64,000 nt of DNA from Desulfofarcimen acetoxidans DSM 771 (GTDB lineage: Bacteria > Bacillota > Desulfotomaculia > Desulfotomaculales > Desulfofarciminaceae). The notes beneath the pieces were generated by a model. The model was not told where the DNA came from and ran no database searches. It saw nothing but the letters and a program-made list of their open reading frames with translations. The position numbers and the translations under genes are program-made. Positions 1 through 64,000 of the stretch are shown here, piece after piece (within the stretch, counting starts at the first letter, position 1; the number at the start of each line of letters is the position of its first letter). The stretch lies in NCBI RefSeq assembly GCF_000024205.1, contig NC_013216.1, positions 558,001-622,000 on the forward strand, read 5' to 3'.

Positions 1-1
1 T

Positions 2-1429
2 ATTATGTCCCGGCTTACTGTGGATACAAATATTCTGAATAACTTTTTTGGTTTTGCAGCTATTAATATTGTAACCAATAGCCTGACCATTTTAGGCATT
101 ATTATAGTCTTATTCTATTGGAACTGGCAGCTGGGACTGGCCTTTTTATTGATAACACCGGCTGTAGTGCACGGTATCAATACTCACGCCGGAAAAGTGC
201 AGCCTGCTTTTTCCCGGCTTCACCGGCAGTTAGGGAAAATGACAAATATACTGGAAGAAAGTTTAACAGGGATAGGCCTGGTTAAGTTAACCGGCAGCGA
301 AGCATATGAATTAGAAAAATTTGAGCAGCAAAACAGAGAATATTTGTTAACCACTATGAGTGTCTTAAAAATATCTTCCTTGTGGCAGCCTTACGTGCAA
401 TTTCTAACTACCTTGGGCATTGCTGTTGCCATGTGGAGCGGTGGACGGGCAGTCATAGAAGGAAGTATTACAACCGGTGTATTAATAGGTTTTATAACTT
501 ATATGGGGATGCTGGTTAGGCCTATCCGGCAGACGGGAAGAATGGTTAATGTGGTGGCCCGCTCGCTGGCTGCGGGCCAGCGAATTTTTGAGGTTTTGAA
601 CTGGGAACCAGACATAAAGGATGCGCCTGATGCTTACCCGCTGCCTCCGGTAAAGGGCCATGTTTGTTATGAAAATGTTAGTTTTTCCTACGATGGCAAG
701 AACCAAATACTTGAGGAGATAAACCTTACGGTTGAGCCGGGTCAGATGGTTGCCCTGGTAGGGCCGACCGGTGCAGGGAAAACCACCCTTATTCATCTTA
801 TAGACAGGTTTTACGATCCGGTTGGGGGCAGCATTAAAATTGACGGTCACGATTTAAAAAGAGTTACGCTGGAAAGTTTACGCCGGCAATTAGGTATCGT
901 GCTTCAAGATACTTTTATCTTTAATACTACCATACGGGAAAATATTGCCTATGGCAAGCCTTCTGCCACTAATGATGAAGTTGAACGTGCCGCCAGGTTG
1001 GCCCAGATTCATGACTTTATTATTTCATTGCCCATGGGTTACGATACTGCGGTAGGCACTCGTGGAATGACACTTTCCGGCGGTGAAAGACAGCGTATAG
1101 CATTTGCCAGGGTTTTGCTTACCAATCCCCGGCTTCTCATCTTAGATGAAGCAACCTCCGAGCTGGACGCACAAACAGAAGCAGCTTTACATAAAGCAAT
1201 CCATGAAGTAATTAAGAACAGAACGGTTATTATCATTGCTCACCGTCTTTGGACGATACAAAACGCGGATAAAATTCTGGTGCTTTCCGGAGGAAGGATA
1301 GTTGAATCAGGCAGCCATCAAGAACTTCTACGCTTGGATGGTAATTACAGTAGGTTCTATGATTTGTTTTTGCAGAACAAAAAGCTTCCTGATAACTTTG
1401 ATTTTGGAGGAGGGAGTCAGGCAAAGTGA
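2..1429 (+). CDS. ABC exporter half-transporter, subunit 1 (5' end outside window)
   Basis: Membrane-spanning plus ATPase half-transporter of the multidrug/lipid exporter type. The reading frame is open to the window edge and its first visible residues (IMSRLTVDTN) match the middle of the membrane domain, so the true start lies upstream. About 200 residues of membrane domain are followed by the ATPase: Walker A GPTGAGKTT near visible residue 253, signature LSGGERQRIAFAR near 357, Walker B LLILDEAT with the catalytic Glu near 377, and the switch His in IIIAHRL near 409. The stop overlaps the next gene by 4 nt (GTGA), so the two are translated together and probably form a heterodimer. The substrate cannot be told from sequence. 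Confidence 0.93.
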   Translation: MMSRLTVDTNILNNFFGFAAINIVTNSLTILGIIIVLFYWNWQLGLAFLLITPAVVHGINTHAGKVQPAFSRLHRQLGKMTNILEESLTGIGLVKLTGSEAYELEKFEQQNREYLLTTMSVLKISSLWQPYVQFLTTLGIAVAMWSGGRAVIEGSITTGVLIGFITYMGMLVRPIRQTGRMVNVVARSLAAGQRIFEVLNWEPDIKDAPDAYPLPPVKGHVCYENVSFSYDGKNQILEEINLTVEPGQMVALVGPTGAGKTTLIHLIDRFYDPVGGSIKIDGHDLKRVTLESLRRQLGIVLQDTFIFNTTIRENIAYGKPSATNDEVERAARLAQIHDFIISLPMGYDTAVGTRGMTLSGGERQRIAFARVLLTNPRLLILDEATSELDAQTEAALHKAIHEVIKNRTVIIIAHRLWTIQNADKILVLSGGRIVESGSHQELLRLDGNYSRFYDLFLQNKKLPDNFDFGGGSQAK

Positions 1430-3234
1430 GAGGAGAAGGTTTATTTCGGAGATATTCCTCCAAGGGTGAGAAGAATTATCGTTTTTCTCAGATGGATGCC
1501 GGAGCGCTGCATTTTTTCTGGAAATATTTAGAACCTCACCAATTAAGTTTGTATGGTGCTATTGCCGCAACCTTGCTTGTTACTGCCTGTACGATTGCCG
1601 GACCTTATTTGCTTATGAAAGGCATTGACAGGTATATTGCCAGCCGGGATTTAACCGGCCTTACCGTAATAACTCTGCTCTACATTGCTGTTAACGTCGC
1701 TTTATGGGTGGGAACATTCTGGCAGTCCTATCTGGCCGGCGCTGTTGGTGAAAAAGTTGTTTTTGGCATACGCCAGGATTTGCTGGCACATGTGGAAAGC
1801 TTGTCTCTTGACTTTTTTGAATATCGTTCACCAGGTGAAATTATGTCCAGGCTGATTCACGATGTGAATACTCTGTCAGATCTGATCTCTACAGGGTTGG
1901 TAGATTTCGTTGGGGATGTATTGGTTATCATAGCTATTGTGGGGATGATGCTGCTTCTCAACACATCCCTTGCTTTATTGACTTTTACAACAATTCCCCT
2001 CATTTATTTTTTTATTTCATTTTGGGGCGGAAAAATGCGGAAGGCATTTCAAGATGTACGGGTAAAAATAGCGGATATTAACTCAGAACTTCAGGAAAAC
2101 ATTACAGCTATCAGGGTTGTTCAGTCGATGTCTCGGAAAGAAATTAATATTGAGAAATTTGAAGCACTAAACCAAAATAATATGAGGGCTAACATGCGGG
2201 CTATGAGCATTTTTTCCCTATTTTTTCCCATGATTAGCTTTGTCGGTAGTATTGGCACTGCTCTGATTTTATGGCATGGTGGACAACTGGTTGTTGGTAA
2301 AGCCGTCAGTGTTGGATTGTTGGTAGCTTTTTTACAGTATGTGGAGAGATTTTATCGTCCCCTGCGCGAAATCAGTCAGAGTTTCAATTTGTTTCAATCC
2401 GCAGCAGCTTCACTGGACAGGATATATGAATATTTAAAGATAAAAGCTGTTATAGCAGAACCTGCCGTTACCAGTCTTCCGTCAGCCGGATTTCGGGGAG
2501 AAGTTGAGTTCTGTCAGGTTAGTTTTGCCTATGTCAAAGATCGTCCTGTGCTGCAAAACATAAATATGCATATTGAATCAGGTACCACAGTGGCCCTGGT
2601 TGGACATACCGGAGCAGGCAAAACAACAATTTTAAGCCTTTTAGCCCGTCTTTATGAGGTTCAAGAAGGGCAGATTCTTATTGATGGTGTGGATATACGG
2701 CAAATTGCCGCTGATCAGTTGCGTAAAGTTTTGGCAGTTGTCCAGCAGGATCCGTTTTTGTTTTCGACCACAGTAATGGAAAATATACGTTATGGTAACC
2801 CGTCAGCAACGGATGAAATGGTTATTGAAGCGGCAAAGGCACTGGGGGTCCACGATATAATAGAACAACTGCCGGCGGGCTATCAAACAGACGTGGGACG
2901 ACGGGGTGAGCGTCTTTCCGGCGGGCAGGTGCAGATAATAGCTCTGGTGCGGGTATTTCTGGCTGACCCTCTTATTCTGGTGTTGGATGAAGCAACCTCC
3001 AGCCTGGATAGTCGAACAGAAGCCAATATCAAACAAGCACTGATACGTTTGCTCGAAGGCCGTACCGGAATCATCATAGCTCACAGGTTTGTTTTATTGG
3101 AACTGGCGGACCGGATATTTGTTTTGGAGGGAGGCAGCATCACAGCCTCCGGTTGTCATGAGCAGGTATATAGGCAAAGTGAGTTATACAGGCGTTTATA
3201 CGAAGGACAGTTACTTTTTGGAGATATGGTATGA
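1426..3234 (+). CDS. ABC exporter half-transporter, subunit 2
   Basis: Partner of the preceding half-transporter. GTG start in a GTGA overlap with the upstream stop, with a GGAGGAGGG ribosome site about 11 nt before it. 602 residues, the usual full length: a short hydrophilic N-terminus, six predicted membrane segments (about 35-320), then the ATPase with Walker A GHTGAGKTT near residue 393, signature LSGGQVQIIALVR near 497 and Walker B LILVLDEAT near 520. The two arginines that normally follow LSGGQ (QRQR) are Val and Ile here, which is unusual, while the core catalytic residues are kept. Exporter identity is well supported; the cargo is unknown. A 15-bp terminator hairpin follows. Confidence 0.94.
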   Translation: MRGEGLFRRYSSKGEKNYRFSQMDAGALHFFWKYLEPHQLSLYGAIAATLLVTACTIAGPYLLMKGIDRYIASRDLTGLTVITLLYIAVNVALWVGTFWQSYLAGAVGEKVVFGIRQDLLAHVESLSLDFFEYRSPGEIMSRLIHDVNTLSDLISTGLVDFVGDVLVIIAIVGMMLLLNTSLALLTFTTIPLIYFFISFWGGKMRKAFQDVRVKIADINSELQENITAIRVVQSMSRKEINIEKFEALNQNNMRANMRAMSIFSLFFPMISFVGSIGTALILWHGGQLVVGKAVSVGLLVAFLQYVERFYRPLREISQSFNLFQSAAASLDRIYEYLKIKAVIAEPAVTSLPSAGFRGEVEFCQVSFAYVKDRPVLQNINMHIESGTTVALVGHTGAGKTTILSLLARLYEVQEGQILIDGVDIRQIAADQLRKVLAVVQQDPFLFSTTVMENIRYGNPSATDEMVIEAAKALGVHDIIEQLPAGYQTDVGRRGERLSGGQVQIIALVRVFLADPLILVLDEATSSLDSRTEANIKQALIRLLEGRTGIIIAHRFVLLELADRIFVLEGGSITASGCHEQVYRQSELYRRLYEGQLLFGDMV

Positions 3235-3297
3235 CGGTAAAATTATTTTGATGAGCGGGTGATTTTATTTGCCGATTATAAATCTTAGAAAAGTTGT

Positions 3298-3341
3298 CTT
3301 TTAGTAGGGTAAAGAAAGCTTTTAAGTTACCCTACTAAAAG
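3298..3341. terminator. Bidirectional intrinsic terminator between convergent genes
   Basis: Perfect 15-bp inverted repeat (arms 3298-3312 and 3327-3341, AT-rich ends around GTAGGG/CCCTAC, 14-nt loop). It lies between the end of the ABC exporter operon and the convergent stalk-protein gene, with T-rich ends on either strand. Confidence 0.8.
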
Positions 3342-3397
3342 ATTAGCTAATATTCTAATTTCTTGTATGCTTAAACTACTGTTGCTATATCCAGCTA

Positions 3398-5647
3398 CTA
3401 GTAGTTCTGCACAGTTACCTGTTTTTTATCTGCATCCCAAGTAATATTGCCATTTAGAGCTGATGCTGCCCAGCGGTAAGGCAACATTAAACGGCCCGGC
3501 TCTATTATCTCAGGTTCCGCGTCAATGGAAATTTCCGTGCCCTGCACAAGCATAGTAGGCTGGCCGGCTTTCATCTGCACTACCCGTCCGCCATGCATTA
3601 ATGTAACTGTTTGAGATGAAGCATCCCACTGCACATCTTGTTCATTTAGTCCCAGAGCATAGGCGATATAACGTACCGGACCGTATGTGCGATCATTTTT
3701 TATATATGGGGCAACATCCATGTCATATTTTTTATCATTAAATTCATAACTGTTACTGTCAATAGTAAATATAGCTTTGGTTTTAATCTCCTGGGGCGCA
3801 GCGGTAGGACAATTCGCTATAACTGCCTTTAAAAAATTTTGTGAGCCGTTAAACAAATCGTCGGTTTCTGTTAAAGCAGTACCGCCCACTTCCACTTTTA
3901 CGCTGCCTTCCGGAACCATTCTGTTTACATCCAAAATAACATTACTAATTTCTATTGTGCTGGACACACTGCTGGATTTGCTTACAGGAATTAATAAAGT
4001 TCTCTGGTTTTCAGAATCTAAGCCAACCTGATCTGTAAATAATACTAAATCGCCATCCGTTACTTTAACCACAGGGGGATTGTCTTTATTAAATGTTACA
4101 CCGGGCGGCAGCATAATTTCCAACACCGCTCTACTCTGATTTCTGTCCAGTGCGCGCAAGGTTCCTGCCACGGTTTCATTGATAATCAGATCTCCCACCG
4201 CTTGTTTCTGCTTGCCGACAAATATATCAGTTTCTGAAGCAGTTAATTTAATCGGTGTTATTACATTAGCCACTATTGTTTTGCCTTCAGTTGAAAATAC
4301 TGAACCACCTACGGTTATTTCTATTTGAGAAGGAGCATCAAAGGCCAGATCAACACTGCCGTTTCTTAAGATACAACTGCTGCTGCCCGGTTGGGGAAAA
4401 GGAACAGTATATTTGATTGTACGTCCATCACTGCCTACCGGTGTGGCCTGATCCAGCATCTTAGCGTTGTTTGTCGGGTAACTGCGCCACTTTACACCTT
4501 CCGGTAGAGTAAAAGTTACTGTGCGTCCCGAAGTCAGATCACCGGTTAAGCCTTGCATGATAATAATGTCACCGATAGCCTGATCTTTGTGGCCCGCAAT
4601 TACCTCCGTAGGAGTAGAGTTGCCGACTTTACAGCCCGGCATTTTAAAAGTTGCAACAGTCAGAGTAGCAGTGCTAACTCCGGGATTACTTCCTTCGTAA
4701 TATGCATATATTTCCCCCGGCTGGGCTATACTGCTGTCTACGTCCACCTCTCCTGTTAACGTTATACGTCCCGATCCGGTCGCATCTGTTGTTTTGTTAT
4801 TAATTTGCAAGTACAAAACACTGCGACCGCTGCTATCCACATCTATCAGGTAACCGATATCTGAATTTGTAAAACCACCTGTCGCTATAATATTAGCGCT
4901 TGTCCAACTTACTCCGGCAGATAAAACCAGCTTTACTGTTTTTTGTTCTTTGCAGTTATCCGGATCAGATGTGTCAGTGTTTATCTCCAGAGCACCAGGT
5001 CCGTTCTCTTTAATTACAATGGTGCCGGTTTCTCCTCCCAGATCGGTGAGAGTCTCTGAAGAAATAGCGCTTGCGGTAGTGCCGTTTCCGTAAGCATATA
5101 CTTTAGCAATTGTTTGAGTATCGGAACTAAAACCGCCGCTTCCGTCCAGAATAACTTTTGTCTCATCACCATCAGTTGCTTTTATCTTGCATGTCACGCT
5201 GTCAAAGTAAATATAGAAGCGAAAAGTTTTAGCGGTAGAATTTTCAGGGATTTTGTTTATTTTCAAAGTAAAGTTCTGTTCATTTTCTACCTGCATACTG
5301 AGTATGTTATCATTGTCACTAAAACAAGTCATATTCTTAAAATCGTTTGCACTTAAACTGTAAACAGCAGAATTAACAGTTGTGACATCGTAATCATAGA
5401 AAAAATCTATGTGGACTTGTTTCATTGCTATATAACTGGGTAAATTAACACATAAAATATCACCTTTTTTTAATGTCATGGGATATTCTTCCTTAATCAT
5501 CAGGGTGCCCAAGCTTGTTGTAGTGGCCGATTTAATAGTTGGTACATTTAATACTTTATTAACCGTACTGGCGAATGCGGATTGGTTTCCTATCGACAAG
5601 CTAAAAAGCATGTAAAAGGCAAATAGAATCAAAACCTTATATCTCAA
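3398..5647 (-). CDS. Secreted stalk-domain surface protein
   Basis: 749 residues with an N-terminal signal peptide (hydrophobic core about residues 5-20, ending in QSAFA). The start is a TTG preceded by GGGGAG at 9 nt. The bulk is beta-rich and repetitive: a hydrophobic strand followed by (P/A)GV(S/K/T)(W/F) recurs near residues 239, 377 and 507, roughly every 135 residues, suggesting tandem beta-sandwich modules. The last ~120 residues form a copper-amine-oxidase N-terminal-like (stalk) domain with the family's VAPYIKNDRTYGPVRYIA and WDASSQTVTL-type motifs. Such proteins are common on the surface of Desulfotomaculum-like bacteria; function is unknown. It is a single gene on the minus strand, ending at the shared terminator. 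Confidence 0.85.
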   Translation of the reverse strand: MRYKVLILFAFYMLFSLSIGNQSAFASTVNKVLNVPTIKSATTTSLGTLMIKEEYPMTLKKGDILCVNLPSYIAMKQVHIDFFYDYDVTTVNSAVYSLSANDFKNMTCFSDNDNILSMQVENEQNFTLKINKIPENSTAKTFRFYIYFDSVTCKIKATDGDETKVILDGSGGFSSDTQTIAKVYAYGNGTTASAISSETLTDLGGETGTIVIKENGPGALEINTDTSDPDNCKEQKTVKLVLSAGVSWTSANIIATGGFTNSDIGYLIDVDSSGRSVLYLQINNKTTDATGSGRITLTGEVDVDSSIAQPGEIYAYYEGSNPGVSTATLTVATFKMPGCKVGNSTPTEVIAGHKDQAIGDIIIMQGLTGDLTSGRTVTFTLPEGVKWRSYPTNNAKMLDQATPVGSDGRTIKYTVPFPQPGSSSCILRNGSVDLAFDAPSQIEITVGGSVFSTEGKTIVANVITPIKLTASETDIFVGKQKQAVGDLIINETVAGTLRALDRNQSRAVLEIMLPPGVTFNKDNPPVVKVTDGDLVLFTDQVGLDSENQRTLLIPVSKSSSVSSTIEISNVILDVNRMVPEGSVKVEVGGTALTETDDLFNGSQNFLKAVIANCPTAAPQEIKTKAIFTIDSNSYEFNDKKYDMDVAPYIKNDRTYGPVRYIAYALGLNEQDVQWDASSQTVTLMHGGRVVQMKAGQPTMLVQGTEISIDAEPEIIEPGRLMLPYRWAASALNGNITWDADKKQVTVQNY

Positions 5648-5698
5648 AATACATCGCTCCCCAATTTTAAAATAGGATATTTTTTGTTTTTATTATAT

Positions 5699-6778
5699 TT
5701 ATTTTACATTTGCCGGTATTTGAGATTGCTCCTGTACTTCTATTTCATTATAAGGATATACAGATGCCAAATTCAGTTGCTGGCCATAAAAATTTTGATT
5801 TATTTCCTGATAAAACGCATCCGGATCCAAATCTGAGAAAAGCTCGGGATGCAGCCATTTGGCCATATAGGCAAGACCGATAGCATATCTTGGTCCACGA
5901 CAAATATCACAGGTAAGCAAATAAATTTTATCATTTTTTACAGCCTCTATATTTTTCCAGTTGGTTCTGGCAAGCATGCCCTCTTTTTTATTTTTTAGCA
6001 TGGTTTCAGAGAAACCGCTATTAGACACATTATCAACATATTTAATAATTATTGAGGGATTTTTTGCTATGATCCATTTATTATCTACAAATGACATTGT
6101 TTTAAATCTTTTTTCAGAAGCGATATTTAAGCCTCCGGCTAACTGAACCAGCTTAGATTTATCATCATTAAGATTGAGAGTAATATAATCATTATCAGCT
6201 TCCAGGTATACTCTGGGTCTTTCATTAGCCGATAAATTCTTAGTGCGGGTTTTAATCAGAGAAATATATTTATCGTTTATATCGGTATACTCCTCGGCTG
6301 CTGTTTCTTTGCCCAGCGCAATACCCAGTAATTTTATGTTTTTACTTAATTCCTCAGTTTTATTGCAATCAAATAAAAAAACAGGTATGCCTTTCTTTTT
6401 TAATAATTGTAAAGAATCTTTTTCAGCTGCCGGATCAGCTATTACTAAATCAGCCTTTAATGCCGTGATCTTACTGATATTGGAGACAGTTATTGCAGGT
6501 ATCTTTTCCCTATCCTGCAAAAAAAATTGGGAGGTACAGTTTTCATTAACCCCAATGAGTTGATCCGCCGCACCCAGAGCATAAATCAATTCCGAAGCGT
6601 CATCTTGCAGTGAAATAATGCGCTTGGGTATTTCAGGTACCAGTATTGTTTTCCCGGTTACATCTCTTACTATTTTTTTTTCAGGCTCACCGGCAAGTGC
6701 TTGAGAATTACTATGAAAAAGTACTGTGCATAATAAAAATAATAATATTATGCGAGAAATCTTCCTACAATAAGTCAA
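5699..6778 (-). CDS. FecB/BtuF-type ABC substrate-binding protein (orphan)
   Basis: Periplasmic-binding-protein fold of the iron-siderophore/cobalamin class: after the signal peptide it runs RDVTGKTILVPEIPKRIISL with the typical SELIYALGAADQLIGV motif. The longest frame begins at an ATG (6802), but a run AAGGGGGG lies 6 nt before an in-frame TTG at 6778, which gives a clean signal peptide (TYCRKISRIILLFLL), so I choose that TTG. There is no Cys lipobox, unlike the second binding protein at 11812-12765. No permease or ATPase gene is intact beside it; an ATPase relic sits about 500 bp upstream on the same strand. It may be a survivor of a decayed transporter or may serve the BtuCD at 12.8-14.6 kb. 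Ligand unknown. Confidence 0.8.
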   Translation of the reverse strand: MTYCRKISRIILLFLLCTVLFHSNSQALAGEPEKKIVRDVTGKTILVPEIPKRIISLQDDASELIYALGAADQLIGVNENCTSQFFLQDREKIPAITVSNISKITALKADLVIADPAAEKDSLQLLKKKGIPVFLFDCNKTEELSKNIKLLGIALGKETAAEEYTDINDKYISLIKTRTKNLSANERPRVYLEADNDYITLNLNDDKSKLVQLAGGLNIASEKRFKTMSFVDNKWIIAKNPSIIIKYVDNVSNSGFSETMLKNKKEGMLARTNWKNIEAVKNDKIYLLTCDICRGPRYAIGLAYMAKWLHPELFSDLDPDAFYQEINQNFYGQQLNLASVYPYNEIEVQEQSQIPANVK

Positions 6779-6858
6779 GAAGAACCCCCCTTTCCAAGCC
6801 ATCTTATTTTCTACCCTTATTCTCCAAATATTGTTTTTGAAATATAGTCAGATTAGTG

Positions 6859-6955
6859 TTAGAGAAAGTCAAAGCTCAGAATTAAATTTGAGAAGATGTT
6901 TTTGGGGGTTGCCAGTATAAGCTTATTATCTGTTTGAATAACATTCACCTCCTTA
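6859..6955 (-). other. Near-consensus SD followed by a ~26-codon open frame
   Basis: On the minus strand AAGGAGGTGA (6946-6955) is an almost ideal ribosome site. A short frame with no stop runs from it to 6859 (QTDNKLILATPKNIF...). ATG/GTG codons fall inside or directly against the SD, and the best-spaced start would be ATT, so translation is doubtful. Just upstream CCGTAA/TTACGG can form a hairpin. It may be a leader peptide for the binding protein downstream or the head of a decayed gene. Confidence 0.25.
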
Positions 6956-7058
6956 ACCGTAATGCATAAAGCATTTTTCCTTACGGTATTTAATTGGGGT
7001 ACTAATTTTAGTATAAAAAATGAAGCATAATCAATAATCTGTACCCCTAAAAATACAA

Positions 7059-7106
7059 AACCACGAGGGTTAATACCTGTAAGCACAGATATTAACCTTC
7101 GTGGTT
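7059..7106 (-). terminator. Hairpin A, terminator-like on the minus strand
   Basis: A 16-bp inverted repeat with one G-T pair (arms 7059-7074 and 7091-7106, outer part AACCACGA). Read on the minus strand it is followed by TTTTGTATTTTT, so it can terminate transcription from the methyltransferase side. It shares the sequence ACCTTCGTGGT with hairpin B at 8202-8244. The rest of 6803-7278 is AT-rich; I see a second imperfect inverted repeat at about 7159-7193 and no gene. Confidence 0.6.
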
Positions 7107-7278
7107 AGTTTAAACGATATGAATTGATCATTAAGAATTAAATTCGATAAAAAGCTTAATTACTTCGCTACCTTCAGATAGCGTAATTAAATTGTATAAA
7201 CTTTCTTGAGTGCAAATAATGCTTAATTGCTGCTGATAAAAAAGCAGTTTATTGATTATGTTAAATCTCATAATGGAA

Positions 7279-7395
7279 TTACAAAAGGCATATTGTGTAT
7301 ATTCTCTGCAGCGGCTTTAATAATTTGTTTAGACACTTTAACAAAGTGGATTTGCCTGAGCCATTGACTCCGAGGATGGAAAAAACCTCATCTGG
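7279..7395 (-). pseudogene. Relic of an ABC-transporter ATPase (Walker A region only)
   Basis: Translating the minus strand from 7395 gives PDEVFSILG-VNGSGKSTLLK-CLNKLLKPLQ before a stop at 7279-7281. This is an unmistakable Walker A segment of an FecE/BtuD-type ATPase (normally GEVFSILGPNGSGKSTLLKCL). There is a stop directly before it and no signature or Walker B afterwards, so about 40 residues remain of about 260. It starts 15 nt after the methyltransferase stop and lies upstream of the orphan binding protein on the same strand. This suggests that a permease/ATPase pair once stood between them and was lost by deletion. Confidence 0.75.
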
Positions 7396-7409
7396 TTATT
7401 TTGCTGTTC

Positions 7410-8030
7410 TCATTTAGCTTTTCTTCCAGTCAGCAGGTATGTTTGTGGGCCGTCTTTAATTTCAATGTTTGTTAATCCGGAACGGTTGGCTATCGACACC
7501 ATCTCTTCCTCTGCCGGCAGCATATCATTTGCCACCACTCCGCCCAGATTTCGGTGAAAGCTGTTCAGTTCTTCCCTGGGAGCAGGGTGACATATGGATA
7601 ACCTACCTCCCGGCTTGAGCACTCTGGTCATTTCCTGCATAGCTAAAGGCTTATTGTGAAAGTGGGGAAAAGCCGAATTACACACGACTTCATCAAAATA
7701 ATCATTTTCAAAAGGCAAGTTGTGCACATCTGCACTCAAAATATTTACACTTGATCCGAAATTTTTTGCTATTGCAAATTGAAGCATTTCCTCCGCGAAA
7801 TCCACCGCTATTATTTTTCCGGTCAGACCAACAGCTTCCTTAAGCCAGGGAATCAATACACCGGTACCTGTACCTACATCCAATACCACACTGTTAACTT
7901 TAATACCCAGATTTTTGATAATTTCATGTAGTTTTTGACACCTTTCTTCCTTTAGAACATTGCTGTCCCACACGGCTGCCTTTTCATTAAACCAAGTTCT
8001 GTGCTTATTCAGCATTTTTAATTGATCCAT
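7410..8030 (-). CDS. Class I SAM-dependent methyltransferase
   Basis: 206 residues with the Rossmann-type SAM-binding motif VVLDVGTGTGVLIPWL (about residues 48-63), acidic motif II AVDFAEEML and a later LKPGGRLSICHP strand, the pattern of Methyltransf_11 enzymes related to UbiE. The N-terminus KHRTWFNEKAAVWD is the usual opening of small-molecule methyltransferases that sit beside metal or corrinoid transporters. An AGGAGGG sequence lies about 15 nt before the ATG, farther than ideal. The substrate is not readable. It is followed at once by the ATPase relic, and the leader upstream contains hairpin B. Confidence 0.82.
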   Translation of the reverse strand: MDQLKMLNKHRTWFNEKAAVWDSNVLKEERCQKLHEIIKNLGIKVNSVVLDVGTGTGVLIPWLKEAVGLTGKIIAVDFAEEMLQFAIAKNFGSSVNILSADVHNLPFENDYFDEVVCNSAFPHFHNKPLAMQEMTRVLKPGGRLSICHPAPREELNSFHRNLGGVVANDMLPAEEEMVSIANRSGLTNIEIKDGPQTYLLTGRKAK

Positions 8031-8201
8031 AGCTTTTAAAAATTTCCCTCCTCTTTTTATTACAACCCTTATTTTGTATTTAGCAACTTAATCAATTTCA
8101 CCCACCTTCTAAAAATCTGACCAATACTCAAATTAAAGTTTGTGAAAAAATATTACTGTTGTTTTTTGTGATAAAATAACTTGTTTTACATAAATATAAA
8201 A

Positions 8202-8244
8202 ACCACGAAGTAAGCCTACTACTTGTAGGCAATACCTTCGTGGT
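8202..8244 (-). terminator. Hairpin B, two-part stem in the methyltransferase leader
   Basis: Outer stem ACCACGAAG/CTTCGTGGT (8202-8210 with 8236-8244) and inner stem GCCTAC/GTAGGC (8214-8219 with 8225-8230). On the minus strand it is followed by TTTTTATATTTA. It lies about 170 bp upstream of the methyltransferase, so it could be an attenuator in that leader. Apart from this, 8031-8520 is AT-rich and I see no gene. Confidence 0.45.
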
Positions 8245-8522
8245 ATAGTTAAAAATTTATTTAAATATTCAATCTTAAAACAATCAAAGCAATCTAGACA
8301 ACTTCTTGCTGCTGCTATAAAAAATGATTCTCTATAATTTTACGAATTCCTTCATAAGTTTAAAAAAAATTTCACTTAATTGTCGTTTAAGCGCGAGATA
8401 TTTATTTTTGCATGGAATCTACTGTATTCTATAACAGAAATTGTAGTAATATGATTATTCATTTTAACGTTCTCTCTGGTTGTTGGAAATAGACTGCCTG
8501 TTTGGAAAATAACTCAATAGTG

Positions 8523-8551
8523 TTGACAAATTAATTAAAAGATAGTATTAT
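8523..8551 (+). promoter_or_regulatory. Sigma-A-type promoter of the ArsR-family gene
   Basis: Consensus TTGACA at 8523-8528 and TATTAT at 8546-8551 with a 17-bp spacer, ending 28 bp before the GTG start. The sequence just after the -10 (AGTTCTAGAATAAT) contains imperfect dyad symmetry and could be an autoregulatory operator. Confidence 0.75.
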
Positions 8552-8579
8552 AGTTCTAGAATAATCGAAGAAGGTTGCT

Positions 8580-8939
8580 GTGGAAATATCTATGGAAAAC
8601 TTGGCTATTATTTTCAAAGCGCTGTCTAACAAAAATCGTCTTATAATCTTTCATGAGTTGCTGCACAGAGAGGGTTTGCATCTTGGTTTAGGCAGTGAAA
8701 GTTGTTGTGGGCAGCATAACAAAGGAAACTGTTGTATCGGAGAGCTGGGAAAGAAAGTACAGCTTGCGCCGTCAACCATATCACACCATATTAAAGAACT
8801 GAAAAATGCTGGTCTAATAGATATTAGCAGGGAAGGCAATTTCCTTTATTGCTCGGTCAATTTTGCTAATTGGTCAAAAGTTCTTAGCTTTTTTAGTTCT
8901 TGTCAACCGGGACAAGGTGATTCACACCAGCATAAGTAA
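8580..8939 (+). CDS. ArsR/SmtB-family metal-sensing repressor
   Basis: 119 residues, the family's normal size, with a winged helix: FKALSNKNRLIIFHELL near the N-terminus and recognition helix APSTISHHIKELKNAGLI at about residues 62-79, then the wing ISREGNFLYCSV. Between helix 2 and the recognition helix lies ESCCGQHNKGNCCIGEL: two Cys pairs and a His near where ArsR proteins carry the metal-binding ELCVCDL motif. C-terminal Cys and His residues add possible ligands. GTG at 8580 is preferred over the ATG at 8592 because GAAGAAGG lies 5 nt before it. It probably controls itself and the His-rich protein downstream; the metal is unknown. Confidence 0.88.
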   Translation: MEISMENLAIIFKALSNKNRLIIFHELLHREGLHLGLGSESCCGQHNKGNCCIGELGKKVQLAPSTISHHIKELKNAGLIDISREGNFLYCSVNFANWSKVLSFFSSCQPGQGDSHQHK

Positions 8940-9070
8940 GAAACGGATCGTAAAGAATAAGAATTTTATTTTTGCCCGTTATTTCTATACTTCCAAAAAT
9001 ATAGAAATCATTGTTTTGAAATTTGTATGTTAATTACAAACCTTAGTGGGCAATAATATACTGCAGCATG

Positions 9071-9092
9071 TAAAATAGACTAGTCTATTTTA
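9071..9092. promoter_or_regulatory. 22-bp perfect palindrome, candidate operator
   Basis: TAAAATAGAC followed by its mirror complement forms a perfect 22-bp palindrome ending 15 bp before the SD of the His-rich gene. Its position and length fit an operator for the adjacent ArsR-family protein. A half-site (AAATAGACT, 8488-8495) occurs upstream of the regulator's own promoter. No experimental basis. Confidence 0.5.
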
Positions 9093-9118
9093 ACAATAAT
9101 ATAAAGGAGGTATTTAGC

Positions 9119-9310
9119 ATGTGTTGTAATGAAACTAAGTCAAACAGTTGTTGCCAGCCCCATTCCCACACTCATACTCACAGTGACGGCACCACACATT
9201 CTCACGAGCACAGCCATAGTCATGGCCATGAGCATGAGCATGACCACAGTCATGAAGGTTGCTGCACCGGAGGTCATAGCCATAAAGATTCAGGTAAGTG
9301 TTGCCAGTAA
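9119..9310 (+). CDS. Small His/Cys-rich metal-binding protein
   Basis: 63 residues, of which about 19 are His and 9 are Cys. It starts MCCNETKSNSCCQPHSHTHT and continues through alternating His with Ser/Glu/Asp to end in GKCCQ. Cys pairs at both ends and one in the middle (EGCC) frame a central His tract. The start is secure: AAAGGAGG lies 8 nt before ATG. No signal peptide, so probably cytoplasmic. Composition resembles metallothionein-like or nickel/zinc/cobalt storage tails, but I do not recognise a named family. The palindrome upstream and ArsR-type gene suggest metal-induced expression. A 23-bp terminator follows directly. Confidence 0.75.
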   Translation: MCCNETKSNSCCQPHSHTHTHSDGTTHSHEHSHSHGHEHEHDHSHEGCCTGGHSHKDSGKCCQ

Positions 9311-9315
9311 GAAAA

Positions 9316-9370
9316 ATGTAAACATACAAAAGCACGCCCTGCTTATAGGCGTGCTTTTGTATGTTTACAT
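9316..9370. terminator. Strong 23-bp terminator hairpin
   Basis: Perfect 23-bp inverted repeat (arms 9316-9338 and 9348-9370, core AGCACGCC/GGCGTGCT, 9-nt loop) directly after the His-rich gene. The stem includes a TTTT tract. Confidence 0.85.
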
Positions 9371-9436
9371 CAGACATAGAAAGCCCTTACTCATTTCTTT
9401 ATCCGAAATTGTAAAGGCAGGGTTTGTAAAAAATAA

Positions 9437-9470
9437 AGCAAATGGGTGCCAATTCCTATTCCCATTTGCT
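9437..9470 (-). terminator. Terminator of the minus-strand cobalamin operon
   Basis: 10-bp stem AGCAAATGGG/CCCATTTGCT (9437-9446, 9461-9470). Read on the minus strand it is followed by TTATTTTTTAC. It lies about 20 bp past the last gene of the operon. Confidence 0.7.
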
Positions 9471-9492
9471 TCTGGTGTTGTAATAGATTAAA

Positions 9493-10227
9493 CTATTCCA
9501 CTTTGAGGCAGGTCTTAATTCCCCATATAACAAAAAGAGCTAAATAGAATATTTGAATTGCCGGTTCAGTCCACGGCAGATCAGTTCCCAGTGCGACCGA
9601 TCGAAGTCCGTGGCTGGCCGGGGTCAGTGGTAATAATTTTATAATCTGTGAAAAAGGAAAGGGTACCCTGTCTACCGAAAAAAAAGTGCCGCAGACAAAA
9701 GTCATCGGGGTTATGACAAAATTATTAAACCTGGTCATGTCCGGATGAGATTTGATTTTCAGAGCCACCAGAAATCCCAGGCTTGAGAAGACCAGGCAGT
9801 TCAAGCACAAAAGAAGAACAAACCAGAGATTGAAGATAAGGTCTGCCCGGAAAAACCAGGATATGACCAGTAAAATAGCTGCGGCATACAATCCCCTGAG
9901 CGCTCCCGCCAGAATTTTACCTGCCGCAAAGGAATAGACAGTGATAGGCGCGACAAGATATTCCTCCAGTGTCTTATCGTAGAGGCGGGCAATGGAAAGA
10001 GGAGTGGCCACGGCGTTGAAACTGACGTTCATTGTACTTAGCGCCACTATTCCAGGTACGATAAAGTCGATGTAGGCCACCCCTCCCAGGTTAACTGTTT
10101 TGCCCAGGCCCCAGCCGAAGGCTACCATGTACAGCAAAGGTGCTACCATTGAACCGGTGGTAATAGTCCACCAGCGGCGTTTAAAAAAAAGATACTCTCT
10201 CCAAAGCACGGCTCTCAATCCGGACAT
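9493..10227 (-). CDS. ABC-2 type transporter permease
   Basis: 244 residues, about six membrane segments, of the ABC-2/NodJ class (N-terminal WREYLFFKRRWWTITTGSMVAPLLYM, then YDKTLEEYLVAPI and a C-terminal LLPLTPASHGLRSV motif). Its ATG overlaps the stop of the ATPase gene in TGATG, so the pair is translationally coupled and forms one transporter. This family usually exports drugs, polysaccharides or lipids. Its place at the end of a riboswitch-led cobalamin operon hints at a link to corrinoids or metals, but this is only context. Confidence 0.88.
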   Translation of the reverse strand: MSGLRAVLWREYLFFKRRWWTITTGSMVAPLLYMVAFGWGLGKTVNLGGVAYIDFIVPGIVALSTMNVSFNAVATPLSIARLYDKTLEEYLVAPITVYSFAAGKILAGALRGLYAAAILLVISWFFRADLIFNLWFVLLLCLNCLVFSSLGFLVALKIKSHPDMTRFNNFVITPMTFVCGTFFSVDRVPFPFSQIIKLLPLTPASHGLRSVALGTDLPWTEPAIQIFYLALFVIWGIKTCLKVE

Positions 10228-11066
10228 CAGGTGCTCACTCTTTCTTCAGTAAGTTTTACGAAAACATCTTCCAGCTTTGTCTGGCGTATGGTGAACTCGT
10301 CGCGTAACGCTCCTGCATGCTCCAGCGCTTCCTGGCGGGAAGCAAAAAAGTGAAGGATTGTCCGTTCGTCTCGGAATTCTTCCACAACTACCGGTCCCAC
10401 CACTTTTTTTAGCTCTTCCGGTGAGCCGTCCATGATTAATTCGCCTTTTTTCAGCAGTCCAATCCTATTGCAGAGAGTCTCTGCCTCCTCCAGATAGTGG
10501 GTAGTCAGTAAGATAGTAATTCCTCTGCTGTTTAAGCTTTTAATCAAATCCCAGACTTTCCGCCTTATAAATACGTCGAGACCTACTGTTGGCTCGTCAA
10601 GAAGGAGAATCCTGGGTTTGTGCATTAATGCCCGTGCAATCAATACTTTTCGCTTTGTTCCGCCAGACAGAGTGTTAACCAGTGTTCCGGCCTTTTCTTC
10701 GAGGCCGGTAAAAGCCAGCAGTTCCTCAATTCTTATCCTGGCCTGTTCCTGTGGAATGCTGTAAAGCATGGCGTGCAGGCGCAAATTTTCCACCACGGTC
10801 AGTTCCGGTTCAAGGTTGATGTGTTGAGGTACCAGACCCACTTCTGCCTTAAAACGGGTATCGTTGCGGTGAGCACGGCATCCGTTTACAACAATGCTGC
10901 CCTCTGTGGGCATGGTTAAAGCTGTAAGCATCCTGACAGTAGTTGTTTTGCCGGCTCCGTTAGGACCGAGCAAGCCGAAGAATTCGCCGGTTTTAATATG
11001 CAGATTAAGCTTATTTACTGAAACCGTTTGTTTATAATTTTTGCTGACATTTTCAAGTTTAATCAT
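10227..11066 (-). CDS. ABC-2 type transporter ATP-binding protein
   Basis: Soluble ATPase of the NodI/CcmA type: Walker A GLLGPNGAGKTTTVRML (about residues 34-50), signature LSGGTKRKVLIARAL, Walker B ILLLDEPTVGLD and switch His in LLTTHYLEEAE. The open frame extends to 11141, but its first 25 residues do not match the family; MIKLENVSKNY at 11066 is the typical start. That ATG overlaps the end of cbiL by 8 nt, implying coupling. 279 residues. It pairs with the permease downstream. Confidence 0.9.
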   Translation of the reverse strand: MIKLENVSKNYKQTVSVNKLNLHIKTGEFFGLLGPNGAGKTTTVRMLTALTMPTEGSIVVNGCRAHRNDTRFKAEVGLVPQHINLEPELTVVENLRLHAMLYSIPQEQARIRIEELLAFTGLEEKAGTLVNTLSGGTKRKVLIARALMHKPRILLLDEPTVGLDVFIRRKVWDLIKSLNSRGITILLTTHYLEEAETLCNRIGLLKKGELIMDGSPEELKKVVGPVVVEEFRDERTILHFFASRQEALEHAGALRDEFTIRQTKLEDVFVKLTEERVST

Positions 11067-11781
11067 AATTGCAATCCATTGCTGAATGCTTTCTGGCCAG
11101 AATGGTGGACAGATAATTGGGTTTTTTATCTTTGCTGCCATTTAAATTGCATGTGATTTCTTCATCCGCAAACCCGCATCTGCTAATCATTACTGCCTTC
11201 TCAGAAAGTCCATGGCGGTTAAGATGACCGACGATTTGATCATAATTTTTATATACTCTCATCATTACGATACTATCAGAACAGGAAAGCACCTTCTCTA
11301 TTTTTTCATCTGCCAGCGTGGCAGGGACAATACTGAGGACGTCATTGTCCTCGGCCAGAGGAATACCCAGACGACTGGCAGCCGCGCAAAAGGAAGGTAC
11401 ACCTGGTATAGTTTCTATTTTTAAGCCCTTGCCATTTAATAGTTTGAAAATATAAAAATAAGTGCTGTATAACATGGGATCGCCAAGAGTGAGAAAGGCT
11501 ACATTTTTTCCTTCATTGAGAAAAGATATAATGATGTTCTTATTGTGTTCCCAAGCGGCGGCCAAAACATCCGGATCGAAAACCATAGGAAAGACCAGCT
11601 CCAATATATGAGCGTCTTGCCGGATAAAGGAGCGAGCGATAAAGAGGGCAGTGCTGCCTTTCTTTTTCTCGGTGCGGGGGGCAATGACCACATCTGCCTC
11701 CCGAAGTATTTTCACTGCCTTAAGTGTAATCAATTCTGGTTCTCCCGGTCCAACTCCAACACCGTAAAATGTACCTTGCAT
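11059..11781 (-). CDS. cbiL: Cobalt-factor-II/precorrin-2 C20-methyltransferase
   Basis: Tetrapyrrole methyltransferase that puts a SAM methyl on C-20 of the corrin precursor. The N-terminal GVGVGPGEPELITLKAV motif, the LTLGDPMLYSTY stretch and the PGVPSFCAAASRLGIPLAE loop are family hallmarks. Start: an ATG at 11793 lies next to the SD, but GGAGGA sits 5 nt before the ATG at 11781 (MQGTFYGVG), which I choose; 240 residues. No other cbi methyltransferase is in the window, so the rest of the pathway must be elsewhere. The operon also carries a cobaltochelatase and corrinoid uptake genes. Confidence 0.92.
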   Translation of the reverse strand: MQGTFYGVGVGPGEPELITLKAVKILREADVVIAPRTEKKKGSTALFIARSFIRQDAHILELVFPMVFDPDVLAAAWEHNKNIIISFLNEGKNVAFLTLGDPMLYSTYFYIFKLLNGKGLKIETIPGVPSFCAAASRLGIPLAEDNDVLSIVPATLADEKIEKVLSCSDSIVMMRVYKNYDQIVGHLNRHGLSEKAVMISRCGFADEEITCNLNGSKDKKPNYLSTILARKHSAMDCNYD

Positions 11782-11811
11782 AATGTCCTCCATGTAGAAA
11801 TATTTTTTGTT

Positions 11812-12765
11812 TTAAACAGTCTTAAAGTAATCCGGATATAAAACTCGCCCAATTTCTGCGATACCATCCAATAACCGCATGGTGGGACGTGATACCAGTG
11901 CCTCTGGCACCAAGAAAACCTGGTGGTTTTGTATTGCCTTGATGGCCTGGTAACCGGGTCGCAGATATATTTCTTCTTCTCTGGTCTTGTTCATTTCACC
12001 TTTTTGCACAAGGTATACATCAATGTCCCTAGCTTTGGCCAGAAGCCTTTCCTGACCATATGAGGCAATGGTGCTGCCCGGTCTCACCGCTTTAGCATCA
12101 ATCGCCACATTAATGGCCCCGGCCTTTTCCAAAATAAAAGCGGCGATTGAGTCCGGAGTGCAGGTTGTTATGTCCTTAGTTGTCTCAAAGAACACTTTCT
12201 TTCGCTCTTGCTGGGGTATTTTGGCCACCACGTCCCCAATTTTCTTTAATTGGCTGTTAAATTGATCTACCAGTTCGCCGGCTTCTTTTTCCTTTCCTGT
12301 TAGTTTGCCTAGTTTTTTCAGGTACTGAAGAAATTGATCAACATTCTCCGGGTACAGGACCGCAACGGGAATACCCGCGGTTTCCAATTTATTTACAAAA
12401 TCCGGATAATTGTTGGCAATAAAAGTTCTGATAAGCACCAGGTCCGGCTTGGCTGCAATGAGCTTTTCAGCGTCTTCCCGGTAGCTGAAGGACTGTTTTT
12501 TCAGAGCAGAGGGCGGGAAGGACTCGCTGTCGGAAACCCCAATAATTTCATCATTTAGCCCCAGAGAATAAAGGTTTTCCGTATGCCCGGTGTAAAGTGA
12601 TATAATTCTCTTCGCCGGTTCTTTTAGCTTTACTTCCTTACCCAAATCGTCTACCACCATAATATTGTCGGGTGTTGACGCGGGCTTGGTTTGGGCGCAT
12701 CCGGCCAGTATGGTAATTATGAAGATTACTAGAAAAACAGAAATAATTTTGGATTGCTTATTCAT
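11812..12765 (-). CDS. btuF: Corrinoid/iron-type ABC substrate-binding lipoprotein
   Basis: 317 residues with a lipoprotein signal: hydrophobic core then LAGC at about residues 20-23, so Cys23 should be lipidated. The mature part has the FecB/BtuF fold (LGKEVKLKEPAKRIISLYTG, ENLYSLGLNDEIIGVSD, ATGIP-like and DGIAEIGRVLYPDYF ends). BtuF rather than siderophore binding is inferred from the cobalamin riboswitches and the cbi genes in the same operon. It lies 13 bp after the ATPase gene. Confidence 0.82.
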   Translation of the reverse strand: MNKQSKIISVFLVIFIITILAGCAQTKPASTPDNIMVVDDLGKEVKLKEPAKRIISLYTGHTENLYSLGLNDEIIGVSDSESFPPSALKKQSFSYREDAEKLIAAKPDLVLIRTFIANNYPDFVNKLETAGIPVAVLYPENVDQFLQYLKKLGKLTGKEKEAGELVDQFNSQLKKIGDVVAKIPQQERKKVFFETTKDITTCTPDSIAAFILEKAGAINVAIDAKAVRPGSTIASYGQERLLAKARDIDVYLVQKGEMNKTREEEIYLRPGYQAIKAIQNHQVFLVPEALVSRPTMRLLDGIAEIGRVLYPDYFKTV

Positions 12766-12778
12766 GATACTTCTCCTT

Positions 12779-13573
12779 TTATTCCAGATCGGGAAGCAGT
12801 GTCAGATTATACTTGCCGGTAACCGCATGTTTCTTTATTTCTACCTGAACATGGAAAACCTTATTTATCATTTCTTCGTTAAAAACAAGGTTTGCCGGAC
12901 CCTCGCAAATCACTCGGCCTTTATCCATGTATACTAAATATTCGCAAAACATGCCGGCAAAGTTTAAATCATGCAGTACGGCGATTACCGTAACTGCCTT
13001 TTCCGTATTTAGTTTCTTAATTAGTTTAAGCAACTCCAATTTGTGGGAAATATCCAGATTAGATGTAGCTTCGTCCAGGAACAATACTTGTGGGGTTTGA
13101 GCCAGAGCACGGGCCAGGAGCACCCGTTGTCTCTCTCCGCCGCTTAAGCTGGTAATGGCTTTTTGTGCGTGTTCTAAAACACTGCAATGTTCCATACAAT
13201 TGTATACAATCTCCAGGTCTTTGTGAGAAAGCCTGCCCATGCGTCCCAGATGAGGTTTTCGCCCCATCATTACAACTTCCAGCACAGAAAAGGGAAAGTT
13301 AATTGAGCAGTTTTGTGGCACGACGGCGAAACTGCGGGCTATGTGCCGGCGGCTGCAGGAACTCAATTCCTTGCCGTTCCAGGTGATATGGCCGGAGGAA
13401 GGCTTCAGCACACCACACATAATATTGATCAAGGTTGTTTTGCCGCTGCCGTTAGGCCCGAGAATGCCGTAAAAACCTCCCTCACGAATATCAAGGCTGA
13501 CTTCCTGAAGTGCGGTGTACTTTCCATAACACAGGGTCAGGCTGTCAGTTTTTATCAGAACCCCTTGTTTCAA
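12779..13573 (-). CDS. btuD: BtuD/FecE-type ABC ATPase
   Basis: 264 residues: Walker A GILGPNGSGKTTLIN (about 35-49), Q-loop VVPQNCSINFPFSVLEVVMMGRKP region, signature LSGGERQRVLLARAL, Walker B VLFLDEATSNLD and switch His AVLHDLNFA. This is the FepC/BtuD importer subfamily. The gene sits 8 bp downstream of the permease and 13 bp upstream of the binding protein, giving a normal C-D-F importer order. Cobalamin specificity is inferred from context only. Confidence 0.9.
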   Translation of the reverse strand: MKQGVLIKTDSLTLCYGKYTALQEVSLDIREGGFYGILGPNGSGKTTLINIMCGVLKPSSGHITWNGKELSSCSRRHIARSFAVVPQNCSINFPFSVLEVVMMGRKPHLGRMGRLSHKDLEIVYNCMEHCSVLEHAQKAITSLSGGERQRVLLARALAQTPQVLFLDEATSNLDISHKLELLKLIKKLNTEKAVTVIAVLHDLNFAGMFCEYLVYMDKGRVICEGPANLVFNEEMINKVFHVQVEIKKHAVTGKYNLTLLPDLE

Positions 13574-13581
13574 AGTTCCTC

Positions 13582-14649
13582 CTAATACATTTGTTTTTTT
13601 GTTTTAATTTTAAAAATATAACAGAAAAACGGGCCACCCAGCAGGGTGGTCAGAACACCCACCGGAATCTCCGCAGTCAGCAGGTTTCTGGCGATGGTAT
13701 CCGCTCCGCTAAGAAGAAGCGCCCCTCCCAGCGCTGATGCGGGGATCAGTATTCTGTGATCCGGCCCCACAATCATGCGCATCAGGTGAGGGACGATTAA
13801 CCCTACAAAGCCGATTATTCCGGAAATCGAAACACAGGCCGCGGTAATCATGGAAGAAGTAATCAGGAGAATAGTAATGACCTTTCCGTCATCAATACCC
13901 AGTTGCCTGGCGGAGCTGACTCCCAGACTCAAGATGTTCAGATCATCTGCGTAATAATAACAGATTAGTAATCCGGCTGCGACAGGGGGCAGGCACAATA
14001 ATACATGATGCCAGCCCCTGGAAGCAAAGCTCCCCATCAGCCAGAATACAATCGACCCGACTCCTTCGCCGGCCATGCTTTTTAAGAAGCTGACAGCTGC
14101 GGACAGTATGGCGCTGACAATAACCCCCGAGAGGATCAGGTTGGTTACTGCCAGTGTGCCGTTAACCAGGGCGAGGCTGTACACGGCTCCCAGAGCAACA
14201 ATAGCCCCTGCAAAAGCAAAAAGGGGCACGGTCAGCATAGCTAAACTTCCGGGAAGGAAAATGCCGAAAAATATGGCCAGCGCAGCCCCGAAAGCCGCGC
14301 CGGTGGATACACCGAGGGTATAGGGATCAGCCAGAGGGTTTACCAGGAGACCTTGTAGGACTGCCCCGGCAGTAGCCAGCCCGGCTCCCACCAGAACAGC
14401 CGATAATATTCTGGGCAACCTGATATCCAGTATTACTGCCCGGTGAATATCGTCCAAGCCGGCAACTGTCTTGCTGTCAGCCGACAAAAGAGAAAAAATG
14501 ATTCTGGTTATCTCCCAAGGGGGTATTTTGATAACGCCCAGGCCGGTAAAGATAAGGCAGCCGGTGACCAGGAAAATAACCAGTATAATCAGCACCAGAA
14601 ATCTTCGTTTTTCTTTTTTTCTGTGAGACAGAATTAATTCATGCTGCAT
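13582..14649 (-). CDS. btuC: BtuC/FecCD-type ABC permease
   Basis: 355 residues, about ten membrane segments. Family motifs: RLPRILSAVLVGAGLATAGAVLQG near residues 99-122, NPLADPYTLGVSTGAAFGA, and the C-terminal GLIVPHLMRMIVGPDHR. First gene of the BtuCDF-like set, about 100 bp downstream of cbiK. A lysine/arginine-rich tail (KRRF) precedes the first membrane helix. Substrate by context: cobalamin, cobinamide or another corrinoid. Confidence 0.9.
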   Translation of the reverse strand: MQHELILSHRKKEKRRFLVLIILVIFLVTGCLIFTGLGVIKIPPWEITRIIFSLLSADSKTVAGLDDIHRAVILDIRLPRILSAVLVGAGLATAGAVLQGLLVNPLADPYTLGVSTGAAFGAALAIFFGIFLPGSLAMLTVPLFAFAGAIVALGAVYSLALVNGTLAVTNLILSGVIVSAILSAAVSFLKSMAGEGVGSIVFWLMGSFASRGWHHVLLCLPPVAAGLLICYYYADDLNILSLGVSSARQLGIDDGKVITILLITSSMITAACVSISGIIGFVGLIVPHLMRMIVGPDHRILIPASALGGALLLSGADTIARNLLTAEIPVGVLTTLLGGPFFCYIFKIKTKKQMY

Positions 14650-14695
14650 TTTGACCTTTCACTTACTTGATAATTATATTAATATATAAATTCAC

Positions 14696-14713
14696 ATCTC
14701 AATTAATTGAGAT
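14696..14713. promoter_or_regulatory. 18-bp perfect palindrome between cbiK and btuC
   Basis: ATCTCAATT followed by its mirror complement, a perfect 18-bp palindrome in the 102-bp gap between the two genes. It has no U-tract, so it is more like an operator or an RNA-processing hairpin than a terminator. Confidence 0.3.
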
Positions 14714-14751
14714 TTCGGATACTTGCATAATCAAGGGATGTATAAATAATT

Positions 14752-15699
14752 CTATTTTTCTTCACCGGCAGGCTTTGAATTAAGTTCATTCATCGCTTGT
14801 TTTATACGATTCATGTAAATGTTTTGAATCTCCTTATTTTCGCCAAGACCGTGAAGATAGCTATCCACTGCAAAACCTTCGGCTTTCAGCTGGCTCGTAT
14901 GCGAATCTTTCTCTTCACCTGCCATGTCGTTATTGGCATGGTCGCCGGCTACAAGCATAAACGGAATCAAAGTAATTTTTTTGATATTATTAGCTTTTAA
15001 TTGCGGAATTACTTCCTCCAGCGTCGGCGTTCCTTCCACCGTATATACATAGGTGTTTTTAAAGCCCAGCTCGTTTATTGTGTGCTGCAGTACTGTATAA
15101 TAGGCATTGGCCGGATGAGGCGTTCCGTGTGCCAGCACGAGAAGCGCTTCATCGTTTTTCATTGAAGACGGTAATTGTGTTTTTAGTGCTTCCAGTGCAG
15201 TGATAAAATCATTTGGCTCGTTTTCTTGTCCCATATAGTACAAGAGGGGAAGACCGCACGAGATCTTTTTAAAAGAATTGTCGTTTTTGTATTGGTCTAC
15301 CACTTTTTTAATGTAATCGTATTCCACGCCTGGAATTATATTCAACATTTGCACCACAACAGTAGTATAGCCGTCATTTTTTAATTTTTGTAAGGCTTGC
15401 TCCGGTGTATCTACCTCAATTCCATCGCGTTCTTTCAAGACTTTAATAATCGTATGGGAACTGAAAGCTCGTCTAACATCCCAGCCTTTAAATTCTTCTT
15501 TAGCTCTGTTCTCCACCGCTTCAATTGTAAGCTTGCGGGTATCTTCATAAGTGGTTCCGAAGCTAACGATCAAAATGGCTTTTTTCTCGGTTTCCGGGTT
15601 AGTGTTTTGTGCGGTAGGATTTTGTTTGCCTGTATTGCTGCACCCCATCAGTAAAAATAATACAAGTATTACGCTGCTCAAACTAATGGCCCGTTTCAT
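14752..15699 (-). CDS. cbiK: Exported sirohydrochlorin cobaltochelatase CbiK (lipoprotein)
   Basis: Inserts Co(II) into sirohydrochlorin in anaerobic cobalamin synthesis. The mature part matches CbiK: KKAILIVSFGTTYEDTRKLTIEA near residues 39-61, and the two metal-site histidines in LVLAHGTPHPANAYY and MLVAGDHANNDMAGEE. Unusually it begins with a lipoprotein signal (ISLSSVILVLFLLMGC, Cys at about residue 20) and a linker rich in Asn/Thr, so it should act outside the membrane. Exported CbiK forms are known in Desulfovibrio. ATG with AAGGAGG 8 nt before it; that SD can be masked by a leader hairpin. First gene after two tandem cobalamin riboswitches. Confidence 0.92.
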   Translation of the reverse strand: MKRAISLSSVILVLFLLMGCSNTGKQNPTAQNTNPETEKKAILIVSFGTTYEDTRKLTIEAVENRAKEEFKGWDVRRAFSSHTIIKVLKERDGIEVDTPEQALQKLKNDGYTTVVVQMLNIIPGVEYDYIKKVVDQYKNDNSFKKISCGLPLLYYMGQENEPNDFITALEALKTQLPSSMKNDEALLVLAHGTPHPANAYYTVLQHTINELGFKNTYVYTVEGTPTLEEVIPQLKANNIKKITLIPFMLVAGDHANNDMAGEEKDSHTSQLKAEGFAVDSYLHGLGENKEIQNIYMNRIKQAMNELNSKPAGEEK

Positions 15700-15707
15700 A
15701 AATAGAT

Positions 15708-15762
15708 CCTCCTTCTGAATGTTAGTTAGTAAGTCAGTCAGTTTATTCAGATTCTAAGGAGG
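15708..15762 (-). promoter_or_regulatory. cbiK: SD-sequestering hairpin of cbiK
   Basis: In the minus-strand RNA, CCUCCUU-AGAAU-CUGAAU (15762-15745) can pair with AUUCAGAAGGAGG (15720-15708): 13 base pairs interrupted by one 5-nt bulge, with a 24-nt loop. The second arm contains the whole AAGGAGG ribosome site of cbiK. This suggests translational control by the nearer riboswitch. No U-tract follows. Confidence 0.6.
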
Positions 15763-15831
15763 AAGTATTGATATTATTAGATACAAGTCCAACACCCCCT
15801 TATCCACGCAAGGCCTAACGTTGGGGAAAAC

Positions 15832-16068
15832 AGGCAGGTTTCCTGGCTCCGGGTCATTGCTGCCTTACGCCTTCCCAGGTCAATACCCAGTGACATAAGA
15901 TTGGAACATTCCTTTTCAGAATAAGTGGCAAGCAATTTTGCCGGTTCCAAATGGATTGTTCCCTTTTCCTTTTGTAAGGCAGCTCACCGTTACAGTGGCG
16001 GGACCGCGCCGGACTCGCACCGGCTTCCCTTTTAACCCCTGTCCCTCGGGAAGGGGCACCTGTTTTCC
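15832..16068 (-). ncRNA. Cobalamin riboswitch, proximal copy upstream of cbiK
   Basis: Read on the minus strand it contains the class hallmarks in order: GAAGCCGGTGCGAGTCCGGC then GCGGTCCCGCCACTGTAA (16030-15985 region), and the 3' B12-box GAGCCAGGAAACCTGCC near 15850-15832. Aptamer only; no intrinsic terminator between it and cbiK, consistent with the SD-masking hairpin downstream. Confidence 0.93.
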
Positions 16069-16080
16069 AAATTAAAAACA

Positions 16081-16115
16081 AAAACCTTAGCTCTCCCGAG
16101 GGGTGCTAAGGTTTT
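16081..16115 (-). terminator. Intrinsic terminator between the two tandem riboswitches
   Basis: 11-bp stem AAAACCTTAGC/GCTAAGGTTTT (16105-16115 with 16081-16091 on the minus transcript) followed by TTGTTTTTAATTT. It lies just downstream of the distal cobalamin riboswitch and would let that aptamer control transcription before the proximal aptamer is made. Confidence 0.75.
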
Positions 16116-16175
16116 AGCGTCTGATGAATACAGAAATCTAAGACCGCACACTTTTCCCCGGAAAGCGTTTTGGAT

Positions 16176-16350
16176 AATGCCAGCCAGGTCTCCTGACTTA
16201 TGGGAAATAGCGCCATACTCCGCCTTCCCGGGAATATTCCCAGTGGCTTATCGGGAGTTGGCTGCCCATTTACAGTGGCCGGACCGTCCAGGATTCTCAC
16301 CTGGTTCCCTGTGCCTTTCCTAAAAGGCAACTGGCATTAGACTGATTGAG
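16176..16350 (-). ncRNA. Cobalamin riboswitch, distal copy
   Basis: On the minus strand: a GGTGAGAATCCTGGACGGTCCG-like core, GGCCACTGTAAATGGGCAGCC, CCACTGGGAATATTCCCGGGAAGG and the B12-box GTCAGGAGACCTGGC near 16200-16183. It differs clearly in sequence from the proximal copy, so the pair is not a recent duplication. Followed by the terminator at 16081-16115. Confidence 0.92.
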
Positions 16351-16452
16351 TGATTTAATTCATGGTAAAGTTATATCATAAATCAAATATTGTGTCCATA
16401 CTTCCGGATAATCTATGTCGAGAATCTATATTATTAAATCAAATATGCTCTT

Positions 16453-16480
16453 CTGACAAATGATCTTTTTATGGTATATA
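16453..16480 (+). promoter_or_regulatory. Possible promoter for the plus-strand cobalamin operon
   Basis: CTGACA (16453-16458) and TATATA (16475-16480) with a 16-bp spacer, about 60 bp before the plus-strand riboswitch. The 165-bp gap between the divergent riboswitches must hold both promoters; this is the best plus-strand candidate I can see. Confidence 0.35.
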
Positions 16481-16537
16481 CAACACAGCCATAACGTGAT
16501 ATTATGAATAATCAAAAAATAATTAGGAATATAAATT

Positions 16538-16711
16538 CATAACCGGAGCAGGGAGCTTTATCTGAATGATAAAGCTTAAAAGAGAAGCCGGTGCGAGTCC
16601 GGCGCGGTCCCGCCACTGTAATGGGTAGGAGCCTCACACTATGTCACTGGGACAGGATATTCCCGGGAAGACGTGAGGTTTACGATGATCCTAAGCCAGG
16701 AAAACTGCCTT
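16538..16711 (+). ncRNA. Cobalamin riboswitch upstream of the intrinsic-factor-like/ECF operon
   Basis: Class hallmarks in order: GAAGCCGGTGCGAGTCCGGC, GCGGTCCCGCCACTGTAATG, CACTGGGACAGGATATTCCC with GGGAAG, and the 3' B12-box CTAAGCCAGGAAAACTGCC (about 16690-16709). It is followed by a 10-codon frame and an intrinsic terminator at 16786-16826, so control is likely by premature termination. It is the third cobalamin riboswitch within 900 bp. Confidence 0.95.
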
Positions 16712-16756
16712 GTTCTTTATTGCCACATATCTACGTGTGATAGGAGGTGGTTTTTA

Positions 16757-16789
16757 ATGTTTATGCCATTTTTGCCGGCATCGCCATAA
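16757..16789 (+). other. 10-codon open frame with perfect SD inside the riboswitch leader
   Basis: TAGGAGGTGG (16741-16750) lies 6 nt before ATG at 16757, which opens the frame MFMPFLPASP and a stop at 16787-16789. The stop overlaps the first base pairs of the terminator stem. It may be a leader peptide whose translation affects the terminator, or a gene remnant. Confidence 0.4.
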
Positions 16790-16826
16790 AATCCCGATTC
16801 ACTTGTGGATCGGGATTTTTATTTTT
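16786..16826 (+). terminator. Riboswitch expression-platform terminator
   Basis: Stem AAATCCCGAT/ATCGGGATTT (16788-16797, 16807-16818 region) followed by TTTTTATTTTTGT, about 110 bp before the SLH-protein start. Confidence 0.85.
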
Positions 16827-16934
16827 GTATTGGTTGCAATTAAGTTTAAAATTATTTGTTTTATTAAATATTGCTAATTTTAGAGATAATTAAAGATGTT
16901 GCGAACTTGTTATGGGAAAGGTGGATATTAGATA

Positions 16935-19900
16935 ATGAGGAGAAAAAACACAAAATTACAATTCATAACGTTATCAGTAATGATATTTTTTATCCTGAAC
17001 ATTATTCAGTTTTCCGGATTAACCAGCCAGTCAGCAAACGGGCAAGAGGCTGTATATACTTCTGCTGAAATGGCGGCAAAAGCAGTTGATTTTATTAACG
17101 ATAAGTATAAGGCGGGAGAGAAAATTGATGGCTATACCGCTTATGTGCTGGCTATGGCCGGGCAGGATTTGTCAAGTGAGAAATGGAGCATAAACGGCAC
17201 TAGTTTAAGAAGTGAAATCGAAAACTTAGCCGACTTAATGGGAAATAATGTTAATTTAATAAATTATGTTTGCTTAACCCAGAATAATGACGGCAGTTTC
17301 GGCCCTTATGCCAATGAATATGGGACAAAGGTGCCGCTGCAGGCTTTGTCGACAGTTAAAGAAGACATTACTGTCGGCAGCGATGTTTACAATCAGGTGC
17401 AGAGTGCCATTGATAATGCTGTAAACTTTTTTAAGACAAAATATCAAAACGGCGGCATGACCTATGATGTAAACGGTTGGAGTTTCGATTACCGCTGTGT
17501 TGAGGCACTGGCAAAATCGGGGGAGGACCTGTCAGTGGGCGGTTGGGTCTATAATGGTGTATCCCTCAAAGACAGCATAATGCTTTCTGCCAATAGTACG
17601 GCGCGGTCCATTAAAAAGGATTCATCTGTACAGGACGCTGTGTATCTGTCCAAAGAACTTACGGCTCTTTATGCTGTTGACAAAGCTTCAACCGACATTG
17701 ATGTTCTGGCCGGTGCGATTACAGCCAAACAAAATGGTGACGGCAGTTTCGGGACAAATATGTTTGACCATATTATGGTTCTGAATGCTCTCGGAAAAGC
17801 TGGAGCAATCAGTAATATTGACCAGACAAAGGCATTTAATTTTATTGATAATTTGAAAGAAATTCATAAGAACTCCTGGGGTCAAGACGCCGGTGTAGCC
17901 TGGGGCTCACAGTACACAAGCGGTTTTGAAGAGTCTGATACCACTGCCCAGGTTATTACGGCACTCAGTTATTTTTCTGAGGCGAAGAACGAAGGCAGCG
18001 ATGTTTATAAGACTATACAGGGTGGTCTTACCTATCTTAACGACGTGCAAGATGCTGACACGGCGGCCATAGTCCGTATAGAAGGTGACAGCACCTTTTC
18101 CTCTGCTGAAACACTGCTGGCACTCAAGTCACTGGGATATACTTTTGACCAGTATACAGGGACTGCTTCAAAATGGGTGAAAAATTCCCGGACGAAAACT
18201 ATAACTCAGTGCATAAAGGCAGTGAACAAATGGGGTGACGCCGGACGCCTGGACAGGCTGATTAGACTTTTGGCAGACCGGCAAAAAGCAGAGGATCCGG
18301 GTAAAGGTTCTTTTGAAAACAGCGTATACAGCGATATGTGGGCTTATTTAGCCCTTGGTGAAGCCGGAAAGCTTGACGGGCTTAACACCGGCGATGCTAA
18401 AACGTATATTTTATCTAAGCAGGATACTTCCGGTTCCTGGGGAGAAATCTTTGATCAATACTACCCTGATTTCCTTTCCACAGCACAGGCTATCCGGTCG
18501 CTCAGCTATCTGCCGGAAGCCGGTGAGGCAGATGTTCAGGCAGCAATAAATAAAGGTCTGAATTATCTGAAAACCCTTCAGCGGGATGACGGCAGCGTTA
18601 GCGCAAAAGATGATGACCCTGCTGTAGATAATTCTGAGCTAATCATAACTTTAAATAGATTGAATATAGATCCACAAGGTGCTGAATGGACAAAAACTGT
18701 TGATGGCAAAAAATTTACTCCGGTATCTTATCTGATGAATAACACAATGAATGCCGATGGCAGCTTTGGCGCATCTAAAAATGTTTTTGGAGCCACTGAA
18801 GCACTTTATGCATATTTAATTCAGGACGGTACCGGTAACCCTGGCGGAGACGGTCCAGGAGGCGGCTCGTCTGAGAACCGGTGCAGTGTTAATATCGCGA
18901 TAGTGGGAAAGGACGACGAAATTATTTACAGACCGGGCAGTGTTATCCTGGATAAAACTTCAAAATGGGGTATTACTGCTATGGGCGCACTCCATGCCAC
19001 AGGTTTGAGCTATGTAGGCGACAGCAGTTTTGTTAAGAGCATTGATGGGCTGGCTAACAGCGGCATGAACGGGTGGATGTACAGTGTTAACGGGGTTGTG
19101 CCTATGACTACTGCTTCTGATAAAGTGGTTAAAGAGGGGGATAGGGTAATCTGGTGGTATAGTACGGATATGAATTCATCAGGACCTAGTTGGGACAGTC
19201 TCTTAAAAGGATCTGCAGGTGCCGGGGGCAATCAGTCGGCAGCTGCTTCATCAACTAGCCTCATTGAGCAAAATAAAGAACTTCCAGATGCATTGCAGGT
19301 TTCGGAAAAGGCTCTGGCAGCGCTGGAGCAGATAGCCCTGCTGCTTAATCCTCAAGACATTGAAAAAGAAAATACATTGGATGCATCGGTTCAGGACGAC
19401 GAGATTAATAATGTAATTGTAGTAGGCAGCAGGCAGCCTTTAAATCTGGCTTTGCTCAAAACATTAAAAAAGGAACTGGATCAGAATGAGGTACAGTTAA
19501 CACAAAAAGTTGAAGCGGACAGTGGAGCTGTCCTGTTGGATGCCAAAGAGGAACTGGCTCTGGTTATTCCGGCTAAGTCACTTAATAAGGATATGGAAAT
19601 AAACGTTAAGGAAGCAGCTGCCGGCAATCAGCAGGAAACTGCCGCACCGTCAGGTTTTCGTCAGGTGTCAGCAATTTACGATTTTGGTCCCAAAGATACT
19701 GTTTTTACTATGCCGGCGACATTAACCTTTAAGCTGGTTATGCCTCCTTTGGTTAAGCCGGATAGACTGGTTTTGGCCTATTACGATAAAGTTGCCGGCA
19801 AGTGGGTATCTGTCCCTGCTGTTGTGGATTTGGATAAAGGTTTAGTCCTGACCAAGCTGCGGCATTTAGGACAATATGCGGTTTTTGCCCGCGAGTCTTT

Positions 19901-20441
19901 GAAGACCTTTGCTGATGTAAACGAAACTTCTTCTAGTTGGGCTAAAGATTATATAGAAAATCTGGCCGGGGCCGGAATTGTTGACGGTATAGATGCTACA
20001 CACTTTGAACCGTCAAGAAAGGTGACCAGGGCAGAATTGACCAGTTTATTGGTTAAAGCCTTAGGCATATCCACAGATCAAAGCTCTGCTATCTCTCTGA
20101 AGGATGTTCAAGCCGATGATTGGTACGCGGGGGCGGTTGGGGCAGCTCAGGCAGCCGGTTTGATTACCGGCTATGAAGACGGCACTTTCCGGCCGGGCAA
20201 CACTGTTAGCCGTGAAGAACTGGCGGTAATTCTGGTGCGCGCAATGAAACTTGAGTCTGACCAGGAAAAAATGTGGTTTGCCGACATAGATAAGATTAAC
20301 TCCTGGGCCAGAGACAGTGTGTTCACAGCTTCATCAAAAGGTCTCATAAAAGGTTTTCCTGATGGAACTTTTCGTCCTGATGTTGCTGCCGGCCGGGATG
20401 AGTGTGCGGTTATAATCTTTAGGATGTTGAATGAATATTAA
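16935..20441 (+). CDS. Cell-surface intrinsic-factor/transcobalamin-like protein with SLH anchor
   Basis: 1168 residues. Signal peptide about 1-38. Residues ~40-635 carry repeated alpha/alpha-toroid (prenyltransferase-like) motifs QNNDGSFG (~115), KQNGDGSFG (~265), KQDTSGSWG (~494), RDDGSVS (~549), ADGSFG (~606). After a Gly/Pro linker, residues ~647-758 form a DUF4430 (transcobalamin-like C-terminal) domain ending in GDRVIWWYS. A beta-sandwich region (~780-985) precedes three SLH domains (~990-1168) for S-layer/cell-wall attachment. Toroid plus DUF4430 is the domain order of animal intrinsic factor and transcobalamin. It follows a cobalamin riboswitch and heads an ECF-transporter operon, so I infer corrinoid capture at the cell surface. 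AAAGGTGG lies 10 nt before ATG. Confidence 0.9.
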   Translation: MRRKNTKLQFITLSVMIFFILNIIQFSGLTSQSANGQEAVYTSAEMAAKAVDFINDKYKAGEKIDGYTAYVLAMAGQDLSSEKWSINGTSLRSEIENLADLMGNNVNLINYVCLTQNNDGSFGPYANEYGTKVPLQALSTVKEDITVGSDVYNQVQSAIDNAVNFFKTKYQNGGMTYDVNGWSFDYRCVEALAKSGEDLSVGGWVYNGVSLKDSIMLSANSTARSIKKDSSVQDAVYLSKELTALYAVDKASTDIDVLAGAITAKQNGDGSFGTNMFDHIMVLNALGKAGAISNIDQTKAFNFIDNLKEIHKNSWGQDAGVAWGSQYTSGFEESDTTAQVITALSYFSEAKNEGSDVYKTIQGGLTYLNDVQDADTAAIVRIEGDSTFSSAETLLALKSLGYTFDQYTGTASKWVKNSRTKTITQCIKAVNKWGDAGRLDRLIRLLADRQKAEDPGKGSFENSVYSDMWAYLALGEAGKLDGLNTGDAKTYILSKQDTSGSWGEIFDQYYPDFLSTAQAIRSLSYLPEAGEADVQAAINKGLNYLKTLQRDDGSVSAKDDDPAVDNSELIITLNRLNIDPQGAEWTKTVDGKKFTPVSYLMNNTMNADGSFGASKNVFGATEALYAYLIQDGTGNPGGDGPGGGSSENRCSVNIAIVGKDDEIIYRPGSVILDKTSKWGITAMGALHATGLSYVGDSSFVKSIDGLANSGMNGWMYSVNGVVPMTTASDKVVKEGDRVIWWYSTDMNSSGPSWDSLLKGSAGAGGNQSAAASSTSLIEQNKELPDALQVSEKALAALEQIALLLNPQDIEKENTLDASVQDDEINNVIVVGSRQPLNLALLKTLKKELDQNEVQLTQKVEADSGAVLLDAKEELALVIPAKSLNKDMEINVKEAAAGNQQETAAPSGFRQVSAIYDFGPKDTVFTMPATLTFKLVMPPLVKPDRLVLAYYDKVAGKWVSVPAVVDLDKGLVLTKLRHLGQYAVFARESLKTFADVNETSSSWAKDYIENLAGAGIVDGIDATHFEPSRKVTRAELTSLLVKALGISTDQSSAISLKDVQADDWYAGAVGAAQAAGLITGYEDGTFRPGNTVSREELAVILVRAMKLESDQEKMWFADIDKINSWARDSVFTASSKGLIKGFPDGTFRPDVAAGRDECAVIIFRMLNEY

Positions 20442-20446
20442 TATGT

Positions 20447-20471
20447 GTTGCGGCATGTTTCATGCCGCAAC
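20447..20471 (+). terminator. Intercistronic hairpin (11-bp stem)
   Basis: GTTGCGGCATG-TTT-CATGCCGCAAC just after the SLH-protein stop. The following sequence (GGATTAAATAAAAATT) is only weakly U-rich, so it is probably a partial terminator or processing stem lowering expression of the downstream genes. Confidence 0.5.
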
Positions 20472-20537
20472 GGATTAAATAAAAATTATTTGTGTTTAGA
20501 CTTCTTTATAACCGGCTTAGTTGGTTTGTGATGAGGA

Positions 20538-21269
20538 GTGGGGATTCTGAAAAAGAAAATAATCTATATTACACTAACACTGGTGATTTTAGCAGCTATT
20601 CTGGGCCCGTCTATTTATGCAAATAAATTCAGCAGAAACCAGATTGCTGCACAATTCAAAAATAACACAACCACCCAGACGGGTGAAAGCAAGTCGCTGC
20701 CGGCTAGCGATGCGTCAAAAGCCGGAGAGCAAAAAACAGAGGCAAAACAAGAAGCGGAGCTAAAAACAGGTGATGCTATGCCGTTTCAAGAAAGCGAAGC
20801 AACGGACAAAGATATTAAAACAAAGCCTGTTGATAAAAATAACAATTCAGGGCTTAGCGAAAATAAAGATAGCGCCGGACAGTTAAATAAAAATGCTGCG
20901 GCGCCGGACAGTTCACAGGAGATTTCCCGCACTGTTGGCATGGCTGTAGTTGGCAAGGAGGGGGAATTGCTCTATGCGCCTGGCAGCGTTACCGTAACCT
21001 CCAAAAATATATGGGACACCACGGCGTTGGGTGCTTTGGACGCTACCTCCCTGCCTTATAAAGTGTCCAGCGGGTTCTCAGGTTTTGTTGAGGAAATTGC
21101 CGGTTGCCGTAATAAAGGACAGTCAGGCTGGATGTATATGGTTAACGGTGAAGTTCCGGGAGTTTCCGCCAGCCAAAAACAGGTGAAAACGGGAGATAAA
21201 GTTATCTGGTGGTACAGTAAGAGTATGGATGCTCCAATGCCCGATTGGGATGCTTTGTTAAAAAAATAA
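20538..21269 (+). CDS. Membrane-anchored DUF4430 (transcobalamin beta-domain-like) protein
   Basis: 243 residues: Lys-rich start, one hydrophobic segment (IIYITLTLVILAAILG) without an obvious cleavage motif, a charged low-complexity linker of about 100 residues (rich in Lys, Glu, Asp, Asn), then a DUF4430 domain (~130-243) with GWMYMVNGEVP and VIWWYSKSM, very like the one in the SLH protein. It has no toroid. The GTG at 20538 overlaps the SD (GAGGAG 20533-20538); an in-frame CTG at 20547 is 8 nt from that SD and may be the real start. It probably sits on the outer face of the membrane and hands ligand to the ECF transporter encoded downstream. Role inferred. Confidence 0.85.
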   Translation: MGILKKKIIYITLTLVILAAILGPSIYANKFSRNQIAAQFKNNTTTQTGESKSLPASDASKAGEQKTEAKQEAELKTGDAMPFQESEATDKDIKTKPVDKNNNSGLSENKDSAGQLNKNAAAPDSSQEISRTVGMAVVGKEGELLYAPGSVTVTSKNIWDTTALGALDATSLPYKVSSGFSGFVEEIAGCRNKGQSGWMYMVNGEVPGVSASQKQVKTGDKVIWWYSKSMDAPMPDWDALLKK

Positions 21270-21308
21270 TGATGTTAGTATATTATTGAATTTGTTGGGG
21301 GGAAAATT

Positions 21309-22685
21309 ATGTTGCTCAGAAGTTACTCCGGCTGCGTTGCTGTCATTTTGTTTGTTTTATTGGTGTTTCCCGCTCTGGCGCAGGCACAGCAGTCTGCTGA
21401 TATAAAGCCTTCGATGGACAAAGCGGTGAAATACCTGTTGGATTATGAAAAAGAGCAAAATAGGCCTCTGTCTTTGTGGAGCTACACAGCTATGGCCGCG
21501 GCCGGGCAAAACCTGGATAATACTAAAGTTGAGCAGGCTTTGCTGCAGCAGCTTAACGTATCGGAAGCTACTGCTGAATACGGCCTCCTGGTTATTGCCT
21601 TAGTGGCTGCCGGGGAGAATCCATATGATTACCGGGGGCAGAATTTTATTGGGAAAATTCAGTCTGCCTGTCTTCCTGACGGAAAGTTTGCGGATAATAT
21701 CGACGGCAGCGGACAGGGGGACGGTGGGGAACAAGTATTAGCCAATGCACACATCTGGGCAGTGCTGGCCCTGCATGCCGCCGGGGCGGACAGTCAGGAT
21801 GCCGCCCGTCAAAAAGAGTGGCTGATTTCCCAGCAGCATGAAGATGGCGGTTTTAACTGGTGTGTCAGCGACAAGAAATCGGATGTCGATTCTACCGGTA
21901 TGGCCTTAATGGCTCTGGGTGCTTTGGGAGAGAGAGAAGACAGCATAACAGTGAAAAAAGCATATGCATACCTAAAAAGCGTGCAGGAAAGTGACGGTGG
22001 CTTTGCTTCCTGGGGAGCGTCTAATGCCGAATCCTGCGGTATGGTTATAGAAGGCTTAACAGCGGTTGGGATTAAACCGGCAGCTGAAGAAATGAATAAT
22101 GCAGGTGGCAATCCGGTTGCGGCTATGCTTAATTACCAGTTAACTAACGGCAGCTTTGCTCATATAAAAGGCAGCGGAGCCAATGAGATAGCGACTTATC
22201 AGGCTTTAATGGCTTTATCGGATGAATATTATGGTAAATGTATTTACCAGCGGCTGGCGGACAAAAGTTTGGGAAATCAGGTTCCTGCTGTGCGAAAAAT
22301 TAAATTTCGGGTAGATGAAAATGATTACGAAGTTCAAGCGAACGGGCAAACCAGCTTGGAAGAAGCCGATGTCGCGCCTTTTTTGCTGAATGGGCGAACC
22401 TATGTGCCGCTGCGTTATCTGGCACAGGCTTTAGTTATACCGGAGGCAGGTATTTTGTGGTCGCCTGAAGAGCAAACGATAACACTTAACCATAATGGCA
22501 TTACTGTCAAGCTGGCTGTCGGCAGCAATCTCATATATGTTAATAATGTTGCTTTATCGCCAATGGATATTGTGCCGGTAATCAAAAACGATCGTGTTTT
22601 TCTACCGGCCCGTTATGTAGCTGAGTCCTTTGGCTGTCAAGTAGCCTGGCAGGAAGCAACACAAACGGTTATTATTACACAGTAG
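21309..22685 (+). CDS. Secreted alpha/alpha-toroid protein with C-terminal stalk domains
   Basis: 458 residues. Signal peptide ~1-25 (cleavage near ALAQA). Residues ~30-320 show toroid repeats: LPDGKFADNIDG, QQHEDGGFNWCVSD, VQESDGGFASWGASN and LTNGSFAHIKG, each followed by a helix with ALMAL or similar, as in intrinsic factor/squalene-cyclase-like barrels. The last ~130 residues are a stalk (copper-amine-oxidase N-like) domain: LNGRTYVPLRYLAQAL and NDRVFLPARYVAESFG. It lacks DUF4430, which the previous gene supplies. ATG preceded by GGGGGG. In the riboswitch-led operon, 17 bp before ecfT. Confidence 0.87.
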   Translation: MLLRSYSGCVAVILFVLLVFPALAQAQQSADIKPSMDKAVKYLLDYEKEQNRPLSLWSYTAMAAAGQNLDNTKVEQALLQQLNVSEATAEYGLLVIALVAAGENPYDYRGQNFIGKIQSACLPDGKFADNIDGSGQGDGGEQVLANAHIWAVLALHAAGADSQDAARQKEWLISQQHEDGGFNWCVSDKKSDVDSTGMALMALGALGEREDSITVKKAYAYLKSVQESDGGFASWGASNAESCGMVIEGLTAVGIKPAAEEMNNAGGNPVAAMLNYQLTNGSFAHIKGSGANEIATYQALMALSDEYYGKCIYQRLADKSLGNQVPAVRKIKFRVDENDYEVQANGQTSLEEADVAPFLLNGRTYVPLRYLAQALVIPEAGILWSPEEQTITLNHNGITVKLAVGSNLIYVNNVALSPMDIVPVIKNDRVFLPARYVAESFGCQVAWQEATQTVIITQ

Positions 22686-22710
22686 ATTTTTTTGCTAAGG
22701 AGTGTTGGGT

Positions 22711-23640
22711 GTGCGGGAAAAATTGTTTTATCAGGAAAAAGGCCTCTTCATACAAAGCCTGCACCCGTTTACATCTGTAGTTTATCTGGGTACGCTGCTA
22801 TTCCTGTCCTTAGCCTTTAACAACCCGCTTTATTTACTCGGAATATTAATAATGATTGTTTTAGCGATATGGGCGGCGGATGGTTGGAAGACCTGGGAAA
22901 CATATATGATAATAAGTTTGCCCATGATATTGTTGATTATTGTCATAAACCCCTTAATTAACAGCGCCGGAAAAACTGTTTTATGGTATGGTCCTCATAT
23001 TCCGTTTTGGGGCCGCCTTAATATTTCTTTGGAAGCTATATGCTACGGAGCTGCTATGAGCGTCAGGCTTTTGGATATTATCAGTTTGTTTTGCCTGTAT
23101 AATATAATCGTTCACCCGGATAAAGTCTTGAACCTGTTTTCCAGATTTGCAGGTAAATCCACGCTGGTAATATCCTTGTCTACCAGGCTGTTTCCGAGCA
23201 TGTTCAGGGAACTGGAGAATGTTAAAGATGTCCAGCGGCTGCGAGGTGTTGACTTCAGACAAGGGACAATCAAGGAGAGAATTAAGAAACATTTTTCTTT
23301 GATTAATATATTGCTTTTGTCTTCTCTGGAAAACTCACTGGGCATAGCAGAATCTATGCAGGCTCGCGCCTTTGGCAGCGGGCCTCGCTCCGTTTACTCC
23401 GCACATATGCTGAGACCGAGAGATATACTGTGCCTGAGCGGCAGTTCTCTGGCACTGGGAATAAGTATCTGGGGATTGCTGCGCGGTTTTGGTATGTATA
23501 ATTTTTACCCGCAGCTGGATTTTTTAATCAATGATCCGGTAACTGTAGTTGTGTTGGCTGCTGTTATGTTAAGTTTATCCGTTCCGGTATTGTTGAGTTG
23601 GGGGTGGCAGTATTGCCGGTTTATGAAATCAAAGATCTGA
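22711..23640 (+). CDS. ecfT: ECF transporter transmembrane (T) component
   Basis: Energy-coupling-factor T subunit linking the ATPases to the substrate-binding S component. About 309 residues with five to six membrane segments and the Ala-Arg-Gly-type coupling motif AESMQARAFGSG near residues 212-223. The open frame reaches back to GTG 22702, but AAGGAG (22697-22702) is 8 nt from the GTG at 22711, which I prefer. It overlaps the ATPase gene. The T, A, A and S functions all lie together, so this is a dedicated rather than shared ECF module. Confidence 0.9.
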   Translation: MREKLFYQEKGLFIQSLHPFTSVVYLGTLLFLSLAFNNPLYLLGILIMIVLAIWAADGWKTWETYMIISLPMILLIIVINPLINSAGKTVLWYGPHIPFWGRLNISLEAICYGAAMSVRLLDIISLFCLYNIIVHPDKVLNLFSRFAGKSTLVISLSTRLFPSMFRELENVKDVQRLRGVDFRQGTIKERIKKHFSLINILLLSSLENSLGIAESMQARAFGSGPRSVYSAHMLRPRDILCLSGSSLALGISIWGLLRGFGMYNFYPQLDFLINDPVTVVVLAAVMLSLSVPVLLSWGWQYCRFMKSKI

Positions 23641-25358
23641 TTTATTATTATCCTGAGGCTGAAAAACCTGCCCTGGACAGGATTAGTCTTGATATTGAAG
23701 AGGGTGAGTTTGTTTTGGTGGCCGGTGGGTCCGGTTCGGGTAAGTCTTCCCTGGCCAGGGTCTTGTCCGGGCTGCTGCCGGACTTTTATGGCGGGCGTTT
23801 TGGTGGCAAGGTGTTGTTTAAGGGAACTGATTTGCGCAGTATGGACCGGCGTAAGCTGGCGCGAAATGTAGGCATGGTCTTTCAGGATCCGGAGAAACAA
23901 TTAATAATGACAGGTGTCGAGGCTGAAATTGCTTTTGGTCTGGAGAATCTTGGTTTACCAAAAAAAGAAATGATGCGCCGTGTGGCTGAGGTGATTGGTT
24001 TTCTGGATTTAGCGGCAATAAAGCGGGAGTTTACCGCTGATCTGTCCGGCGGGCAGAAACAGAAACTGGCCCTGGCTTCTGTTTTGGCTATGCAGCCGCA
24101 GGTCTTAATTTTAGATGAGCCTACTTCTCAGCTGGATCCTGTGGCAGCGGAAGATTTTTTTAATCTAGTTAGAAGATTAAATGAAGAGATGGGTTTTACT
24201 GTTGTCTTAATTGAGCAAAGGCTGGAAAGGTGCTATCATTTGGCTGACCGGGTATTGCTTATGGATGGCGGAAAAATTGTATGCGCGGGCAGGCCGGATC
24301 AGGTGGTTTCCTGGTCGGTTCAAAGAGATAAATTTTTTCTTCCCCCGGTAGCCAGGTTCTTTTCTCTAATGGGTTTTTCCAGTGTTCCGGTAACCATCAA
24401 AGACGGTAGAAAGAAATTGCGAATATCATTGAAAGGAAAGCATTATTCAGGTCAGGCGGATAAGTGTTTGATGAATACTCTGAAGAAAAATGTTCCGGCC
24501 AAAGCGGAAAATAGTATGCCTCCGCTGGCTGAAGTGAAAAATTTATGGTTTACCTATTCCAATGGCAAGGAAGCATTGCAAAACATCAATTTACAAATCC
24601 GGGCCGGTGATTTTGTAGTTGTCCTGGGGGAGAATGGAGCCGGCAAATCAACTTTGTTAAAAACAATGACGGGTCTTTTACAACCGGGGCGCGGCAAGGT
24701 CTTATACCGTGGGGCTGACTTTAACAGAAATAAAGAGCAGTATATGGGCCGAAAGGTAGCCTATCTTTCTCAAAACCCTAACGACTATCTTTTTCAACGC
24801 ACTGTGGAAGATGAACTTATGTTTACCTTGAAGAATTGCCAGATGGAGGACGACGGTATTGTTGATAAACTACTGGCGGATTTATATATAGATTCTTACA
24901 GGAAGGTGAACCCGCGCGATTTAAGCTGTGGAGAGAGACAGCGGGTGGCCCTGGCTTCGGTGCTGGTAACCAGGCCGGAACTTTTGGTGCTGGATGAACC
25001 GACCAGAGGAGTAGATTATCAAATTAAAGCCGATTTGGGCAATTATTTGTCCGGCCAGGCCAAAGCCGGGGTAGGAGTGCTTTTAGTTACCCATGATGTG
25101 GAATTTGCCGCCGAATATGCTTCACGGGTAATTATGATGTTTGACGGTCAAATAATTTGTGAGGGCACAAAACATGAGGTTTTAGGCACGTCAGTATTCT
25201 ACTCCCCGCAAATCTGCAAACTTTGCACCGGCTATTTTGACAATATAGTGACATTTCAGGAAGCTTTGCAAAAAATCGGGCCTTTGTTATCCTGCCGGGC
25301 AAATTGCCTTGATCAAGATAAAGGGAGTGATGGTTTTGAACTCAGACACATACAATAA
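23613..25358 (+). CDS. ecfA: ECF transporter ATPase with two fused ATP-binding domains
   Basis: One chain holding both ECF ATPases. Domain 1: Walker A GGSGSGKSSLARVL (~33-46), signature LSGGQKQKLALASVLA, Walker B VLILDEPTSQLD. Domain 2: GENGAGKSTLLKTMTG (~345), signature LSCGERQRVALASVLV (second Gly replaced by Cys), Walker B LLVLDEPTRGVD. The frame is open from TTG 23598; TTG 23613 (giving MPVYEIKDLIYYYP) is 5 nt after GGGGTGG and fits the family start. It overlaps ecfT by 28 nt and the S gene by 23 nt, implying coupled translation. Fused EcfAA' is typical for dedicated ECF systems. Confidence 0.91.
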   Translation: MPVYEIKDLIYYYPEAEKPALDRISLDIEEGEFVLVAGGSGSGKSSLARVLSGLLPDFYGGRFGGKVLFKGTDLRSMDRRKLARNVGMVFQDPEKQLIMTGVEAEIAFGLENLGLPKKEMMRRVAEVIGFLDLAAIKREFTADLSGGQKQKLALASVLAMQPQVLILDEPTSQLDPVAAEDFFNLVRRLNEEMGFTVVLIEQRLERCYHLADRVLLMDGGKIVCAGRPDQVVSWSVQRDKFFLPPVARFFSLMGFSSVPVTIKDGRKKLRISLKGKHYSGQADKCLMNTLKKNVPAKAENSMPPLAEVKNLWFTYSNGKEALQNINLQIRAGDFVVVLGENGAGKSTLLKTMTGLLQPGRGKVLYRGADFNRNKEQYMGRKVAYLSQNPNDYLFQRTVEDELMFTLKNCQMEDDGIVDKLLADLYIDSYRKVNPRDLSCGERQRVALASVLVTRPELLVLDEPTRGVDYQIKADLGNYLSGQAKAGVGVLLVTHDVEFAAEYASRVIMMFDGQIICEGTKHEVLGTSVFYSPQICKLCTGYFDNIVTFQEALQKIGPLLSCRANCLDQDKGSDGFELRHIQ

Positions 25359-26070
25359 TCAGGCAAACCCTTTAATGAAAATTTTATTCCCTTTTTCCTT
25401 GCTGGTAATTCTGGGTTTGTTATTTGCCAGCATCAGGCAGGATAGTTTTTTACTTAAACAGGGTTGGGGATTGCTTTCAGCGGAAATTATTGTTATAGCG
25501 CTGGCTTTTTGCTACTGGGGATTTGAGAAGAGCAGAATATCAGCCCGCGAGATATCTTTTATTGCTGTGTTGGGCACAATTGCAGCCGTGAGTCGTGTTC
25601 CCTTTGCCGCTTTGCCGGGGGTGCAGCCTGTTACGTTTATAGTTATCATATCCGGTTATGTGTTTGGGTCACGGGCCGGGTTTATGGTCGGCTCCACAGC
25701 GGCCCTTGTTTCTAACCTTTTTTTGGGCCAAGGACCCTGGACACCCTGGCAAATGTTTGTCTGGGGTTTGGCCGGTGCGTCAGCCGGTTTAATTAAAAAG
25801 ATTATTCCCAAAATCGGGACCAGGAGTTTGATAATTTTCTGCTTCTGCTGGGGTTATCTTTACGGTTGGATTATGAATCTGTGGTTTTGGACAGCTTTTG
25901 TTCAGCCCTTAAGCTGGAAGTCTTTTGTTCTCACCTATGCCGCAAGCTTTTGGTATGAAACTTTTCACGCCGTAGGAAATGTTATTTTTTATCTTCTTTT
26001 AGGCACTGGTTTTATTGAAATATTAGAGCGCTTTCGCAGAAAGCTGAAAATAGAGATTATTGATGAGTGA
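25336..26070 (+). CDS. ECF transporter substrate-binding (S) component, probably for a corrinoid
   Basis: About 244 residues, six or more membrane segments. The motif FIAVLGTIAAVSRVPFAALPGVQ (its key part SRVPFAALPG) followed by ISGYVFGSRAGFMVG and a GPWTPWQMFVWGLAG loop is typical of ECF S components. AAGGGAG lies 8 nt before TTG 25336. Established knowledge: B12-riboswitch-linked ECF systems (CbrT family) import cobalamin. Here the riboswitch plus transcobalamin-like partners argue for cobalamin or cobinamide, but the sequence alone does not fix the ligand. Last gene of the operon; I see no strong terminator in the following 190 bp. Confidence 0.85.
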   Translation: MNSDTYNNQANPLMKILFPFSLLVILGLLFASIRQDSFLLKQGWGLLSAEIIVIALAFCYWGFEKSRISAREISFIAVLGTIAAVSRVPFAALPGVQPVTFIVIISGYVFGSRAGFMVGSTAALVSNLFLGQGPWTPWQMFVWGLAGASAGLIKKIIPKIGTRSLIIFCFCWGYLYGWIMNLWFWTAFVQPLSWKSFVLTYAASFWYETFHAVGNVIFYLLLGTGFIEILERFRRKLKIEIIDE

Positions 26071-26263
26071 AGTTTTTTATTTGTCAAGGGCACTGGTGTA
26101 GATTTATTTTAGTTCAAAAGTGTTGTTTTTACGCAGAAAATTATGATTTTGTTGGATTGAATAATTTTTGATTAACAGGGGGAAATCCCCTTTAGTTGTC
26201 GAATATAATTAAGCAACATTTATAATGTATAATGGCGGTTGCTTTCCGTTAGGAGGAGATAAA

Positions 26264-26701
26264 GTGAACAGTAAAGAACAGGATTTCTATCAGAATCTAA
26301 GGATGAAAATGAGAGAGTGGTTGACATCCTCTGACGGTTCCACTAACAAATGGGCTGAATACTTGATGTTTGCACCAGATTTATTTCACTTGCTCTGTAA
26401 ACTTGTGTTGGACAAGAGCGTATATGTCTCCGATAAAACACGTTTGCTTGCTGCCATTGCCTATTTTATATCTCCGGTTGACTTAGTGCCGGAAGCTTTG
26501 CTTGGACCGGCCGGTTTTGTTGATGACATAGCCCTGGCTGCTTATGTAATAAACTCTATTATCAAGAACACAGATGCTGAAGTTGTCAGGAAGCACTGGG
26601 CTGGCAACGGGGAAGTACTGGGTGTTATTCAATCCATACTTGGTGTAGCCGATGAAATGGTAGGCAGCGGGTTGTGGAAAAAACTAAAGAAGAAAGCTTG
26701 A
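26264..26701 (+). CDS. YkvA-like small membrane protein (DUF1232)
   Basis: 145 residues with the DUF1232 core LLAAIAYFISPVDLVPEALLG then GFVDDIALAAYVINSI (about residues 64-105), predicted as a short helical membrane-associated hairpin. AGGAGGAG lies 7 nt before GTG 26264, which I prefer to the ATG at 26225. It appears monocistronic, with TATAAT sequences at 26221-26233 and a strong terminator at 26841-26885. Function of the family is not established. Confidence 0.82.
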   Translation: MNSKEQDFYQNLRMKMREWLTSSDGSTNKWAEYLMFAPDLFHLLCKLVLDKSVYVSDKTRLLAAIAYFISPVDLVPEALLGPAGFVDDIALAAYVINSIIKNTDAEVVRKHWAGNGEVLGVIQSILGVADEMVGSGLWKKLKKKA

Positions 26702-26840
26702 ATAAAAGCTGTGGATTATTTTAAAAACTTGCTGCGATTACCGGAGGGAACTAGATATATAAATATTAAACCCTTTCCACATGGCGAGACCACTGAAAAA
26801 CACTTATTTTTTGTAAAACGCCGGAACAATTAGTTTAAAG

Positions 26841-26885
26841 AAAACACACGGAACCACTAGATATTATAGTGGTTCCGTGTGTTTT
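26841..26885. terminator. 19-bp bidirectional terminator
   Basis: Perfect inverted repeat, arms 26841-26859 and 26867-26885 (core CACGGAACCACTA), ending in TTTTTT. The 140 bp between the YkvA-like gene and this hairpin hold nothing I recognise. Confidence 0.9.
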
Positions 26886-27119
26886 TTAAAATAAATTTAC
26901 TTTTTCAGTGACTTCCCCATGGCGGAACGGTTTTGTACTTACTGTAATACTTAAACTAAATGCGGATAATTTATTACGCTAAAACCATTATGTGATATAA
27001 TTAACCTGGGTAGGAAGACAAATATATTTAATCTAAAAGGAAAAAATTATATTGTATTTTTATTCTTATAACCGTATAATTATTAGTGTTATGCAGTATG
27101 CATCTTGGAGGTGACTTTA

Positions 27120-28160
27120 GTGATTAAAGCGGCAATTATAGGAGCTACCGGCTATGCTGGGGCGGAACTGGTGAGAATTTTATCACGGCACCCGCAGGTT
27201 CGGTTAACAGCAATTACTTCGCAAAGTTACGCCGGTCAGGCCTTTTGGCAGGTTTATCCACATTTATATAAATATATTGACTTGACTTGTGAAGAAATGG
27301 ATTTAATTAATATTATAAATCAGTCGGATGTTATCTTTGCTGCACTGCCCCATGGTCATGCTATGCCGATAGTACTGGAAGCGGTTAAGCAAAATAAGAA
27401 AATTATCGACTTGGGAGCGGATTTTCGTATAGATGATCCCGTTGTTTATGAAAGCTGGTATAAAGTTACACATACCGCGGTGGATTTATTGGCAGAAGCT
27501 GTATACGGTTTGCCGGAGATAAATCGCAATAGGATTAAAGAAGCCAGAATTCTGGCTAATCCCGGTTGTTATCCTACCAGTGCGATTCTTGGCTTGGCCC
27601 CTTTATTAGCCAGAGGTTTGATTGAACCGGAGAGTATAATCATTGACTCCAAATCAGGTGTTTCCGGTGCTGGGCGAAGTTTGTCCTTGAACACTCATTA
27701 CTCGGAAGTAAACGAAAGTATCAAGGCCTATAATATTGGACAGCACAGGCATACTCCGGAGATTGAACAGGAGATAAGTAAAATCGCCGGTCAAAAAATA
27801 ACGCTTAGTTTTACACCTCATCTAACACCGATGATCAGGGGTATTCTTAGTACGATATATGCCAAATTAAAAATAGAGGCACTGGATATGGATTTAGGGC
27901 AGCTTTACCGTGATTTTTATCAGGAGGAGCCTTTTGTGCGGGTGCTCCCGGAAGGTTGCTTGCCGAGGACAAAGGATGTATCGGGTTCTAACTTCTGTGA
28001 TGTTGCTGTGGTAAAGGATAAGAGAACCGGCAGGGCAGTTGTAGTATCAGCTATAGATAACCTGCTTAAGGGTGCGTCGGGCCAGGCAGTTCAAAATATG
28101 AACATAATGTTTGGTTTTGCCGAAGCAACAGGAATTGACGATCCCAGCCTGTATCCCTAG
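27120..28160 (+). CDS. argC: N-acetyl-gamma-glutamyl-phosphate reductase
   Basis: Third step of arginine synthesis: NADPH-dependent reduction of N-acetylglutamyl-phosphate. NAD(P)-binding GATGYAGAELVRIL at the N-terminus, catalytic Cys in NPGCYPTSAILGL (~residue 148), and GVSGAGRSLS. GGAGGTGA lies 5 nt before GTG 27120, giving 346 residues, the usual length; the frame extends to a TTG at 27105 that falls inside the SD region. First gene of argCJBDFGH. About 150 bp separates it from argJ, with a dispersed repeat there. Confidence 0.96.
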   Translation: MIKAAIIGATGYAGAELVRILSRHPQVRLTAITSQSYAGQAFWQVYPHLYKYIDLTCEEMDLINIINQSDVIFAALPHGHAMPIVLEAVKQNKKIIDLGADFRIDDPVVYESWYKVTHTAVDLLAEAVYGLPEINRNRIKEARILANPGCYPTSAILGLAPLLARGLIEPESIIIDSKSGVSGAGRSLSLNTHYSEVNESIKAYNIGQHRHTPEIEQEISKIAGQKITLSFTPHLTPMIRGILSTIYAKLKIEALDMDLGQLYRDFYQEEPFVRVLPEGCLPRTKDVSGSNFCDVAVVKDKRTGRAVVVSAIDNLLKGASGQAVQNMNIMFGFAEATGIDDPSLYP

Positions 28161-28203
28161 ACTGTTTTAATAAAGTAAAAATTTATGTTGCATAAGCAAG
28201 GTT

Positions 28204-28280
28204 GGTATTGCATAATTTCCTAGCATAAGTTGCCTATGGCTTTCAAGAAAGTCGCTTAAGCGACTTTCTTAAGATTTGAA
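28204..28280 (+). repeat. Dispersed repeat, copy in the argC-argJ gap
   Basis: GGTATTGCATAATTTCC, then GTTGCCTATGGCT and AAGTCGCTTAAGCGACTTTCTT, ending at about 28272, align with 50942-51012 before ilvE. The GTCGCTTAAGCGAC part is a perfect 14-bp palindrome (28251-28264), nested in AAGAAAGTCGCTTAAGCGACTTTCTT. Confidence 0.65.
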
Positions 28281-28307
28281 AAAGGAATATTTCAAGGAGT
28301 GTTAAAG

Positions 28308-29525
28308 TTGTCAAAAGAATTTAAGCTGGAATTAGTACCTGGCGGTGTTACTGCAGCCTCCGGTTTTACTGCTTGTGGTGTGAGGGCGGGTATAAAAAAC
28401 GATAAAAAAGATTTAGCAATAATTTATTCGAAACTACCTTGTTCGGCGACTGGTGTTTATACAACCAATAAAGTTCAGGCGGCTCCGGTTCAGTTAACTA
28501 GGCAAAGACTGTCTGACGGCCATGCTCAGGCAGTAATTATTAACAGCGGTTATGCCAATGCCTGCAATGGGCCGCAGGGTTTGCGTGATGCATTAAAAAC
28601 CTCTTCAGTTTTGGCCGAATCTCTTAACATTCAAGAAAACCAGGTGCTGGTGGCTTCCACAGGTGTAATAGGTCAGAATTTGCCTATGGATAAAATACTT
28701 AACGGCATTGCCCTGGCTGTATCTCAGCTCAGCCCTGAGGGGGGGCCGGACGCGGCCGAAGCGATAATGACTACAGACACAGTATCCAAGCAAATTGCTG
28801 TAAAATTTGAATTGTCCGGTGTGCCGGTTGTGATCGGCGGTATGGCCAAGGGTTCCGGAATGATTCATCCCAATATGGCTACCATGCTGGGCTTTATTAC
28901 TACTGATGCTGCGGTAGATGTTCATTTGTTAAATAAAGCATTAAAATCAGTTGTAGAAAAAACTTTTAATATGATCACTGTAGATGGGGATACCAGCACC
29001 AATGACATGGTGCTTCTTCTGGCTAACGGGGCGGCCGGGAATCAGCAACTGGACAGTGAGGGTTCTGATTTTGAGCTGTTTTGCTGTGCTCTTTGCGAGG
29101 TATGTATAAGCCTGTCCAAAGAAATTGCCGGTGACGGTGAGGGTGCCACCAAGCTGGTGGAAGTCAAAGTAATCAATGCTGCAACCGTAAATGATGCCAG
29201 GCTGGCGGCCAAGACTGTGGCGGCCTCCAATTTAGTTAAAACCGCTATTTTCGGAGCAGATGCTAATTGGGGCAGGATCATATGTGCGGCAGGCTATTCA
29301 GGGGCTGATTTTGATCCGGGAAAAGTAGATATTTTTTTAGGCAATGAGCAGGTGGCAAAGGACGGAAAGGCACTTGATTTTAGCGAAGAGAATGCTTCTG
29401 AGATACTCTCTCAAAAAGAAGTTAAGATTTTAATAGATTTTAAAACCGGTACGGAGACAGCAACCGCCTGGGGCTGCGATCTTACCTATGACTATATAAA
29501 AATAAACGGCAGTTACAGGTCTTAA
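28308..29525 (+). CDS. argJ: Bifunctional ornithine acetyltransferase / glutamate N-acetyltransferase
   Basis: Recycles the acetyl group from N-acetylornithine to glutamate and can also make N-acetylglutamate. The self-cleavage site is plain: [17 protein letters not shown], with the chain cut before the Thr of MATML to form alpha and beta subunits. AAGGAG (28294-28299) is 8 nt from TTG 28308, preferred to the GTG at 28299 inside the SD; 405 residues. Having argJ, and no argA or argE in the cluster, indicates the cyclic pathway. 28 bp before argB. Confidence 0.96.
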
Positions 29526-29553
29526 GCCACAAAAGCAGAAGGGGAGAATCACT

Positions 29554-30441
29554 TTGTTGACTGCTCTGGAAAAGGCGGGCATTTTAGTTGAAGCGCTGCC
29601 TTATATCAAAAAGTTTTATGGAAAAACAGTGATAATCAAATACGGCGGTCATGCCATGATTAATGAGCAGCTTAAACAGGCCGTTTTAACCGATGCCGTG
29701 CTGATGAAGTTTGTGGGCATGCACCCGGTTATTGTACACGGGGGTGGCCCGGAAATTACCGGCATGTTGAAGCGGGTGGGAAAGGTTTCCGAGTTTGTCG
29801 GCGGCCTGCGGGTAACGGATCGGGAGACTATGGAAATAGTTGAAATGGTGTTGGTCGGTAAGATAAATAAGGATATTGTGGCACTAATCAACCGTTTTGG
29901 CGGTCGGGCTGTGGGACTTTGCGGCAAGGATGCCGGCTTGTTTAAAGCGGTCAAAAAACCTGGGACATTGCGTTTGCCGGACGGCTCGACTCAGGAAGTC
30001 GATATTGGTTTTGTCGGTGATATTAGCCGGGTAAATCCTCAGATAGTTGTCAATCTAATCGGTGAGGGGTATATTCCGGTTATCGCTCCCGTTGCTGTCG
30101 GGGACGGAGGGGAAAGCTATAACGTAAATGCCGATTATGCTGCCGGTAAATTAGCTGAGGCCTTGAAAGCTGATAAATTTATTAACCTTACTGATGTAGA
30201 GGGTATATTGCGGGACAGAAATGATCTTTCTTCATTAATATCAACCTTGCACGTGGATGAAGTGCCGGAATTAATTAGACAGGGTATTATTGACGGTGGG
30301 ATGATTCCAAAAGTAGAATGCTGCATAGAAGCCATCAAAGGAGGCGTGCCTCAGGCACATATTCTAGACGGCAGGGTTCAACACTCTATACTGCTTGAAG
30401 TGTTTACCGATCAAGGCGTCGGTACGATGGTGGTGAGTTGA
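29554..30441 (+). CDS. argB: Acetylglutamate kinase
   Basis: Phosphorylates N-acetylglutamate. Amino-acid-kinase fold: KYGGHAM near residue 29, [11 protein letters not shown] (~65), and the C-terminal [18 protein letters not shown]. An N-terminal helix ([19 protein letters not shown]) of the kind found in arginine-inhibited, hexameric enzymes suggests feedback control by arginine. Start TTG, with AGGGGAG 7 nt before. 295 residues, usual length. Confidence 0.96.
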
Positions 30442-30470
30442 CAGCTTATTTCGATGAAAAGTTCACTGCA

Positions 30471-30568
30471 TGCAATTATTAATCAAGTCTAAAAATTATA
30501 TTTGGCAAATAGCGTTAATATGTAAGATATGCATAATTATTAATCGTAAGTATAAATATTAATCAAAG
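30471..30568 (+). promoter_or_regulatory. Possible ArgR-type boxes upstream of argD
   Basis: The AT-rich 160-bp gap before argD holds near-copies of one motif: GCAATTATTAATCAAG (30472-30487), GCATAATTATTAATC (30531-30545) and AATATTAATCAAAG (30555-30568). A similar TATAATTATTAGTG (27075-27088) precedes argC. They resemble the AT-rich half-sites of ARG boxes. Low-confidence pattern match. Confidence 0.25.
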
Positions 30569-30601
30569 TTATTTTTTATGCAACAGTCGGGGGTGTATTT
30601 T

Positions 30602-31804
30602 TTGAATAACCAAGAAATAATTGAAGTTGGCGGCAAATATGTGATGAACACCTATGGCCGTTTGCCTATGGCTCTGGTAAAAGGTGAAGGGGTAAAGGTC
30701 TGGGATGCGGACGGAAATGAGTATCTGGATTTTATAGCGGGTTTGGCGGTAAATTCGCTGGGCCATTGCCATCCTGCTGTGACTGAGGCTATTGCCAGGC
30801 AGGCCTGTGCTTTGATGCATTGTTCCAATATCTATTGGATTGAGCCTCAGGTAAAGCTGGCCCGGCTTTTGGCAGAAAACAGCGATTTGGACAAGGTGTT
30901 CTTTTGCAACAGCGGAGCGGAAGCCAATGAGGGCGCGATCAAGCTGGCCCGTAAATATGCCAAGCAGCACCTGGGTTCAGGCAAATATGAGATTATCACA
31001 GCCTTAAATTCTTTTCACGGCAGGACGCTGGCGGCCATTACTGCCACAGGTCAGGCCAAATACCAACAAGGTTTGGAACCCCTGCCGGCAGGTTTTAAAT
31101 ATGTTCCTTTTGGAAATATTGAAGCTTTAAAGGAGGCGGTTGGACCACACACCTGCGCCGTTATGCTTGAACCCGTACAGGGTGAAGGCGGGGTTAACCT
31201 GGCTGCACAGGAATACTGGAATCAGGTGCAGGAATTGTGCAGCGAAGAAGGTCTGCTGTTGATTCTGGATGAAGTGCAGTGTGGGTTGGGGCGTACAGGA
31301 AAGTTTTTAGCCTATATGCATTACGGGCTAAAACCTGACATAGTCACACTGGCCAAAGCTTTGGGCGGTGGATTTCCTATCGGAGCAATGATGGCTGTCG
31401 AGAAAGTAGCCTCTGCCTTCCAACCGGGAGATCATGCCGCGACTTTTGGGGGAAACCCCTTAGCCAGTGCGGCGGCTCTGGCTGCAATGAACACAATGTT
31501 AAATGAAGGTATTATTTTAAACGCAGAAAAAGTAGGTAATTATTTTAAGCATAAGTTGACTGAACTGGCGGCTAAATATCCAGTGATCAGTGAAGTCAGG
31601 GGTTTAGGACTGATGCTGGGAGCGCAGTTGACCGTGCCGGGCGCTGATATTGTAAGTTATTGTCAGCAGAAGGGCCTCTTAATAAACTGTGCCAACGGTA
31701 ATGTTTTAAGATTTATTCCGCCTCTAATTATTACAGAATCAGATGTGGATAAGGTTGTTAATTTACTGGATGAGGCGTTGGGAAAAATAGAGAAAAGGGT
31801 CTAA
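30602..31804 (+). CDS. argD: Acetylornithine aminotransferase
   Basis: PLP-dependent conversion of N-acetylglutamate semialdehyde to N-acetylornithine. Class III aminotransferase motifs: FCNSGAEANEGAIKLARKY, LNSFHGRTLAA, LLILDEVQCGLGRTG and the PLP lysine in TLAKALGGGFPIGAM (~residue 255). The ATG at 30578 has no SD; GGGGGTG lies 6 nt before TTG 30602, giving 400 residues, the family's normal length. Preceded by an AT-rich gap that may hold a separate promoter. Confidence 0.95.
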   Translation: MNNQEIIEVGGKYVMNTYGRLPMALVKGEGVKVWDADGNEYLDFIAGLAVNSLGHCHPAVTEAIARQACALMHCSNIYWIEPQVKLARLLAENSDLDKVFFCNSGAEANEGAIKLARKYAKQHLGSGKYEIITALNSFHGRTLAAITATGQAKYQQGLEPLPAGFKYVPFGNIEALKEAVGPHTCAVMLEPVQGEGGVNLAAQEYWNQVQELCSEEGLLLILDEVQCGLGRTGKFLAYMHYGLKPDIVTLAKALGGGFPIGAMMAVEKVASAFQPGDHAATFGGNPLASAAALAAMNTMLNEGIILNAEKVGNYFKHKLTELAAKYPVISEVRGLGLMLGAQLTVPGADIVSYCQQKGLLINCANGNVLRFIPPLIITESDVDKVVNLLDEALGKIEKRV

Positions 31805-31831
31805 AACTAATTTATACAGGAGGTGTTTTCA

Positions 31832-32794
31832 ATGTCCTCACTTTTACAATTACCCATCAGCAAGGATTTTAAAGGAAGAGATTTCTTATTGCTGCTTGAT
31901 TTCAGTGCGGAAGAAATTAAGCACTTAATTAACGTTGCGGTAGAATTGAAGGCTATACAAAAAAAAGGTGAGCCTCATCCTTACCTGCAGGGTAAAACAC
32001 TGGCCATGATATTCCAAAAATCTTCTACCCGTACCAGGGTTTCTTTTGAGGTGGCTATGTATCAATTAGGTGGCTATCCCTTATTTTTAAGCAGCAACGA
32101 CCTGCAGATGGGACGTGGGGAAACTATTGCCGATACAGCCAGAACTCTTTCCCGTTATGTAGACGGCATCATGATTCGTACCTATGCCCAGTCGGATGTG
32201 GAGGAACTGGCTGAATACGCAGACATACCGGTAATCAACGGACTGACCGATCTCGTGCATCCCACCCAGGTAATAGCGGATTTGCAAACCGTTCTGGAGC
32301 ACAAGGGCAAACTGGCCGGCTTGAAAATGGCTTTCCTGGGTGACGGTAATAATGTAGCCCATTCACTAATGGCCGGTTGTGCCAAAGTCGGTATGAACAT
32401 TACACTGGCCAATCCTGCCGGCTATAAGCCTTTGCCCGAGATGGTGGAAAAAGCCAAGCAGGTTGCTGAAACAACAGGCAGTATCATTGAGATAATTGAG
32501 GACCCGGTGGCCGCCGTAAAGGACGCCGATGTAATATACACTGATGTTTGGGCCAGTATGGGCCAGGAAAAAGAGCAGGAGGAAAGAGCGAAAATGATGG
32601 CTCCTTACCAGGTGAACGCTGAACTGGTGCGTCATGCCAAGCCGGATTATATTTTCCTGCATTGCCTGCCGGCTAAAAGAGAGCAAGAAGTAACATCAGA
32701 AATACTGGATAGCAATCATTCAGCAGCCTTTGATGAAGCAGAAAATCGTTTGCACGCACATAAGGCTATTCTGGCTCTCCTAATGCAAAAATAA
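31832..32794 (+). CDS. argF: Ornithine carbamoyltransferase
   Basis: Makes citrulline from ornithine and carbamoyl phosphate. Carbamoyl-phosphate site SSTRTRVSFE (~residue 56), HPTQVIADLQT, and the ornithine-side HCLPAKRE near the C-terminus. Perfect AGGAGGTG (31818-31825) 6 nt before ATG 31832; 320 residues. No carA/carB in this cluster. Confidence 0.96.
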   Translation: MSSLLQLPISKDFKGRDFLLLLDFSAEEIKHLINVAVELKAIQKKGEPHPYLQGKTLAMIFQKSSTRTRVSFEVAMYQLGGYPLFLSSNDLQMGRGETIADTARTLSRYVDGIMIRTYAQSDVEELAEYADIPVINGLTDLVHPTQVIADLQTVLEHKGKLAGLKMAFLGDGNNVAHSLMAGCAKVGMNITLANPAGYKPLPEMVEKAKQVAETTGSIIEIIEDPVAAVKDADVIYTDVWASMGQEKEQEERAKMMAPYQVNAELVRHAKPDYIFLHCLPAKREQEVTSEILDSNHSAAFDEAENRLHAHKAILALLMQK

Positions 32795-32852
32795 CTTATT
32801 CATAACAGAATTTTATCGGTAATATATCAAGAAAAAGGGAGCGTTTCAATAT

Positions 32853-34058
32853 ATGGCAAAAGTTGTACTTGCTTATTCGGGGGGACTGGATACTTCCATT
32901 ATTATTCCCTGGCTAAAAGAAAACTACGGCTATGAGGTTATTGCCATGGCCGCCGATTTGGGACAGGGTGAGGAACTGGAGCCTTTACACGAAAAGGCTG
33001 TTAAGAGCGGGGCCTCCAAGCTCTACATTGAAGACGTGAGAAAAGAATTTGTCGAAGAATATATCTTTCCTACACTCAGGGCAGGGGCGATATATGAAGG
33101 CAAATACCTTTTGGGAACTTCCATGGCCAGACCTTTGATTGCTAAAAAACTGGTGGAAATAGCTGTTAAAGAGGGTGCGGAAGCGGTAGCCCACGGCGCA
33201 ACCGGCAAGGGTAACGACCAGGTGCGTTTTGAACTTGGGGTTAAAGCTCTGAAACCGGAGTTAAAAATAATTGCTCCCTGGCGTGAGTGGGATATCCGTT
33301 CCAGAGATGATGCCATAGATTACGCTCAGGCCCGTGGTATTCCGGTACCCGTAACCAAAGAACGCCCGTACAGCATGGATCGCAATCTGTGGCATTTAAG
33401 CCATGAGGGGGGCGATTTAGAAAGTCCATGGAATGAGCCGCCCCAGGATCTTTATCTCTTGACCGTGGCTCCTGAGAAGGCTCCTGATCAGCCTGCTTAT
33501 GTAGAACTGGAATTTGAACAGGGGCGGCCGGTAAAATTAAACGGTACCGCCTGTGACCCGGTAACCTTAATTGAAAAGCTAAATGAATTAGGCGGTCAAA
33601 ACGGCATTGGTATAACTGATATGGTGGAAAACCGCCTGGTAGGCATGAAATCACGCGGTGTTTATGAAACACCTGGTGGTACAATACTATATAATGCACA
33701 CAGAGAAATGGAGCTTTTGACCTTGGACAGGATGACCTTGCACTATAAAGAACTGGTTGCAGCCCGCTATGCTGAATTGGTTTATGAGGGTGTTTGGTTC
33801 GCGCCTTTAAGAGAGGCTCTGGATGCATTTGTGGACGCAACACAGCGAACAGTCACCGGTACAGTGAGAATGAAGCTTTACAAGGGCAACTGTACACCTG
33901 CCGGGGCAAAATCACCTTATTCACTATATAGCGAAGAGCTGGCTACCTTTGGTCGGGACGAGGTTTACAGCCAGAAAGATGCAGCAGGCTTTATTAACCT
34001 CTTTGGCCTGCCCCTAAAAGTCAGGGCAATGATGGAGCAAAAAACCGGTCTAAGGTAG
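32853..34058 (+). CDS. argG: Argininosuccinate synthase
   Basis: ATP-dependent joining of citrulline and aspartate. PP-loop [15 protein letters not shown] at the N-terminus, [17 protein letters not shown] (~residue 112), and [13 protein letters not shown]. 401 residues, usual length; AAAGGGAG lies 11 nt before ATG. It is followed by argH after a short gap. Confidence 0.97.
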
Positions 34059-34106
34059 ACATCTTATCAGATGCGAACTTTAAAACTTTTGGCAGGAGGA
34101 CTTGCG

Positions 34107-35477
34107 ATGGCCAAGCTTTGGGGTGGTCGTTTTGAAAAAGAATCGGATCACTTAATGGAGGATTTTCATTCCTCCATTTCTTTTGATCAGAGATTGTATA
34201 AACAGGATATTGCCGGCAGTATGGCCCACGCCAGGATGCTGGGCAAAGCAGGCATTATCTCTAAAGCAGAAGCGGAGCGGATAGTAGCAGGTTTACAGGA
34301 AATACTGGCGGATATCGAAGCGGGTAAAATAGAGTTTTCCGTTGCCGCGGAAGATATTCATATGAATATCGAAGAACTGTTAACTCAAAGAACCGGAGAA
34401 GTTGGCAAAAAACTGCATACCGCTCGCAGCCGCAATGACCAGGTGGCGCTGGACGTACGCATGTATTTAAAAGAAGAGATAACAGAGGTCATGAATCTTA
34501 TAAAATATCTGCAGGATACACTGGCGGAGCTGGCCGAAGAACATCTGGATACGGTACTGCCCGGCTATACTCATTTACAGAGGGCACAACCGGTAACCCT
34601 GGCACATCACCTGATGGCTTATTATCAGATGTTTAGCCGTGATCTGGACAGGCTTGGCGACTGTTACCGCCGCACTGATGTAATGCCTTTGGGTTCCGGG
34701 GCTCTGGCCGGCACCACGTTTGCCCTGGACCGGCAGTATGTGGCCGAACAGCTTGGGTTTGCCCGTATCAGTGAAAACAGCCTGGATGCCGTGGCGGATC
34801 GTGATTTTGCCGTAGAGTTTGCTTCGGCCGCCTCTTTGATTATGATGCACCTGAGCCGGTTTTGTGAAGAAATAATTCTCTGGTCTACAGCGGAATTTGC
34901 GTTCATTGAATTGGATGATGCTTACAGTACCGGCAGCAGCATGATGCCTCAAAAGAAAAACCCGGATGTGGCGGAATTAATTCGTGGCAAAACAGGTAGA
35001 GTTTACGGCGATTTGCAGGCTCTTTTGACTATGCTGAAGGGCTTGCCGCTGGCCTATAACAAAGATATGCAGGAGGATAAGGAAGCGCTGTTTGATGCCG
35101 TTGATACAGTAAAGAAATGCTTAATGTTGTTCCGGCCCATGCTGGCCACTGTAAAGGTGAAGAAAGAAAATATGGCAAGAGCCGCCCGTGGTGGCTTTAC
35201 CAACGCCACTGATTTAGCCGACTATTTGGTCTATAAGGGGGTACCTTTCCGCCAGGCTCATGAAATAGCCGGAAGACTTGTTTTGTACTGTTTGGCCAAG
35301 AAAAAGACACTGGAGGAAGTTAGCCTCGGGGAATACAGGGAATTTTCCGATTTGATAGCCGAGGATATTTACCAGGCTATTGATATAAATCATTGTGTGG
35401 AAGCCAGAAAGGTTTATGGCGGGCCGGCCAGGGCTGTTGTGCAGGAGGCTATAAACAGAGCAAGGGGAAAGTTTTAA
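34107..35477 (+). CDS. argH: Argininosuccinate lyase
   Basis: Last step to arginine, releasing fumarate. Fumarase/aspartase superfamily signature [20 protein letters not shown] (~residue 280-299), plus [17 protein letters not shown]. The frame is open from 34071, but AGGAGG lies 7 nt before ATG 34107 (MAKLWGGRF), the family start; 456 residues. Ends the arg operon; terminator 15 bp later. Confidence 0.97.
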
Positions 35478-35491
35478 AATAAAGCAAAAGA

Positions 35492-35530
35492 GGGTGACTC
35501 AGGCCAATTTAGGATTGAGTCACCCCTATT
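35492..35530 (+). terminator. Terminator of the arginine operon
   Basis: Stem GGGTGACTCA/TGAGTCACCC (35492-35501, 35516-35525) followed by CTATTTATTTATT. Confidence 0.8.
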
Positions 35531-35655
35531 TATTTATTCCTCTCGGGATATTGGTTTTTTTTATTTGTTTCAAGTGAGTATTTTCTGTTTTGGAAATAAT
35601 TAAAAACACATTTTCAACGACAATCAGATAGGATATAATTTCATAAAGAAGGAAG

Positions 35656-36501
35656 GTGAATGATCTGGAAACAGAAATCACCCGGCACAACAATGATGTG
35701 ATCATGAAAGCAATGGCAGAAACCTTTAAAGATAAAACTCTTCGTCTCTTTGGCTTGAATACAGAAAAAATTATAGGCGTGATACCTACCGTTCTACCCG
35801 TATTGGAAGTTAAAGAGAATAGAACAGACTATATCTTTCTGTTAGAAGATAACACTCTACTGCATTTGGAATTTCAAACTACCGTTAATTTAGAAAATCT
35901 GAAACGATTTTTACTCTATGATGCCAGACTAATCAATAAAGACAATCGGAATGTTAATACCGCTGTTGTTTACTCCGGGCGGATAGAAATAGCTCCTGAG
36001 CAACTAAAGCTGGGTTCCATAGTTTACCAGGTAATCAATGTTTATATGAAAGATTATGACGGAGACGCGGAATATAATAGATTGCATGATAAAATACTCA
36101 AGCACGAGGTTTTGGATGAGGAAGATATATTGAAGCTGATCTTTTTGCCCTTGATGAAGAGCAAGCATACCGAAGAGGAAATGGCTATTCGCGCGGCAGA
36201 ACTGGCTAAAGAAGTAGAGGGTGAAATCAAGACCTTTATAATTGGTGCAATTATAGCCGTTACCGATAGGTTTATGTCTGAAGACTACAAAAAGAAATTA
36301 CTGGAGGTGTTGAGAATGACCCAAATCGAGCGGTGGATTAGAGAAGAAGGTAGAGAAGAAGGTAGAGAAGAAGGTAAAAAGGAGGGTAAAATGGAAACGG
36401 CCAAAGCAGCCCTGGCAAAAGGCTTCAGTATTGAAGATGTTATTGAAATTACCGGGTTGACTAAAGAAGTAGTTCGAAAGCTAAAAAACGAGATGAATTA
36501 A
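35656..36501 (+). CDS. Rpn-type PD-(D/E)XK nuclease/transposase-like protein
   Basis: 281 residues. The N-terminal half has the Rpn/PDDEXK pattern, with LLEDNTLLHLEFQT (~residues 66-79) carrying the conserved E-x-Q. The C-terminus has a 12-nt DNA tandem repeat (36340-36388) that codes for EEGREEGREEGKKEGK, then a helix ALAKGFSIEDVIEITGLT, a typical small HTH-like tail in this family. Rpn proteins promote recombination in E. coli and are often variable in repeat number. GTG at 35656 abuts the SD; an in-frame CTG at 35665 lies 8 nt from GGAAGG and could be the real start. Monocistronic. Confidence 0.78.
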   Translation: MNDLETEITRHNNDVIMKAMAETFKDKTLRLFGLNTEKIIGVIPTVLPVLEVKENRTDYIFLLEDNTLLHLEFQTTVNLENLKRFLLYDARLINKDNRNVNTAVVYSGRIEIAPEQLKLGSIVYQVINVYMKDYDGDAEYNRLHDKILKHEVLDEEDILKLIFLPLMKSKHTEEEMAIRAAELAKEVEGEIKTFIIGAIIAVTDRFMSEDYKKKLLEVLRMTQIERWIREEGREEGREEGKKEGKMETAKAALAKGFSIEDVIEITGLTKEVVRKLKNEMN

Positions 36502-36590
36502 TACTATTAAAGATAGCAATTATTGTAGTCTAATATGTTGTAGAAACCATTAATTATAGTTCCGTCATACCGGACTATCATTGGAAATAG

Positions 36591-36728
36591 AATAAGTACT
36601 TAACTGGACAGTCAAAAGTTCTTCAGCCTTTTCCTAATCCACATGATTCAGATATTGACGTACAATTACCAAAGTTGATATTAAAACAAGTTGGGATTAG
36701 CGAAGAGCAATGGGAAGAAATAGAATAG
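36591..36728 (+). pseudogene. Fragment of an unidentified gene
   Basis: A stop-free stretch between a TAG and a TAG, with no start codon or SD, coding for VLQPFPNPHDSDIDVQLPKL and ILKQVGISEEQWEEIE. The composition and the following terminator look like the genuine 3' end of a gene whose 5' part is gone. I do not recognise the family. The remainder of 36502-36963 holds only the terminator at 36756-36803. Confidence 0.4.
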
Positions 36729-36755
36729 AAGTTCAGCTATAAACCGGAAGAAAGG

Positions 36756-36803
36756 AGAGAACGAAACTCGGGTTCATTACCCTGATCGTTCTCTTTTTTA
36801 TTT
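36756..36803 (+). terminator. Intrinsic terminator
   Basis: Stem AGAGAACGA/TCGTTCTCT (36756-36764, 36786-36794) followed by TTTTTTATTTTTT. It lies after the gene fragment and may have been its terminator. Confidence 0.8.
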
Positions 36804-36963
36804 TTTAAATTTGGTAAATTACCTATAAGCTTAGTCAAGGCAATAGAAAACCTTGGCTATCTTTTGAGTCACCCTCACTTATTATGAGAACTCACATGAT
36901 TTTAAAATCTTAACCCACAGAACGGAAATAGAAAGATATTGGCCGGAACGAACTGTTTTCTTA

Positions 36964-37554
36964 TTAAAGATTTTTAAAAAATTGATCAATTATCTTTTCA
37001 GCCAGTCTTTTGCTGGCGTTGGCCTGTGCCACCAGCATAATTACAGTTAGAAATAATTCAGCCAGTTGTTTATCTGTAGCAGTTAATGTTTTCTCTTTGA
37101 TTTCCTGATGTTTTTCATTGAAGGTACTGGTGAATTCCATATACTCGTTTTGCTTTAACTCCAGAAAGGTTGAGTAAATTTCCCGCAGTGGGATTACATC
37201 GTCATCAGGAGTATCAATATTTTTAAGGATCGGTGTAAACAAACTCTGAATATCACTGATAGATAATACATTTTTTAAGTTAAAAATAAGAATCAATAAG
37301 ATTATGTGGTATGTATCGTACTTTTTATTAAAAGGCTTTGGGATTAATCCTATCTTAGTGTAATTATTAATCATGGTTTTTGTCAGAAGCTTGTCATCTC
37401 CGACCCTTTTAAAAGAACTTAGTTTGCCGTCTAAAAAAGTAAGTAATTGATCCATATATAGGGCCATTTCAGGTATATCTGAAAGACTTATACGGTCTGT
37501 CAGAGAAAGGTCGTCAATGAGTTTTTGCAAGCTGTCTTTGCTTAATTGCTTCAC
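36964..37554 (-). CDS. DUF1836 family putative regulator
   Basis: 196 residues. The DUF1836 pattern is clear: DIPEMALYMDQLLTFLD (~residues 23-39), then LLTKTMINNYTKIGLIPKP (~54-72), a MerR-like helix-turn-helix, and YHIILLILIFNLKNVLSISDIQ. The C-terminal helix (QLAELFLTVIMLVAQANASK) is long and hydrophobic. The frame reaches 37611, but AGAGGTGAT precedes GTG 37554, which I prefer. It has its own promoter (37582-37611). Target genes unknown; it is divergent from the Ter operon. Confidence 0.82.
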   Translation of the reverse strand: MKQLSKDSLQKLIDDLSLTDRISLSDIPEMALYMDQLLTFLDGKLSSFKRVGDDKLLTKTMINNYTKIGLIPKPFNKKYDTYHIILLILIFNLKNVLSISDIQSLFTPILKNIDTPDDDVIPLREIYSTFLELKQNEYMEFTSTFNEKHQEIKEKTLTATDKQLAELFLTVIMLVAQANASKRLAEKIIDQFFKNL

Positions 37555-37581
37555 TAGTATCACCTCTGTTCTTATATCTAC

Positions 37582-37611
37582 ATTGTATGGTATTTGATAA
37601 CACAAAGTCAA
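37582..37611 (-). promoter_or_regulatory. Promoter of the DUF1836 gene
   Basis: On the minus strand TTGACT (37611-37606) and TACAAT (37587-37582) with an 18-bp spacer, 28 bp before the GTG start. Confidence 0.6.
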
Positions 37612-38062
37612 TGCAATGAAATATTTCTTGTCGAATCATTTTCTATAATAAGCGGTTATGATTAGATATAGTAAGCAATAATTATAAAGTAGGAGTAAAA
37701 CTAATATAAATTGGCTATTCGGCGATATTTTATATTTTTATAGATTTGTGGTAATAATAATAATATGGTAATATAATTGAAATATTGGACATAGTATTTA
37801 ATATCATGTATGGTGAAATTGATAAACGTATTATATTATTATAATAATCGCAGCATATATATTTAATAATTATGATAGATAGTTGCATGTAGTTTGAATA
37901 GTAGATTCTACAACCCTACTTTTATAATATGCAAAAATATATGTTGCTCAAATTCTATGAATTTATTATTAAAAAATGCAAATATTAAAGGGGTTTTATG
38001 TGAGTAATATTTTTTGAAAATACATATGCAACTTATGTAAAAACTAAGGGAGGTAATTGATT
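37612..38062. other. AT-rich intergenic region upstream of the Ter operon
   Basis: About 450 bp of very AT-rich sequence with many TATAAT-like words (for example around 37770 and 37835). It must hold the promoter of the terD operon, but no single candidate stands out, and I see no coding frame, structured RNA or long inverted repeat. Confidence 0.6.
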
Positions 38063-38638
38063 ATGGCAGTAAATTTACAGAAGGGACAGAAAGTAGATTT
38101 AACAAAGGGCAGAGCAGGTTTATCCAAAGTTATTGTAGGTCTTGGTTGGGATACCAATAAATTTGACGGTCCGGATTTTGACCTGGATGCCTCTGCATTT
38201 TTGTTAAACCAGGAAGGTAAGTGCACCAGCCCTCAGGATTTTGTTTACTACAACCAGTTATCTCATGTAAGTGGCTCCGTTGTTCACCAGGGGGACAATC
38301 TTACGGGTGTTGGTGAGGGTGATGATGAACAAATTAAAATTGATTTGAGTGCTGTTCCGTCCGCTATCAGTAAGATAGGTATTACGGTTACAATTCATGA
38401 AGCAAAAGAACGCAAGCAGAATTTCGGTCTTGTATCTAATGCTTTTGTTCGCATAGTGGATGAAAATACGGGACAAGAGATTATCCGTTATGACTTGAGC
38501 GAGGATTACAGTATTGAAACCGCTCTGGTTTTCTGTGAATTGTATCGCCATGGTGCCGAATGGAAGTTTGCGGCTGTCGGTTCCGGTTTTAATGATGGAT
38601 TAGCGGGCCTGTGTCGTATGTATGGTTTAGATGTTTAG
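38063..38638 (+). CDS. terD: TerD-family stress protein (copy 1)
   Basis: 191 residues: [12 protein letters not shown] start, [11 protein letters not shown] (~33-43) and [19 protein letters not shown] (~75-93), the acidic motifs that bind calcium in TerD/CABP proteins, then [12 protein letters not shown] and [16 protein letters not shown] 38063 is 8 nt from AGGGAGGT. Cytoplasmic, probably membrane-peripheral. First of three terD genes in an eight-gene operon. Confidence 0.93.
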
Positions 38639-38665
38639 ATTTTGATAAAGAGAGGGGTTATTAAT

Positions 38666-39268
38666 TTGGCTATTAATTTGCAAAAAGGACAGAAAATTGA
38701 TTTGACTAAGGGCAATCCCGGTTTGGCAAAAATAATGGTTGGGCTTGCCTGGGATCCGGTGGAGAGCCCTAAAAAGGGTGGTTTATTGGGATCGCTGTTG
38801 GGTGGCGGCAGCAAAGCCAACTTTGACTGCGATGCCTCGGTATTTATGCTGGACGAGAAAGTTAAGTATAAAAACCTGGTTTATTTCGGTAATTTGAAAA
38901 GCCCGTGCGGCAGTGTTCAGCACATGGGAGACAATCTGACCGGTCAGGGCGAAGGCGATGATGAACAGATTTTTATCGACCTAAGCAAGGTACCGGCGGA
39001 GATTCACCGCTTAGTGTTTGTTGTTAATATTTATGATTGTGAAAAGCGCAAGCAGGATTTCGGTATGATTAAAAATGCCTATATTCGTCTGGTAAATCAG
39101 GCTGATAACCAGGAATTAATCAGGTTTAACCTCTCCGAAAATTATGCGGGCAAGACAACACTTATTGCGGGCGAGGTGTACAAGCATAACGGTGAGTGGA
39201 AATTCTCTGCTATGGGTGAGGCTACCACTGATACCGGCCTTAAGTCACTGGCCCAGAGGTATGCTTAA
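38666..39268 (+). CDS. terD: TerD-family protein (copy 2, with Gly-rich insert)
   Basis: 200 residues with the same TerD motifs ([29 protein letters not shown]) but an extra Gly/Leu-rich insert KKGGLLGSLLGGGSK (~residues 35-49) before the first calcium loop. TTG 38666 is 8 nt from AGAGGGG and gives the family start AINLQKGQKIDLTKG. The first metal loop has Cys where copy 1 has Leu. Such inserted TerD forms (TerX-like) usually accompany standard TerD; a role in partner binding is speculation. Confidence 0.9.
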   Translation: MAINLQKGQKIDLTKGNPGLAKIMVGLAWDPVESPKKGGLLGSLLGGGSKANFDCDASVFMLDEKVKYKNLVYFGNLKSPCGSVQHMGDNLTGQGEGDDEQIFIDLSKVPAEIHRLVFVVNIYDCEKRKQDFGMIKNAYIRLVNQADNQELIRFNLSENYAGKTTLIAGEVYKHNGEWKFSAMGEATTDTGLKSLAQRYA

Positions 39269-39297
39269 ATAAAAAATATTAAGAGGAGGAATTAAAA

Positions 39298-39876
39298 GTG
39301 ATTTCTTTAGCGAAAGGACAAAAAGTTGATTTAACAAAAACTAATCCCGGTCTTAGCAAGATTATTGTGGGCCTTGGTTGGGATGTAAACAAGTATGACG
39401 GTGGTCATCAATTCGACCTGGATTCAGTTGCTTTTCTTTTAAACAGTGAGGGAAAAGCTACAGGTGAAAAGGATTTTATCTTCTATGGCAATAAACAGGA
39501 TGCTGCCGGTTCTGTTATGCACAGCGGTGATAACAGAACCGGTGACGGTGAGGGCGATGATGAGACTCTTGCTATTGATTTGAGCAAAATCCCTTCTGCT
39601 ATCGAAAAAATAGCTGTTTGCATTAATATTCACGAGGCGGCCGAAAGAAGCCAGAATTTTGGCCAGGTATCCAATGCTTATGTGCGCGTGATAAATGAAG
39701 ATAATGGCGAGGAACTTTTGAAATTTGACTTGGGTGAGGATTACTCCATTGAAACGGGTATTGTAACCTGCGAGATCTACCGTCATTCCGGAGAGTGGAA
39801 ATTTAATGCCATTGGCAGCGGTTTTCAGGGAGGACTTGCCGCATTGTGCGCCAACTACGGCTTGGATGCCGGCTAA
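39298..39876 (+). CDS. terD: TerD-family protein (copy 3)
   Basis: 192 residues, GTG start with GAGGAGG upstream. Motifs [49 protein letters not shown] and [14 protein letters not shown]. Closest to copy 1 along its length. A 17-bp hairpin separates it from terC. Confidence 0.92.
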
Positions 39877-39906
39877 ATCTAAATTTTAGAGAGTATAGTT
39901 GTTGTA

Positions 39907-39950
39907 AATCCTATAGGTTTAACAGGTTAACCGGTTAAACCTATAGGATT
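39907..39950 (+). repeat. 17-bp hairpin between terD3 and terC
   Basis: Perfect inverted repeat AATCCTATAGGTTTAAC with its complement (39907-39923, 39934-39950), whose loop contains a smaller GGTTAACC palindrome. No U-tract follows; the terC SD (AAGGGGGG) starts 5 nt later. It is likely an RNA stability or translation element rather than a terminator. Confidence 0.6.
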
Positions 39951-39970
39951 CTTGAAGGGGGGTTTTAAAA

Positions 39971-40714
39971 GTGGAATTATTATCAGGAGTACTTAGCACT
40001 TACTCACAGTTCTTTTCCATGCAGGTTATTATGGACGTCGTTAGTTCGCCTGCCAGCTGGGCGGTTATTTTTTCACTGGTTATACTTGAGGGGCTGTTAT
40101 CGGCGGATAATGCTCTGGTGCTGGCGGTAGTTGTAAAACACCTGCCGGAGGAGCAGAGGAAGAAAGCGTTGTTTTATGGCATAATGGGAGCCTATGTGTT
40201 CAGATTTATAGCTATTGGCCTGGGTGTCTATATAGTCAAGTTTACCTGGGTAAAGATACTCGGAGCTTCTTATCTGCTCTGGATCGCCTTGAAGTTTTTC
40301 ATCAAGAAAAATAACGAATCTGAAGAAAGCGTAAATGTTAAGGCCACAGGCTTTTGGGGAACCGTTATTACTGTGGAGTTAATGGATATTACTTTCAGCG
40401 TGGATAGTATATTGGCTGCTTTCGGTGTAAGTGACAAGGTATGGGTACTCTATCTGGGCGGTATTTTAGGTATACTGATGATGCGTGGTGTAGCTCAGTT
40501 ATTTTTATTGCTGCTGGAGAAGTTTCCCGAACTGGAGGCTACAGCATATATACTGATAGCCTTGATAGGTGCAAAATTAATGGGGTCAGCTTTTGGTTTG
40601 CACTTGCCTGAATTTGTATTTTTCCCGGTAATGGCTTCAGTATTTATAGGAACATTGGTGTATAGCCATTTCCGTAAAGATAAGTCTAAAGCCGAGGAGA
40701 AAATTGTTGCATGA
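39971..40714 (+). CDS. terC: TerC-family integral membrane protein
   Basis: 247 residues, seven to eight membrane segments. Family motifs FSLVILEGLLSADNALVLA (~36-54), VELMDITFSVDSILAAFG (~133-150) with the conserved intramembrane acidic residues. TerC proteins form the membrane part of Ter complexes and have been linked to metal (Mn) export and protein secretion. GTG start. Its stop overlaps the next gene in ATGA. Confidence 0.93.
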   Translation: MELLSGVLSTYSQFFSMQVIMDVVSSPASWAVIFSLVILEGLLSADNALVLAVVVKHLPEEQRKKALFYGIMGAYVFRFIAIGLGVYIVKFTWVKILGASYLLWIALKFFIKKNNESEESVNVKATGFWGTVITVELMDITFSVDSILAAFGVSDKVWVLYLGGILGILMMRGVAQLFLLLLEKFPELEATAYILIALIGAKLMGSAFGLHLPEFVFFPVMASVFIGTLVYSHFRKDKSKAEEKIVA

Positions 40715-41889
40715 GTTATTTCAGTTGTTTCAGTAAAGAACAGAAGAAAAAGTTGTTTTTTATACCTCCTACAGAGAGGTCTTTAGATAACGATAAAAAA
40801 ACACTGTCTTATTCGCTCGGAGCAACCCTTTATATGCCGGGCAGTTCTATTCAAGCTGTTAATAAGTTAATTGAGAATAAAATTCCGGGTCTGGTATCAA
40901 CCGTATTATGTCTGGAAGACGCGGTCGACGACAGATATGTTGCCCATGTGGAAAAGAATCTGAACAGCCAACTTAAAACCCTGCTTATTATGGAAAAAAA
41001 GGGGAGTTTTCTCCCCTTCATTTTTATCAGGGTGCGCAGTTTGGAGCAGTTTGTAAGACTGACAGAGGATTACGAAGCCATACTTCCCATATTGAGTGGT
41101 TTTGTATTTCCCAAGTTTGATCACAGTAACGGGCATCTCTACTTTGAACAACTGGAAAAGATTAACCGGAAAGCCGGCAAAACATTATACGGGATGCCAA
41201 TATTAGAAACACCCGGTGTAATTCACCTGGAAAAAAGATATGAAACCTTAATAGAAATTAAAAGTATTCTGGATAAATATAAAGAATTAGTGCTTAATCT
41301 TCGCATAGGTGTGACGGATCTGTCAGGTTTATATGGTTTGCGGAGAAGTTGCGAGCTGACAATATACGACATTGCAGTTATCCGTGATTTTATAGGCGCT
41401 CTGGTAAATATTTTTGGCAGACCCAAAGAAGGCTATGTGATTTCAGGTCCGGTATGGGAGTATTTTTCTTCGGGGCAGAGAATACTGAAATCGCAGCTCA
41501 GACAAGGTTATAACCAGTTTGACAGAGAATACCGGAGCATAAGGGAGAAATTGCTGTGTCGTTACATTGACGGTTTGATTAGAGAAGTGATGCTGGATAA
41601 GGCCAATGGGTTAATCGGTAAAACGATTATTCACCCAAGTCATTTGTTGCCGGTTCAGGCGCTTCATGCGGTTACTCACGAAGAATACTGTGATGCCAAA
41701 GATATTCTGTCCAACAATAATGGAGGGGTATCAAAAAGTGTTTACAATAACAAAATGAATGAAGCAAAACCTCATACATATTGGGCGGAGAAAGTGCTCA
41801 CTCTGGCAAAGATATACGGGGTGTTAAATGACAAACATGACTACACAAGCATTATCTATGAAGGAGATAAATTGCAAAGTATTGGATAA
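40711..41889 (+). CDS. HpcH/HpaI-like C-C bond lyase of the Ter biosynthetic module
   Basis: 392 residues, TIM-barrel of the CitE/HpcH type (C-C_Bond_Lyase family): LCLEDAVDDRYVAHVEKNL (~67-85) with the metal-binding acidic pair, IFIRVRSLEQF, FVFPKFDHSNG, PILETPGVIHLE and LRIGVTDLSGLYGLRR. The family is known from Ter operons, where it is predicted to act in making a nucleoside-like metabolite. ATGA overlap with terC. Confidence 0.87.
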   Translation: MSYFSCFSKEQKKKLFFIPPTERSLDNDKKTLSYSLGATLYMPGSSIQAVNKLIENKIPGLVSTVLCLEDAVDDRYVAHVEKNLNSQLKTLLIMEKKGSFLPFIFIRVRSLEQFVRLTEDYEAILPILSGFVFPKFDHSNGHLYFEQLEKINRKAGKTLYGMPILETPGVIHLEKRYETLIEIKSILDKYKELVLNLRIGVTDLSGLYGLRRSCELTIYDIAVIRDFIGALVNIFGRPKEGYVISGPVWEYFSSGQRILKSQLRQGYNQFDREYRSIREKLLCRYIDGLIREVMLDKANGLIGKTIIHPSHLLPVQALHAVTHEEYCDAKDILSNNNGGVSKSVYNNKMNEAKPHTYWAEKVLTLAKIYGVLNDKHDYTSIIYEGDKLQSIG

Positions 41890-43207
41890 TCTTTCGGTTA
41901 ATATCAAGATTAATGAAAATCCTTATGACATACCGGTTTCCAGTGTTTTTTCCATGGCAGCTCGAAATAACCCTAAAAGAAGCTATTTATTTGTAAGCAA
42001 ACTCATTGGCAAACATATTCCGGTGCGGCCGATAGTCCCGTTTACAGCAGGTTATCTTTTGGCCTCCCGGCTTGCCGAATATATGGGGCTGACAGTCAAC
42101 CGCAAAAAAATCAAAGAAGCTGTTAGTTTATTATCCTGTGAGCAGGCCGGAGATTTTCAACCGGTTTCCTATGAATTGTCCGGTAAGTCCCTGTTTATTG
42201 GTTTTGCCGAAACTGCTACGGCTTTGGGTCATGCCGTATATGACTGTTTTAAGGGAAACGCCTGTTATCTGCACACCACCAGAGAAGATTTGCGTGGTAC
42301 TGTGGATACTATTTTTTTTACAGAAGCCCACTGCCATGCTCCGGAGCAAAGATGTCTTGTATGTGATGCGAGTCTTTTTACAAATAATGACCTGCTTGTT
42401 CTGATTGATGATGAAATAACTACCGGCAATACATGCCTTAATTTCATAAAAACTATACAGGAGAAATACCCGCAGAAACATTACATAATACTGACCATTC
42501 TTGATTGGCGATCAAAAGAGGCCAAAGAAAAGTATGCTTTGTTTGAGCAGGAGTTGGGGATAAAGCTGGAGGTGATATCCCTTTATACAGGCAGTTTTGG
42601 CTGCAGTCTTTCAGGCTCAGCTGAAAAAGAACAGTTATCTCCTGTAAATATTGCTGTTAACGGCAAGCAGGTAATCTTAACCGGGGAGAAAAGTGAGCTT
42701 TCCAGGGTGATAAGCCATAATGAGCCCATCGGCAGGCAAATAAATCTGCCTGGCCATTATAGTTCCTCTTACCTCCAATATACCGGCAGATTTGGAATTA
42801 ATATCATGGATTCCGATGGTTTGCGGAAAGAGGCCTTACGTTTGGGAAGAAAATTGTCACAGTTGAGAAGGGGTGAAAAAACTCTCTGTCTGGGAACTGG
42901 TGAATTCATGTATATACCTTTTCTTATAGCTGCCGGTATGGGGCCGGGAATAGCGGTTCAGTCTACTACCAGAAGTCCTGTTCAAGCCCATCTAAGACAG
43001 GGTTACGCTGTTCAATATGCTGTAACTTTCACAGACCCGTTTAGACCTAATATAAAAAACTTTGTTTATAATATAAAACCTTTTTATTATGACGAAGTAT
43101 TTGTTTTTTGGGAGAGAGAAGTTAAACCGGAGGCAGTTGCTGTTCTGGTGCAGTCATTGAATGGGCTTGGTATTGAGCGTATAGTTTTTGTATCCCACTG
43201 CCGGTAA
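41828..43207 (+). CDS. Ter-operon phosphoribosyltransferase with TRSP domain
   Basis: 459 residues. N-terminal half is a type I PRTase: PRPP loop LVLIDDEITTGNTCLNF (~residues 187-203), GKSLFIGFAETATALGHAVY for the first loop. The C-terminal half matches the TRSP domain (LCLGTGEFMYIPFLIAAGMG and STTRSPVQ, which gives the domain its name). Known only from Ter-linked operons and predicted to act on a base or nucleoside. Overlaps the lyase gene by 62 nt; GGGGTG lies 4-5 nt before ATG 41828. An internal later start is possible. Confidence 0.86.
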   Translation: MTNMTTQALSMKEINCKVLDNLSVNIKINENPYDIPVSSVFSMAARNNPKRSYLFVSKLIGKHIPVRPIVPFTAGYLLASRLAEYMGLTVNRKKIKEAVSLLSCEQAGDFQPVSYELSGKSLFIGFAETATALGHAVYDCFKGNACYLHTTREDLRGTVDTIFFTEAHCHAPEQRCLVCDASLFTNNDLLVLIDDEITTGNTCLNFIKTIQEKYPQKHYIILTILDWRSKEAKEKYALFEQELGIKLEVISLYTGSFGCSLSGSAEKEQLSPVNIAVNGKQVILTGEKSELSRVISHNEPIGRQINLPGHYSSSYLQYTGRFGINIMDSDGLRKEALRLGRKLSQLRRGEKTLCLGTGEFMYIPFLIAAGMGPGIAVQSTTRSPVQAHLRQGYAVQYAVTFTDPFRPNIKNFVYNIKPFYYDEVFVFWEREVKPEAVAVLVQSLNGLGIERIVFVSHCR

Positions 43208-44397
43208 TGAATTTTTTAGTGGAGGTGTTAAATATAGTTATGCCATCCGGTCAGACAAAGGAGTTTCTGCAAAAAGGCCTCTTTATTCCTGAACCTAAGC
43301 CTATAGGCAGTTACAGTCCTGACGATGTTATTTTTCTGCTTAAAGATATTGGCGGACTAATAGAAGAACAAGATAACGAAGAAAGAGAAAGATTAGTTCA
43401 AAATGGATGCCACTATTCAGAAATGCTTCCCATTGAGTACCGGCCAAACACAGAGTATATTGAATTATTCTATCAATCTCTGAAAGAAACATCTGTTAGA
43501 ATAGCTCATGCCGTAGGGCTTGTAGCCATGACCCTGCTCAAGGATCCGTATAAAAAAATTGTTTTGGTATCCCTTGCCAGAGCCGGTACCCCGGCAGGAA
43601 TTTTAATAAAAAGGTATATTAAACTTGTCTCCGGGATCAATCTTCCTCATTACAGTATTTCCATTATCCGTGATAAAGGCATTGATGAAAACGCTTTGCT
43701 ATATATTTTGCGAAAGCACCCGGAGTGTAAACTCCAGTTCATTGACGGTTGGACGGGCAAGGGGGTAATAGCCGGAGAGCTTAGGGCATCATTAAAAGCA
43801 TTCAGAGAAAAATACGCTATAGAAATCAACAGCAGTTTAGCTGTGCTTGCCGATCCTGGTTATTGTGCCGCTATTTTTGGTACCAGGGAAGATTTTTTAA
43901 TTCCCAGTGCTTGCCTTAATGCCACAGTGAGTGGTTTGGTTTCCAGAACCGTTTTCAGAAAAGATCTCATTGGCGATACAGATTTTCACGGCGCCAAGTT
44001 TTATGCTGAGATGGCGGACGAAGATTTGTCAAATTATTTTATAGATGCGGTCAGCGGCTCCTTTGCTCTGGTGAGAGAGGCAGTAAGTAAAACTCTTGAA
44101 TATAATCAAAGCGCTGTTTTGGATAACTTTCCTTCTTTCCGTGGTTTAAGAGATATCGAAAGAATAAAAGAGGAATATGGTATTGGCAATATAAACTATA
44201 TCAAACCGGGTGTGGGTGAGACGACCAGAGTGCTGCTGCGCCGTGTTCCCTGGAAAGTGCTGGTTAAGGATGCTGCCAACCCTGATCTCAAACATATATT
44301 TTTATTGGCTGAAGAAAGGGGTGTTTCAGTGGAATGCTGCCCGGATATGAGCTATTCCTGCTGCGGATTGGTTAAAACGGTGGTGGATAAGAAATGA
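43207..44397 (+). CDS. StiP/PRTase-like protein with C-terminal PELOTA RNA-binding-like domain
   Basis: 396 residues. First ~290 residues match the Ter-linked PRTase family PF11202 (also called StiP): LVSLARAGTPAGILIKRYI (~119-137) and LQFIDGWTGKGVIAGEL (~179-195). The last ~75 (VLLRRVPWKVLVKDAANPD, LKHIFLLAEERGVSVECC) resemble the PELOTA/L7Ae-type RNA-binding domain fused to these enzymes. The ATG at 43207 shares its A with the upstream TAA; GGAGGTG at 43221-43227 points to a possible second start at ATG 43240. Confidence 0.84.
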   Translation: MNFLVEVLNIVMPSGQTKEFLQKGLFIPEPKPIGSYSPDDVIFLLKDIGGLIEEQDNEERERLVQNGCHYSEMLPIEYRPNTEYIELFYQSLKETSVRIAHAVGLVAMTLLKDPYKKIVLVSLARAGTPAGILIKRYIKLVSGINLPHYSISIIRDKGIDENALLYILRKHPECKLQFIDGWTGKGVIAGELRASLKAFREKYAIEINSSLAVLADPGYCAAIFGTREDFLIPSACLNATVSGLVSRTVFRKDLIGDTDFHGAKFYAEMADEDLSNYFIDAVSGSFALVREAVSKTLEYNQSAVLDNFPSFRGLRDIERIKEEYGIGNINYIKPGVGETTRVLLRRVPWKVLVKDAANPDLKHIFLLAEERGVSVECCPDMSYSCCGLVKTVVDKK

Positions 44398-45230
44398 TTT
44401 TTGCCAGTGATCTTGACCGGACTCTCATTTATTCAGAGAGGTTTCTGCCCGGTTATATTGGAAAGGTCGAAGCCGTGGAGCAAGGCAAATATATTTCTTT
44501 CATGACTGAAAAGTCAGTAGAATTAATAACCGGTTTATTTACTCAACTAATTTTTGTTCCCTGTACCACCAGGACAATAGAGCAGTATCGGAGAATCCGT
44601 TTTTTTAACCGTCAATACATCCCCAAATTTGCTGTGGTTAGCAATGGAGGCAATATAATTGTCGACGGGGTTGTGCATGAAGGCTATAGAAATAATATTG
44701 CACAAAAGCTATCTGATAATTGTTTGGCCGGTTCACAACTTTTAAAGGAGTTTGAGGAGCTTGCTTCCGGTGAATGGTCTGGCCGGTTGGTTAGTGCGGA
44801 CGGTTTATTCTACTACTGTATAATTGACCGGGCAAAGGCCCCTCTTGAACAAATAGATGCATTTGCTGATTGGGCCTTAGATCAGAACTGGGAAGTCTCC
44901 TTGCAGGGGAGAAAGCTTTACCTGGTTCCCAGATTAGTTAACAAGTGGTCTGCTGTAGAAAAGATAAAAGAGCTAACCGGAGAGCAGGTAGTTTTTGCTG
45001 CCGGTGATTCACTATTAGACTTATCCATGATTGAGAATGCTAACCAGGCGATTTACCCTGCCCATGGTGAGTTATATGAAAGGTTTGGTAAATCCCTGCT
45101 GAATAGCCGCGGTCAGTCCGTAGCTGCAACAGCAGTTGCCGGCCTGGCTGCCGCAGAGCAAATATTGTTGGAGGCAGCAAGGTTTAAGGAGTATGGATGG
45201 AATGATAAGAAAGCAATAAATAATAATTAA
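44394..45230 (+). CDS. HAD-superfamily phosphatase of the Ter module
   Basis: 278 residues: motif I FASDLDRTLIYSE at the very N-terminus (nucleophile Asp5, acid/base Asp7), motif III-IV VFAAGDSLLDLSMIENA (~202-218). HAD phosphatases of this type close the predicted Ter biosynthetic pathway. ATGA overlap with the previous gene. End of the Ter operon. Confidence 0.87.
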   Translation: MIFASDLDRTLIYSERFLPGYIGKVEAVEQGKYISFMTEKSVELITGLFTQLIFVPCTTRTIEQYRRIRFFNRQYIPKFAVVSNGGNIIVDGVVHEGYRNNIAQKLSDNCLAGSQLLKEFEELASGEWSGRLVSADGLFYYCIIDRAKAPLEQIDAFADWALDQNWEVSLQGRKLYLVPRLVNKWSAVEKIKELTGEQVVFAAGDSLLDLSMIENANQAIYPAHGELYERFGKSLLNSRGQSVAATAVAGLAAAEQILLEAARFKEYGWNDKKAINNN

Positions 45231-45256
45231 AGGTGAGATCTGAAACGATTCACCTT
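45230..45256. terminator. Short hairpin between convergent genes
   Basis: Stem AAGGTGA/TCACCTT (45230-45236, 45250-45256), followed on the plus strand by ATCATAAAAAAATT and on the minus strand by TTTAATTATTATT. A weak terminator usable mainly on the minus strand. Confidence 0.45.
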
Positions 45257-45288
45257 ATCATAAAAAAATTATATTTTGCTCCTAAAAA

Positions 45289-45516
45289 TTAGGACAATAG
45301 TTTTTGCAGCATTTGGCTGACAGGTTTAAAGACAGCCTCTATGCCCTTGGTTGGATTGGGCAGAGGTATGTCCAACAGCTGTCCGTAACTGTAGATCATG
45401 CCGATAAGCATAATTATACTGTAGGCAGTTAGTTCCCGCCACAGCTTTTTCCTTATTAAAGCGGGTACCTCAAGTGCGATTATAATTATAAATACCAGGC
45501 TAAGCAACCAAATCAA
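45289..45516 (-). CDS. Small two-helix membrane protein in the germination operon
   Basis: 75 residues: hydrophobic helix WLLSLVFIIIIALEVPALI, a basic stretch RKKLWRE, a second helix SIIMLIGMIYSYGQL and an amphipathic tail. It lies 36 bp after gerC on the same strand. Small proteins of this size and shape occur beside GerA/GerC genes in related spore formers. No named family that I can assign. The end converges on the Ter operon. Confidence 0.65.
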   Translation of the reverse strand: MIWLLSLVFIIIIALEVPALIRKKLWRELTAYSIIMLIGMIYSYGQLLDIPLPNPTKGIEAVFKPVSQMLQKLLS

Positions 45517-45552
45517 TTTTTATGCCTCCACATAAATAGTAATTGAGTAAGC

Positions 45553-46803
45553 TTAAAGTCGAGGTTTTAGAGGATCCGACACTAATCCTATACGGCGGAT
45601 TTTTGCGTCAACCGTGATAGTTACTTCAACCGTCGGAAATGTACTGGACCAATTTTTTCCCAAACTCTTCCATTCAGATGGAAACTTGCGGTGAATTGCC
45701 TCAGCAAAGCCCAGTACATCTGTAGTATATTCCTGCATGGTCTTATCCAAAGCCGCCTGTATTTCAGCTTGAACTGCCTTGCCCACCAGTTTCTCAAGTT
45801 CTTTTATTTTTTCAGGTCTGGCAATATTCATGGTGGAAGTTGTTTCAGCTATATTTGTTTCTGTTTTTACATTAATATTTATCTGGAGTTGTCCTTCGTT
45901 AATTTGTGGCTCAAGCTTTGTTTTTGAGCTTAAAATTTCTAAAGAGATGGGTTTATTTTTTTCATCCGGACTGGGGATATCTATAATACCGCCTTTCACT
46001 TCTCCTCTTACCCAGAGCAGTCCCCTGCTTTCTTCCGGATTCAGCCATCCCACCATTTTATCTTCACGGAAAACTGCTGTACCCCTGAGTTCTATATTAT
46101 CATGCGGTTCCGGTGGTTGTCCTTGCTCCATGCCGTGCTCCATGCCGTGCTCCTCATGTTCTCTGGGAACTGCCAGGTTTGGAGTGTATTCAACCACTGC
46201 TGTATAGGCTTGTTTATCTTTGCTCTCCAGCATTTCCAGAAAGTCACCCAATCTTTTTATGGCGTATTTGGAACTGAAGTCGCGCTGATTGATAATATCA
46301 AAAATACGCTGGGATGGGGTGGTTTGCAGGCGGCCGGGCTCGTCCAGCAGAGTGGCCATTTCTCCCCTGCCCACTAATACCCAGGTGTTGCGTCTGATTT
46401 GAGGGTTGCGTTCCAGAAAGTCTATGATATCGCTTACACCTCGTTTTTGAGCTAAATCCTCTGAAAAAATTATCAGCTGATTATGGGCGAAGAAAAGCTG
46501 CTGCGGTGATTGCCGGGAGAGCTCACGTATAGCGTCAAACATGGTTTTTCCTTCAATGCTGCGATTGCGGTAAGATTTTGTTCCCGTTTGCATGCCGCTT
46601 CCACTCCCAACCACGGAACCTTTTCCGGCTGAAGCAGGATTTACATTCTGTACGGTTATTTTAATATTATTGCCTGATCCCGGTTCTATGGCAATGGCCA
46701 GCACAATAGCCAGATCTTCTACCTCTTTCCTGTCCCAGCAGCCGGTTTGTGTAAATATAACGGTAAGTAATAGCATTGCCAGAAATATAGTTTTTTTTAT
46801 CAG
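45553..46803 (-). CDS. Ger(x)C-family spore germination lipoprotein
   Basis: C subunit of a GerA-type nutrient germinant receptor. Lipobox TGCWDRKE. The longest ATG/GTG/TTG frame starts at 46776 and would begin inside the signal peptide. In-frame codons upstream add IKKTIFLA, restoring a normal basic n-region, and the first is CTG at 46803, whose CTGA overlaps the gerA stop as ATGA would. I therefore extend to CTG; 416 residues. An insert with HGMEHGMEQG (coded by an imperfect repeat at ~46125-46155) interrupts a non-conserved region. Expressed in the forespore in known species. Confidence 0.9.
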   Translation of the reverse strand: MIKKTIFLAMLLLTVIFTQTGCWDRKEVEDLAIVLAIAIEPGSGNNIKITVQNVNPASAGKGSVVGSGSGMQTGTKSYRNRSIEGKTMFDAIRELSRQSPQQLFFAHNQLIIFSEDLAQKRGVSDIIDFLERNPQIRRNTWVLVGRGEMATLLDEPGRLQTTPSQRIFDIINQRDFSSKYAIKRLGDFLEMLESKDKQAYTAVVEYTPNLAVPREHEEHGMEHGMEQGQPPEPHDNIELRGTAVFREDKMVGWLNPEESRGLLWVRGEVKGGIIDIPSPDEKNKPISLEILSSKTKLEPQINEGQLQININVKTETNIAETTSTMNIARPEKIKELEKLVGKAVQAEIQAALDKTMQEYTTDVLGFAEAIHRKFPSEWKSLGKNWSSTFPTVEVTITVDAKIRRIGLVSDPLKPRL

Positions 46804-48458
46804 TTCTGATCATCCTCCCGTTTATCCGTCCGGTTGCTTACGGAAGGCTTCAACCCCCGGCTCTGTCTGCGACTGTTTAGTTTGCCTGTCTCATCCGGTC
46901 GCTTATCCATAGCCCACCAGGGCGCGCGTATTAATACATCTTTTAAATCGCCTAAATGCAAGGGGGCCAGGGAGGCCAGGTAGGGGACACCAAAGCTTCT
47001 CAGACCGGCCAGGTGGATAAAAATACAGAGTATCCCAGCCATTATTCCGAACAGTCCCAGTGTACCACCCAGCAGCATCATGGGAAATCTTAAAAGCCGC
47101 AGGGAAATCCCCATATTATAAGAAGGATTTACAAAAGAGGCCATGCCGGTGACAGCCACTACGATAATCATCAGCGGAGATACTATGCCGGCTTGCACGG
47201 CAGCCTGTCCTATAACCAGCGCACCCACAATGCTGACCGCCTGTCCAATGGCCCGGGGCAATCTGATACCTGCCTCGCGTATGGCCTCAAATGTGAATTC
47301 CATAGCCAGTGCTTCAACCAGTGCGGGGAAGGGAACTCCTTGCCGGGATGCTGCTATGCTGATGAGAAGCCTGGTGGGGATCATCTCCTGGTGAAAGGTA
47401 GTAACCGCAATATACAGTGAAGGCAGCAGTAAGGACATAGTCATAGCTATGTACCTTAGCCAGCGTATGGCAGTACCTAACCAGTAACGTTCATAATAAT
47501 CCTCAGGTGAAGTCATAAAACTAACAAACTCTGCGGGTGCGATTAAGGCGAAGGGAGTTCCGTCGGTTAAAATGCTTACACGTCCCTCCAGCAATGAGGC
47601 AGCTACTCTGTCTGGCCGTTCGGTATGAAGAATTTGAGGGAAAGGAGAGAAAGTATTGTCTTCAATCAGTTCCTCCAAATAACCGCTTTCCAGAATTCCG
47701 TCAATATCTATGCGACCCAGCCGGCGTTTTATTTCTGCCACCAGGTCAGGAGAAGCTATACCCTTTATATATGTTATGGTTACTCTGGTATAAGTGATTC
47801 TGCCAATATGTAAATCTTCAAAAATAAGATTGGGACTCTTTAATCGTCTTCGGATTAGTGAGATATTGGTAGTCAGGTTTTCAATGAACCCCTCTTTGGG
47901 TCCGCGCACCAAAATTTCTGTTTGAGGTTCGCTGATGGCCCGTGATTTGACGCCGGTATTATGCAAGATCAAAGCTGTGGGCTGGTTATTTATAAACAGA
48001 ATTACATTGCCTTCCAAAGTAGCTGTGACCAGCTCGTTAATATTACTGGCCTCGGATACGTTAGATACAGTAACAGCAAAATTTTTAATCATATAGAGAA
48101 TGTTTTCTTTAGAAGGGTTAAAACCTCTTCTGTGTGATTCCAACATTAAAGGATTGAGAATGTTGTTATTTAAATTGGTTTTGTCAGTTATACCTTCTGC
48201 GTAGATCACAGCCAATTCTGTCTCTTCTGTCATACCTAAGTTGAAACGTCTGAAAATAATATCTGAGTTCTGCCCCAGAATGCTTTGCAGCATTTCCAAA
48301 TTAATGTTCAGGCTGCTTGAGACCTGTTTTTCTTTTAGTTCACCGGTATTGTAGATCCTTCGATCTGTTTCCGGCTGCTTTTTGGCAGATCTGTTGCAAC
48401 TGGCGGGTTTTCTCTGCGGCGGCTTCCTAATGAATTTTCTAAATAAACCAAATACCAC
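46800..48458 (-). CDS. GerA-family spore germination protein (A subunit)
   Basis: About 552 residues: soluble N-terminal domain, then four to six membrane segments with TSPEDYYERYWLGTAIRWLRY and the AMEFTFEAIREAGIRLPRAI motif typical of GerAA/GerKA. TGGAGG lies 9 nt before GTG 48458; the frame runs to a TTG at 48479 without SD. Ends in a charged tail. It is coupled to gerC. No gerB permease gene is present on either side, which is unusual for a receptor operon. Confidence 0.93.
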   Translation of the reverse strand: MVFGLFRKFIRKPPQRKPASCNRSAKKQPETDRRIYNTGELKEKQVSSSLNINLEMLQSILGQNSDIIFRRFNLGMTEETELAVIYAEGITDKTNLNNNILNPLMLESHRRGFNPSKENILYMIKNFAVTVSNVSEASNINELVTATLEGNVILFINNQPTALILHNTGVKSRAISEPQTEILVRGPKEGFIENLTTNISLIRRRLKSPNLIFEDLHIGRITYTRVTITYIKGIASPDLVAEIKRRLGRIDIDGILESGYLEELIEDNTFSPFPQILHTERPDRVAASLLEGRVSILTDGTPFALIAPAEFVSFMTSPEDYYERYWLGTAIRWLRYIAMTMSLLLPSLYIAVTTFHQEMIPTRLLISIAASRQGVPFPALVEALAMEFTFEAIREAGIRLPRAIGQAVSIVGALVIGQAAVQAGIVSPLMIIVVAVTGMASFVNPSYNMGISLRLLRFPMMLLGGTLGLFGIMAGILCIFIHLAGLRSFGVPYLASLAPLHLGDLKDVLIRAPWWAMDKRPDETGKLNSRRQSRGLKPSVSNRTDKREDDQN

Positions 48459-48574
48459 AGTTAAAAGCCTCCATTTCAAAAAAAATACCTTAAAATATTA
48501 TTTAACATTCTTATGATTTTAATTCTAGAATTTACAATAATTATTTTATTGCTTGGCCTCTGTATAACATTAGT

Positions 48575-48892
48575 TTAAATAAGCGAAAGAACAAACAAAA
48601 AAGAGGAATTAAGACATTTAAGGTCTTTGTTCCTCTTTAAAACTAGTTTCAAGTTTAATAAAATCTTTTCGGAGTTTTGTAAAAAAAACTTAATTCTGCT
48701 GTTTTTTATAACTTCCAGCCTTTGCTTATCACTGTAAAAAGACATCAGCCATTTTAATGTTTGGTCATCACCGTATTCCAGTAATCGTTCAAGTACAAAA
48801 CGATAATTCTCACAGATGTCAATTTTTCTCGTATCTACATCCCAAAAGAACTTACAGGTAAAGTCGGGAAGTGTATTTTTAGTAAAGCACAT
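48575..48892 (-). CDS. Small DUF6922-like protein, C-terminus probably frameshifted
   Basis: 105 residues. CKFFWDVDTRKIDICENYRF then VLERLLEYGDDQTLKWLMSFYSDKQ resembles the FWD-VD/ERILEYGD pattern of DUF6922 proteins, often found near nucleotidyltransferase toxin-antitoxin genes. After KNSR the family expects L-S-x-K-(x)-FW; here that reading appears only in another frame, beyond an 8-A run (48681-48688), so a frameshift is likely. The last ~20 codons overlap a terminator hairpin. AGAGGTG lies 9 nt before ATG 48892. No toxin partner adjacent. Confidence 0.5.
   Translation of the reverse strand: MCFTKNTLPDFTCKFFWDVDTRKIDICENYRFVLERLLEYGDDQTLKWLMSFYSDKQRLEVIKNSRIKFFLQNSEKILLNLKLVLKRNKDLKCLNSSFLFVLSLI
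48600..48638 (-). terminator. Terminator overlapping the 3' end of the small gene
   Basis: Stem AAAGAGGAA/TTCCTCTTT (48600-48608, 48630-48638) with inner AAGAC/GTCTT pairs; on the minus strand followed by TTTTTTGTTTGTTC. Confidence 0.8.
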
Positions 48893-49032
48893 AGATACTA
48901 TCACCTCTTTCCTTATTATACCATATTATCTCCGGTAACAGCAAGTTGCAGTATTGTTAGAAAAATATGGGATTTGTTAAACAAATGTTTAATAGAGAAC
49001 ATGAGGAAGTATTTGATAAGTTTTAGCTTAGA

Positions 49033-49076
49033 CTACAAATAGCCCCGCCTTTTAGCCAAGCTAGGACTATTTGTAG
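49033..49076. repeat. Inverted repeat downstream of the stalk protein
   Basis: CTACAAATAG/CTATTTGTAG (49033-49042, 49067-49076), 24-nt loop, no U-tract on either side. Function unclear; the rest of 48893-49139 shows nothing else. Confidence 0.5.
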
Positions 49077-49139
49077 TGATCTGTATGAAAGTTCTAAGAC
49101 AAGATAGACCTACACCAAAAGGAAATTAGGTACTAAAAA

Positions 49140-50054
49140 TTAATTGCTGACAACCTTGGCCGTCTTAGTAATCTCGTCCCAGCTAACCTTTGCGCCAAAA
49201 GCCTCGGAGACAAAACGCAGGGGTACAAAAGTGTAGCCACCGGCTATTTCGGGTTCTACATCAAGCAATAAGGATTGGCCGTCTTTCAAAGCTGTGGATT
49301 TTCCTATCCACAGCTGCAGTTTGTTCATATTTTGCAGCAATTCAATGCGCTGTTCAGAGCTAATCCAGTATACTTGTGCTCCTAAGCTTTCAGCAATGGC
49401 CCGCAAAGGAACCATGGTTCTACCGTTCTTTATATAAGGTGCAACCTGAGCTTTAACCGGTATGTAGTTAACCATAATACGGATTCCACCTGTAGAAACC
49501 GGGCTTAATTGCTCCCCTTGTCTATTTGACCAAAGAAGAGCATAACGCGCCTTGCTCCGGTCTATTTCAGCTTCAACCATTCCCTGGTTTTTATCTTCAT
49601 TCCAGAATACCTGTGAGGGTAATTGCTTCCAATTTTGTATAGTGTCGTCCCAATAAGCAATTCTAAAATGTCCCATTGATAAGTTAGTGTTCAATTGGGA
49701 AGCCCGTTTAAAATCAATATAATCAAAAAAGAAACTGATACGAGCCAGCTTTTCCAGAGAGGTTATTGTGCTGCCGCCGTTTTTGATAGTGTTAATATCA
49801 ACGGATTTGTAAACGTACAAGTCGTTAACGGGAGTTATTTTGTTGTACGGGGTGTTTTCCAGCATAATAGTGGCGCGATACTTAAGTGCACCTGGGGGCA
49901 GTTCTATTAATACTCCTGATTCCTGGTACATATAAGACCCGGCTGTACTGCTGAAATCACTTTTTACAGATTCAGCCCATGAGGGCAGCCCTGAGAACAG
50001 ATTAGCACATAGAATCGCGGCAATAATAATCGATTTTCTGAGATTGTTAAACAG
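49140..50054 (-). CDS. Secreted stalk-domain protein, probable CTG start
   Basis: The ATG-started frame (49931) opens in mid-domain. Upstream in the same frame lie 41 more codons that encode a perfect signal peptide (FNNLRKSIIIAAILCANLFS, ending LPSWA). They begin at CTG 50054, 7 nt after GGAGGG, so I take CTG as the start (304 residues). Residues ~50-190 form a beta-sandwich like those in SLH proteins (VLIELPPGALKYRATI); ~195-304 is the stalk domain with NGRTMVPLRAIAESLGAQVYW and GYTFVPLRFVSEAFGAKVSW. Single gene on the minus strand. Function unknown, surface-exposed. Confidence 0.82.
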   Translation of the reverse strand: MFNNLRKSIIIAAILCANLFSGLPSWAESVKSDFSSTAGSYMYQESGVLIELPPGALKYRATIMLENTPYNKITPVNDLYVYKSVDINTIKNGGSTITSLEKLARISFFFDYIDFKRASQLNTNLSMGHFRIAYWDDTIQNWKQLPSQVFWNEDKNQGMVEAEIDRSKARYALLWSNRQGEQLSPVSTGGIRIMVNYIPVKAQVAPYIKNGRTMVPLRAIAESLGAQVYWISSEQRIELLQNMNKLQLWIGKSTALKDGQSLLLDVEPEIAGGYTFVPLRFVSEAFGAKVSWDEITKTAKVVSN

Positions 50055-50154
50055 AATTAATCCCTCCTCATAGATTTTAAATTATTGTTAATTCTAGCCG
50101 CTGTTTAATTAATCCTTCTCTTTAGAGTAAATTTTCTAATTGGTTTATTGTATT

Positions 50155-50188
50155 CCAGAAAATTATGCTTATGATGGATCTGTGGATA
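50155..50188 (+). repeat. Partial copy of the dispersed repeat
   Basis: AAATTATGCTTATGATGGAT then (C/T)GTGGATA, matching 50898-50931 with two to three differences. It lies about 80 bp upstream of the ilv promoter. Confidence 0.6.
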
Positions 50189-50268
50189 AATCATTATTTA
50201 AATGAAGTACAAATTTATGTGTGTAAGCGATGCTGATCAATTTTAATCTTGATATAACACAAAACTCC

Positions 50269-50297
50269 TTGACAGAAAAAGCCACTTTCTGTATACT
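50269..50297 (+). promoter_or_regulatory. Sigma-A promoter of the ilv-leu operon
   Basis: TTGACA (50269-50274) and TATACT (50292-50297) with a 17-bp spacer, directly upstream of the T-box. Near-consensus. Confidence 0.85.
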
Positions 50298-50299
50298 GG

Positions 50300-50611
50300 A
50301 TAACAAGTTATAATGAGCAATAGTCATGAAGGGGACCGTATCCTGAAATAATGCCACAGAGAACCGGGCGAGCTGGAAACCGGTGCAGAAAGCAGGAATA
50401 CCATCACCCCGGAGCTGCCGGCTGAAAGGACTATCCCAGTAAGCTTAGGCCGGGTCTTCTAGCACCCGTTATCAAAAACGTGTTCATTATTCGGACACTT
50501 GAGGGGCTGACACTTTTTCTCAGTGGCAGCAAGCAGGGTGGTACCGCGCAGGGTTTTAACCCCTCGTCCCTGGTATTGTATTTCACTATGCCGGACCGAG
50601 GGGTTTTTATA
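50300..50611 (+). ncRNA. T-box leader, apparent isoleucine specifier
   Basis: The T-box core AGGGTGGTACCGCG is at 50535-50548. Stem I has CCGGGCGAGCTGGAAACCGG and then AATACCATCACCCCGG, in which ATC (50403-50405) followed by the conserved A fits an Ile specifier. The terminator stem is AACCCCTCGTCC with GGACCGAGGGGTT (50558-50569, 50593-50605; one bulged C) plus TTTTTA. Uncharged tRNA-Ile should favour read-through into the ilv genes. Confidence 0.92.
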
Positions 50612-50714
50612 CTTTTATTGAGCATTCAACTTATAAGTTTCTCCTGTTAAAGGCGTATTGTATACGGCGCTGGTTAATGAAACAAAAGGCTGCATATTAA
50701 TGCGGCTGTAAGTC

Positions 50715-50878
50715 AGCTTTAGAGGGGAAGTGTACCTAGGGTTCCGCTCTGCATTGCGGCAGGGGGCTGGACCGAGCGGTACAGGCCGATCGGATGGGAA
50801 TCCGAAGGGTTACACCGTGGGGATAAAAGACCCAAGCGGATAGGTTCCACTCCTGGACTATATCTGCGGGTCTTTTTT
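50715..50878 (+). ncRNA. ykkC-class riboswitch, probably ppGpp type, with terminator
   Basis: ykkC hallmarks: TACCTAGGGTTCCG (50733-50746), GGCTGGACCGAGCGGTAC, ACACCGTGGGGATAAAAGACCC. The final GACCC strand is shared with a terminator ending in GCGGGTCTTTTTTT (50828-50878). ykkC subtype 2a binds ppGpp and is known upstream of branched-chain amino acid genes, sometimes in tandem with T-boxes; subtype here is inferred from the downstream ilv genes. Confidence 0.85.
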
Positions 50879-50897
50879 TGCGTTTTATTCTTGCACT

Positions 50898-51012
50898 CTA
50901 GGAAATTATGCTTATGATGGATCCGTGGATAGGTAAAGCTAGCATTGTATAATTTCCAACGAGCACGAGTGCCTGTGGCTGCTTGAAAGTCGCTTAAGGC
51001 GGCTTTCTTGAA
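50898..51012 (+). repeat. Dispersed repeat, fullest copy, between riboswitch and ilvE
   Basis: First part (50898-50931, TAGGAAATTATGCTTATGAT...) matches 50155-50188; second part (50942-51012, GCATTGTATAATTTCC... AAGTCGCTTAAGGCGGCTTTCTT) matches 28204-28272 before argJ. The GGAAATTATGC and GCATTGTATAATTTCC ends are roughly inverted to each other. Confidence 0.65.
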
Positions 51013-51063
51013 ATTTAAACATTTGCAGAACTAATCAAATTTAAATATGGGAGCGATTGGAAA

Positions 51064-51945
51064 ATGGGTTTAATCATCTATCTAAACGGTAATTACGTGC
51101 CGGAGGAACAAGCAGTTGTATCAGTATTCGATCACGGCCTGCTGTATGGGGACGGGGTATTTGAAGGTATCCGGGCTTACCACAACCGGGTGTTTAAACT
51201 GGAAGAACACATCAAGAGACTTTATGAGTCGGCCAAAACCATTATGCTGGATATCCCCTTGAGCATGGAGAAAATGAGTGAGGTTGTTTTGGAAACACTG
51301 CGCCGCAACAACCAGAGGGATGCTTATATACGCCTGGTAGTTACCCGAGGCAAAGGTGACCTGGGTTTAGATCCCCGCAAATGCACGAAAGCTACAGTAT
51401 TTTGCATTACCGCCAGCATTCAACTTTATCCGGAAGAATTGTACAACAACGGTTTAATTACTGTCACTGTACCGACTCGCAGAAATGCGGGTGAGGCTGT
51501 TAATCCCAGGGTAAAATCTCTTAACTATTTGAATAATATTTTCGCTAAGATTGAAGCTAACCTGGCAGGTGTGCCTGAAGCCGTGATGCTGAACAATGAA
51601 GGTTATGTGGCCGAAGCTACCGGCGATAATATTTTCATTATTAAAGACGGTGTTTTAATCACACCGCCCGTGTATGCCGGTTTGCTGGAAGGCATTACTA
51701 GAAATTGTGTTATAGAGATAGCCAGGACTAAAGGTATTCCGGTAGTGGAGACTCTTTTCACCAGACACGATATATTTATAGCCGATGAATGTTTCTTAAC
51801 AGGCACTGCCGCCGAATGTATTCCGGTAGTTCAGGTGGACGGCAGGTCAATTGGCAATGGTAAACCAGGTCCCATGACTCATAGCTTGATGAAAGCCTTC
51901 CATGAGTTGACTGAGACAGACGGACCGCAGATTTTTCCTGAATAA
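51064..51945 (+). CDS. ilvE: Branched-chain amino acid aminotransferase
   Basis: Class IV PLP aminotransferase: YGDGVFEGIRAYHNRVFKLE (~31-50), PLP lysine in VKSLNYLNNIFAKIEA (~159), and the C-terminal FLTGTAAECIPVVQVDG. 293 residues, the short Firmicute form. Transfers the amino group for Ile, Leu and Val. First gene after the T-box/ykkC leader. A D-amino-acid transaminase alternative is less likely given the GTAAE motif and operon. Confidence 0.94.
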   Translation: MGLIIYLNGNYVPEEQAVVSVFDHGLLYGDGVFEGIRAYHNRVFKLEEHIKRLYESAKTIMLDIPLSMEKMSEVVLETLRRNNQRDAYIRLVVTRGKGDLGLDPRKCTKATVFCITASIQLYPEELYNNGLITVTVPTRRNAGEAVNPRVKSLNYLNNIFAKIEANLAGVPEAVMLNNEGYVAEATGDNIFIIKDGVLITPPVYAGLLEGITRNCVIEIARTKGIPVVETLFTRHDIFIADECFLTGTAAECIPVVQVDGRSIGNGKPGPMTHSLMKAFHELTETDGPQIFPE

Positions 51946-52035
51946 GCCTTTTGTTAGAGCAGGGAACAAAAACCCTTGATTGATTTAGAATATAAAGCAG
52001 TAACAGACGCTGTTGTTTTAAGGAGATGGTATGTT

Positions 52036-53700
52036 TTGCGTAGTGATGCTATGAAATTAGGTCTGGAAAAAGCTCCTCACAGATCCCTGTTTAAAGCATT
52101 GGGTTATACTGACCAGGAATTGGCCAGACCTTTAATAGGTGTAGTGAATGCACAAAATGAAATAGTTCCCGGTCATCTCCATCTGGACGATATTGCTGAG
52201 GCAGTTAAGGCCGGAATCAGGATGGCCGGCGGTACTCCGATAGAATTTCCCGCTATTGCAGTTTGTGACGGTATCGCCATGAATCACACAGGCATGAAGT
52301 ACTCATTGGCCAGCCGTGAGTTGATTGCTGATTCCATTGAAGTTATGTCTATCGCGCATCCTTTTGACGGCTTAGTTTTAATTCCCAGCTGTGACAAGAT
52401 AGTTCCGGGCATGTTGATGGCGGCGGCCCGCTTGAATATTCCGGCTATAGTTGTCAGTGGCGGTCCGATGCTGGCAGGTAAAATTAAGGGCCAGCATAAA
52501 TCCCTGACAAATGTTTTTGAGGCTGTGGGTTCTGTAAGAGCCGGCAAGATGTCGGAAGAAGAGTTGGCCGATTTGGAAGAGGCCGCTTGTCCCGGTTGCG
52601 GTTCCTGTTCGGGTATGTTTACGGCTAATTCAATGAATTGCTTAACTGAAGTGCTGGGTATGGCCCTGCCGGGCAACGGAACCATTCCCGCTGTTTCGGC
52701 AGCACGCAGGCGTTTGGCTAAACAGACAGGCATGCAGATAATGTATCTGGTGAAAGAAAACATTTGTCCCTCGGATATTCTAACCATGGATGCTTTCAAT
52801 AACGGCTTGACCGTGGATATGGCGCTTGGTTGTTCAACCAATACGATTTTACACCTGCCTGCCATTGCCAGTGAGGCGGGAGTGATCATTGATCTGGAGC
52901 TGGTTAATAAAACCAGCGAGCGCACACCGAATCTGTGCAAGTTAAGCCCGGCCGGGCCGCATTTTATTGAAGAACTGGATGAGGCAGGCGGCATACCGGC
53001 TGTAATGGCAGAACTCTCAAAGCACGATTTGTTGAATTTGAACAGCAGAACAGTATCCGGAGTTACTGTAGGGGAAAACATCAACGGCAGTAGAGTATTG
53101 CGCCGGGATATTATCCGCAATATTGAAGATCCTTATAGTCCCAGCGGCGGTATCACTGTTATGAGAGGCAATCTCGCTCCGGACGGCGCTGTGGTGAAGA
53201 AATCCGCAGTAGCACCTGAGATGCTGGTGCACCGGGGTCCGGCCCGCGTGTTCAACTCGGAAGAGGAATCAATGGATGCCATTATGAACCAGACTATACA
53301 AAAAGGTGATGTAGTGGTTATCCGTTATGAAGGCCCCAGGGGCGGGCCCGGTATGAGAGAGATGCTTACCCCGACGGCTACCTTGGCCGGTCTGGGTTTG
53401 GATAAAGAAGTAGCTTTGTTAACTGACGGCCGCTTCTCCGGAGCAACCAGGGGAGCCGCTATTGGCCACGTTTCGCCGGAAGCAGCTCTGGGCGGTGTTA
53501 TAGCTGTAATTCAAGATGGAGATATGATAGATATTGATATTCCCAACTGCCGCCTAAACGTAGATTTGACAGAAGCTGAAATAGACGAAAGAATGAAAAA
53601 GCTGGTAATACCGGAGCCAAAGATTACAAGAGGATATCTGGCCCGTTACGCAAAAATGGTTACTTCTGCAAGTACAGGAGCAGTATTGGCAAAAGATTGA
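52036..53700 (+). CDS. ilvD: Dihydroxy-acid dehydratase
   Basis: Iron-sulfur enzyme of Ile/Val synthesis. Cluster ligands in CDKIVPGM (~119) and [17 protein letters not shown] (~190-206), with [20 protein letters not shown] near the C-terminus. The frame is open from 51976, but AAGGAG (52020-52025) lies 10 nt before TTG 52036 and gives [18 protein letters not shown], the normal family start; 554 residues. Confidence 0.96.
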
Positions 53701-53740
53701 TTTAGTATCAAAGAGGATTTAAGAGAGGTGGGTTAAAGCA

Positions 53741-55402
53741 ATGAAGCTTTCCGGGGCGGAAATTTTAGTCAAGTGTTTAAAGGAACACGGAGTGGATACA
53801 ATTTTCGGGTATCCTGGCGGTGTGGTATTGCCTATATATGACGCACTCTACGATGCGGATATCAGGCACATTTTGACCAGGCATGAGCAGGGGGCAGTGC
53901 ATGCTGCTGACGGCTATGCCAGAGCTACCGGAAAGGCCGGGGTTTGTTTGGCTACCTCCGGGCCCGGTGCGACCAACCTGGTAACCGGTTTGACCAATGC
54001 CTATATGGATTCCATTCCAATGGTAGCTTTTACCGGGCAGGTAGCGACTGCTCTTTTAGGCAGAGACTCTTTTCAGGAAGCAGACATAACAGGTATTACC
54101 ATGCCAATAACTAAACACAATTATTTGGTGAAGGATGTCAGCGAATTGGCTCGCACCATAAAAGAGGCTTTTTATATAGCCAATACCGGTAGGCCGGGAC
54201 CGGTGCTGGTGGATTTGCCCAGGGATGTTTCTGCCGGCATAATAGAGTATCAAGCACCCGGACCCATTAATTTACCCGGTTATAACCCAATTATCGAGCC
54301 GTTTGAGGAGCAAGTGGTGCTGGCGGCCAATGCTGTTAATGAATCTGTCCGCCCGATAATATATGCCGGCGGCGGTGTGGTTTCTTCCGGTGCCCATGAA
54401 GAATTGCTGGCACTGGCGGAAAAGATAAAGGCTCCGGTAACCAATACTTTGATGGGGCTTGGCGGTTTTCCCGGTGAGCACCCGCAGTTTTTAGGCATGC
54501 TGGGTATGCACGGTACCAAAGCCGCTAATTTTGCCATGTGTGAAACCGATCTGGTTATTGCTGTGGGGGCGAGATTTGATGACCGGGTTACCGGTAAGTT
54601 GGATGATTTTGCCAAAGACGCAAAGATCATTCATATAGATATTGACCCGGCGGAAATAGGTAAAAATGTCGGCACTCATTTTCCTGTTATAGGTGATGTG
54701 AAAATTGCTTTGCAAAGGCTGCTGGAACGCATTGAAGAAAAGTCTCTTACGGAATGGCTGGCCAAGTGCATGACCTGGAAAAGGGAATATCCCCTGGCCT
54801 TCTTTAACGAAGGCGGCTTGAAGCCCCAATCAATCATCAGTGAGATTAATCGTCTGACACTGGATAAAAAGGTGCGTATTACCACGGAGGTAGGTCAGCA
54901 CCAGATGTGGGCCGCCCATTACTATAACTACAACTATCCCAGGACTTTCATCTCTTCTGGCGGCCTGGGCACTATGGGTTACGGTTTCCCTGCCGCTCTG
55001 GGTGTGCAGGCGGCTTGTCCTGATGAGCTGGTTATTGATATATCGGGTGACGGCAGCTTTCAGATGAACATACAGGAGCTGGCCACAGCAGTTAATTATG
55101 AACTGCCGGTTAAGGTGGCTATACTCAATAACGGTTATCTGGGCATGGTTAGACAGTGGCAGGAACTTTTCTATGATAAGCGCTATTCCTACACCGAACT
55201 TAAAAATCCTGATTTTGTTAAAATAGCTGAGGCATACGGTGCTGTGGGTATAAGAGTAACTACACGTGATGAAGTGGCTCCTGCTCTGGAAGAAGCTTTT
55301 GCTATCAATAAACCGGTGGTTTTGGACTTTGTGACGGAGAGGGAGGAAAACGTGTATCCGATGGTTCCTCCCGGCTGTGAACTAAAGAATATGCTCGGTT
55401 AG
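53741..55402 (+). CDS. ilvB: Acetolactate synthase catalytic subunit (copy 1)
   Basis: Thiamine-diphosphate enzyme for the first common step to Val/Leu and Ile. [15 protein letters not shown] (~22), activating Glu in [21 protein letters not shown]-domain [14 protein letters not shown] and ThDP motif [15 protein letters not shown]...[11 protein letters not shown]. 553 residues. ATG preceded by AGAGAGGTGGG. Followed by the regulatory subunit ilvN. Confidence 0.96.
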
Positions 55403-55435
55403 GAAAATAAGAGGTAACGAAAGGAGGTTTCGCCA

Positions 55436-55936
55436 ATGCTGCATACGCTTGCTGTGCTGGTAGAAAATAACCCGGGGGTACTGGCCCGGGTATCAGGTTT
55501 GTTCAGTCGCCGAGGTTTTAATATTGACAGTCTGGCTGTAGGCAGAACAGATGATCCAACGATTTCCCGTATGACCATTGTTGTTGAAGGTGACGATCAG
55601 GTTCTCGAACAGGTGCGCAAGCAGCTGAACAAGCTGGTGGATGTAATTAAAATTGACGACATATCTTCTGAGAGACATGTTGACAGAGAATTAATAATCA
55701 TCAAGGTTAATGCAGATACCCAGACCAGATCGGAAATCATGCAGATAGTGGATATTTTCAGGGCGCATATTGTGGATATCGGTCAGGAAACATTAATAGT
55801 TGAAGCCAGCGGGGATTCCGGTAAGGTTAACGGTTTGGAAGAAGCCTTAAAACCTTTCGGTATCAAAGAAGTGGCCCGTACAGGTAAGATCGCTATGTTA
55901 AGAGGTGCTAAAGCCACATCCTTAAATGAGGATTAA
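55436..55936 (+). CDS. ilvN: Acetolactate synthase regulatory subunit
   Basis: 166 residues: N-terminal ACT domain LAVLVENNPGVLARVSGLFS with RRGFNIDSLAVGRT, which binds valine in characterised enzymes, then the C-terminal domain (IIKVNADTQTRSEIMQIVDIF). AAAGGAGG 8 nt before ATG. It may serve both catalytic subunits encoded here. Confidence 0.96.
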   Translation: MLHTLAVLVENNPGVLARVSGLFSRRGFNIDSLAVGRTDDPTISRMTIVVEGDDQVLEQVRKQLNKLVDVIKIDDISSERHVDRELIIIKVNADTQTRSEIMQIVDIFRAHIVDIGQETLIVEASGDSGKVNGLEEALKPFGIKEVARTGKIAMLRGAKATSLNED

Positions 55937-55938
55937 TC

Positions 55939-56031
55939 ATGGAGGTGATTAATCCCGCAATTGCGGTTAATGGAATGATAGTTAAGATTTTATTATATGG
56001 TTTAAAGTGTTGCTGTTTGCATGTATACTAA
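55939..56031 (+). other. 30-codon open frame and palindrome in the ilvN-ilvC gap
   Basis: ATG at 55939, 7 nt after GAGGA inside the ilvN end, opens MEVINPAIAVNGMIVKILL followed by CCC and a stop at 56031. The DNA contains the palindrome CCGCAATTGCGG flanked by ATTAA/TTAAT (55948-55971). It may be a small protein, a leader, or a regulatory site for ilvC; no homology seen. Confidence 0.25.
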
Positions 56032-56055
56032 ATACTGTATCAACGGAAATCCTAA

Positions 56056-57075
<1,020 letters not shown>

Positions 57076-57086
57076 GACCGGCCGGA

Positions 57087-57116
57087 GAAGTTCGATACTT
57101 ATCCGTGTCGAACTTC
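57087..57116 (+). repeat. 12-bp hairpin between ilvC and ilvB2
   Basis: GAAGTTCGATAC-TTATCC-GTGTCGAACTTC, one G-T pair, 12 nt after ilvC. No U-tract. It could mark RNA processing or protect the ilvC 3' end. Confidence 0.5.
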
Positions 57117-57175
57117 CGACTCAATCTTAAAATTTGAAAATAATTAATTAAATAATTAACAAGGGAGGAATAAAA

Positions 57176-58849
57176 ATGGGAATTACTGTCGCGGAAGCCC
57201 TGGTACTGTGTTTGGAGCGGGAAAACGTGGAAGTTATCTTCGGTTATCCTGGTGGTGCAATCCTCCCTGTATATGATGCACTTTATAAATCCAATAAAAT
57301 TAAACACGTACTGGTGCGCCATGAACAGGGGGCCGCGCACGCGGCTGACGGTTATGCCCGTGCTACCGGCAAGGTAGGTGTTTGCATGGCTACTTCCGGT
57401 CCCGGAGCCACAAACCTGGTGACAGGTATTGCTAATGCCTATATGGATTCAGTGCCCATTGTGGCTTTTACCGGGCAGGTGCCGACCGGCATGGTGGGTA
57501 CGGATGCCTTCCAGGAAGTGGATATTACAGGTATTACTATGCCTGTAGTTAAGCATAACTATTTTGTTAAAGATCCCAAACAGGTACCTAAAATTGTTCG
57601 CGAGGCCTTCTATATTGCCCGTACCGGCAGGCCGGGCCCGGTATTGATAGATTTGCCCAAAGATGTTACTTCGGCTATAATTGATTATGAAGAAGTGGAA
57701 GAAATCAACCTGCGCGGATATAAACCGAATTACAGGGCTGACGATGAACAGGTGGAAAAAGCCGCAGAGATGATCAAAAAGTCTCAATGCCCGGTTATTT
57801 ATGCCGGAGGCGGTGTGGTCAGTGCGGGTGCTCATGATGAGCTGAAAGTGCTGGCTGAGACTATCGGCGCTCCGGTGACCCATACCCTGCTGGGGCTGGG
57901 CGGTTTTCCCGGTGATCACCCGCTTTTTGCCGGTATGCTGGGACTGCACGGGGCAATGTATGCCAATAAGATTGTTACCGAATGTGACCTGTTGATAACT
58001 CTGGGCGCTCGTTTTGATGACCGGGTTACAGGTAAAATCGCCGGTTTTGCGCCCGACGCCAGTGTTATACACGTGGATATTGATCCGGCGGAAATCGGCA
58101 AGAATGTACGCGTGCACTTGCCCGTGGCCGGTGACGTAAAGACGGTTATCCAGCAGATTATTCCCCTACTGGAGCAGAAAAACAACCGGCAGTGGCTGGA
58201 ACGCTTTGCTGAATTAAAAAAACAATACGCTCTGCGTTATGAGCCGGCGGCAGGAGAAGGTTTAAAACCTCAGCAGGTAATTGAGAAACTAAATGAGGTG
58301 GCACAGGGAAATGCTATCATTTGTACAGATGTAGGCCAGCACCAGATGTGGGCAGCTCATTATTACCGGCATATCCAGCCCCGTTCCTTCATCTCTTCCG
58401 GAGGTTTGGGCACTATGGGCTACGGCTACCCGGCGGCTATCGGAGCTGAATTCGGCTGTCCCGGTAAGCAGGTTATACTGATTTCGGGTGACGGCAGTTT
58501 TCAAATGAATTTACAGGAAATGGCGACAGTTATGGAACAGGGCCTATCGGTTAAAGTTATAGTTTTAAACAACGGACGCCTGGGCATGGTGCGCCAGCTG
58601 CAGGAATTTTATTGCGACAAACGCTATATGGCCGTGGATTTCAGCTATCACCCGGACTTTGCCGGTATTGCCAGGGTTTACGGAATGAAGGGTTTTGACA
58701 TTAAAACTTCGGAAGAATTAAATGCCATATTGCCGGAGGTATTGAGTTCACAGGGTCCGGCTATTATCAACTGCTTTGTGCAGGAGGATGAAAACGTTTA
58801 CCCGATGGTTATGGCCGGTAAATGTATAGATGAAGCCATTGAGGGGTAG
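57176..58849 (+). CDS. ilvB: Acetolactate synthase catalytic subunit (copy 2)
   Basis: 557 residues, colinear with copy 1 over its whole length: [15 protein letters not shown], Glu in [46 protein letters not shown] and [12 protein letters not shown]. All catalytic motifs are intact. AGGGAGGA precedes the ATG. It has no regulatory-subunit gene of its own and sits between ilvC and leuA. It may differ in substrate preference or feedback sensitivity, as with isozymes elsewhere; this is inference. Confidence 0.95.
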
Positions 58850-58860
58850 GAGGTATAATC

Positions 58861-60459
58861 ATGAGCCAGCAGCCAACTATTATAGACGACGTTCAAGAAA
58901 GTGACGGTTCCGCCCGTGTAAGCAGCACTAACAGCCGGCGTGTATATATTTTTGACACTACTTTACGGGACGGCGAACAGTCTCCGGGAGTAAGTCTTAA
59001 TCTCAGTGAAAAAATACAGATAGCCAGGCAGCTTGCCTTACTGGGTGTAGATATAATAGAAGCTGGCTTTCCTATTGCTTCTACCGGTGATTTCGAGGCA
59101 GTGCGGGGTATTGCCCGCGAGGTGCGAGGTGTTGCTGTAGCCGGCCTGGCCCGGGCCAATTTCAAGGACATAGACCGGGCCTGGGAGGCACTCAAGGAAG
59201 CCGAGCAGCCGCGTATTCATACTTTTCTGGCTACTTCACCTATTCACATGCGCTATAAATTGCAGATGGAACCGGATAAAGTTCTGGAAATGGCTGTTGA
59301 AGCCGTCAAGTACGCTAAAAAATTCACTTCTGATGTAGAGTTTTCGGCGGAGGACGGTTCGCGCAGCGACCTGGATTTTTTAAGCCGGGTGGTGGAGGCG
59401 GTAATCAAGGCAGGAGCCACTACAGTAAATATCCCTGATACCGTAGGTTATGCTATGCCTCAGGAGTATGGGAATTTCATCAGGAGCCTTATGGAGAGAG
59501 TACCTAACATTGATCAGGCCGTTGTCAGTGTCCACTGTCATAATGATCTGGGTTTGGCCGTAGCCAACTCTCTGGCAGCTGTGCAAAACGGTGTCAGACA
59601 GGTTGAGGGGGCCATTAACGGTATAGGTGAAAGGGCGGGTAATGCCGCTATAGAAGAGATAGTCATGGCTTTAAGAACCAGAAAAGATTTTATTGGCTTG
59701 AATACGAATATCAACACCGAAGAGATTTACCGCACCAGCAAACTGGTCAGTAAACTTACCGGTATGATAGTGCAGGCTAACAAAGCTATTGTGGGCAAGA
59801 ATGCTTTTGCTCACGAGTCCGGGATTCACCAGGACGGTGTTTTAAAGGAACGAAGTACCTATGAGATAATGAACCCGGCCATGATCGGGATCAATCAGGA
59901 CAATTTAGTATTGGGAAAACACTCCGGTCGTCATGCGTTCAGAAAGCGTTTGGGTGATCTGGGCTATGAATTGTCAGAGGCTGAGTTAAACAAAGCATTT
60001 GTACGTTTTAAAGACTTAGCGGATAAGAAAAAGAACATCACGGATCGTGATCTGGAAGCTATAGTAGAAGAAGAAACCCGCAGCCATGTGCCTGTTAAAT
60101 ATATTATGGAATATTTTAATATCACCAGCGGCAGCACGATCAAACCAATGGCCATGGTGGGGCTCTTGAGCAATGATTTATTATTGCAGGATACTGCTTT
60201 CGGGGATGGTCCGGTGGATGCCATATATAAAGCAATAGATAAAATTGCCGGAATTAATTGTACCTTACTGCATTACTCCCTTGATGCCATTACCGGGGGC
60301 AGGGATGCCCAGGGGGATGTAACGGTTAAAATCAGCAATGAAAAGGGCAAATCTTTTATTGGCCGCGGTGTCAGTACTGATATACTGGAGGCCAGCGCCA
60401 AGGCTTACGTTGATGCAGTGAATAAATTGGTATATGAAGCAGACCGGCGGGAGGAATAA
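58861..60459 (+). CDS. leuA: 2-Isopropylmalate synthase
   Basis: Commits 2-ketoisovalerate to leucine. TIM barrel with [18 protein letters not shown] (~30-47), metal ligands in [33 protein letters not shown], then the C-terminal regulatory domain from about residue 390 that binds leucine in known enzymes. 532 residues; a ~25-residue polar N-terminal extension precedes the barrel. GGAGG lies 7 nt before ATG. Confidence 0.95.
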
Positions 60460-60466
60460 AGAGAAA

Positions 60467-61729
60467 ATGGGAATGACGGTAACTGAAAAAATACTGGCCG
60501 CACACGCGGGCAAAGATAAAGTAGTGCCCGGCGAACTGGTGAATGTCAAGGTTGACCTGGCTTTAGGAAACGATATCACCGCGCCGGTAGCGATTAAAGA
60601 ATTTAGTAAAATAGGTGTGGATTCTGTTTTTGACCGTGAAAAAATTGCCCTGGTGCTGGATCACTTTATCCCGGCCAAAGATATTGCCTCGGCCGAACAG
60701 GGCAAAGCGGTTAAAAACTTTGCTCAGAAACACGGTATAGTAAATTTCTTTGATGTGGGCAAAATGGGTATAGAACACTGTCTTTTGCCCGAGCAGGGTT
60801 TGGTCGGCCCCGGGGATTTAGTCATCGGGGCGGACTCTCATACCTGCACTTACGGCGGCTTAGGCGCTTTCTCCACCGGTGTGGGCAGCACGGATCTGGC
60901 TGCTGCCATGGCACTGGGAGAAACCTGGCTGAAAGTGCCGGAAAGCATGCTCTTTGTTTTTGAAGGCGAGCTCCGGCCCTGGGTGGGCGGCAAGGATTTA
61001 ATTCTGCACATCATCGGGGACATCGGAGTTGACGGTGCATTATACAAAGCTATGGAATTTGCCGGGCCGGCCATTGAAAAGCTGTCCATGGACGGGCGTT
61101 TGACTATGGCCAACATGGCTATTGAGGCAGGCGGTAAGAACGGTATTGTGGCGCCGGATGAAATCACCCGGGCTTATGTGGAAGGCAGGGTGAAGAAGCC
61201 CTATACTTTCTATAAGAGCGATGCTGATGCTGTCTACAGCGATATACGCCGCTACGATGCCTCGAAAATCGAGCCGCTGGTAGCTTTCCCTCACCTGCCG
61301 GAAAACACCAGACCGGTCAGTCAAGCCGGGTTGGTTGAGCTGGATCAAGTGGTTATCGGATCCTGCACCAATGGTCGGATGGAGGATTTGCGCCTGGCAG
61401 CCGGTGTGTTGAAGGGGAAAAAGGTCAGCGACAGAATTCGTTTAATCGTAATCCCCGGCACACAGCAAATTTACAAGCAGGCTATGCGCGAGGGCTTGAT
61501 TGAGATCTTTATCGATGCCGGCGGGGCGGTCAGCACACCTACCTGCGGCCCTTGTCTGGGCGGTTACATGGGGATACTGGCCAAAGGAGAACGTTCTCTG
61601 GCTACTACCAACCGCAATTTTGTCGGACGTATGGGCTCACCGGAAAGCGAAGTTTATCTCTGCAACCCGGCAGTAGCAGCAGCTTCTGCTATTTTGGGCC
61701 GAATTGCCGGACCCTGGGAGGTGGAGTAA
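60467..61729 (+). CDS. leuC: 3-Isopropylmalate dehydratase large subunit
   Basis: Aconitase-family subunit, short (archaeal-type) form. Cluster cysteines in [18 protein letters not shown] (~300) and [19 protein letters not shown] (~360). [20 protein letters not shown] near 125. The frame opens at 60434, but SD GGGAGG and the family start ([14 protein letters not shown]) favour ATG 60467; 420 residues. Abuts leuD at the next base. Confidence 0.95.
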
Positions 61730-63301
61730 ATGGGATTAAAGGGTAAAGCCTGGAAGTTCGGAGCCGATATTGACACAGATGCCATTATTCCGGCCCGTTA
61801 CTTAAATACTTCTGACCCGGTTGAACTGGCCAAACATTGTATGGAAGATGCCGATACCTCTTTTGCGCAAAAAGTTCAGCCCGGGGATGTGATTGTAGCT
61901 GATAAGAACTTCGGTTGCGGCAGTTCGCGTGAGCATGCCCCGATATCCATCAAATATGCCGGAGTCTCCTGCGTGATTGCCAAGTCTTTTGCCCGTATAT
62001 TTTACCGGAATGCTTTCAATATCGGGCTGCCTATTCTGGAATCAACAGAAGCAGTGGAAGGTATAGATGAAGGAAATGAGGTTTCCGTTAATGCGGAAAC
62101 AGGTACTATTACCAATGTGACCAAGGGAGAGACCTATCAAGCTACGGTGGTGCCTCCGTTTATGCAGCAAATAATTGCCGCAGGTGGACTTATTAACTAT
62201 GTCGCAGAAAGGATGAAGGTTAAGAAAATGTATAAGATTGCCGTACTTCCCGGAGATGGAATCGGACCGGAGATTACTGAACAGGCGTTAAAGGCCTTAA
62301 AAGCCGTAGCGGAACATTTTGGCCATGAATTTCAGTTTACCGAAGCCTTAGTCGGCGGAGCTGCCTATGACGCGGTGGGACACCCGCTGCCGAAAGAAAC
62401 TTTGGACCTGTGCTACAGCAGCGATGCCATTTTGCTGGGTGCTGTAGGTGGTGACAAGTGGGCTGATCTGCCTCCTGAATTAACTCCGGAAAGAGGAGCA
62501 CTCCTGCCCTTGCGCAAATTATTGGGCCTCTATGCTAACCTGCGCCCGGCAGTGGTATTCCCGGCACTTGCCAATGCCTCCACCTTAAAGCCGGAGGTAG
62601 TGGAAGGTTTGGATATTATGGTAGTGCGTGAACTGACCGGAGGTCTCTACTTCGGCGAGAAGAAGAGAGAAGATTTGCCGGACGGCACTGTTCGTGTAAC
62701 CGATACGCTGGTTTACACCACTGAGGAAATCGTGCGCATAGCCCGCCTGGCTTTTGAGCTGGCTGCTAAGAGGCGTAAGAAAGTCACCCTGGTGGATAAG
62801 GCCAATGTGCTGGAATCTTCACGCTACTGGCGTGAAGTAGTTGCCAATATGGCTGCTGAGTATCCCGATATTGAGTTTAATACCATGTATGTGGATAATG
62901 CGGCTATGCAGTTGGTAAAAATGCCTAAACAGTTTGACGTAATTGTTACTGATAATATGTTCGGTGATATTTTAAGCGATCAGGCTTCCCAGCTTACCGG
63001 TTCTCTGGGCATGCTGGCTTCCGCCAGTATCGGCGGTAAAATCGGCTTGTATGAACCCAGCCATGGTTCAGCGCCTAAATATGCCGGTTTGAAAAGAGCT
63101 AACCCAATCGCTACGGTAATGTCAGGAGCCATGCTGCTGCGCTATTCCTTCGACATGGAGAAAGAAGCTAAGGCCATAGAAGACGCGGTTACCGAGGTAT
63201 TGAAAAAATATCGCACCAGGGATATTATGGAGGAGGGCCTACAGTTAGTCAACACTGACGAGATGGGCGACCGTATAGCCGAACAGATTTTAGCCGGCTA
63301 A
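61730..63301 (+). CDS. leuD/leuB: Fused LeuD-LeuB: isopropylmalate dehydratase small subunit + 3-isopropylmalate dehydrogenase
   Basis: One uninterrupted 523-codon frame. Residues 1-166 are a complete LeuD ([48 protein letters not shown]). Residues 167-523 are a complete LeuB ([68 protein letters not shown]). They are joined through AERMKVKKM with no stop codon. Inside the join, GAAGG (62215-62219) stands 8 nt before ATG 62228, so LeuB could also start alone. Normally these are two genes. Fusion, or a base error removing the leuD stop, would both explain it. Confidence 0.93.
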
Positions 63302-63349
63302 ATTGCAGAAGGATATGCAGATTCAAGCCAGCAGATAATATATACTCAT

Positions 63350-63511
63350 GTAGGGCGGGAACCGTCCGAAATGCCTGGTATAAACTGTTCAGACCTGCCG
63401 CTTATAGCGGCAGGCGAACATATACCGGGAAGCCCCTGCTTTTTCGGGAAAAGCCGCGGGCAAGTTCAGCCGCTTTTGGCAGTACACCAACAGTACAGCC
63501 TGGCGGTTTTT
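63350..63511 (+). ncRNA. Structured leader with terminator upstream of the cimA-like gene
   Basis: Three nested or serial structures: GGGCGG-GAA-CCGTCC (63353-63367); a long rod CCTGGTATA / TATACCGGG (63374-63382, 63421-63429) enclosing TGTTC/GAACA and CCTGCCGC-TTATA-GCGGCAGG (63394-63414); GCTTTT-TCGG-GAAAAGC (63438-63454). Then a terminator CCGC/GCGG with GGC/GCC and GTAC/GTAC pairs (63470-63506) and TTTTT. It does not match a riboswitch class that I recognise. It may be an attenuated leader or the leu operon end plus an unrelated RNA. Confidence 0.55.
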
Positions 63512-63589
63512 AAATACTATATCAGAGTTTAATGTGCGGTAAAAAGCAGTTTGGTTATGCAAAATTTTTTAATAAGGGGGAGAGAGGGC

Positions 63590-64000
63590 ATGTCAACTAT
63601 AGAAATATATGATACTACTTTGCGTGATGGCGCCCAGGGGGAAGGCATATCCTTTTCTGTAGAGGATAAAGTAAAAATTGCGCTGCGCTTGGATAAATTG
63701 GGTGTTCATTACATCGAAGGAGGTTGGCCTGGCTCCAACCCCAAGGATTCCGATTTTTTTAAGCGGATTAAAGACTTTCCCCTGGAGAAGGCCGTAGTTT
63801 CAGCCTTTGGCAGTACCAGAAAGCCGAATAGCGATGTGAAAGAGGATGTGAACCTGAAAGCTATTGTCGATGCCGGTGTGCAGGTAGCCTGTATATTTGG
63901 CAAGACATGGGATTTCCAGGTTGTGTATGCGCTCAATACTACTCTGGAAGAGAATTTACAAATGATTAAAGAATCAGTTGCCTACCTGAAGTCAAACGGC
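63590..64000 (+). CDS. cimA: Citramalate synthase-like protein (3' end outside window)
   Basis: First 137 residues of an HMGL/LeuA-type TIM barrel: [20 protein letters not shown], then [17 protein letters not shown] and [12 protein letters not shown]. The [12 protein letters not shown] and [10 protein letters not shown] motifs mark the CimA (citramalate synthase) group rather than LeuA, so the product would make 2-ketobutyrate from pyruvate for isoleucine. AGGGGGAGAGAGGG precedes ATG. Open to the window edge. Confidence 0.9.

Follow-up and report, generated by a model that had tools for sequence, protein, structure and literature searches.

The window, that is, the whole 64,000-nt stretch of DNA analysed here (NC_013216.1, positions 558,001 to 622,000), comes from the sulfate-reducing bacterium Desulfofarcimen acetoxidans DSM 771. 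Under gathering thresholds, it holds exactly three Rfam matches, all of them to the cobalamin riboswitch family RF00174 and all full length (1-189/189). Because their scores and E-values lie far beyond the RF00174 cut-off of 31.5 bits, chance can be ruled out. Two of these aptamers lie in series on the minus strand upstream of cbiK, and the third lies on the plus strand. The features of the locus are as follows, with L036 and L034 denoting cbiK loci of other genomes.

16370-16398, minus strand: promoter-like site TGGACA-17-TATAAC, extended -10 (TG), immediately ahead of the distal aptamer (own scan, 11 points)
16166-16349, minus strand: distal cobalamin aptamer, type A (core A-U; RF00174 113.6 bits, E 1.1e-27; tree and core typing)
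16151-16165, minus strand: distal P13 hairpin, whose 5' side and loop could form an antiterminator with the terminator loop
16081-16115, minus strand: intrinsic terminator between the aptamers, 11 bp, T tail 16080-16074 (sequence, fold, finder score 13.2)
15816-16078, minus strand: proximal cobalamin aptamer, type B (core G-C), with an inserted arm (RF00174 101.1 bits, E 4e-24; tree)
15892-15970 (approximate ends), minus strand: structured 79-nt insertion within the proximal aptamer's accessory arm (seen by alignment to L036 and L034)
15789-15824, minus strand: proximal P13 (CCAAC/GTTGG and CCTTG/TAAGG) with L13 CGTGGA, kept in three orthologues
15756-15801, minus strand: anti-sequestor, AAGGGGGTGTTG (15801-15790) with CAATACTTCCTCCTT (15770-15756) (duplex energies)
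15707-15763, minus strand: SD-masking hairpin, SD AAGGAGG at 15714-15708 (fold; compensatory pair in L036)
14752-15699, minus strand: cbiK, CbiK-family cobaltochelatase with a lipoprotein-type leader (PF06180, E 6.5e-96)
13582-14649, minus strand: FecCD/BtuC-type permease (PF01032; BtuC best, below cut-off)
12779-13573, minus strand: ABC ATPase, corrinoid/heme type (profile matches)
11812-12765, minus strand: substrate-binding lipoprotein (Peripla_BP_2), BtuF-like (profile match)
11059-11793, minus strand: cbiL, precorrin-2 C20-methyltransferase (TIGR01467, over cut-off)
16534-16726, plus strand: third cobalamin aptamer (RF00174 111.8 bits, E 3.4e-27)
16935-20441, plus strand: DUF4430/SLH surface-protein gene downstream of the third aptamer

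The cbiK gene starts 116 nt past the proximal aptamer, and its product scores 321.1 with the Pfam CbiK model (cut-off 26.2) and 247.7 with the NCBIfam model SiroCoChCbiK, below the cut-off of 400. With the btuCDF-like genes and cbiL it appears to form a B12-synthesis and uptake operon under tandem control. The CbiK proteins of loci L032, L034 and L036 carry an extra C-terminal stretch of ~110 residues that is absent from the window CbiK (alignment A1). The third aptamer is a single divergent element ahead of a different operon. The plus-strand region 16534-26070 has the look of an operon for the capture and uptake of corrinoids: this aptamer is followed there by the DUF4430/SLH gene, another DUF4430 gene and genes for ECF-type transporters. 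A preliminary description of this DNA had placed three riboswitches within about 0.5 kb of one another; the third is indeed on the other strand, but the three span 911 bp (15816-16726). The whole genome (G000) has 21 RF00174 matches, 13 of which fall within 66 kb (C1:2078120-2143667), several of them ~1 kb apart and on one strand.

The two minus-strand aptamers are complete and divergent, as had been proposed, and neither fails the RF00174 covariance model. They are separated by 87 nt, filled by a P13-like hairpin and the intrinsic terminator and containing no ORF of at least 90 aa; two complete units thus stand in tandem without an intervening ORF. The proximal aptamer described earlier is present, but it runs on to 15816 and carries a 79-nt insertion that the earlier account lacked. 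The strands of the GCTGCCTTAC/GTAAGGCAGC stem flank this insertion, whose MFE of -21.7 was equalled by 0 of 1000 shuffles. At loci L137-L147 and L150, from further genomes of the order, the RF00174 aptamers are in many cases ~275-283 nt long, with a minimal form of 210 nt at L150. These aptamers carry a palindromic extension at the tip of the terminal accessory hairpin, in most cases with arms like CAGCACTCA ... TGAGTGCTG around a variable middle. The extension differs from the insertion in the window and looks like an inserted element that recurs or a tertiary module that is conserved.

The terminator between the aptamers lies exactly at the coordinates first proposed for it (16081-16115); its stem has 11 bp, its loop 13 nt, and a T-rich tail follows on the minus strand. 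A simple terminator scan had missed it because the loop limit of that scan was 8. Since a terminator follows aptamer 1, the earlier view of the distal unit as transcriptional holds at the sequence level. When applied to shuffled sequences, the terminator finder was positive in 5 of 210 after aptamer 1 and in 13 of 210 after aptamer 2. Upstream of the terminator, positions 16164-16156 can pair with 16101-16093 (duplex -13.9 kcal/mol), and the MFE fold of the platform holds a similar pairing of the distal P13/L13 with the terminator loop, which may act as an antiterminator. Comparable distal pairings were found in L036 (-13.0 kcal/mol) and L131 (-15.1 kcal/mol), and weak ones in L032 (-8.6 kcal/mol) and L033 (-8.9 kcal/mol). 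The candidate antiterminator of the window lies mainly within the terminator loop and is less classical than those in L036 and L131, and the 141-nt platform fold is just modestly better than dinucleotide shuffles (z -0.67).

The proximal platform is of another kind. No terminator was scored by the finder after the proximal aptamer of the window, and the predicted SD-masking hairpin was recovered by folding. The hairpin folds with -15.0, -19.2 and -20.3 kcal/mol in the window, L036 and L034, respectively, energies matched by fractions of 0.010, 0.000 and 0.002 of mono-nucleotide shuffles (for L036, the shuffle mean is -8.5 kcal/mol); the SD region of the window alone is less striking by dinucleotide shuffles (z -1.69). 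In the three orthologues, 8, 9 and 9 of the 9 positions of its core helix are paired, and the lone two-sided change, U-A to C-G in L036, is compensatory. The anti-sequestor, in which the anti-SD pairs with the 3' side of P13 and the nucleotides after it, is mutually exclusive both with P13 and with the SD hairpin; its duplex energies are -14.7 (window), -12.4 (L036) and -11.8 kcal/mol (L034). When the SD of L036 was forced open, the resulting fold did not contain the anti-sequestor, which in this locus was seen just as an isolated duplex. P13, anti-sequestor and anti-SD are strongly conserved across the three genomes (alignment A6, 92% mean identity), and the best-conserved parts of the leader include both anti-sequestor partners, which fits a switch.

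A covariance model of the proximal platform (R1) scored 122.6, 120.7 and 116.9 bits in G000, G101 and G095, respectively, and at most 41.8 bits elsewhere in the order and 45.5 bits in a sample of 398 genomes of the phylum. These scores, together with the aptamer tree (see below), therefore identify the proximal unit as a distinct, narrowly distributed orthologue tied to cbiK. The short pattern GGATAAGGGGGTGTTGG was rejected as a marker of this platform: it matches 8 of the 113 genomes of the order with at most one mismatch, and just the three exact matches have a riboswitch, none of the five one-mismatch loci (L043, L044, L046, L048 and L050) having an RF00174 match.

CbiK homologues occur in 21 of these 113 genomes. 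Besides the window's own locus, 13 of the 20 CbiK loci have an RF00174 match upstream on the same strand, and one (L036, genome G101) has two. G101 holds the whole arrangement, namely, a promoter-like site, a distal aptamer, a terminator, a proximal aptamer with an insertion similar in size and place to that of the window, P13, the SD hairpin and cbiK, with no terminator after the second aptamer. The interpretation of the tandem is thus backed by an orthologous doublet before cbiK in a relative. Other relatives have only one of the units before cbiK, the proximal one in G095 and the distal one, with terminator-like hairpins recognised by eye, in G096 and G097. Each unit therefore seems able to work alone, which suggests that either may suffice. 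These single riboswitches share target and aptamer family with the window, but they comprise one aptamer and one platform. Among 80 named CbiK loci outside the order, all of which were scanned (15 + 65), one doublet was found upstream of cbiK (L127, a Desulfitobacteriaceae MAG) and no further case combining the two mechanisms, the second unit of L127 being followed by a terminator as judged by eye. Of the three cobalamin aptamers that share a strand ahead of cbiK in the region L127:1198-2855, two make up the doublet; by their core letters, the order of the aptamer groups looks reversed (B then A). In Propionispora sp. 2/2-37 (L063:5192-5713), a cobalamin doublet lies downstream of cbiK, with both units seemingly followed by terminators.

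Across the order, we found 507 RF00174 matches in the 113 genomes (3 of them below the cut-off). Picking pairs by eye from the match tables (same strand, gap of at most 500 nt), and leaving out one pair in G063 (~2.234 Mb) with one member below the cut-off, gave 21 same-strand doublets in 21 genomes. As 42 of the 507 aptamers are in doublets, tandem cobalamin riboswitches are frequent in the order. A terminator lies within 150 nt of the first aptamer in 20 of the 21; the exception, in G105, is an odd doublet with a gap of 436 nt and a truncated second aptamer. The second aptamer is followed by a terminator in 17 of the 21 according to the finder and in G087 and G088 by eye; the remaining two are the window and G101. 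The layout of transcription then translation is thus found in 2 of the 21 doublets, both before cbiK. The other 19 resemble the window in aptamer family, in the kind of first platform (18 of 19) and often in having type A before type B. Unlike the window, all 19 have a terminator as second platform too (17 recognised by script, 2 by eye), and they precede DUF4430-type, membrane-protein or other genes, never cbiK.

With a terminator after aptamer 1, none after aptamer 2 and an SD hairpin, the window has, at the level of sequence, the transcriptional first and translational second unit of a bi-mechanism tandem; that the two units share a ligand class is indicated by their common Rfam family. Its best reading, which we hold to be probable, is a bi-mechanism OFF/OFF tandem on one transcript, with transcription termination followed by a block of translation. 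The leader of the cbiK - btuCDF-like - cbiL operon would then carry two independent cobalamin OFF switches. RNA polymerase, we infer, would start just upstream of the distal aptamer. With a corrinoid bound there, the kissing loop L5 would hold the distal P13/L13, a contact that belongs to the known cobalamin riboswitch fold. This would block the antiterminator formed by P13 and the terminator loop, and the terminator at 16081-16115 would end transcription. Transcripts that escape termination would carry the proximal aptamer, where corrinoid binding would favour P13 and break the anti-sequestor AAGGGGGUGUUG / CAAUACUUCCUCCUU, so that the freed CCUCCUU could mask the cbiK SD; with no ligand, the anti-sequestor would leave this SD free. 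A steeper response is a reasonable expectation from OFF switches in series.

The aptamers might instead read different corrinoids or concentrations, as a two-input NOR gate or a two-threshold switch, rather than the same signal. A tree of 71 aptamer rows falls into two groups (branch support 98/98), the three proximal rows being in one of them and the four distal rows (window, G101, G096 and G097) across that branch, so the mutual divergence noted earlier is old enough to exclude a recent duplication of one aptamer, in contrast to G085-G088, whose two copies are close. Set against each other, the distal and proximal groups each have a supported branch (99/89; dist_win and prox_win), a value that compares those groups only and leaves the other 64 rows uncounted (G098_1 stands among the distal rows). 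Inserted arms had been cut from the tree rows by a script rule, under which G097_2, G105_1 and cbiK_L027 kept unusual lengths. By tree group, 12 of the 21 doublets are A then B, 6 A-A, 2 B-B and 1, the doubtful G105, B then A. These two old groups and the bias of 12 to 1 speak for different inputs. The bias, with p 0.003 if the doublets are independent, shrinks to ~5 to 1 when they are collapsed by family and target (binomial p 0.22), and the preference for A then B is for this reason just suggestive.

By core letters, we typed 151 rows, namely, the 71 of the tree and 80 singletons sampled from the 465 aptamers not in doublets (9 rows without core or box were left untyped). The first base of nCGG covaries with the y of AGyCAGG, with 67 G-C, 63 A-U, 8 G-U and 4 non-pairs among the 142 typed rows; the sampled singletons include 45 G-C and 22 A-U. 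The covarying columns are drawn unpaired in the RF00174 consensus line, and their covariation may reflect a known tertiary pair. The clearest core difference between the groups is thus an exchange of A-U for G-C that preserves a pair (130 of the 151 rows are A-U or G-C, and 8 more are G-U), and letters that stay paired in this way argue only weakly for a different ligand. The earlier suggestion that the two aptamers, both full RF00174 matches, respond to different corrinoids is therefore not supported. Published cobalamin riboswitches are also broadly responsive: in the accessible part of PMC9600662, all 38 that were tested responded to more than one corrinoid, with no strong association between selectivity and the function of the target gene. 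We accordingly consider different inputs unlikely. We give still less credence to a wider version, in which the tandems of the order join two old groups, A (promoter-proximal and terminating) then B, the B unit before cbiK being translational with an inserted RNA domain and the pair sensing two corrinoid thresholds or forms.

It is decidedly improbable that only one aptamer is functional and the other a decaying relic or redundant copy. The distal aptamer of the window does sit on a long tree branch (0.74), and relatives have one unit or the other only, but both aptamers exceed 100 bits and have intact cores, the two platforms are intact as well, and G101, a genome of another family, has kept the doublet.

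As for the start of transcription, TGGACA-17-TATAAC is the top-scoring site in 15600-16600 in our own scan; a stricter fixed-rule scan lacked it because the last base of its -10 is C. A TGGACA-/TAGACA-type site with TG before the -10 is also the best upstream match for aptamer 1 in many of the 21 doublets. More generally, a promoter-like T(G/A)GACA-17-TAnnAT with an extended -10 recurs ahead of the first aptamer, both in the window (16370-16398) and in many doublets. A promoter between the aptamers, which the preliminary description had named as the finding that would speak against a common transcript, has no candidate above background in scans for the sigma-70 consensus: the spacer has no promoter-like site above 8 points and its best one (8) is no better than shuffles. 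With a promoter-like site upstream and none in the spacer, a single start before both aptamers, and hence a shared transcript, is supported but not proven. That two separate transcripts exist, an unrecognised promoter between the aptamers starting a short constitutive proximal leader so that the elements are not in series, is very improbable: the scans used the sigma-70 consensus only, the proximal unit of G095 must be started without a distal one, and the G101 spacer, at 290 nt, has enough room for a hidden non-sigma70 promoter, which counts against a single transcript, but the 87-nt spacer of the window is mostly P13 and terminator and holds no site better than background, and a well-placed extended -10 site precedes its distal aptamer, as in many doublets.

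The bi-mechanism OFF/OFF reading can be set beside published tandems. According to the available part of PMC9481103, 26 AdoCbl riboswitch doublets have been reported, and bi-mechanism tandems were defined with SAM-II/SAM-V, platforms not having been comprehensively evaluated; the bi-mechanism entries in its Table 1 are SAM combinations only. As in the window, those AdoCbl doublets have two cobalamin aptamers in series in one leader before one gene, but there they are listed as pseudo-cooperative, without their platforms being judged singly, whereas the second platform of the window would act on the SD. The SAM-II/SAM-V tandem likewise places a terminator-controlling riboswitch first and an RBS-controlling one second for the same ligand class, but its ligand and aptamer classes differ from those of the window. 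In a tandem, the riboswitch that comes second may regulate either transcription or translation (PMC12452182, as far as its available text goes). Our literature search, which may have missed riboswitch work on D. hafniense, returned neither a published cobalamin doublet of the bi-mechanism kind nor a description of this locus. AdoCbl doublets and bi-mechanism tandems for SAM are thus both in the literature, and what appears to be new is the bi-mechanism pairing for cobalamin, which is conserved in a distant relative.

One bacterial order is thus rich in tandem cobalamin riboswitches, whose second platform is mostly, though not always, a terminator. The cbiK leader offers a testable case in which a single class of small molecule would act at two levels on the same operon by way of two divergent aptamers, and the single-unit versions of each half in relatives are natural, ready-made controls.

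Follow-up and report, generated by a model that had tools for sequence, protein, structure and literature searches.

Within the window analysed here, a 64,000-nucleotide stretch of the Desulfofarcimen acetoxidans DSM 771 genome, a cobalamin riboswitch and a terminator-like hairpin (together 16534-16819) precede a run of genes whose coding part spans 16935-26070, all on the plus strand. The genes follow the order SLH+toroid+DUF4430 protein, membrane DUF4430 protein, secreted toroid protein, EcfT, fused EcfA and S component, with intergenic gaps of 96, 39 and 16 bases along the operon and overlaps at the last two junctions. A riboswitch-led, same-strand gene series had been described in the first-pass annotation of this DNA, and its open reading frames were found in place, with Rfam and Pfam in agreement. 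The features of the operon are as follows.

16534..16726, plus strand: cobalamin riboswitch aptamer (RF00174), operon leader (Rfam, 111.8 bits, E 3.4e-27)
16788..16819, plus strand: terminator-like hairpin, 14 pairs and a T tail, between the riboswitch and the first ATG at 16935
16935..20441, plus strand: secreted SLH-anchored protein, 1168 aa (Pfam, predicted structure)
20538..21269, plus strand: membrane-tethered DUF4430 protein, 243 aa (hydrophobic anchor at the N-terminus; Pfam DUF4430 at 160-228)
21309..22685, plus strand: secreted toroid protein, 458 aa (Pfam Prenyltrans toroid and C-terminal Cu_amine_oxidN1)
22702..23640, plus strand: EcfT, CbiQ family (Pfam CbiQ)
23598..25358, plus strand: fused double EcfA ATPase (two ABC_tran stretches; TIGR04520/TIGR04521)
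25309..26070, plus strand: CbrT-family ECF S component (Pfam ECF_trnsprt; PDB match 6fnp_A)

The riboswitch is matched over its full length (1-189) at a score far above the gathering score of 31.5 bits, and the hairpin at 16788..16819 is probably its expression platform. In the product of the first gene, Pfam recognizes three SLH domains, a DUF4430 domain and a weak SQHop_cyclase_C match, and the protein is laid out as two tandem toroid-like halves (residues ~40-635), a DUF4430/SLBB beta-grasp domain (652-746) and the three SLH domains (991-1165). The two DUF4430 domains of the operon score 52.4 and 60.5 bits, compared to a Pfam cut-off of 23.8. The toroid and DUF4430 parts previously assigned to the SLH protein were recovered, but not as a single toroid, as the ~600 residues concerned are predicted to form two tandem halves (12-13 helices). 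The toroid assigned to the secreted protein was likewise found, in a description that had left out its Cu_amine_oxidN1 domain. A PDB search with the membrane DUF4430 protein alone returned no match.

Two more cobalamin riboswitches, missed in the first pass, lie in tandem on the minus strand, upstream of genes for a CbiK-family lipoprotein and BtuC.

16166..16349, minus strand: divergent cobalamin riboswitch, first of the tandem pair (113.6 bits)
15816..16078, minus strand: divergent cobalamin riboswitch, second of the tandem pair (101.1 bits)
14752..15699, minus strand: CbiK-family protein with a lipoprotein-type signal (LLMGC; domain search)
13582-14649, minus strand: BtuC (Pfam FecCD and NCBIfam)
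12779-13573, minus strand: BtuD-like ATPase (sequence inspection only)
11812-12765, minus strand: BtuF-like lipoprotein (sequence inspection only)

The operon contains the features of a CbrT-type importer, namely EcfT and paired EcfA, with both ATPases in one chain. When the S component was compared to the PDB, CbrT (6fnp_A) was the best match (E 1.9e-13), and the next S component, 4hzu_S, followed only at E 0.83; at the level of sequence, this agrees with the B12-type ECF import that had been proposed. In the available text of the report on ECF-CbrT of Lactobacillus delbrueckii (Santos 2018, PMC5997447), a homologous S component works with EcfT and EcfA, both cobalamin and cobinamide are carried, and hemin is not a competitor of cobalamin. 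The present operon differs in having its own EcfT, a fused double EcfA and extracellular proteins; no surface proteins of this kind were met for ECF-CbrT in that text.

The arrangement recurs widely. Of 80 named S-component loci, the 64 with at least 7 kb of upstream sequence were counted; a same-strand riboswitch lies upstream in 53 of these, and a DUF4430 gene, a toroid gene and EcfT are present at 62, 58 and 63 of the 64, respectively. Across many genera the recurrent order is riboswitch, SLH+toroid+DUF4430, membrane DUF4430, (toroid), EcfT, EcfA and S component; a few loci, Lactobacillaceae among them, carry the operon without a riboswitch. In a survey of neighbors along the lines suggested in the first pass, toroid+DUF4430 genes were mostly riboswitch-linked: 27 of 31 such genes of the order have a riboswitch at most 5.2 kb upstream, whereas with 21 riboswitches in 4.55 Mb a same-strand riboswitch at that distance would be expected for only ~1% of genes. 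This wide recurrence of the riboswitch-led operon is an addition of the present analysis.

Predicted structures relate the surface proteins to the B12 carriers of animals. For a compact toroid+DUF4430 homologue, every one of the top 15 PDB matches of the predicted fold was a transcobalamin, intrinsic factor or haptocorrin structure (E values from 3e-10 to 6e-9), and the next structural class appeared only at E 1e-4. The model of the SLH protein in the window gave low TM-scores, with transcobalamin placed just below squalene-hopene cyclase. The sequence profile of toroid+DUF4430 homologues matches haptocorrin (E 1e-6), the DUF4430 profile alone gives weak PDB matches (haptocorrin, E 0.27; 3u7z, E 0.03), and by sequence the toroid part is matched most strongly by squalene-hopene cyclases. 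An intrinsic-factor-type build had been proposed in the first pass, and its domain folds are present in the predicted models, in the toroid to beta-grasp order shared by intrinsic factor, transcobalamin and haptocorrin. The models match each domain separately but do not reproduce the closed toroid/DUF4430 arrangement of the animal cobalamin complexes (full-length rmsd about 19-28 A, pTM 0.69-0.70). Unlike the animal carriers, the bacterial versions are cell-anchored, with two toroid halves in the window protein and several DUF4430 domains in others.

Corrinoid capture and import, as read in the first pass, are strongly supported by the riboswitch linkage, the CbrT-family S component and the carrier-like predicted fold of the compact homologue, and the operon is likely a riboswitch-controlled chain by which a Gram-positive cell scavenges corrinoids (B12-type). 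At low cellular cobalamin, the riboswitch would let transcription pass the terminator. Judging from homology and context, the S-layer-anchored toroid+DUF4430 protein would capture corrinoids at the cell surface; their relay through the cell wall would fall to the membrane DUF4430 protein and the secreted toroid protein, which could together form a split carrier; and import, as suggested by homology to ECF-CbrT, would be carried out by the CbrT-type S component together with the operon's own EcfT and fused EcfA. BtuG/BtuB of Bacteroides is an outer-membrane system in which the surface protein BtuG, a beta-propeller lipoprotein, hands corrinoid to the importer. The operon would work alike, from surface protein to importer, but with a toroid+DUF4430 protein in place of the beta-propeller, and would give a B12 capture step to cells without an outer membrane.

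A narrower form of this reading, in which the natural cargo is not complete cobalamin but precursors or corrinoids in a degraded form, for example cobinamide, is unlikely but deserves some weight, as ECF-CbrT also carries cobinamide, cobyric acid synthase-like and CobA-type adenosyltransferase-like genes were seen by sequence inspection in related clusters, and the genome carries the biosynthesis gene cbiD (CbiD, 329 bits), with which D. acetoxidans may itself make corrinoids. Sequence gives no distinction between such cargo and complete cobamides. Much less probable is heme or another non-corrinoid tetrapyrrole as the cargo, with the riboswitch serving cross-regulation. DUF4430 proteins are reportedly found in the operon of the Lactobacillus sakei heme system. 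This heme system is ECF-like according to the portion of the literature consulted (Verplaetse 2020, as cited in PMC7872071), and the relatives of the operon in Lactobacillaceae are without a riboswitch; however, the S component is CbrT-like, hemin does not compete for ECF-CbrT, loci outside lactobacilli usually do have the cobalamin riboswitch, and the predicted fold is that of B12 carriers. A role of the toroid proteins as enzymes akin to terpenoid cyclases or as general components of the S-layer, with only incidental transporter linkage, can be given hardly any weight despite the cyclases among the top toroid matches, as the full-length matches of the compact homologue to two-domain B12 carriers rank above those to cyclases and the linkage to riboswitch and ECF genes repeats over many genera.

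The corrinoid-scavenging operon was taken in the first pass to have no described counterpart, a statement that does not hold, since Burroughs et al. 2007 (PMC1796856) had predicted such operons. In the text available from that study, bacterial surface proteins with a toroid and a transcobalamin-like SLBB (DUF4430) domain, often with a second SLBB protein and in operons with CbiO-like ATPases and CbiQ-like proteins, are predicted B12 scavengers, and Desulfotomaculum and Moorella are cited as examples; all of these components were found in the present operon. The hosts are described there as usually lacking key B12 synthesis genes, a tendency and not a criterion, from which D. acetoxidans departs in having CbiD. 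A text search of the 2007 paper found mention of neither a riboswitch nor an S-layer, and no S component is named in the part available; the prediction is extended here by the S-layer anchor, the riboswitch and the CbrT-type S component. The 2007 proposal that human B12 carriers descended from B12-scavenging surface proteins of Gram-positive bacteria is thereby turned into a testable, widespread system with defined genes, occurring in culturable genera (Moorella, Paenibacillus, Desulfosporosinus and Clostridium).

A second locus of the same genome, outside the window, holds 13 of the genome's 21 cobalamin riboswitches in a 73-kb region (2.08-2.15 Mb), along with a second CbrT-type ECF set, whose EcfT is 34% identical to that of the operon, and all cohesins and dockerins detected in the genome. 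They occur on DUF4430, toroid and beta-propeller proteins. The cluster has about ten dockerin proteins, and its SLH scaffoldin carries four cohesins. Cellulosomes likewise combine dockerin proteins with a scaffoldin that bears SLH domains and several cohesins, but the cargo here consists of DUF4430, toroid and propeller proteins encoded amid cobalamin riboswitches, and no glycoside hydrolase or other carbohydrate-active enzyme family was found by Pfam in the 14 cluster proteins scanned. Dockerins on nutrient-binding proteins have a precedent in ANME archaea (PMC9012536), and no published combination of cohesin, dockerin, cobalamin and riboswitch was found in the open-licence literature. A relation of the beta-propellers to BtuG is not supported by sequence, their PDB matches being BamB and PQQ enzymes. 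We consider it moderately probable that the S-layer scaffoldin displays dockerin-tagged toroid, DUF4430 and propeller proteins as a corrinoid-harvesting complex that feeds the second CbrT-type ECF importer, with the many cobalamin riboswitches controlling the region. If so, cellulosome architecture would here be put to a new use, in a cellulosome-like machine that harvests a vitamin and does not degrade a polymer. Cobalamin riboswitches are not found near most of the order's other cohesin loci, so the link between cohesins and cobalamin is limited to a few lineages. The dockerin propeller occurs in only one other genome among the 399 of the phylum that were searched, and a syntenic copy of the cohesin-dockerin cluster is present in another class.

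The first-pass annotation had described an operon of six genes behind a cobalamin riboswitch, and this layout, with all of the named domains, was confirmed in the window at the following positions:

16534-16726, forward strand, full-length cobalamin riboswitch (111.8 bits)
16788-16819, forward strand, terminator-like hairpin of 14 pairs
16935-26070, forward strand, the six genes: SLH protein with toroid and DUF4430, membrane DUF4430 protein, secreted toroid protein, EcfT, fused EcfA and S component

Gene order, domains, riboswitch, homology and recurrence are direct observations. In the proposed mechanism, cobalamin would repress the operon via the riboswitch, and the toroid/DUF4430 proteins would bind corrinoid and relay it to the membrane DUF4430 protein and then to the S component. 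On the reverse strand of the window, two tandem cobalamin riboswitches precede genes for a CbiK-family lipoprotein, BtuC, and BtuD-like and BtuF-like proteins. The CbiK-family (sirohydrochlorin cobaltochelatase) protein downstream of these riboswitches (14752-15699) carries a lipoprotein-type signal and is apparently an extracytoplasmic chelatase homologue.

The operon had been interpreted as a B12-capture system of a kind not known to have been described. The functional reading is largely right; the kind is not new, as Burroughs, Balaji, Iyer and Aravind (2007; PMC1796856) had already predicted such operons. In that paper, the SLBB superfamily is defined, toroid+SLBB surface proteins of Desulfotomaculum and Moorella are described together with second, paralogous SLBB proteins and operons containing CbiO and CbiQ, a B12-scavenging role is predicted, and transfer from Gram-positive bacteria to animals is put forward; riboswitches and S-layers are not mentioned in it. 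The window operon thus belongs to a kind already predicted, and the features added here are riboswitch linkage, a CbrT-type S component and anchoring by SLH domains. The open-access papers covered yielded no experimental test of this operon kind.

An AlphaFold2 model of the window SLH protein (residues 38-770, alignment of 16 homologues; mean pLDDT 86.8, pTM 0.70) depicts approximately 25 helices as two toroid-like halves followed by a beta domain. A Foldseek search of the PDB placed squalene-hopene cyclase first (E 2e-7), closely followed by transcobalamin, haptocorrin and intrinsic factor (E 4e-7 to 2e-5), with large rmsd and low TM-scores. For a compact 422-aa Paenibacillus homologue (mean pLDDT 88.7, pTM 0.69), the best 15 PDB matches were all transcobalamin, intrinsic factor or haptocorrin, at E values from 3e-10 to 6e-9; matches of any other class began at E 1e-4. 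The isolated human transcobalamin beta domain superposed on this model at 2.9 A rmsd over 104 columns, and the full-length rmsd to B12 carriers was about 19 A, so that the domains agree and their relative arrangement differs. This difference could mean either that the apo protein is open or that the predicted interface is unreliable, and the predicted pocket between the domains is a possibility.

The top PDB relative of the window S component was CbrT (6fnp_A, E 1.9e-13); ECF-CbrT has cobalamin and cobinamide as cargo, with hemin no competitor (PMC5997447). A covariance model made from the riboswitches of the Desulfofarcimen acetoxidans genome was run on 80 named loci with relatives of this S component and on about 60 DUF4430 regions from Desulfotomaculales, with neighboring genes annotated by profile HMMs. 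Among the 64 named loci having at least 7 kb upstream, a same-strand upstream riboswitch was present at 53, and genes for DUF4430, toroid and EcfT proteins at 62, 58 and 63, respectively. Within the order, a riboswitch lay no more than 5.2 kb upstream of 27 of 31 toroid+DUF4430 genes, compared to about 1% expected from riboswitch density. As the two sets overlap in some genomes and related species are non-independent, binomial probabilities overstate the significance of this linkage; the stronger argument is its breadth, spanning Desulfotomaculum, Moorella, Syntrophomonas, Dethiosulfatibacter, Desulfosporosinus, Paenibacillus, Cohnella, Tumebacillus and Clostridium.

Operon genes were found with no riboswitch in Lactobacillaceae and some MAG loci, in agreement with an Rfam check for several. 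Three of these, from Secundilactobacillus and Lentilactobacillus (L141, L142, L160), have the same gene set and zero Rfam cobalamin riboswitch matches, and may use a different ligand or regulator. A Clostridium locus (L125) gave a weak Rfam match, though the genome-derived model missed it. Two archaeal MAG bins (Aciduliprofundum/DHVE2; L116, L144) contain a DUF4430-EcfT-EcfA-S operon in which a riboswitch was not detected; its presence there may be due to transfer or to a binning error.

The part that would surprise a specialist is a cohesin-dockerin cobalamin regulon elsewhere in the same genome (4,545,624 bases, single contig). The window has two of the genome's eight DUF4430 genes, and the other six lie at 2.09-2.15 Mb; 13 of 21 cobalamin riboswitches fall within 2,078,000-2,151,000 (73 kb, 1.6% of the genome). 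This cluster holds a second full set of DUF4430 membrane protein, EcfT, fused EcfA and CbrT-type S component, the latter 41% identical to that of the window. Its features include:

2084156-2089621, SLH scaffoldin with four cohesins
2097362-2098771, DUF4430 membrane protein
2137705-2139225, one-cohesin SLH protein

Approximately ten secreted dockerin-tailed proteins are encoded here, the majority with PQQ-type beta-propellers, DUF4430 or toroids. All five cohesins and nine dockerins detected genome-wide lie inside the cluster, some dockerin genes not immediately downstream of a riboswitch, and no carbohydrate-active families were found among 14 cluster proteins scanned. The proteins of this cluster would assemble by cohesin-dockerin pairing. 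Sequence inspection placed some of the remaining genomic riboswitches upstream of CobT-like and CbiMNQO-like genes, which fits an ordinary cobalamin regulon. Two small secreted proteins of the cluster (L032 703-1587 and L031 13239-14114) show faint resemblance to DUF4430 in a motif that surrounds a conserved tryptophan (hhalign probabilities of 77 and 64); the former lies directly upstream of a toroid+dockerin gene, with whose product it could possibly form a split carrier.

The cohesin-dockerin arrangement is real and repeated, yet limited to few lineages. Genome G218 belongs to another class, and its contig matches one from the MAG Peptococcaceae bacterium nzgw226 (L136). There the order is riboswitch, cobalt-transport-like genes, riboswitch, two-cohesin SLH scaffoldin, SLH+propeller+DUF4430, dockerin propeller (71% identical), DUF4430 membrane protein, EcfT, EcfA, S, dockerin protein, CobQ-like gene and toroid+DUF4430+dockerin; all four detected dockerins are on contigs with a riboswitch. 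Genome G080 has toroid+DUF4430+dockerin, cohesin and dockerin-propeller genes with a riboswitch on one contig, and dockerin/cohesin genes with no riboswitch found on another (C23). In UBA2203 (L134) a dockerin propeller adjoins a riboswitch and ECF genes. Elsewhere in the order, most genomes have their cohesins away from cobalamin riboswitches.

A PQQ-type beta-propeller replaces the toroid as DUF4430 fusion partner in two loci (L202 9227-12043, L205 9910-13326) and at 2091509-2094538 of the Desulfofarcimen acetoxidans contig; this alternative partner domain suggests a propeller/beta-grasp ligand site. Downstream of a cobalamin riboswitch in Calidifontibacillus oryziterrae, a 2063-aa SLH protein (L170 342-6533) contains ten DUF4430 matches and two toroids.
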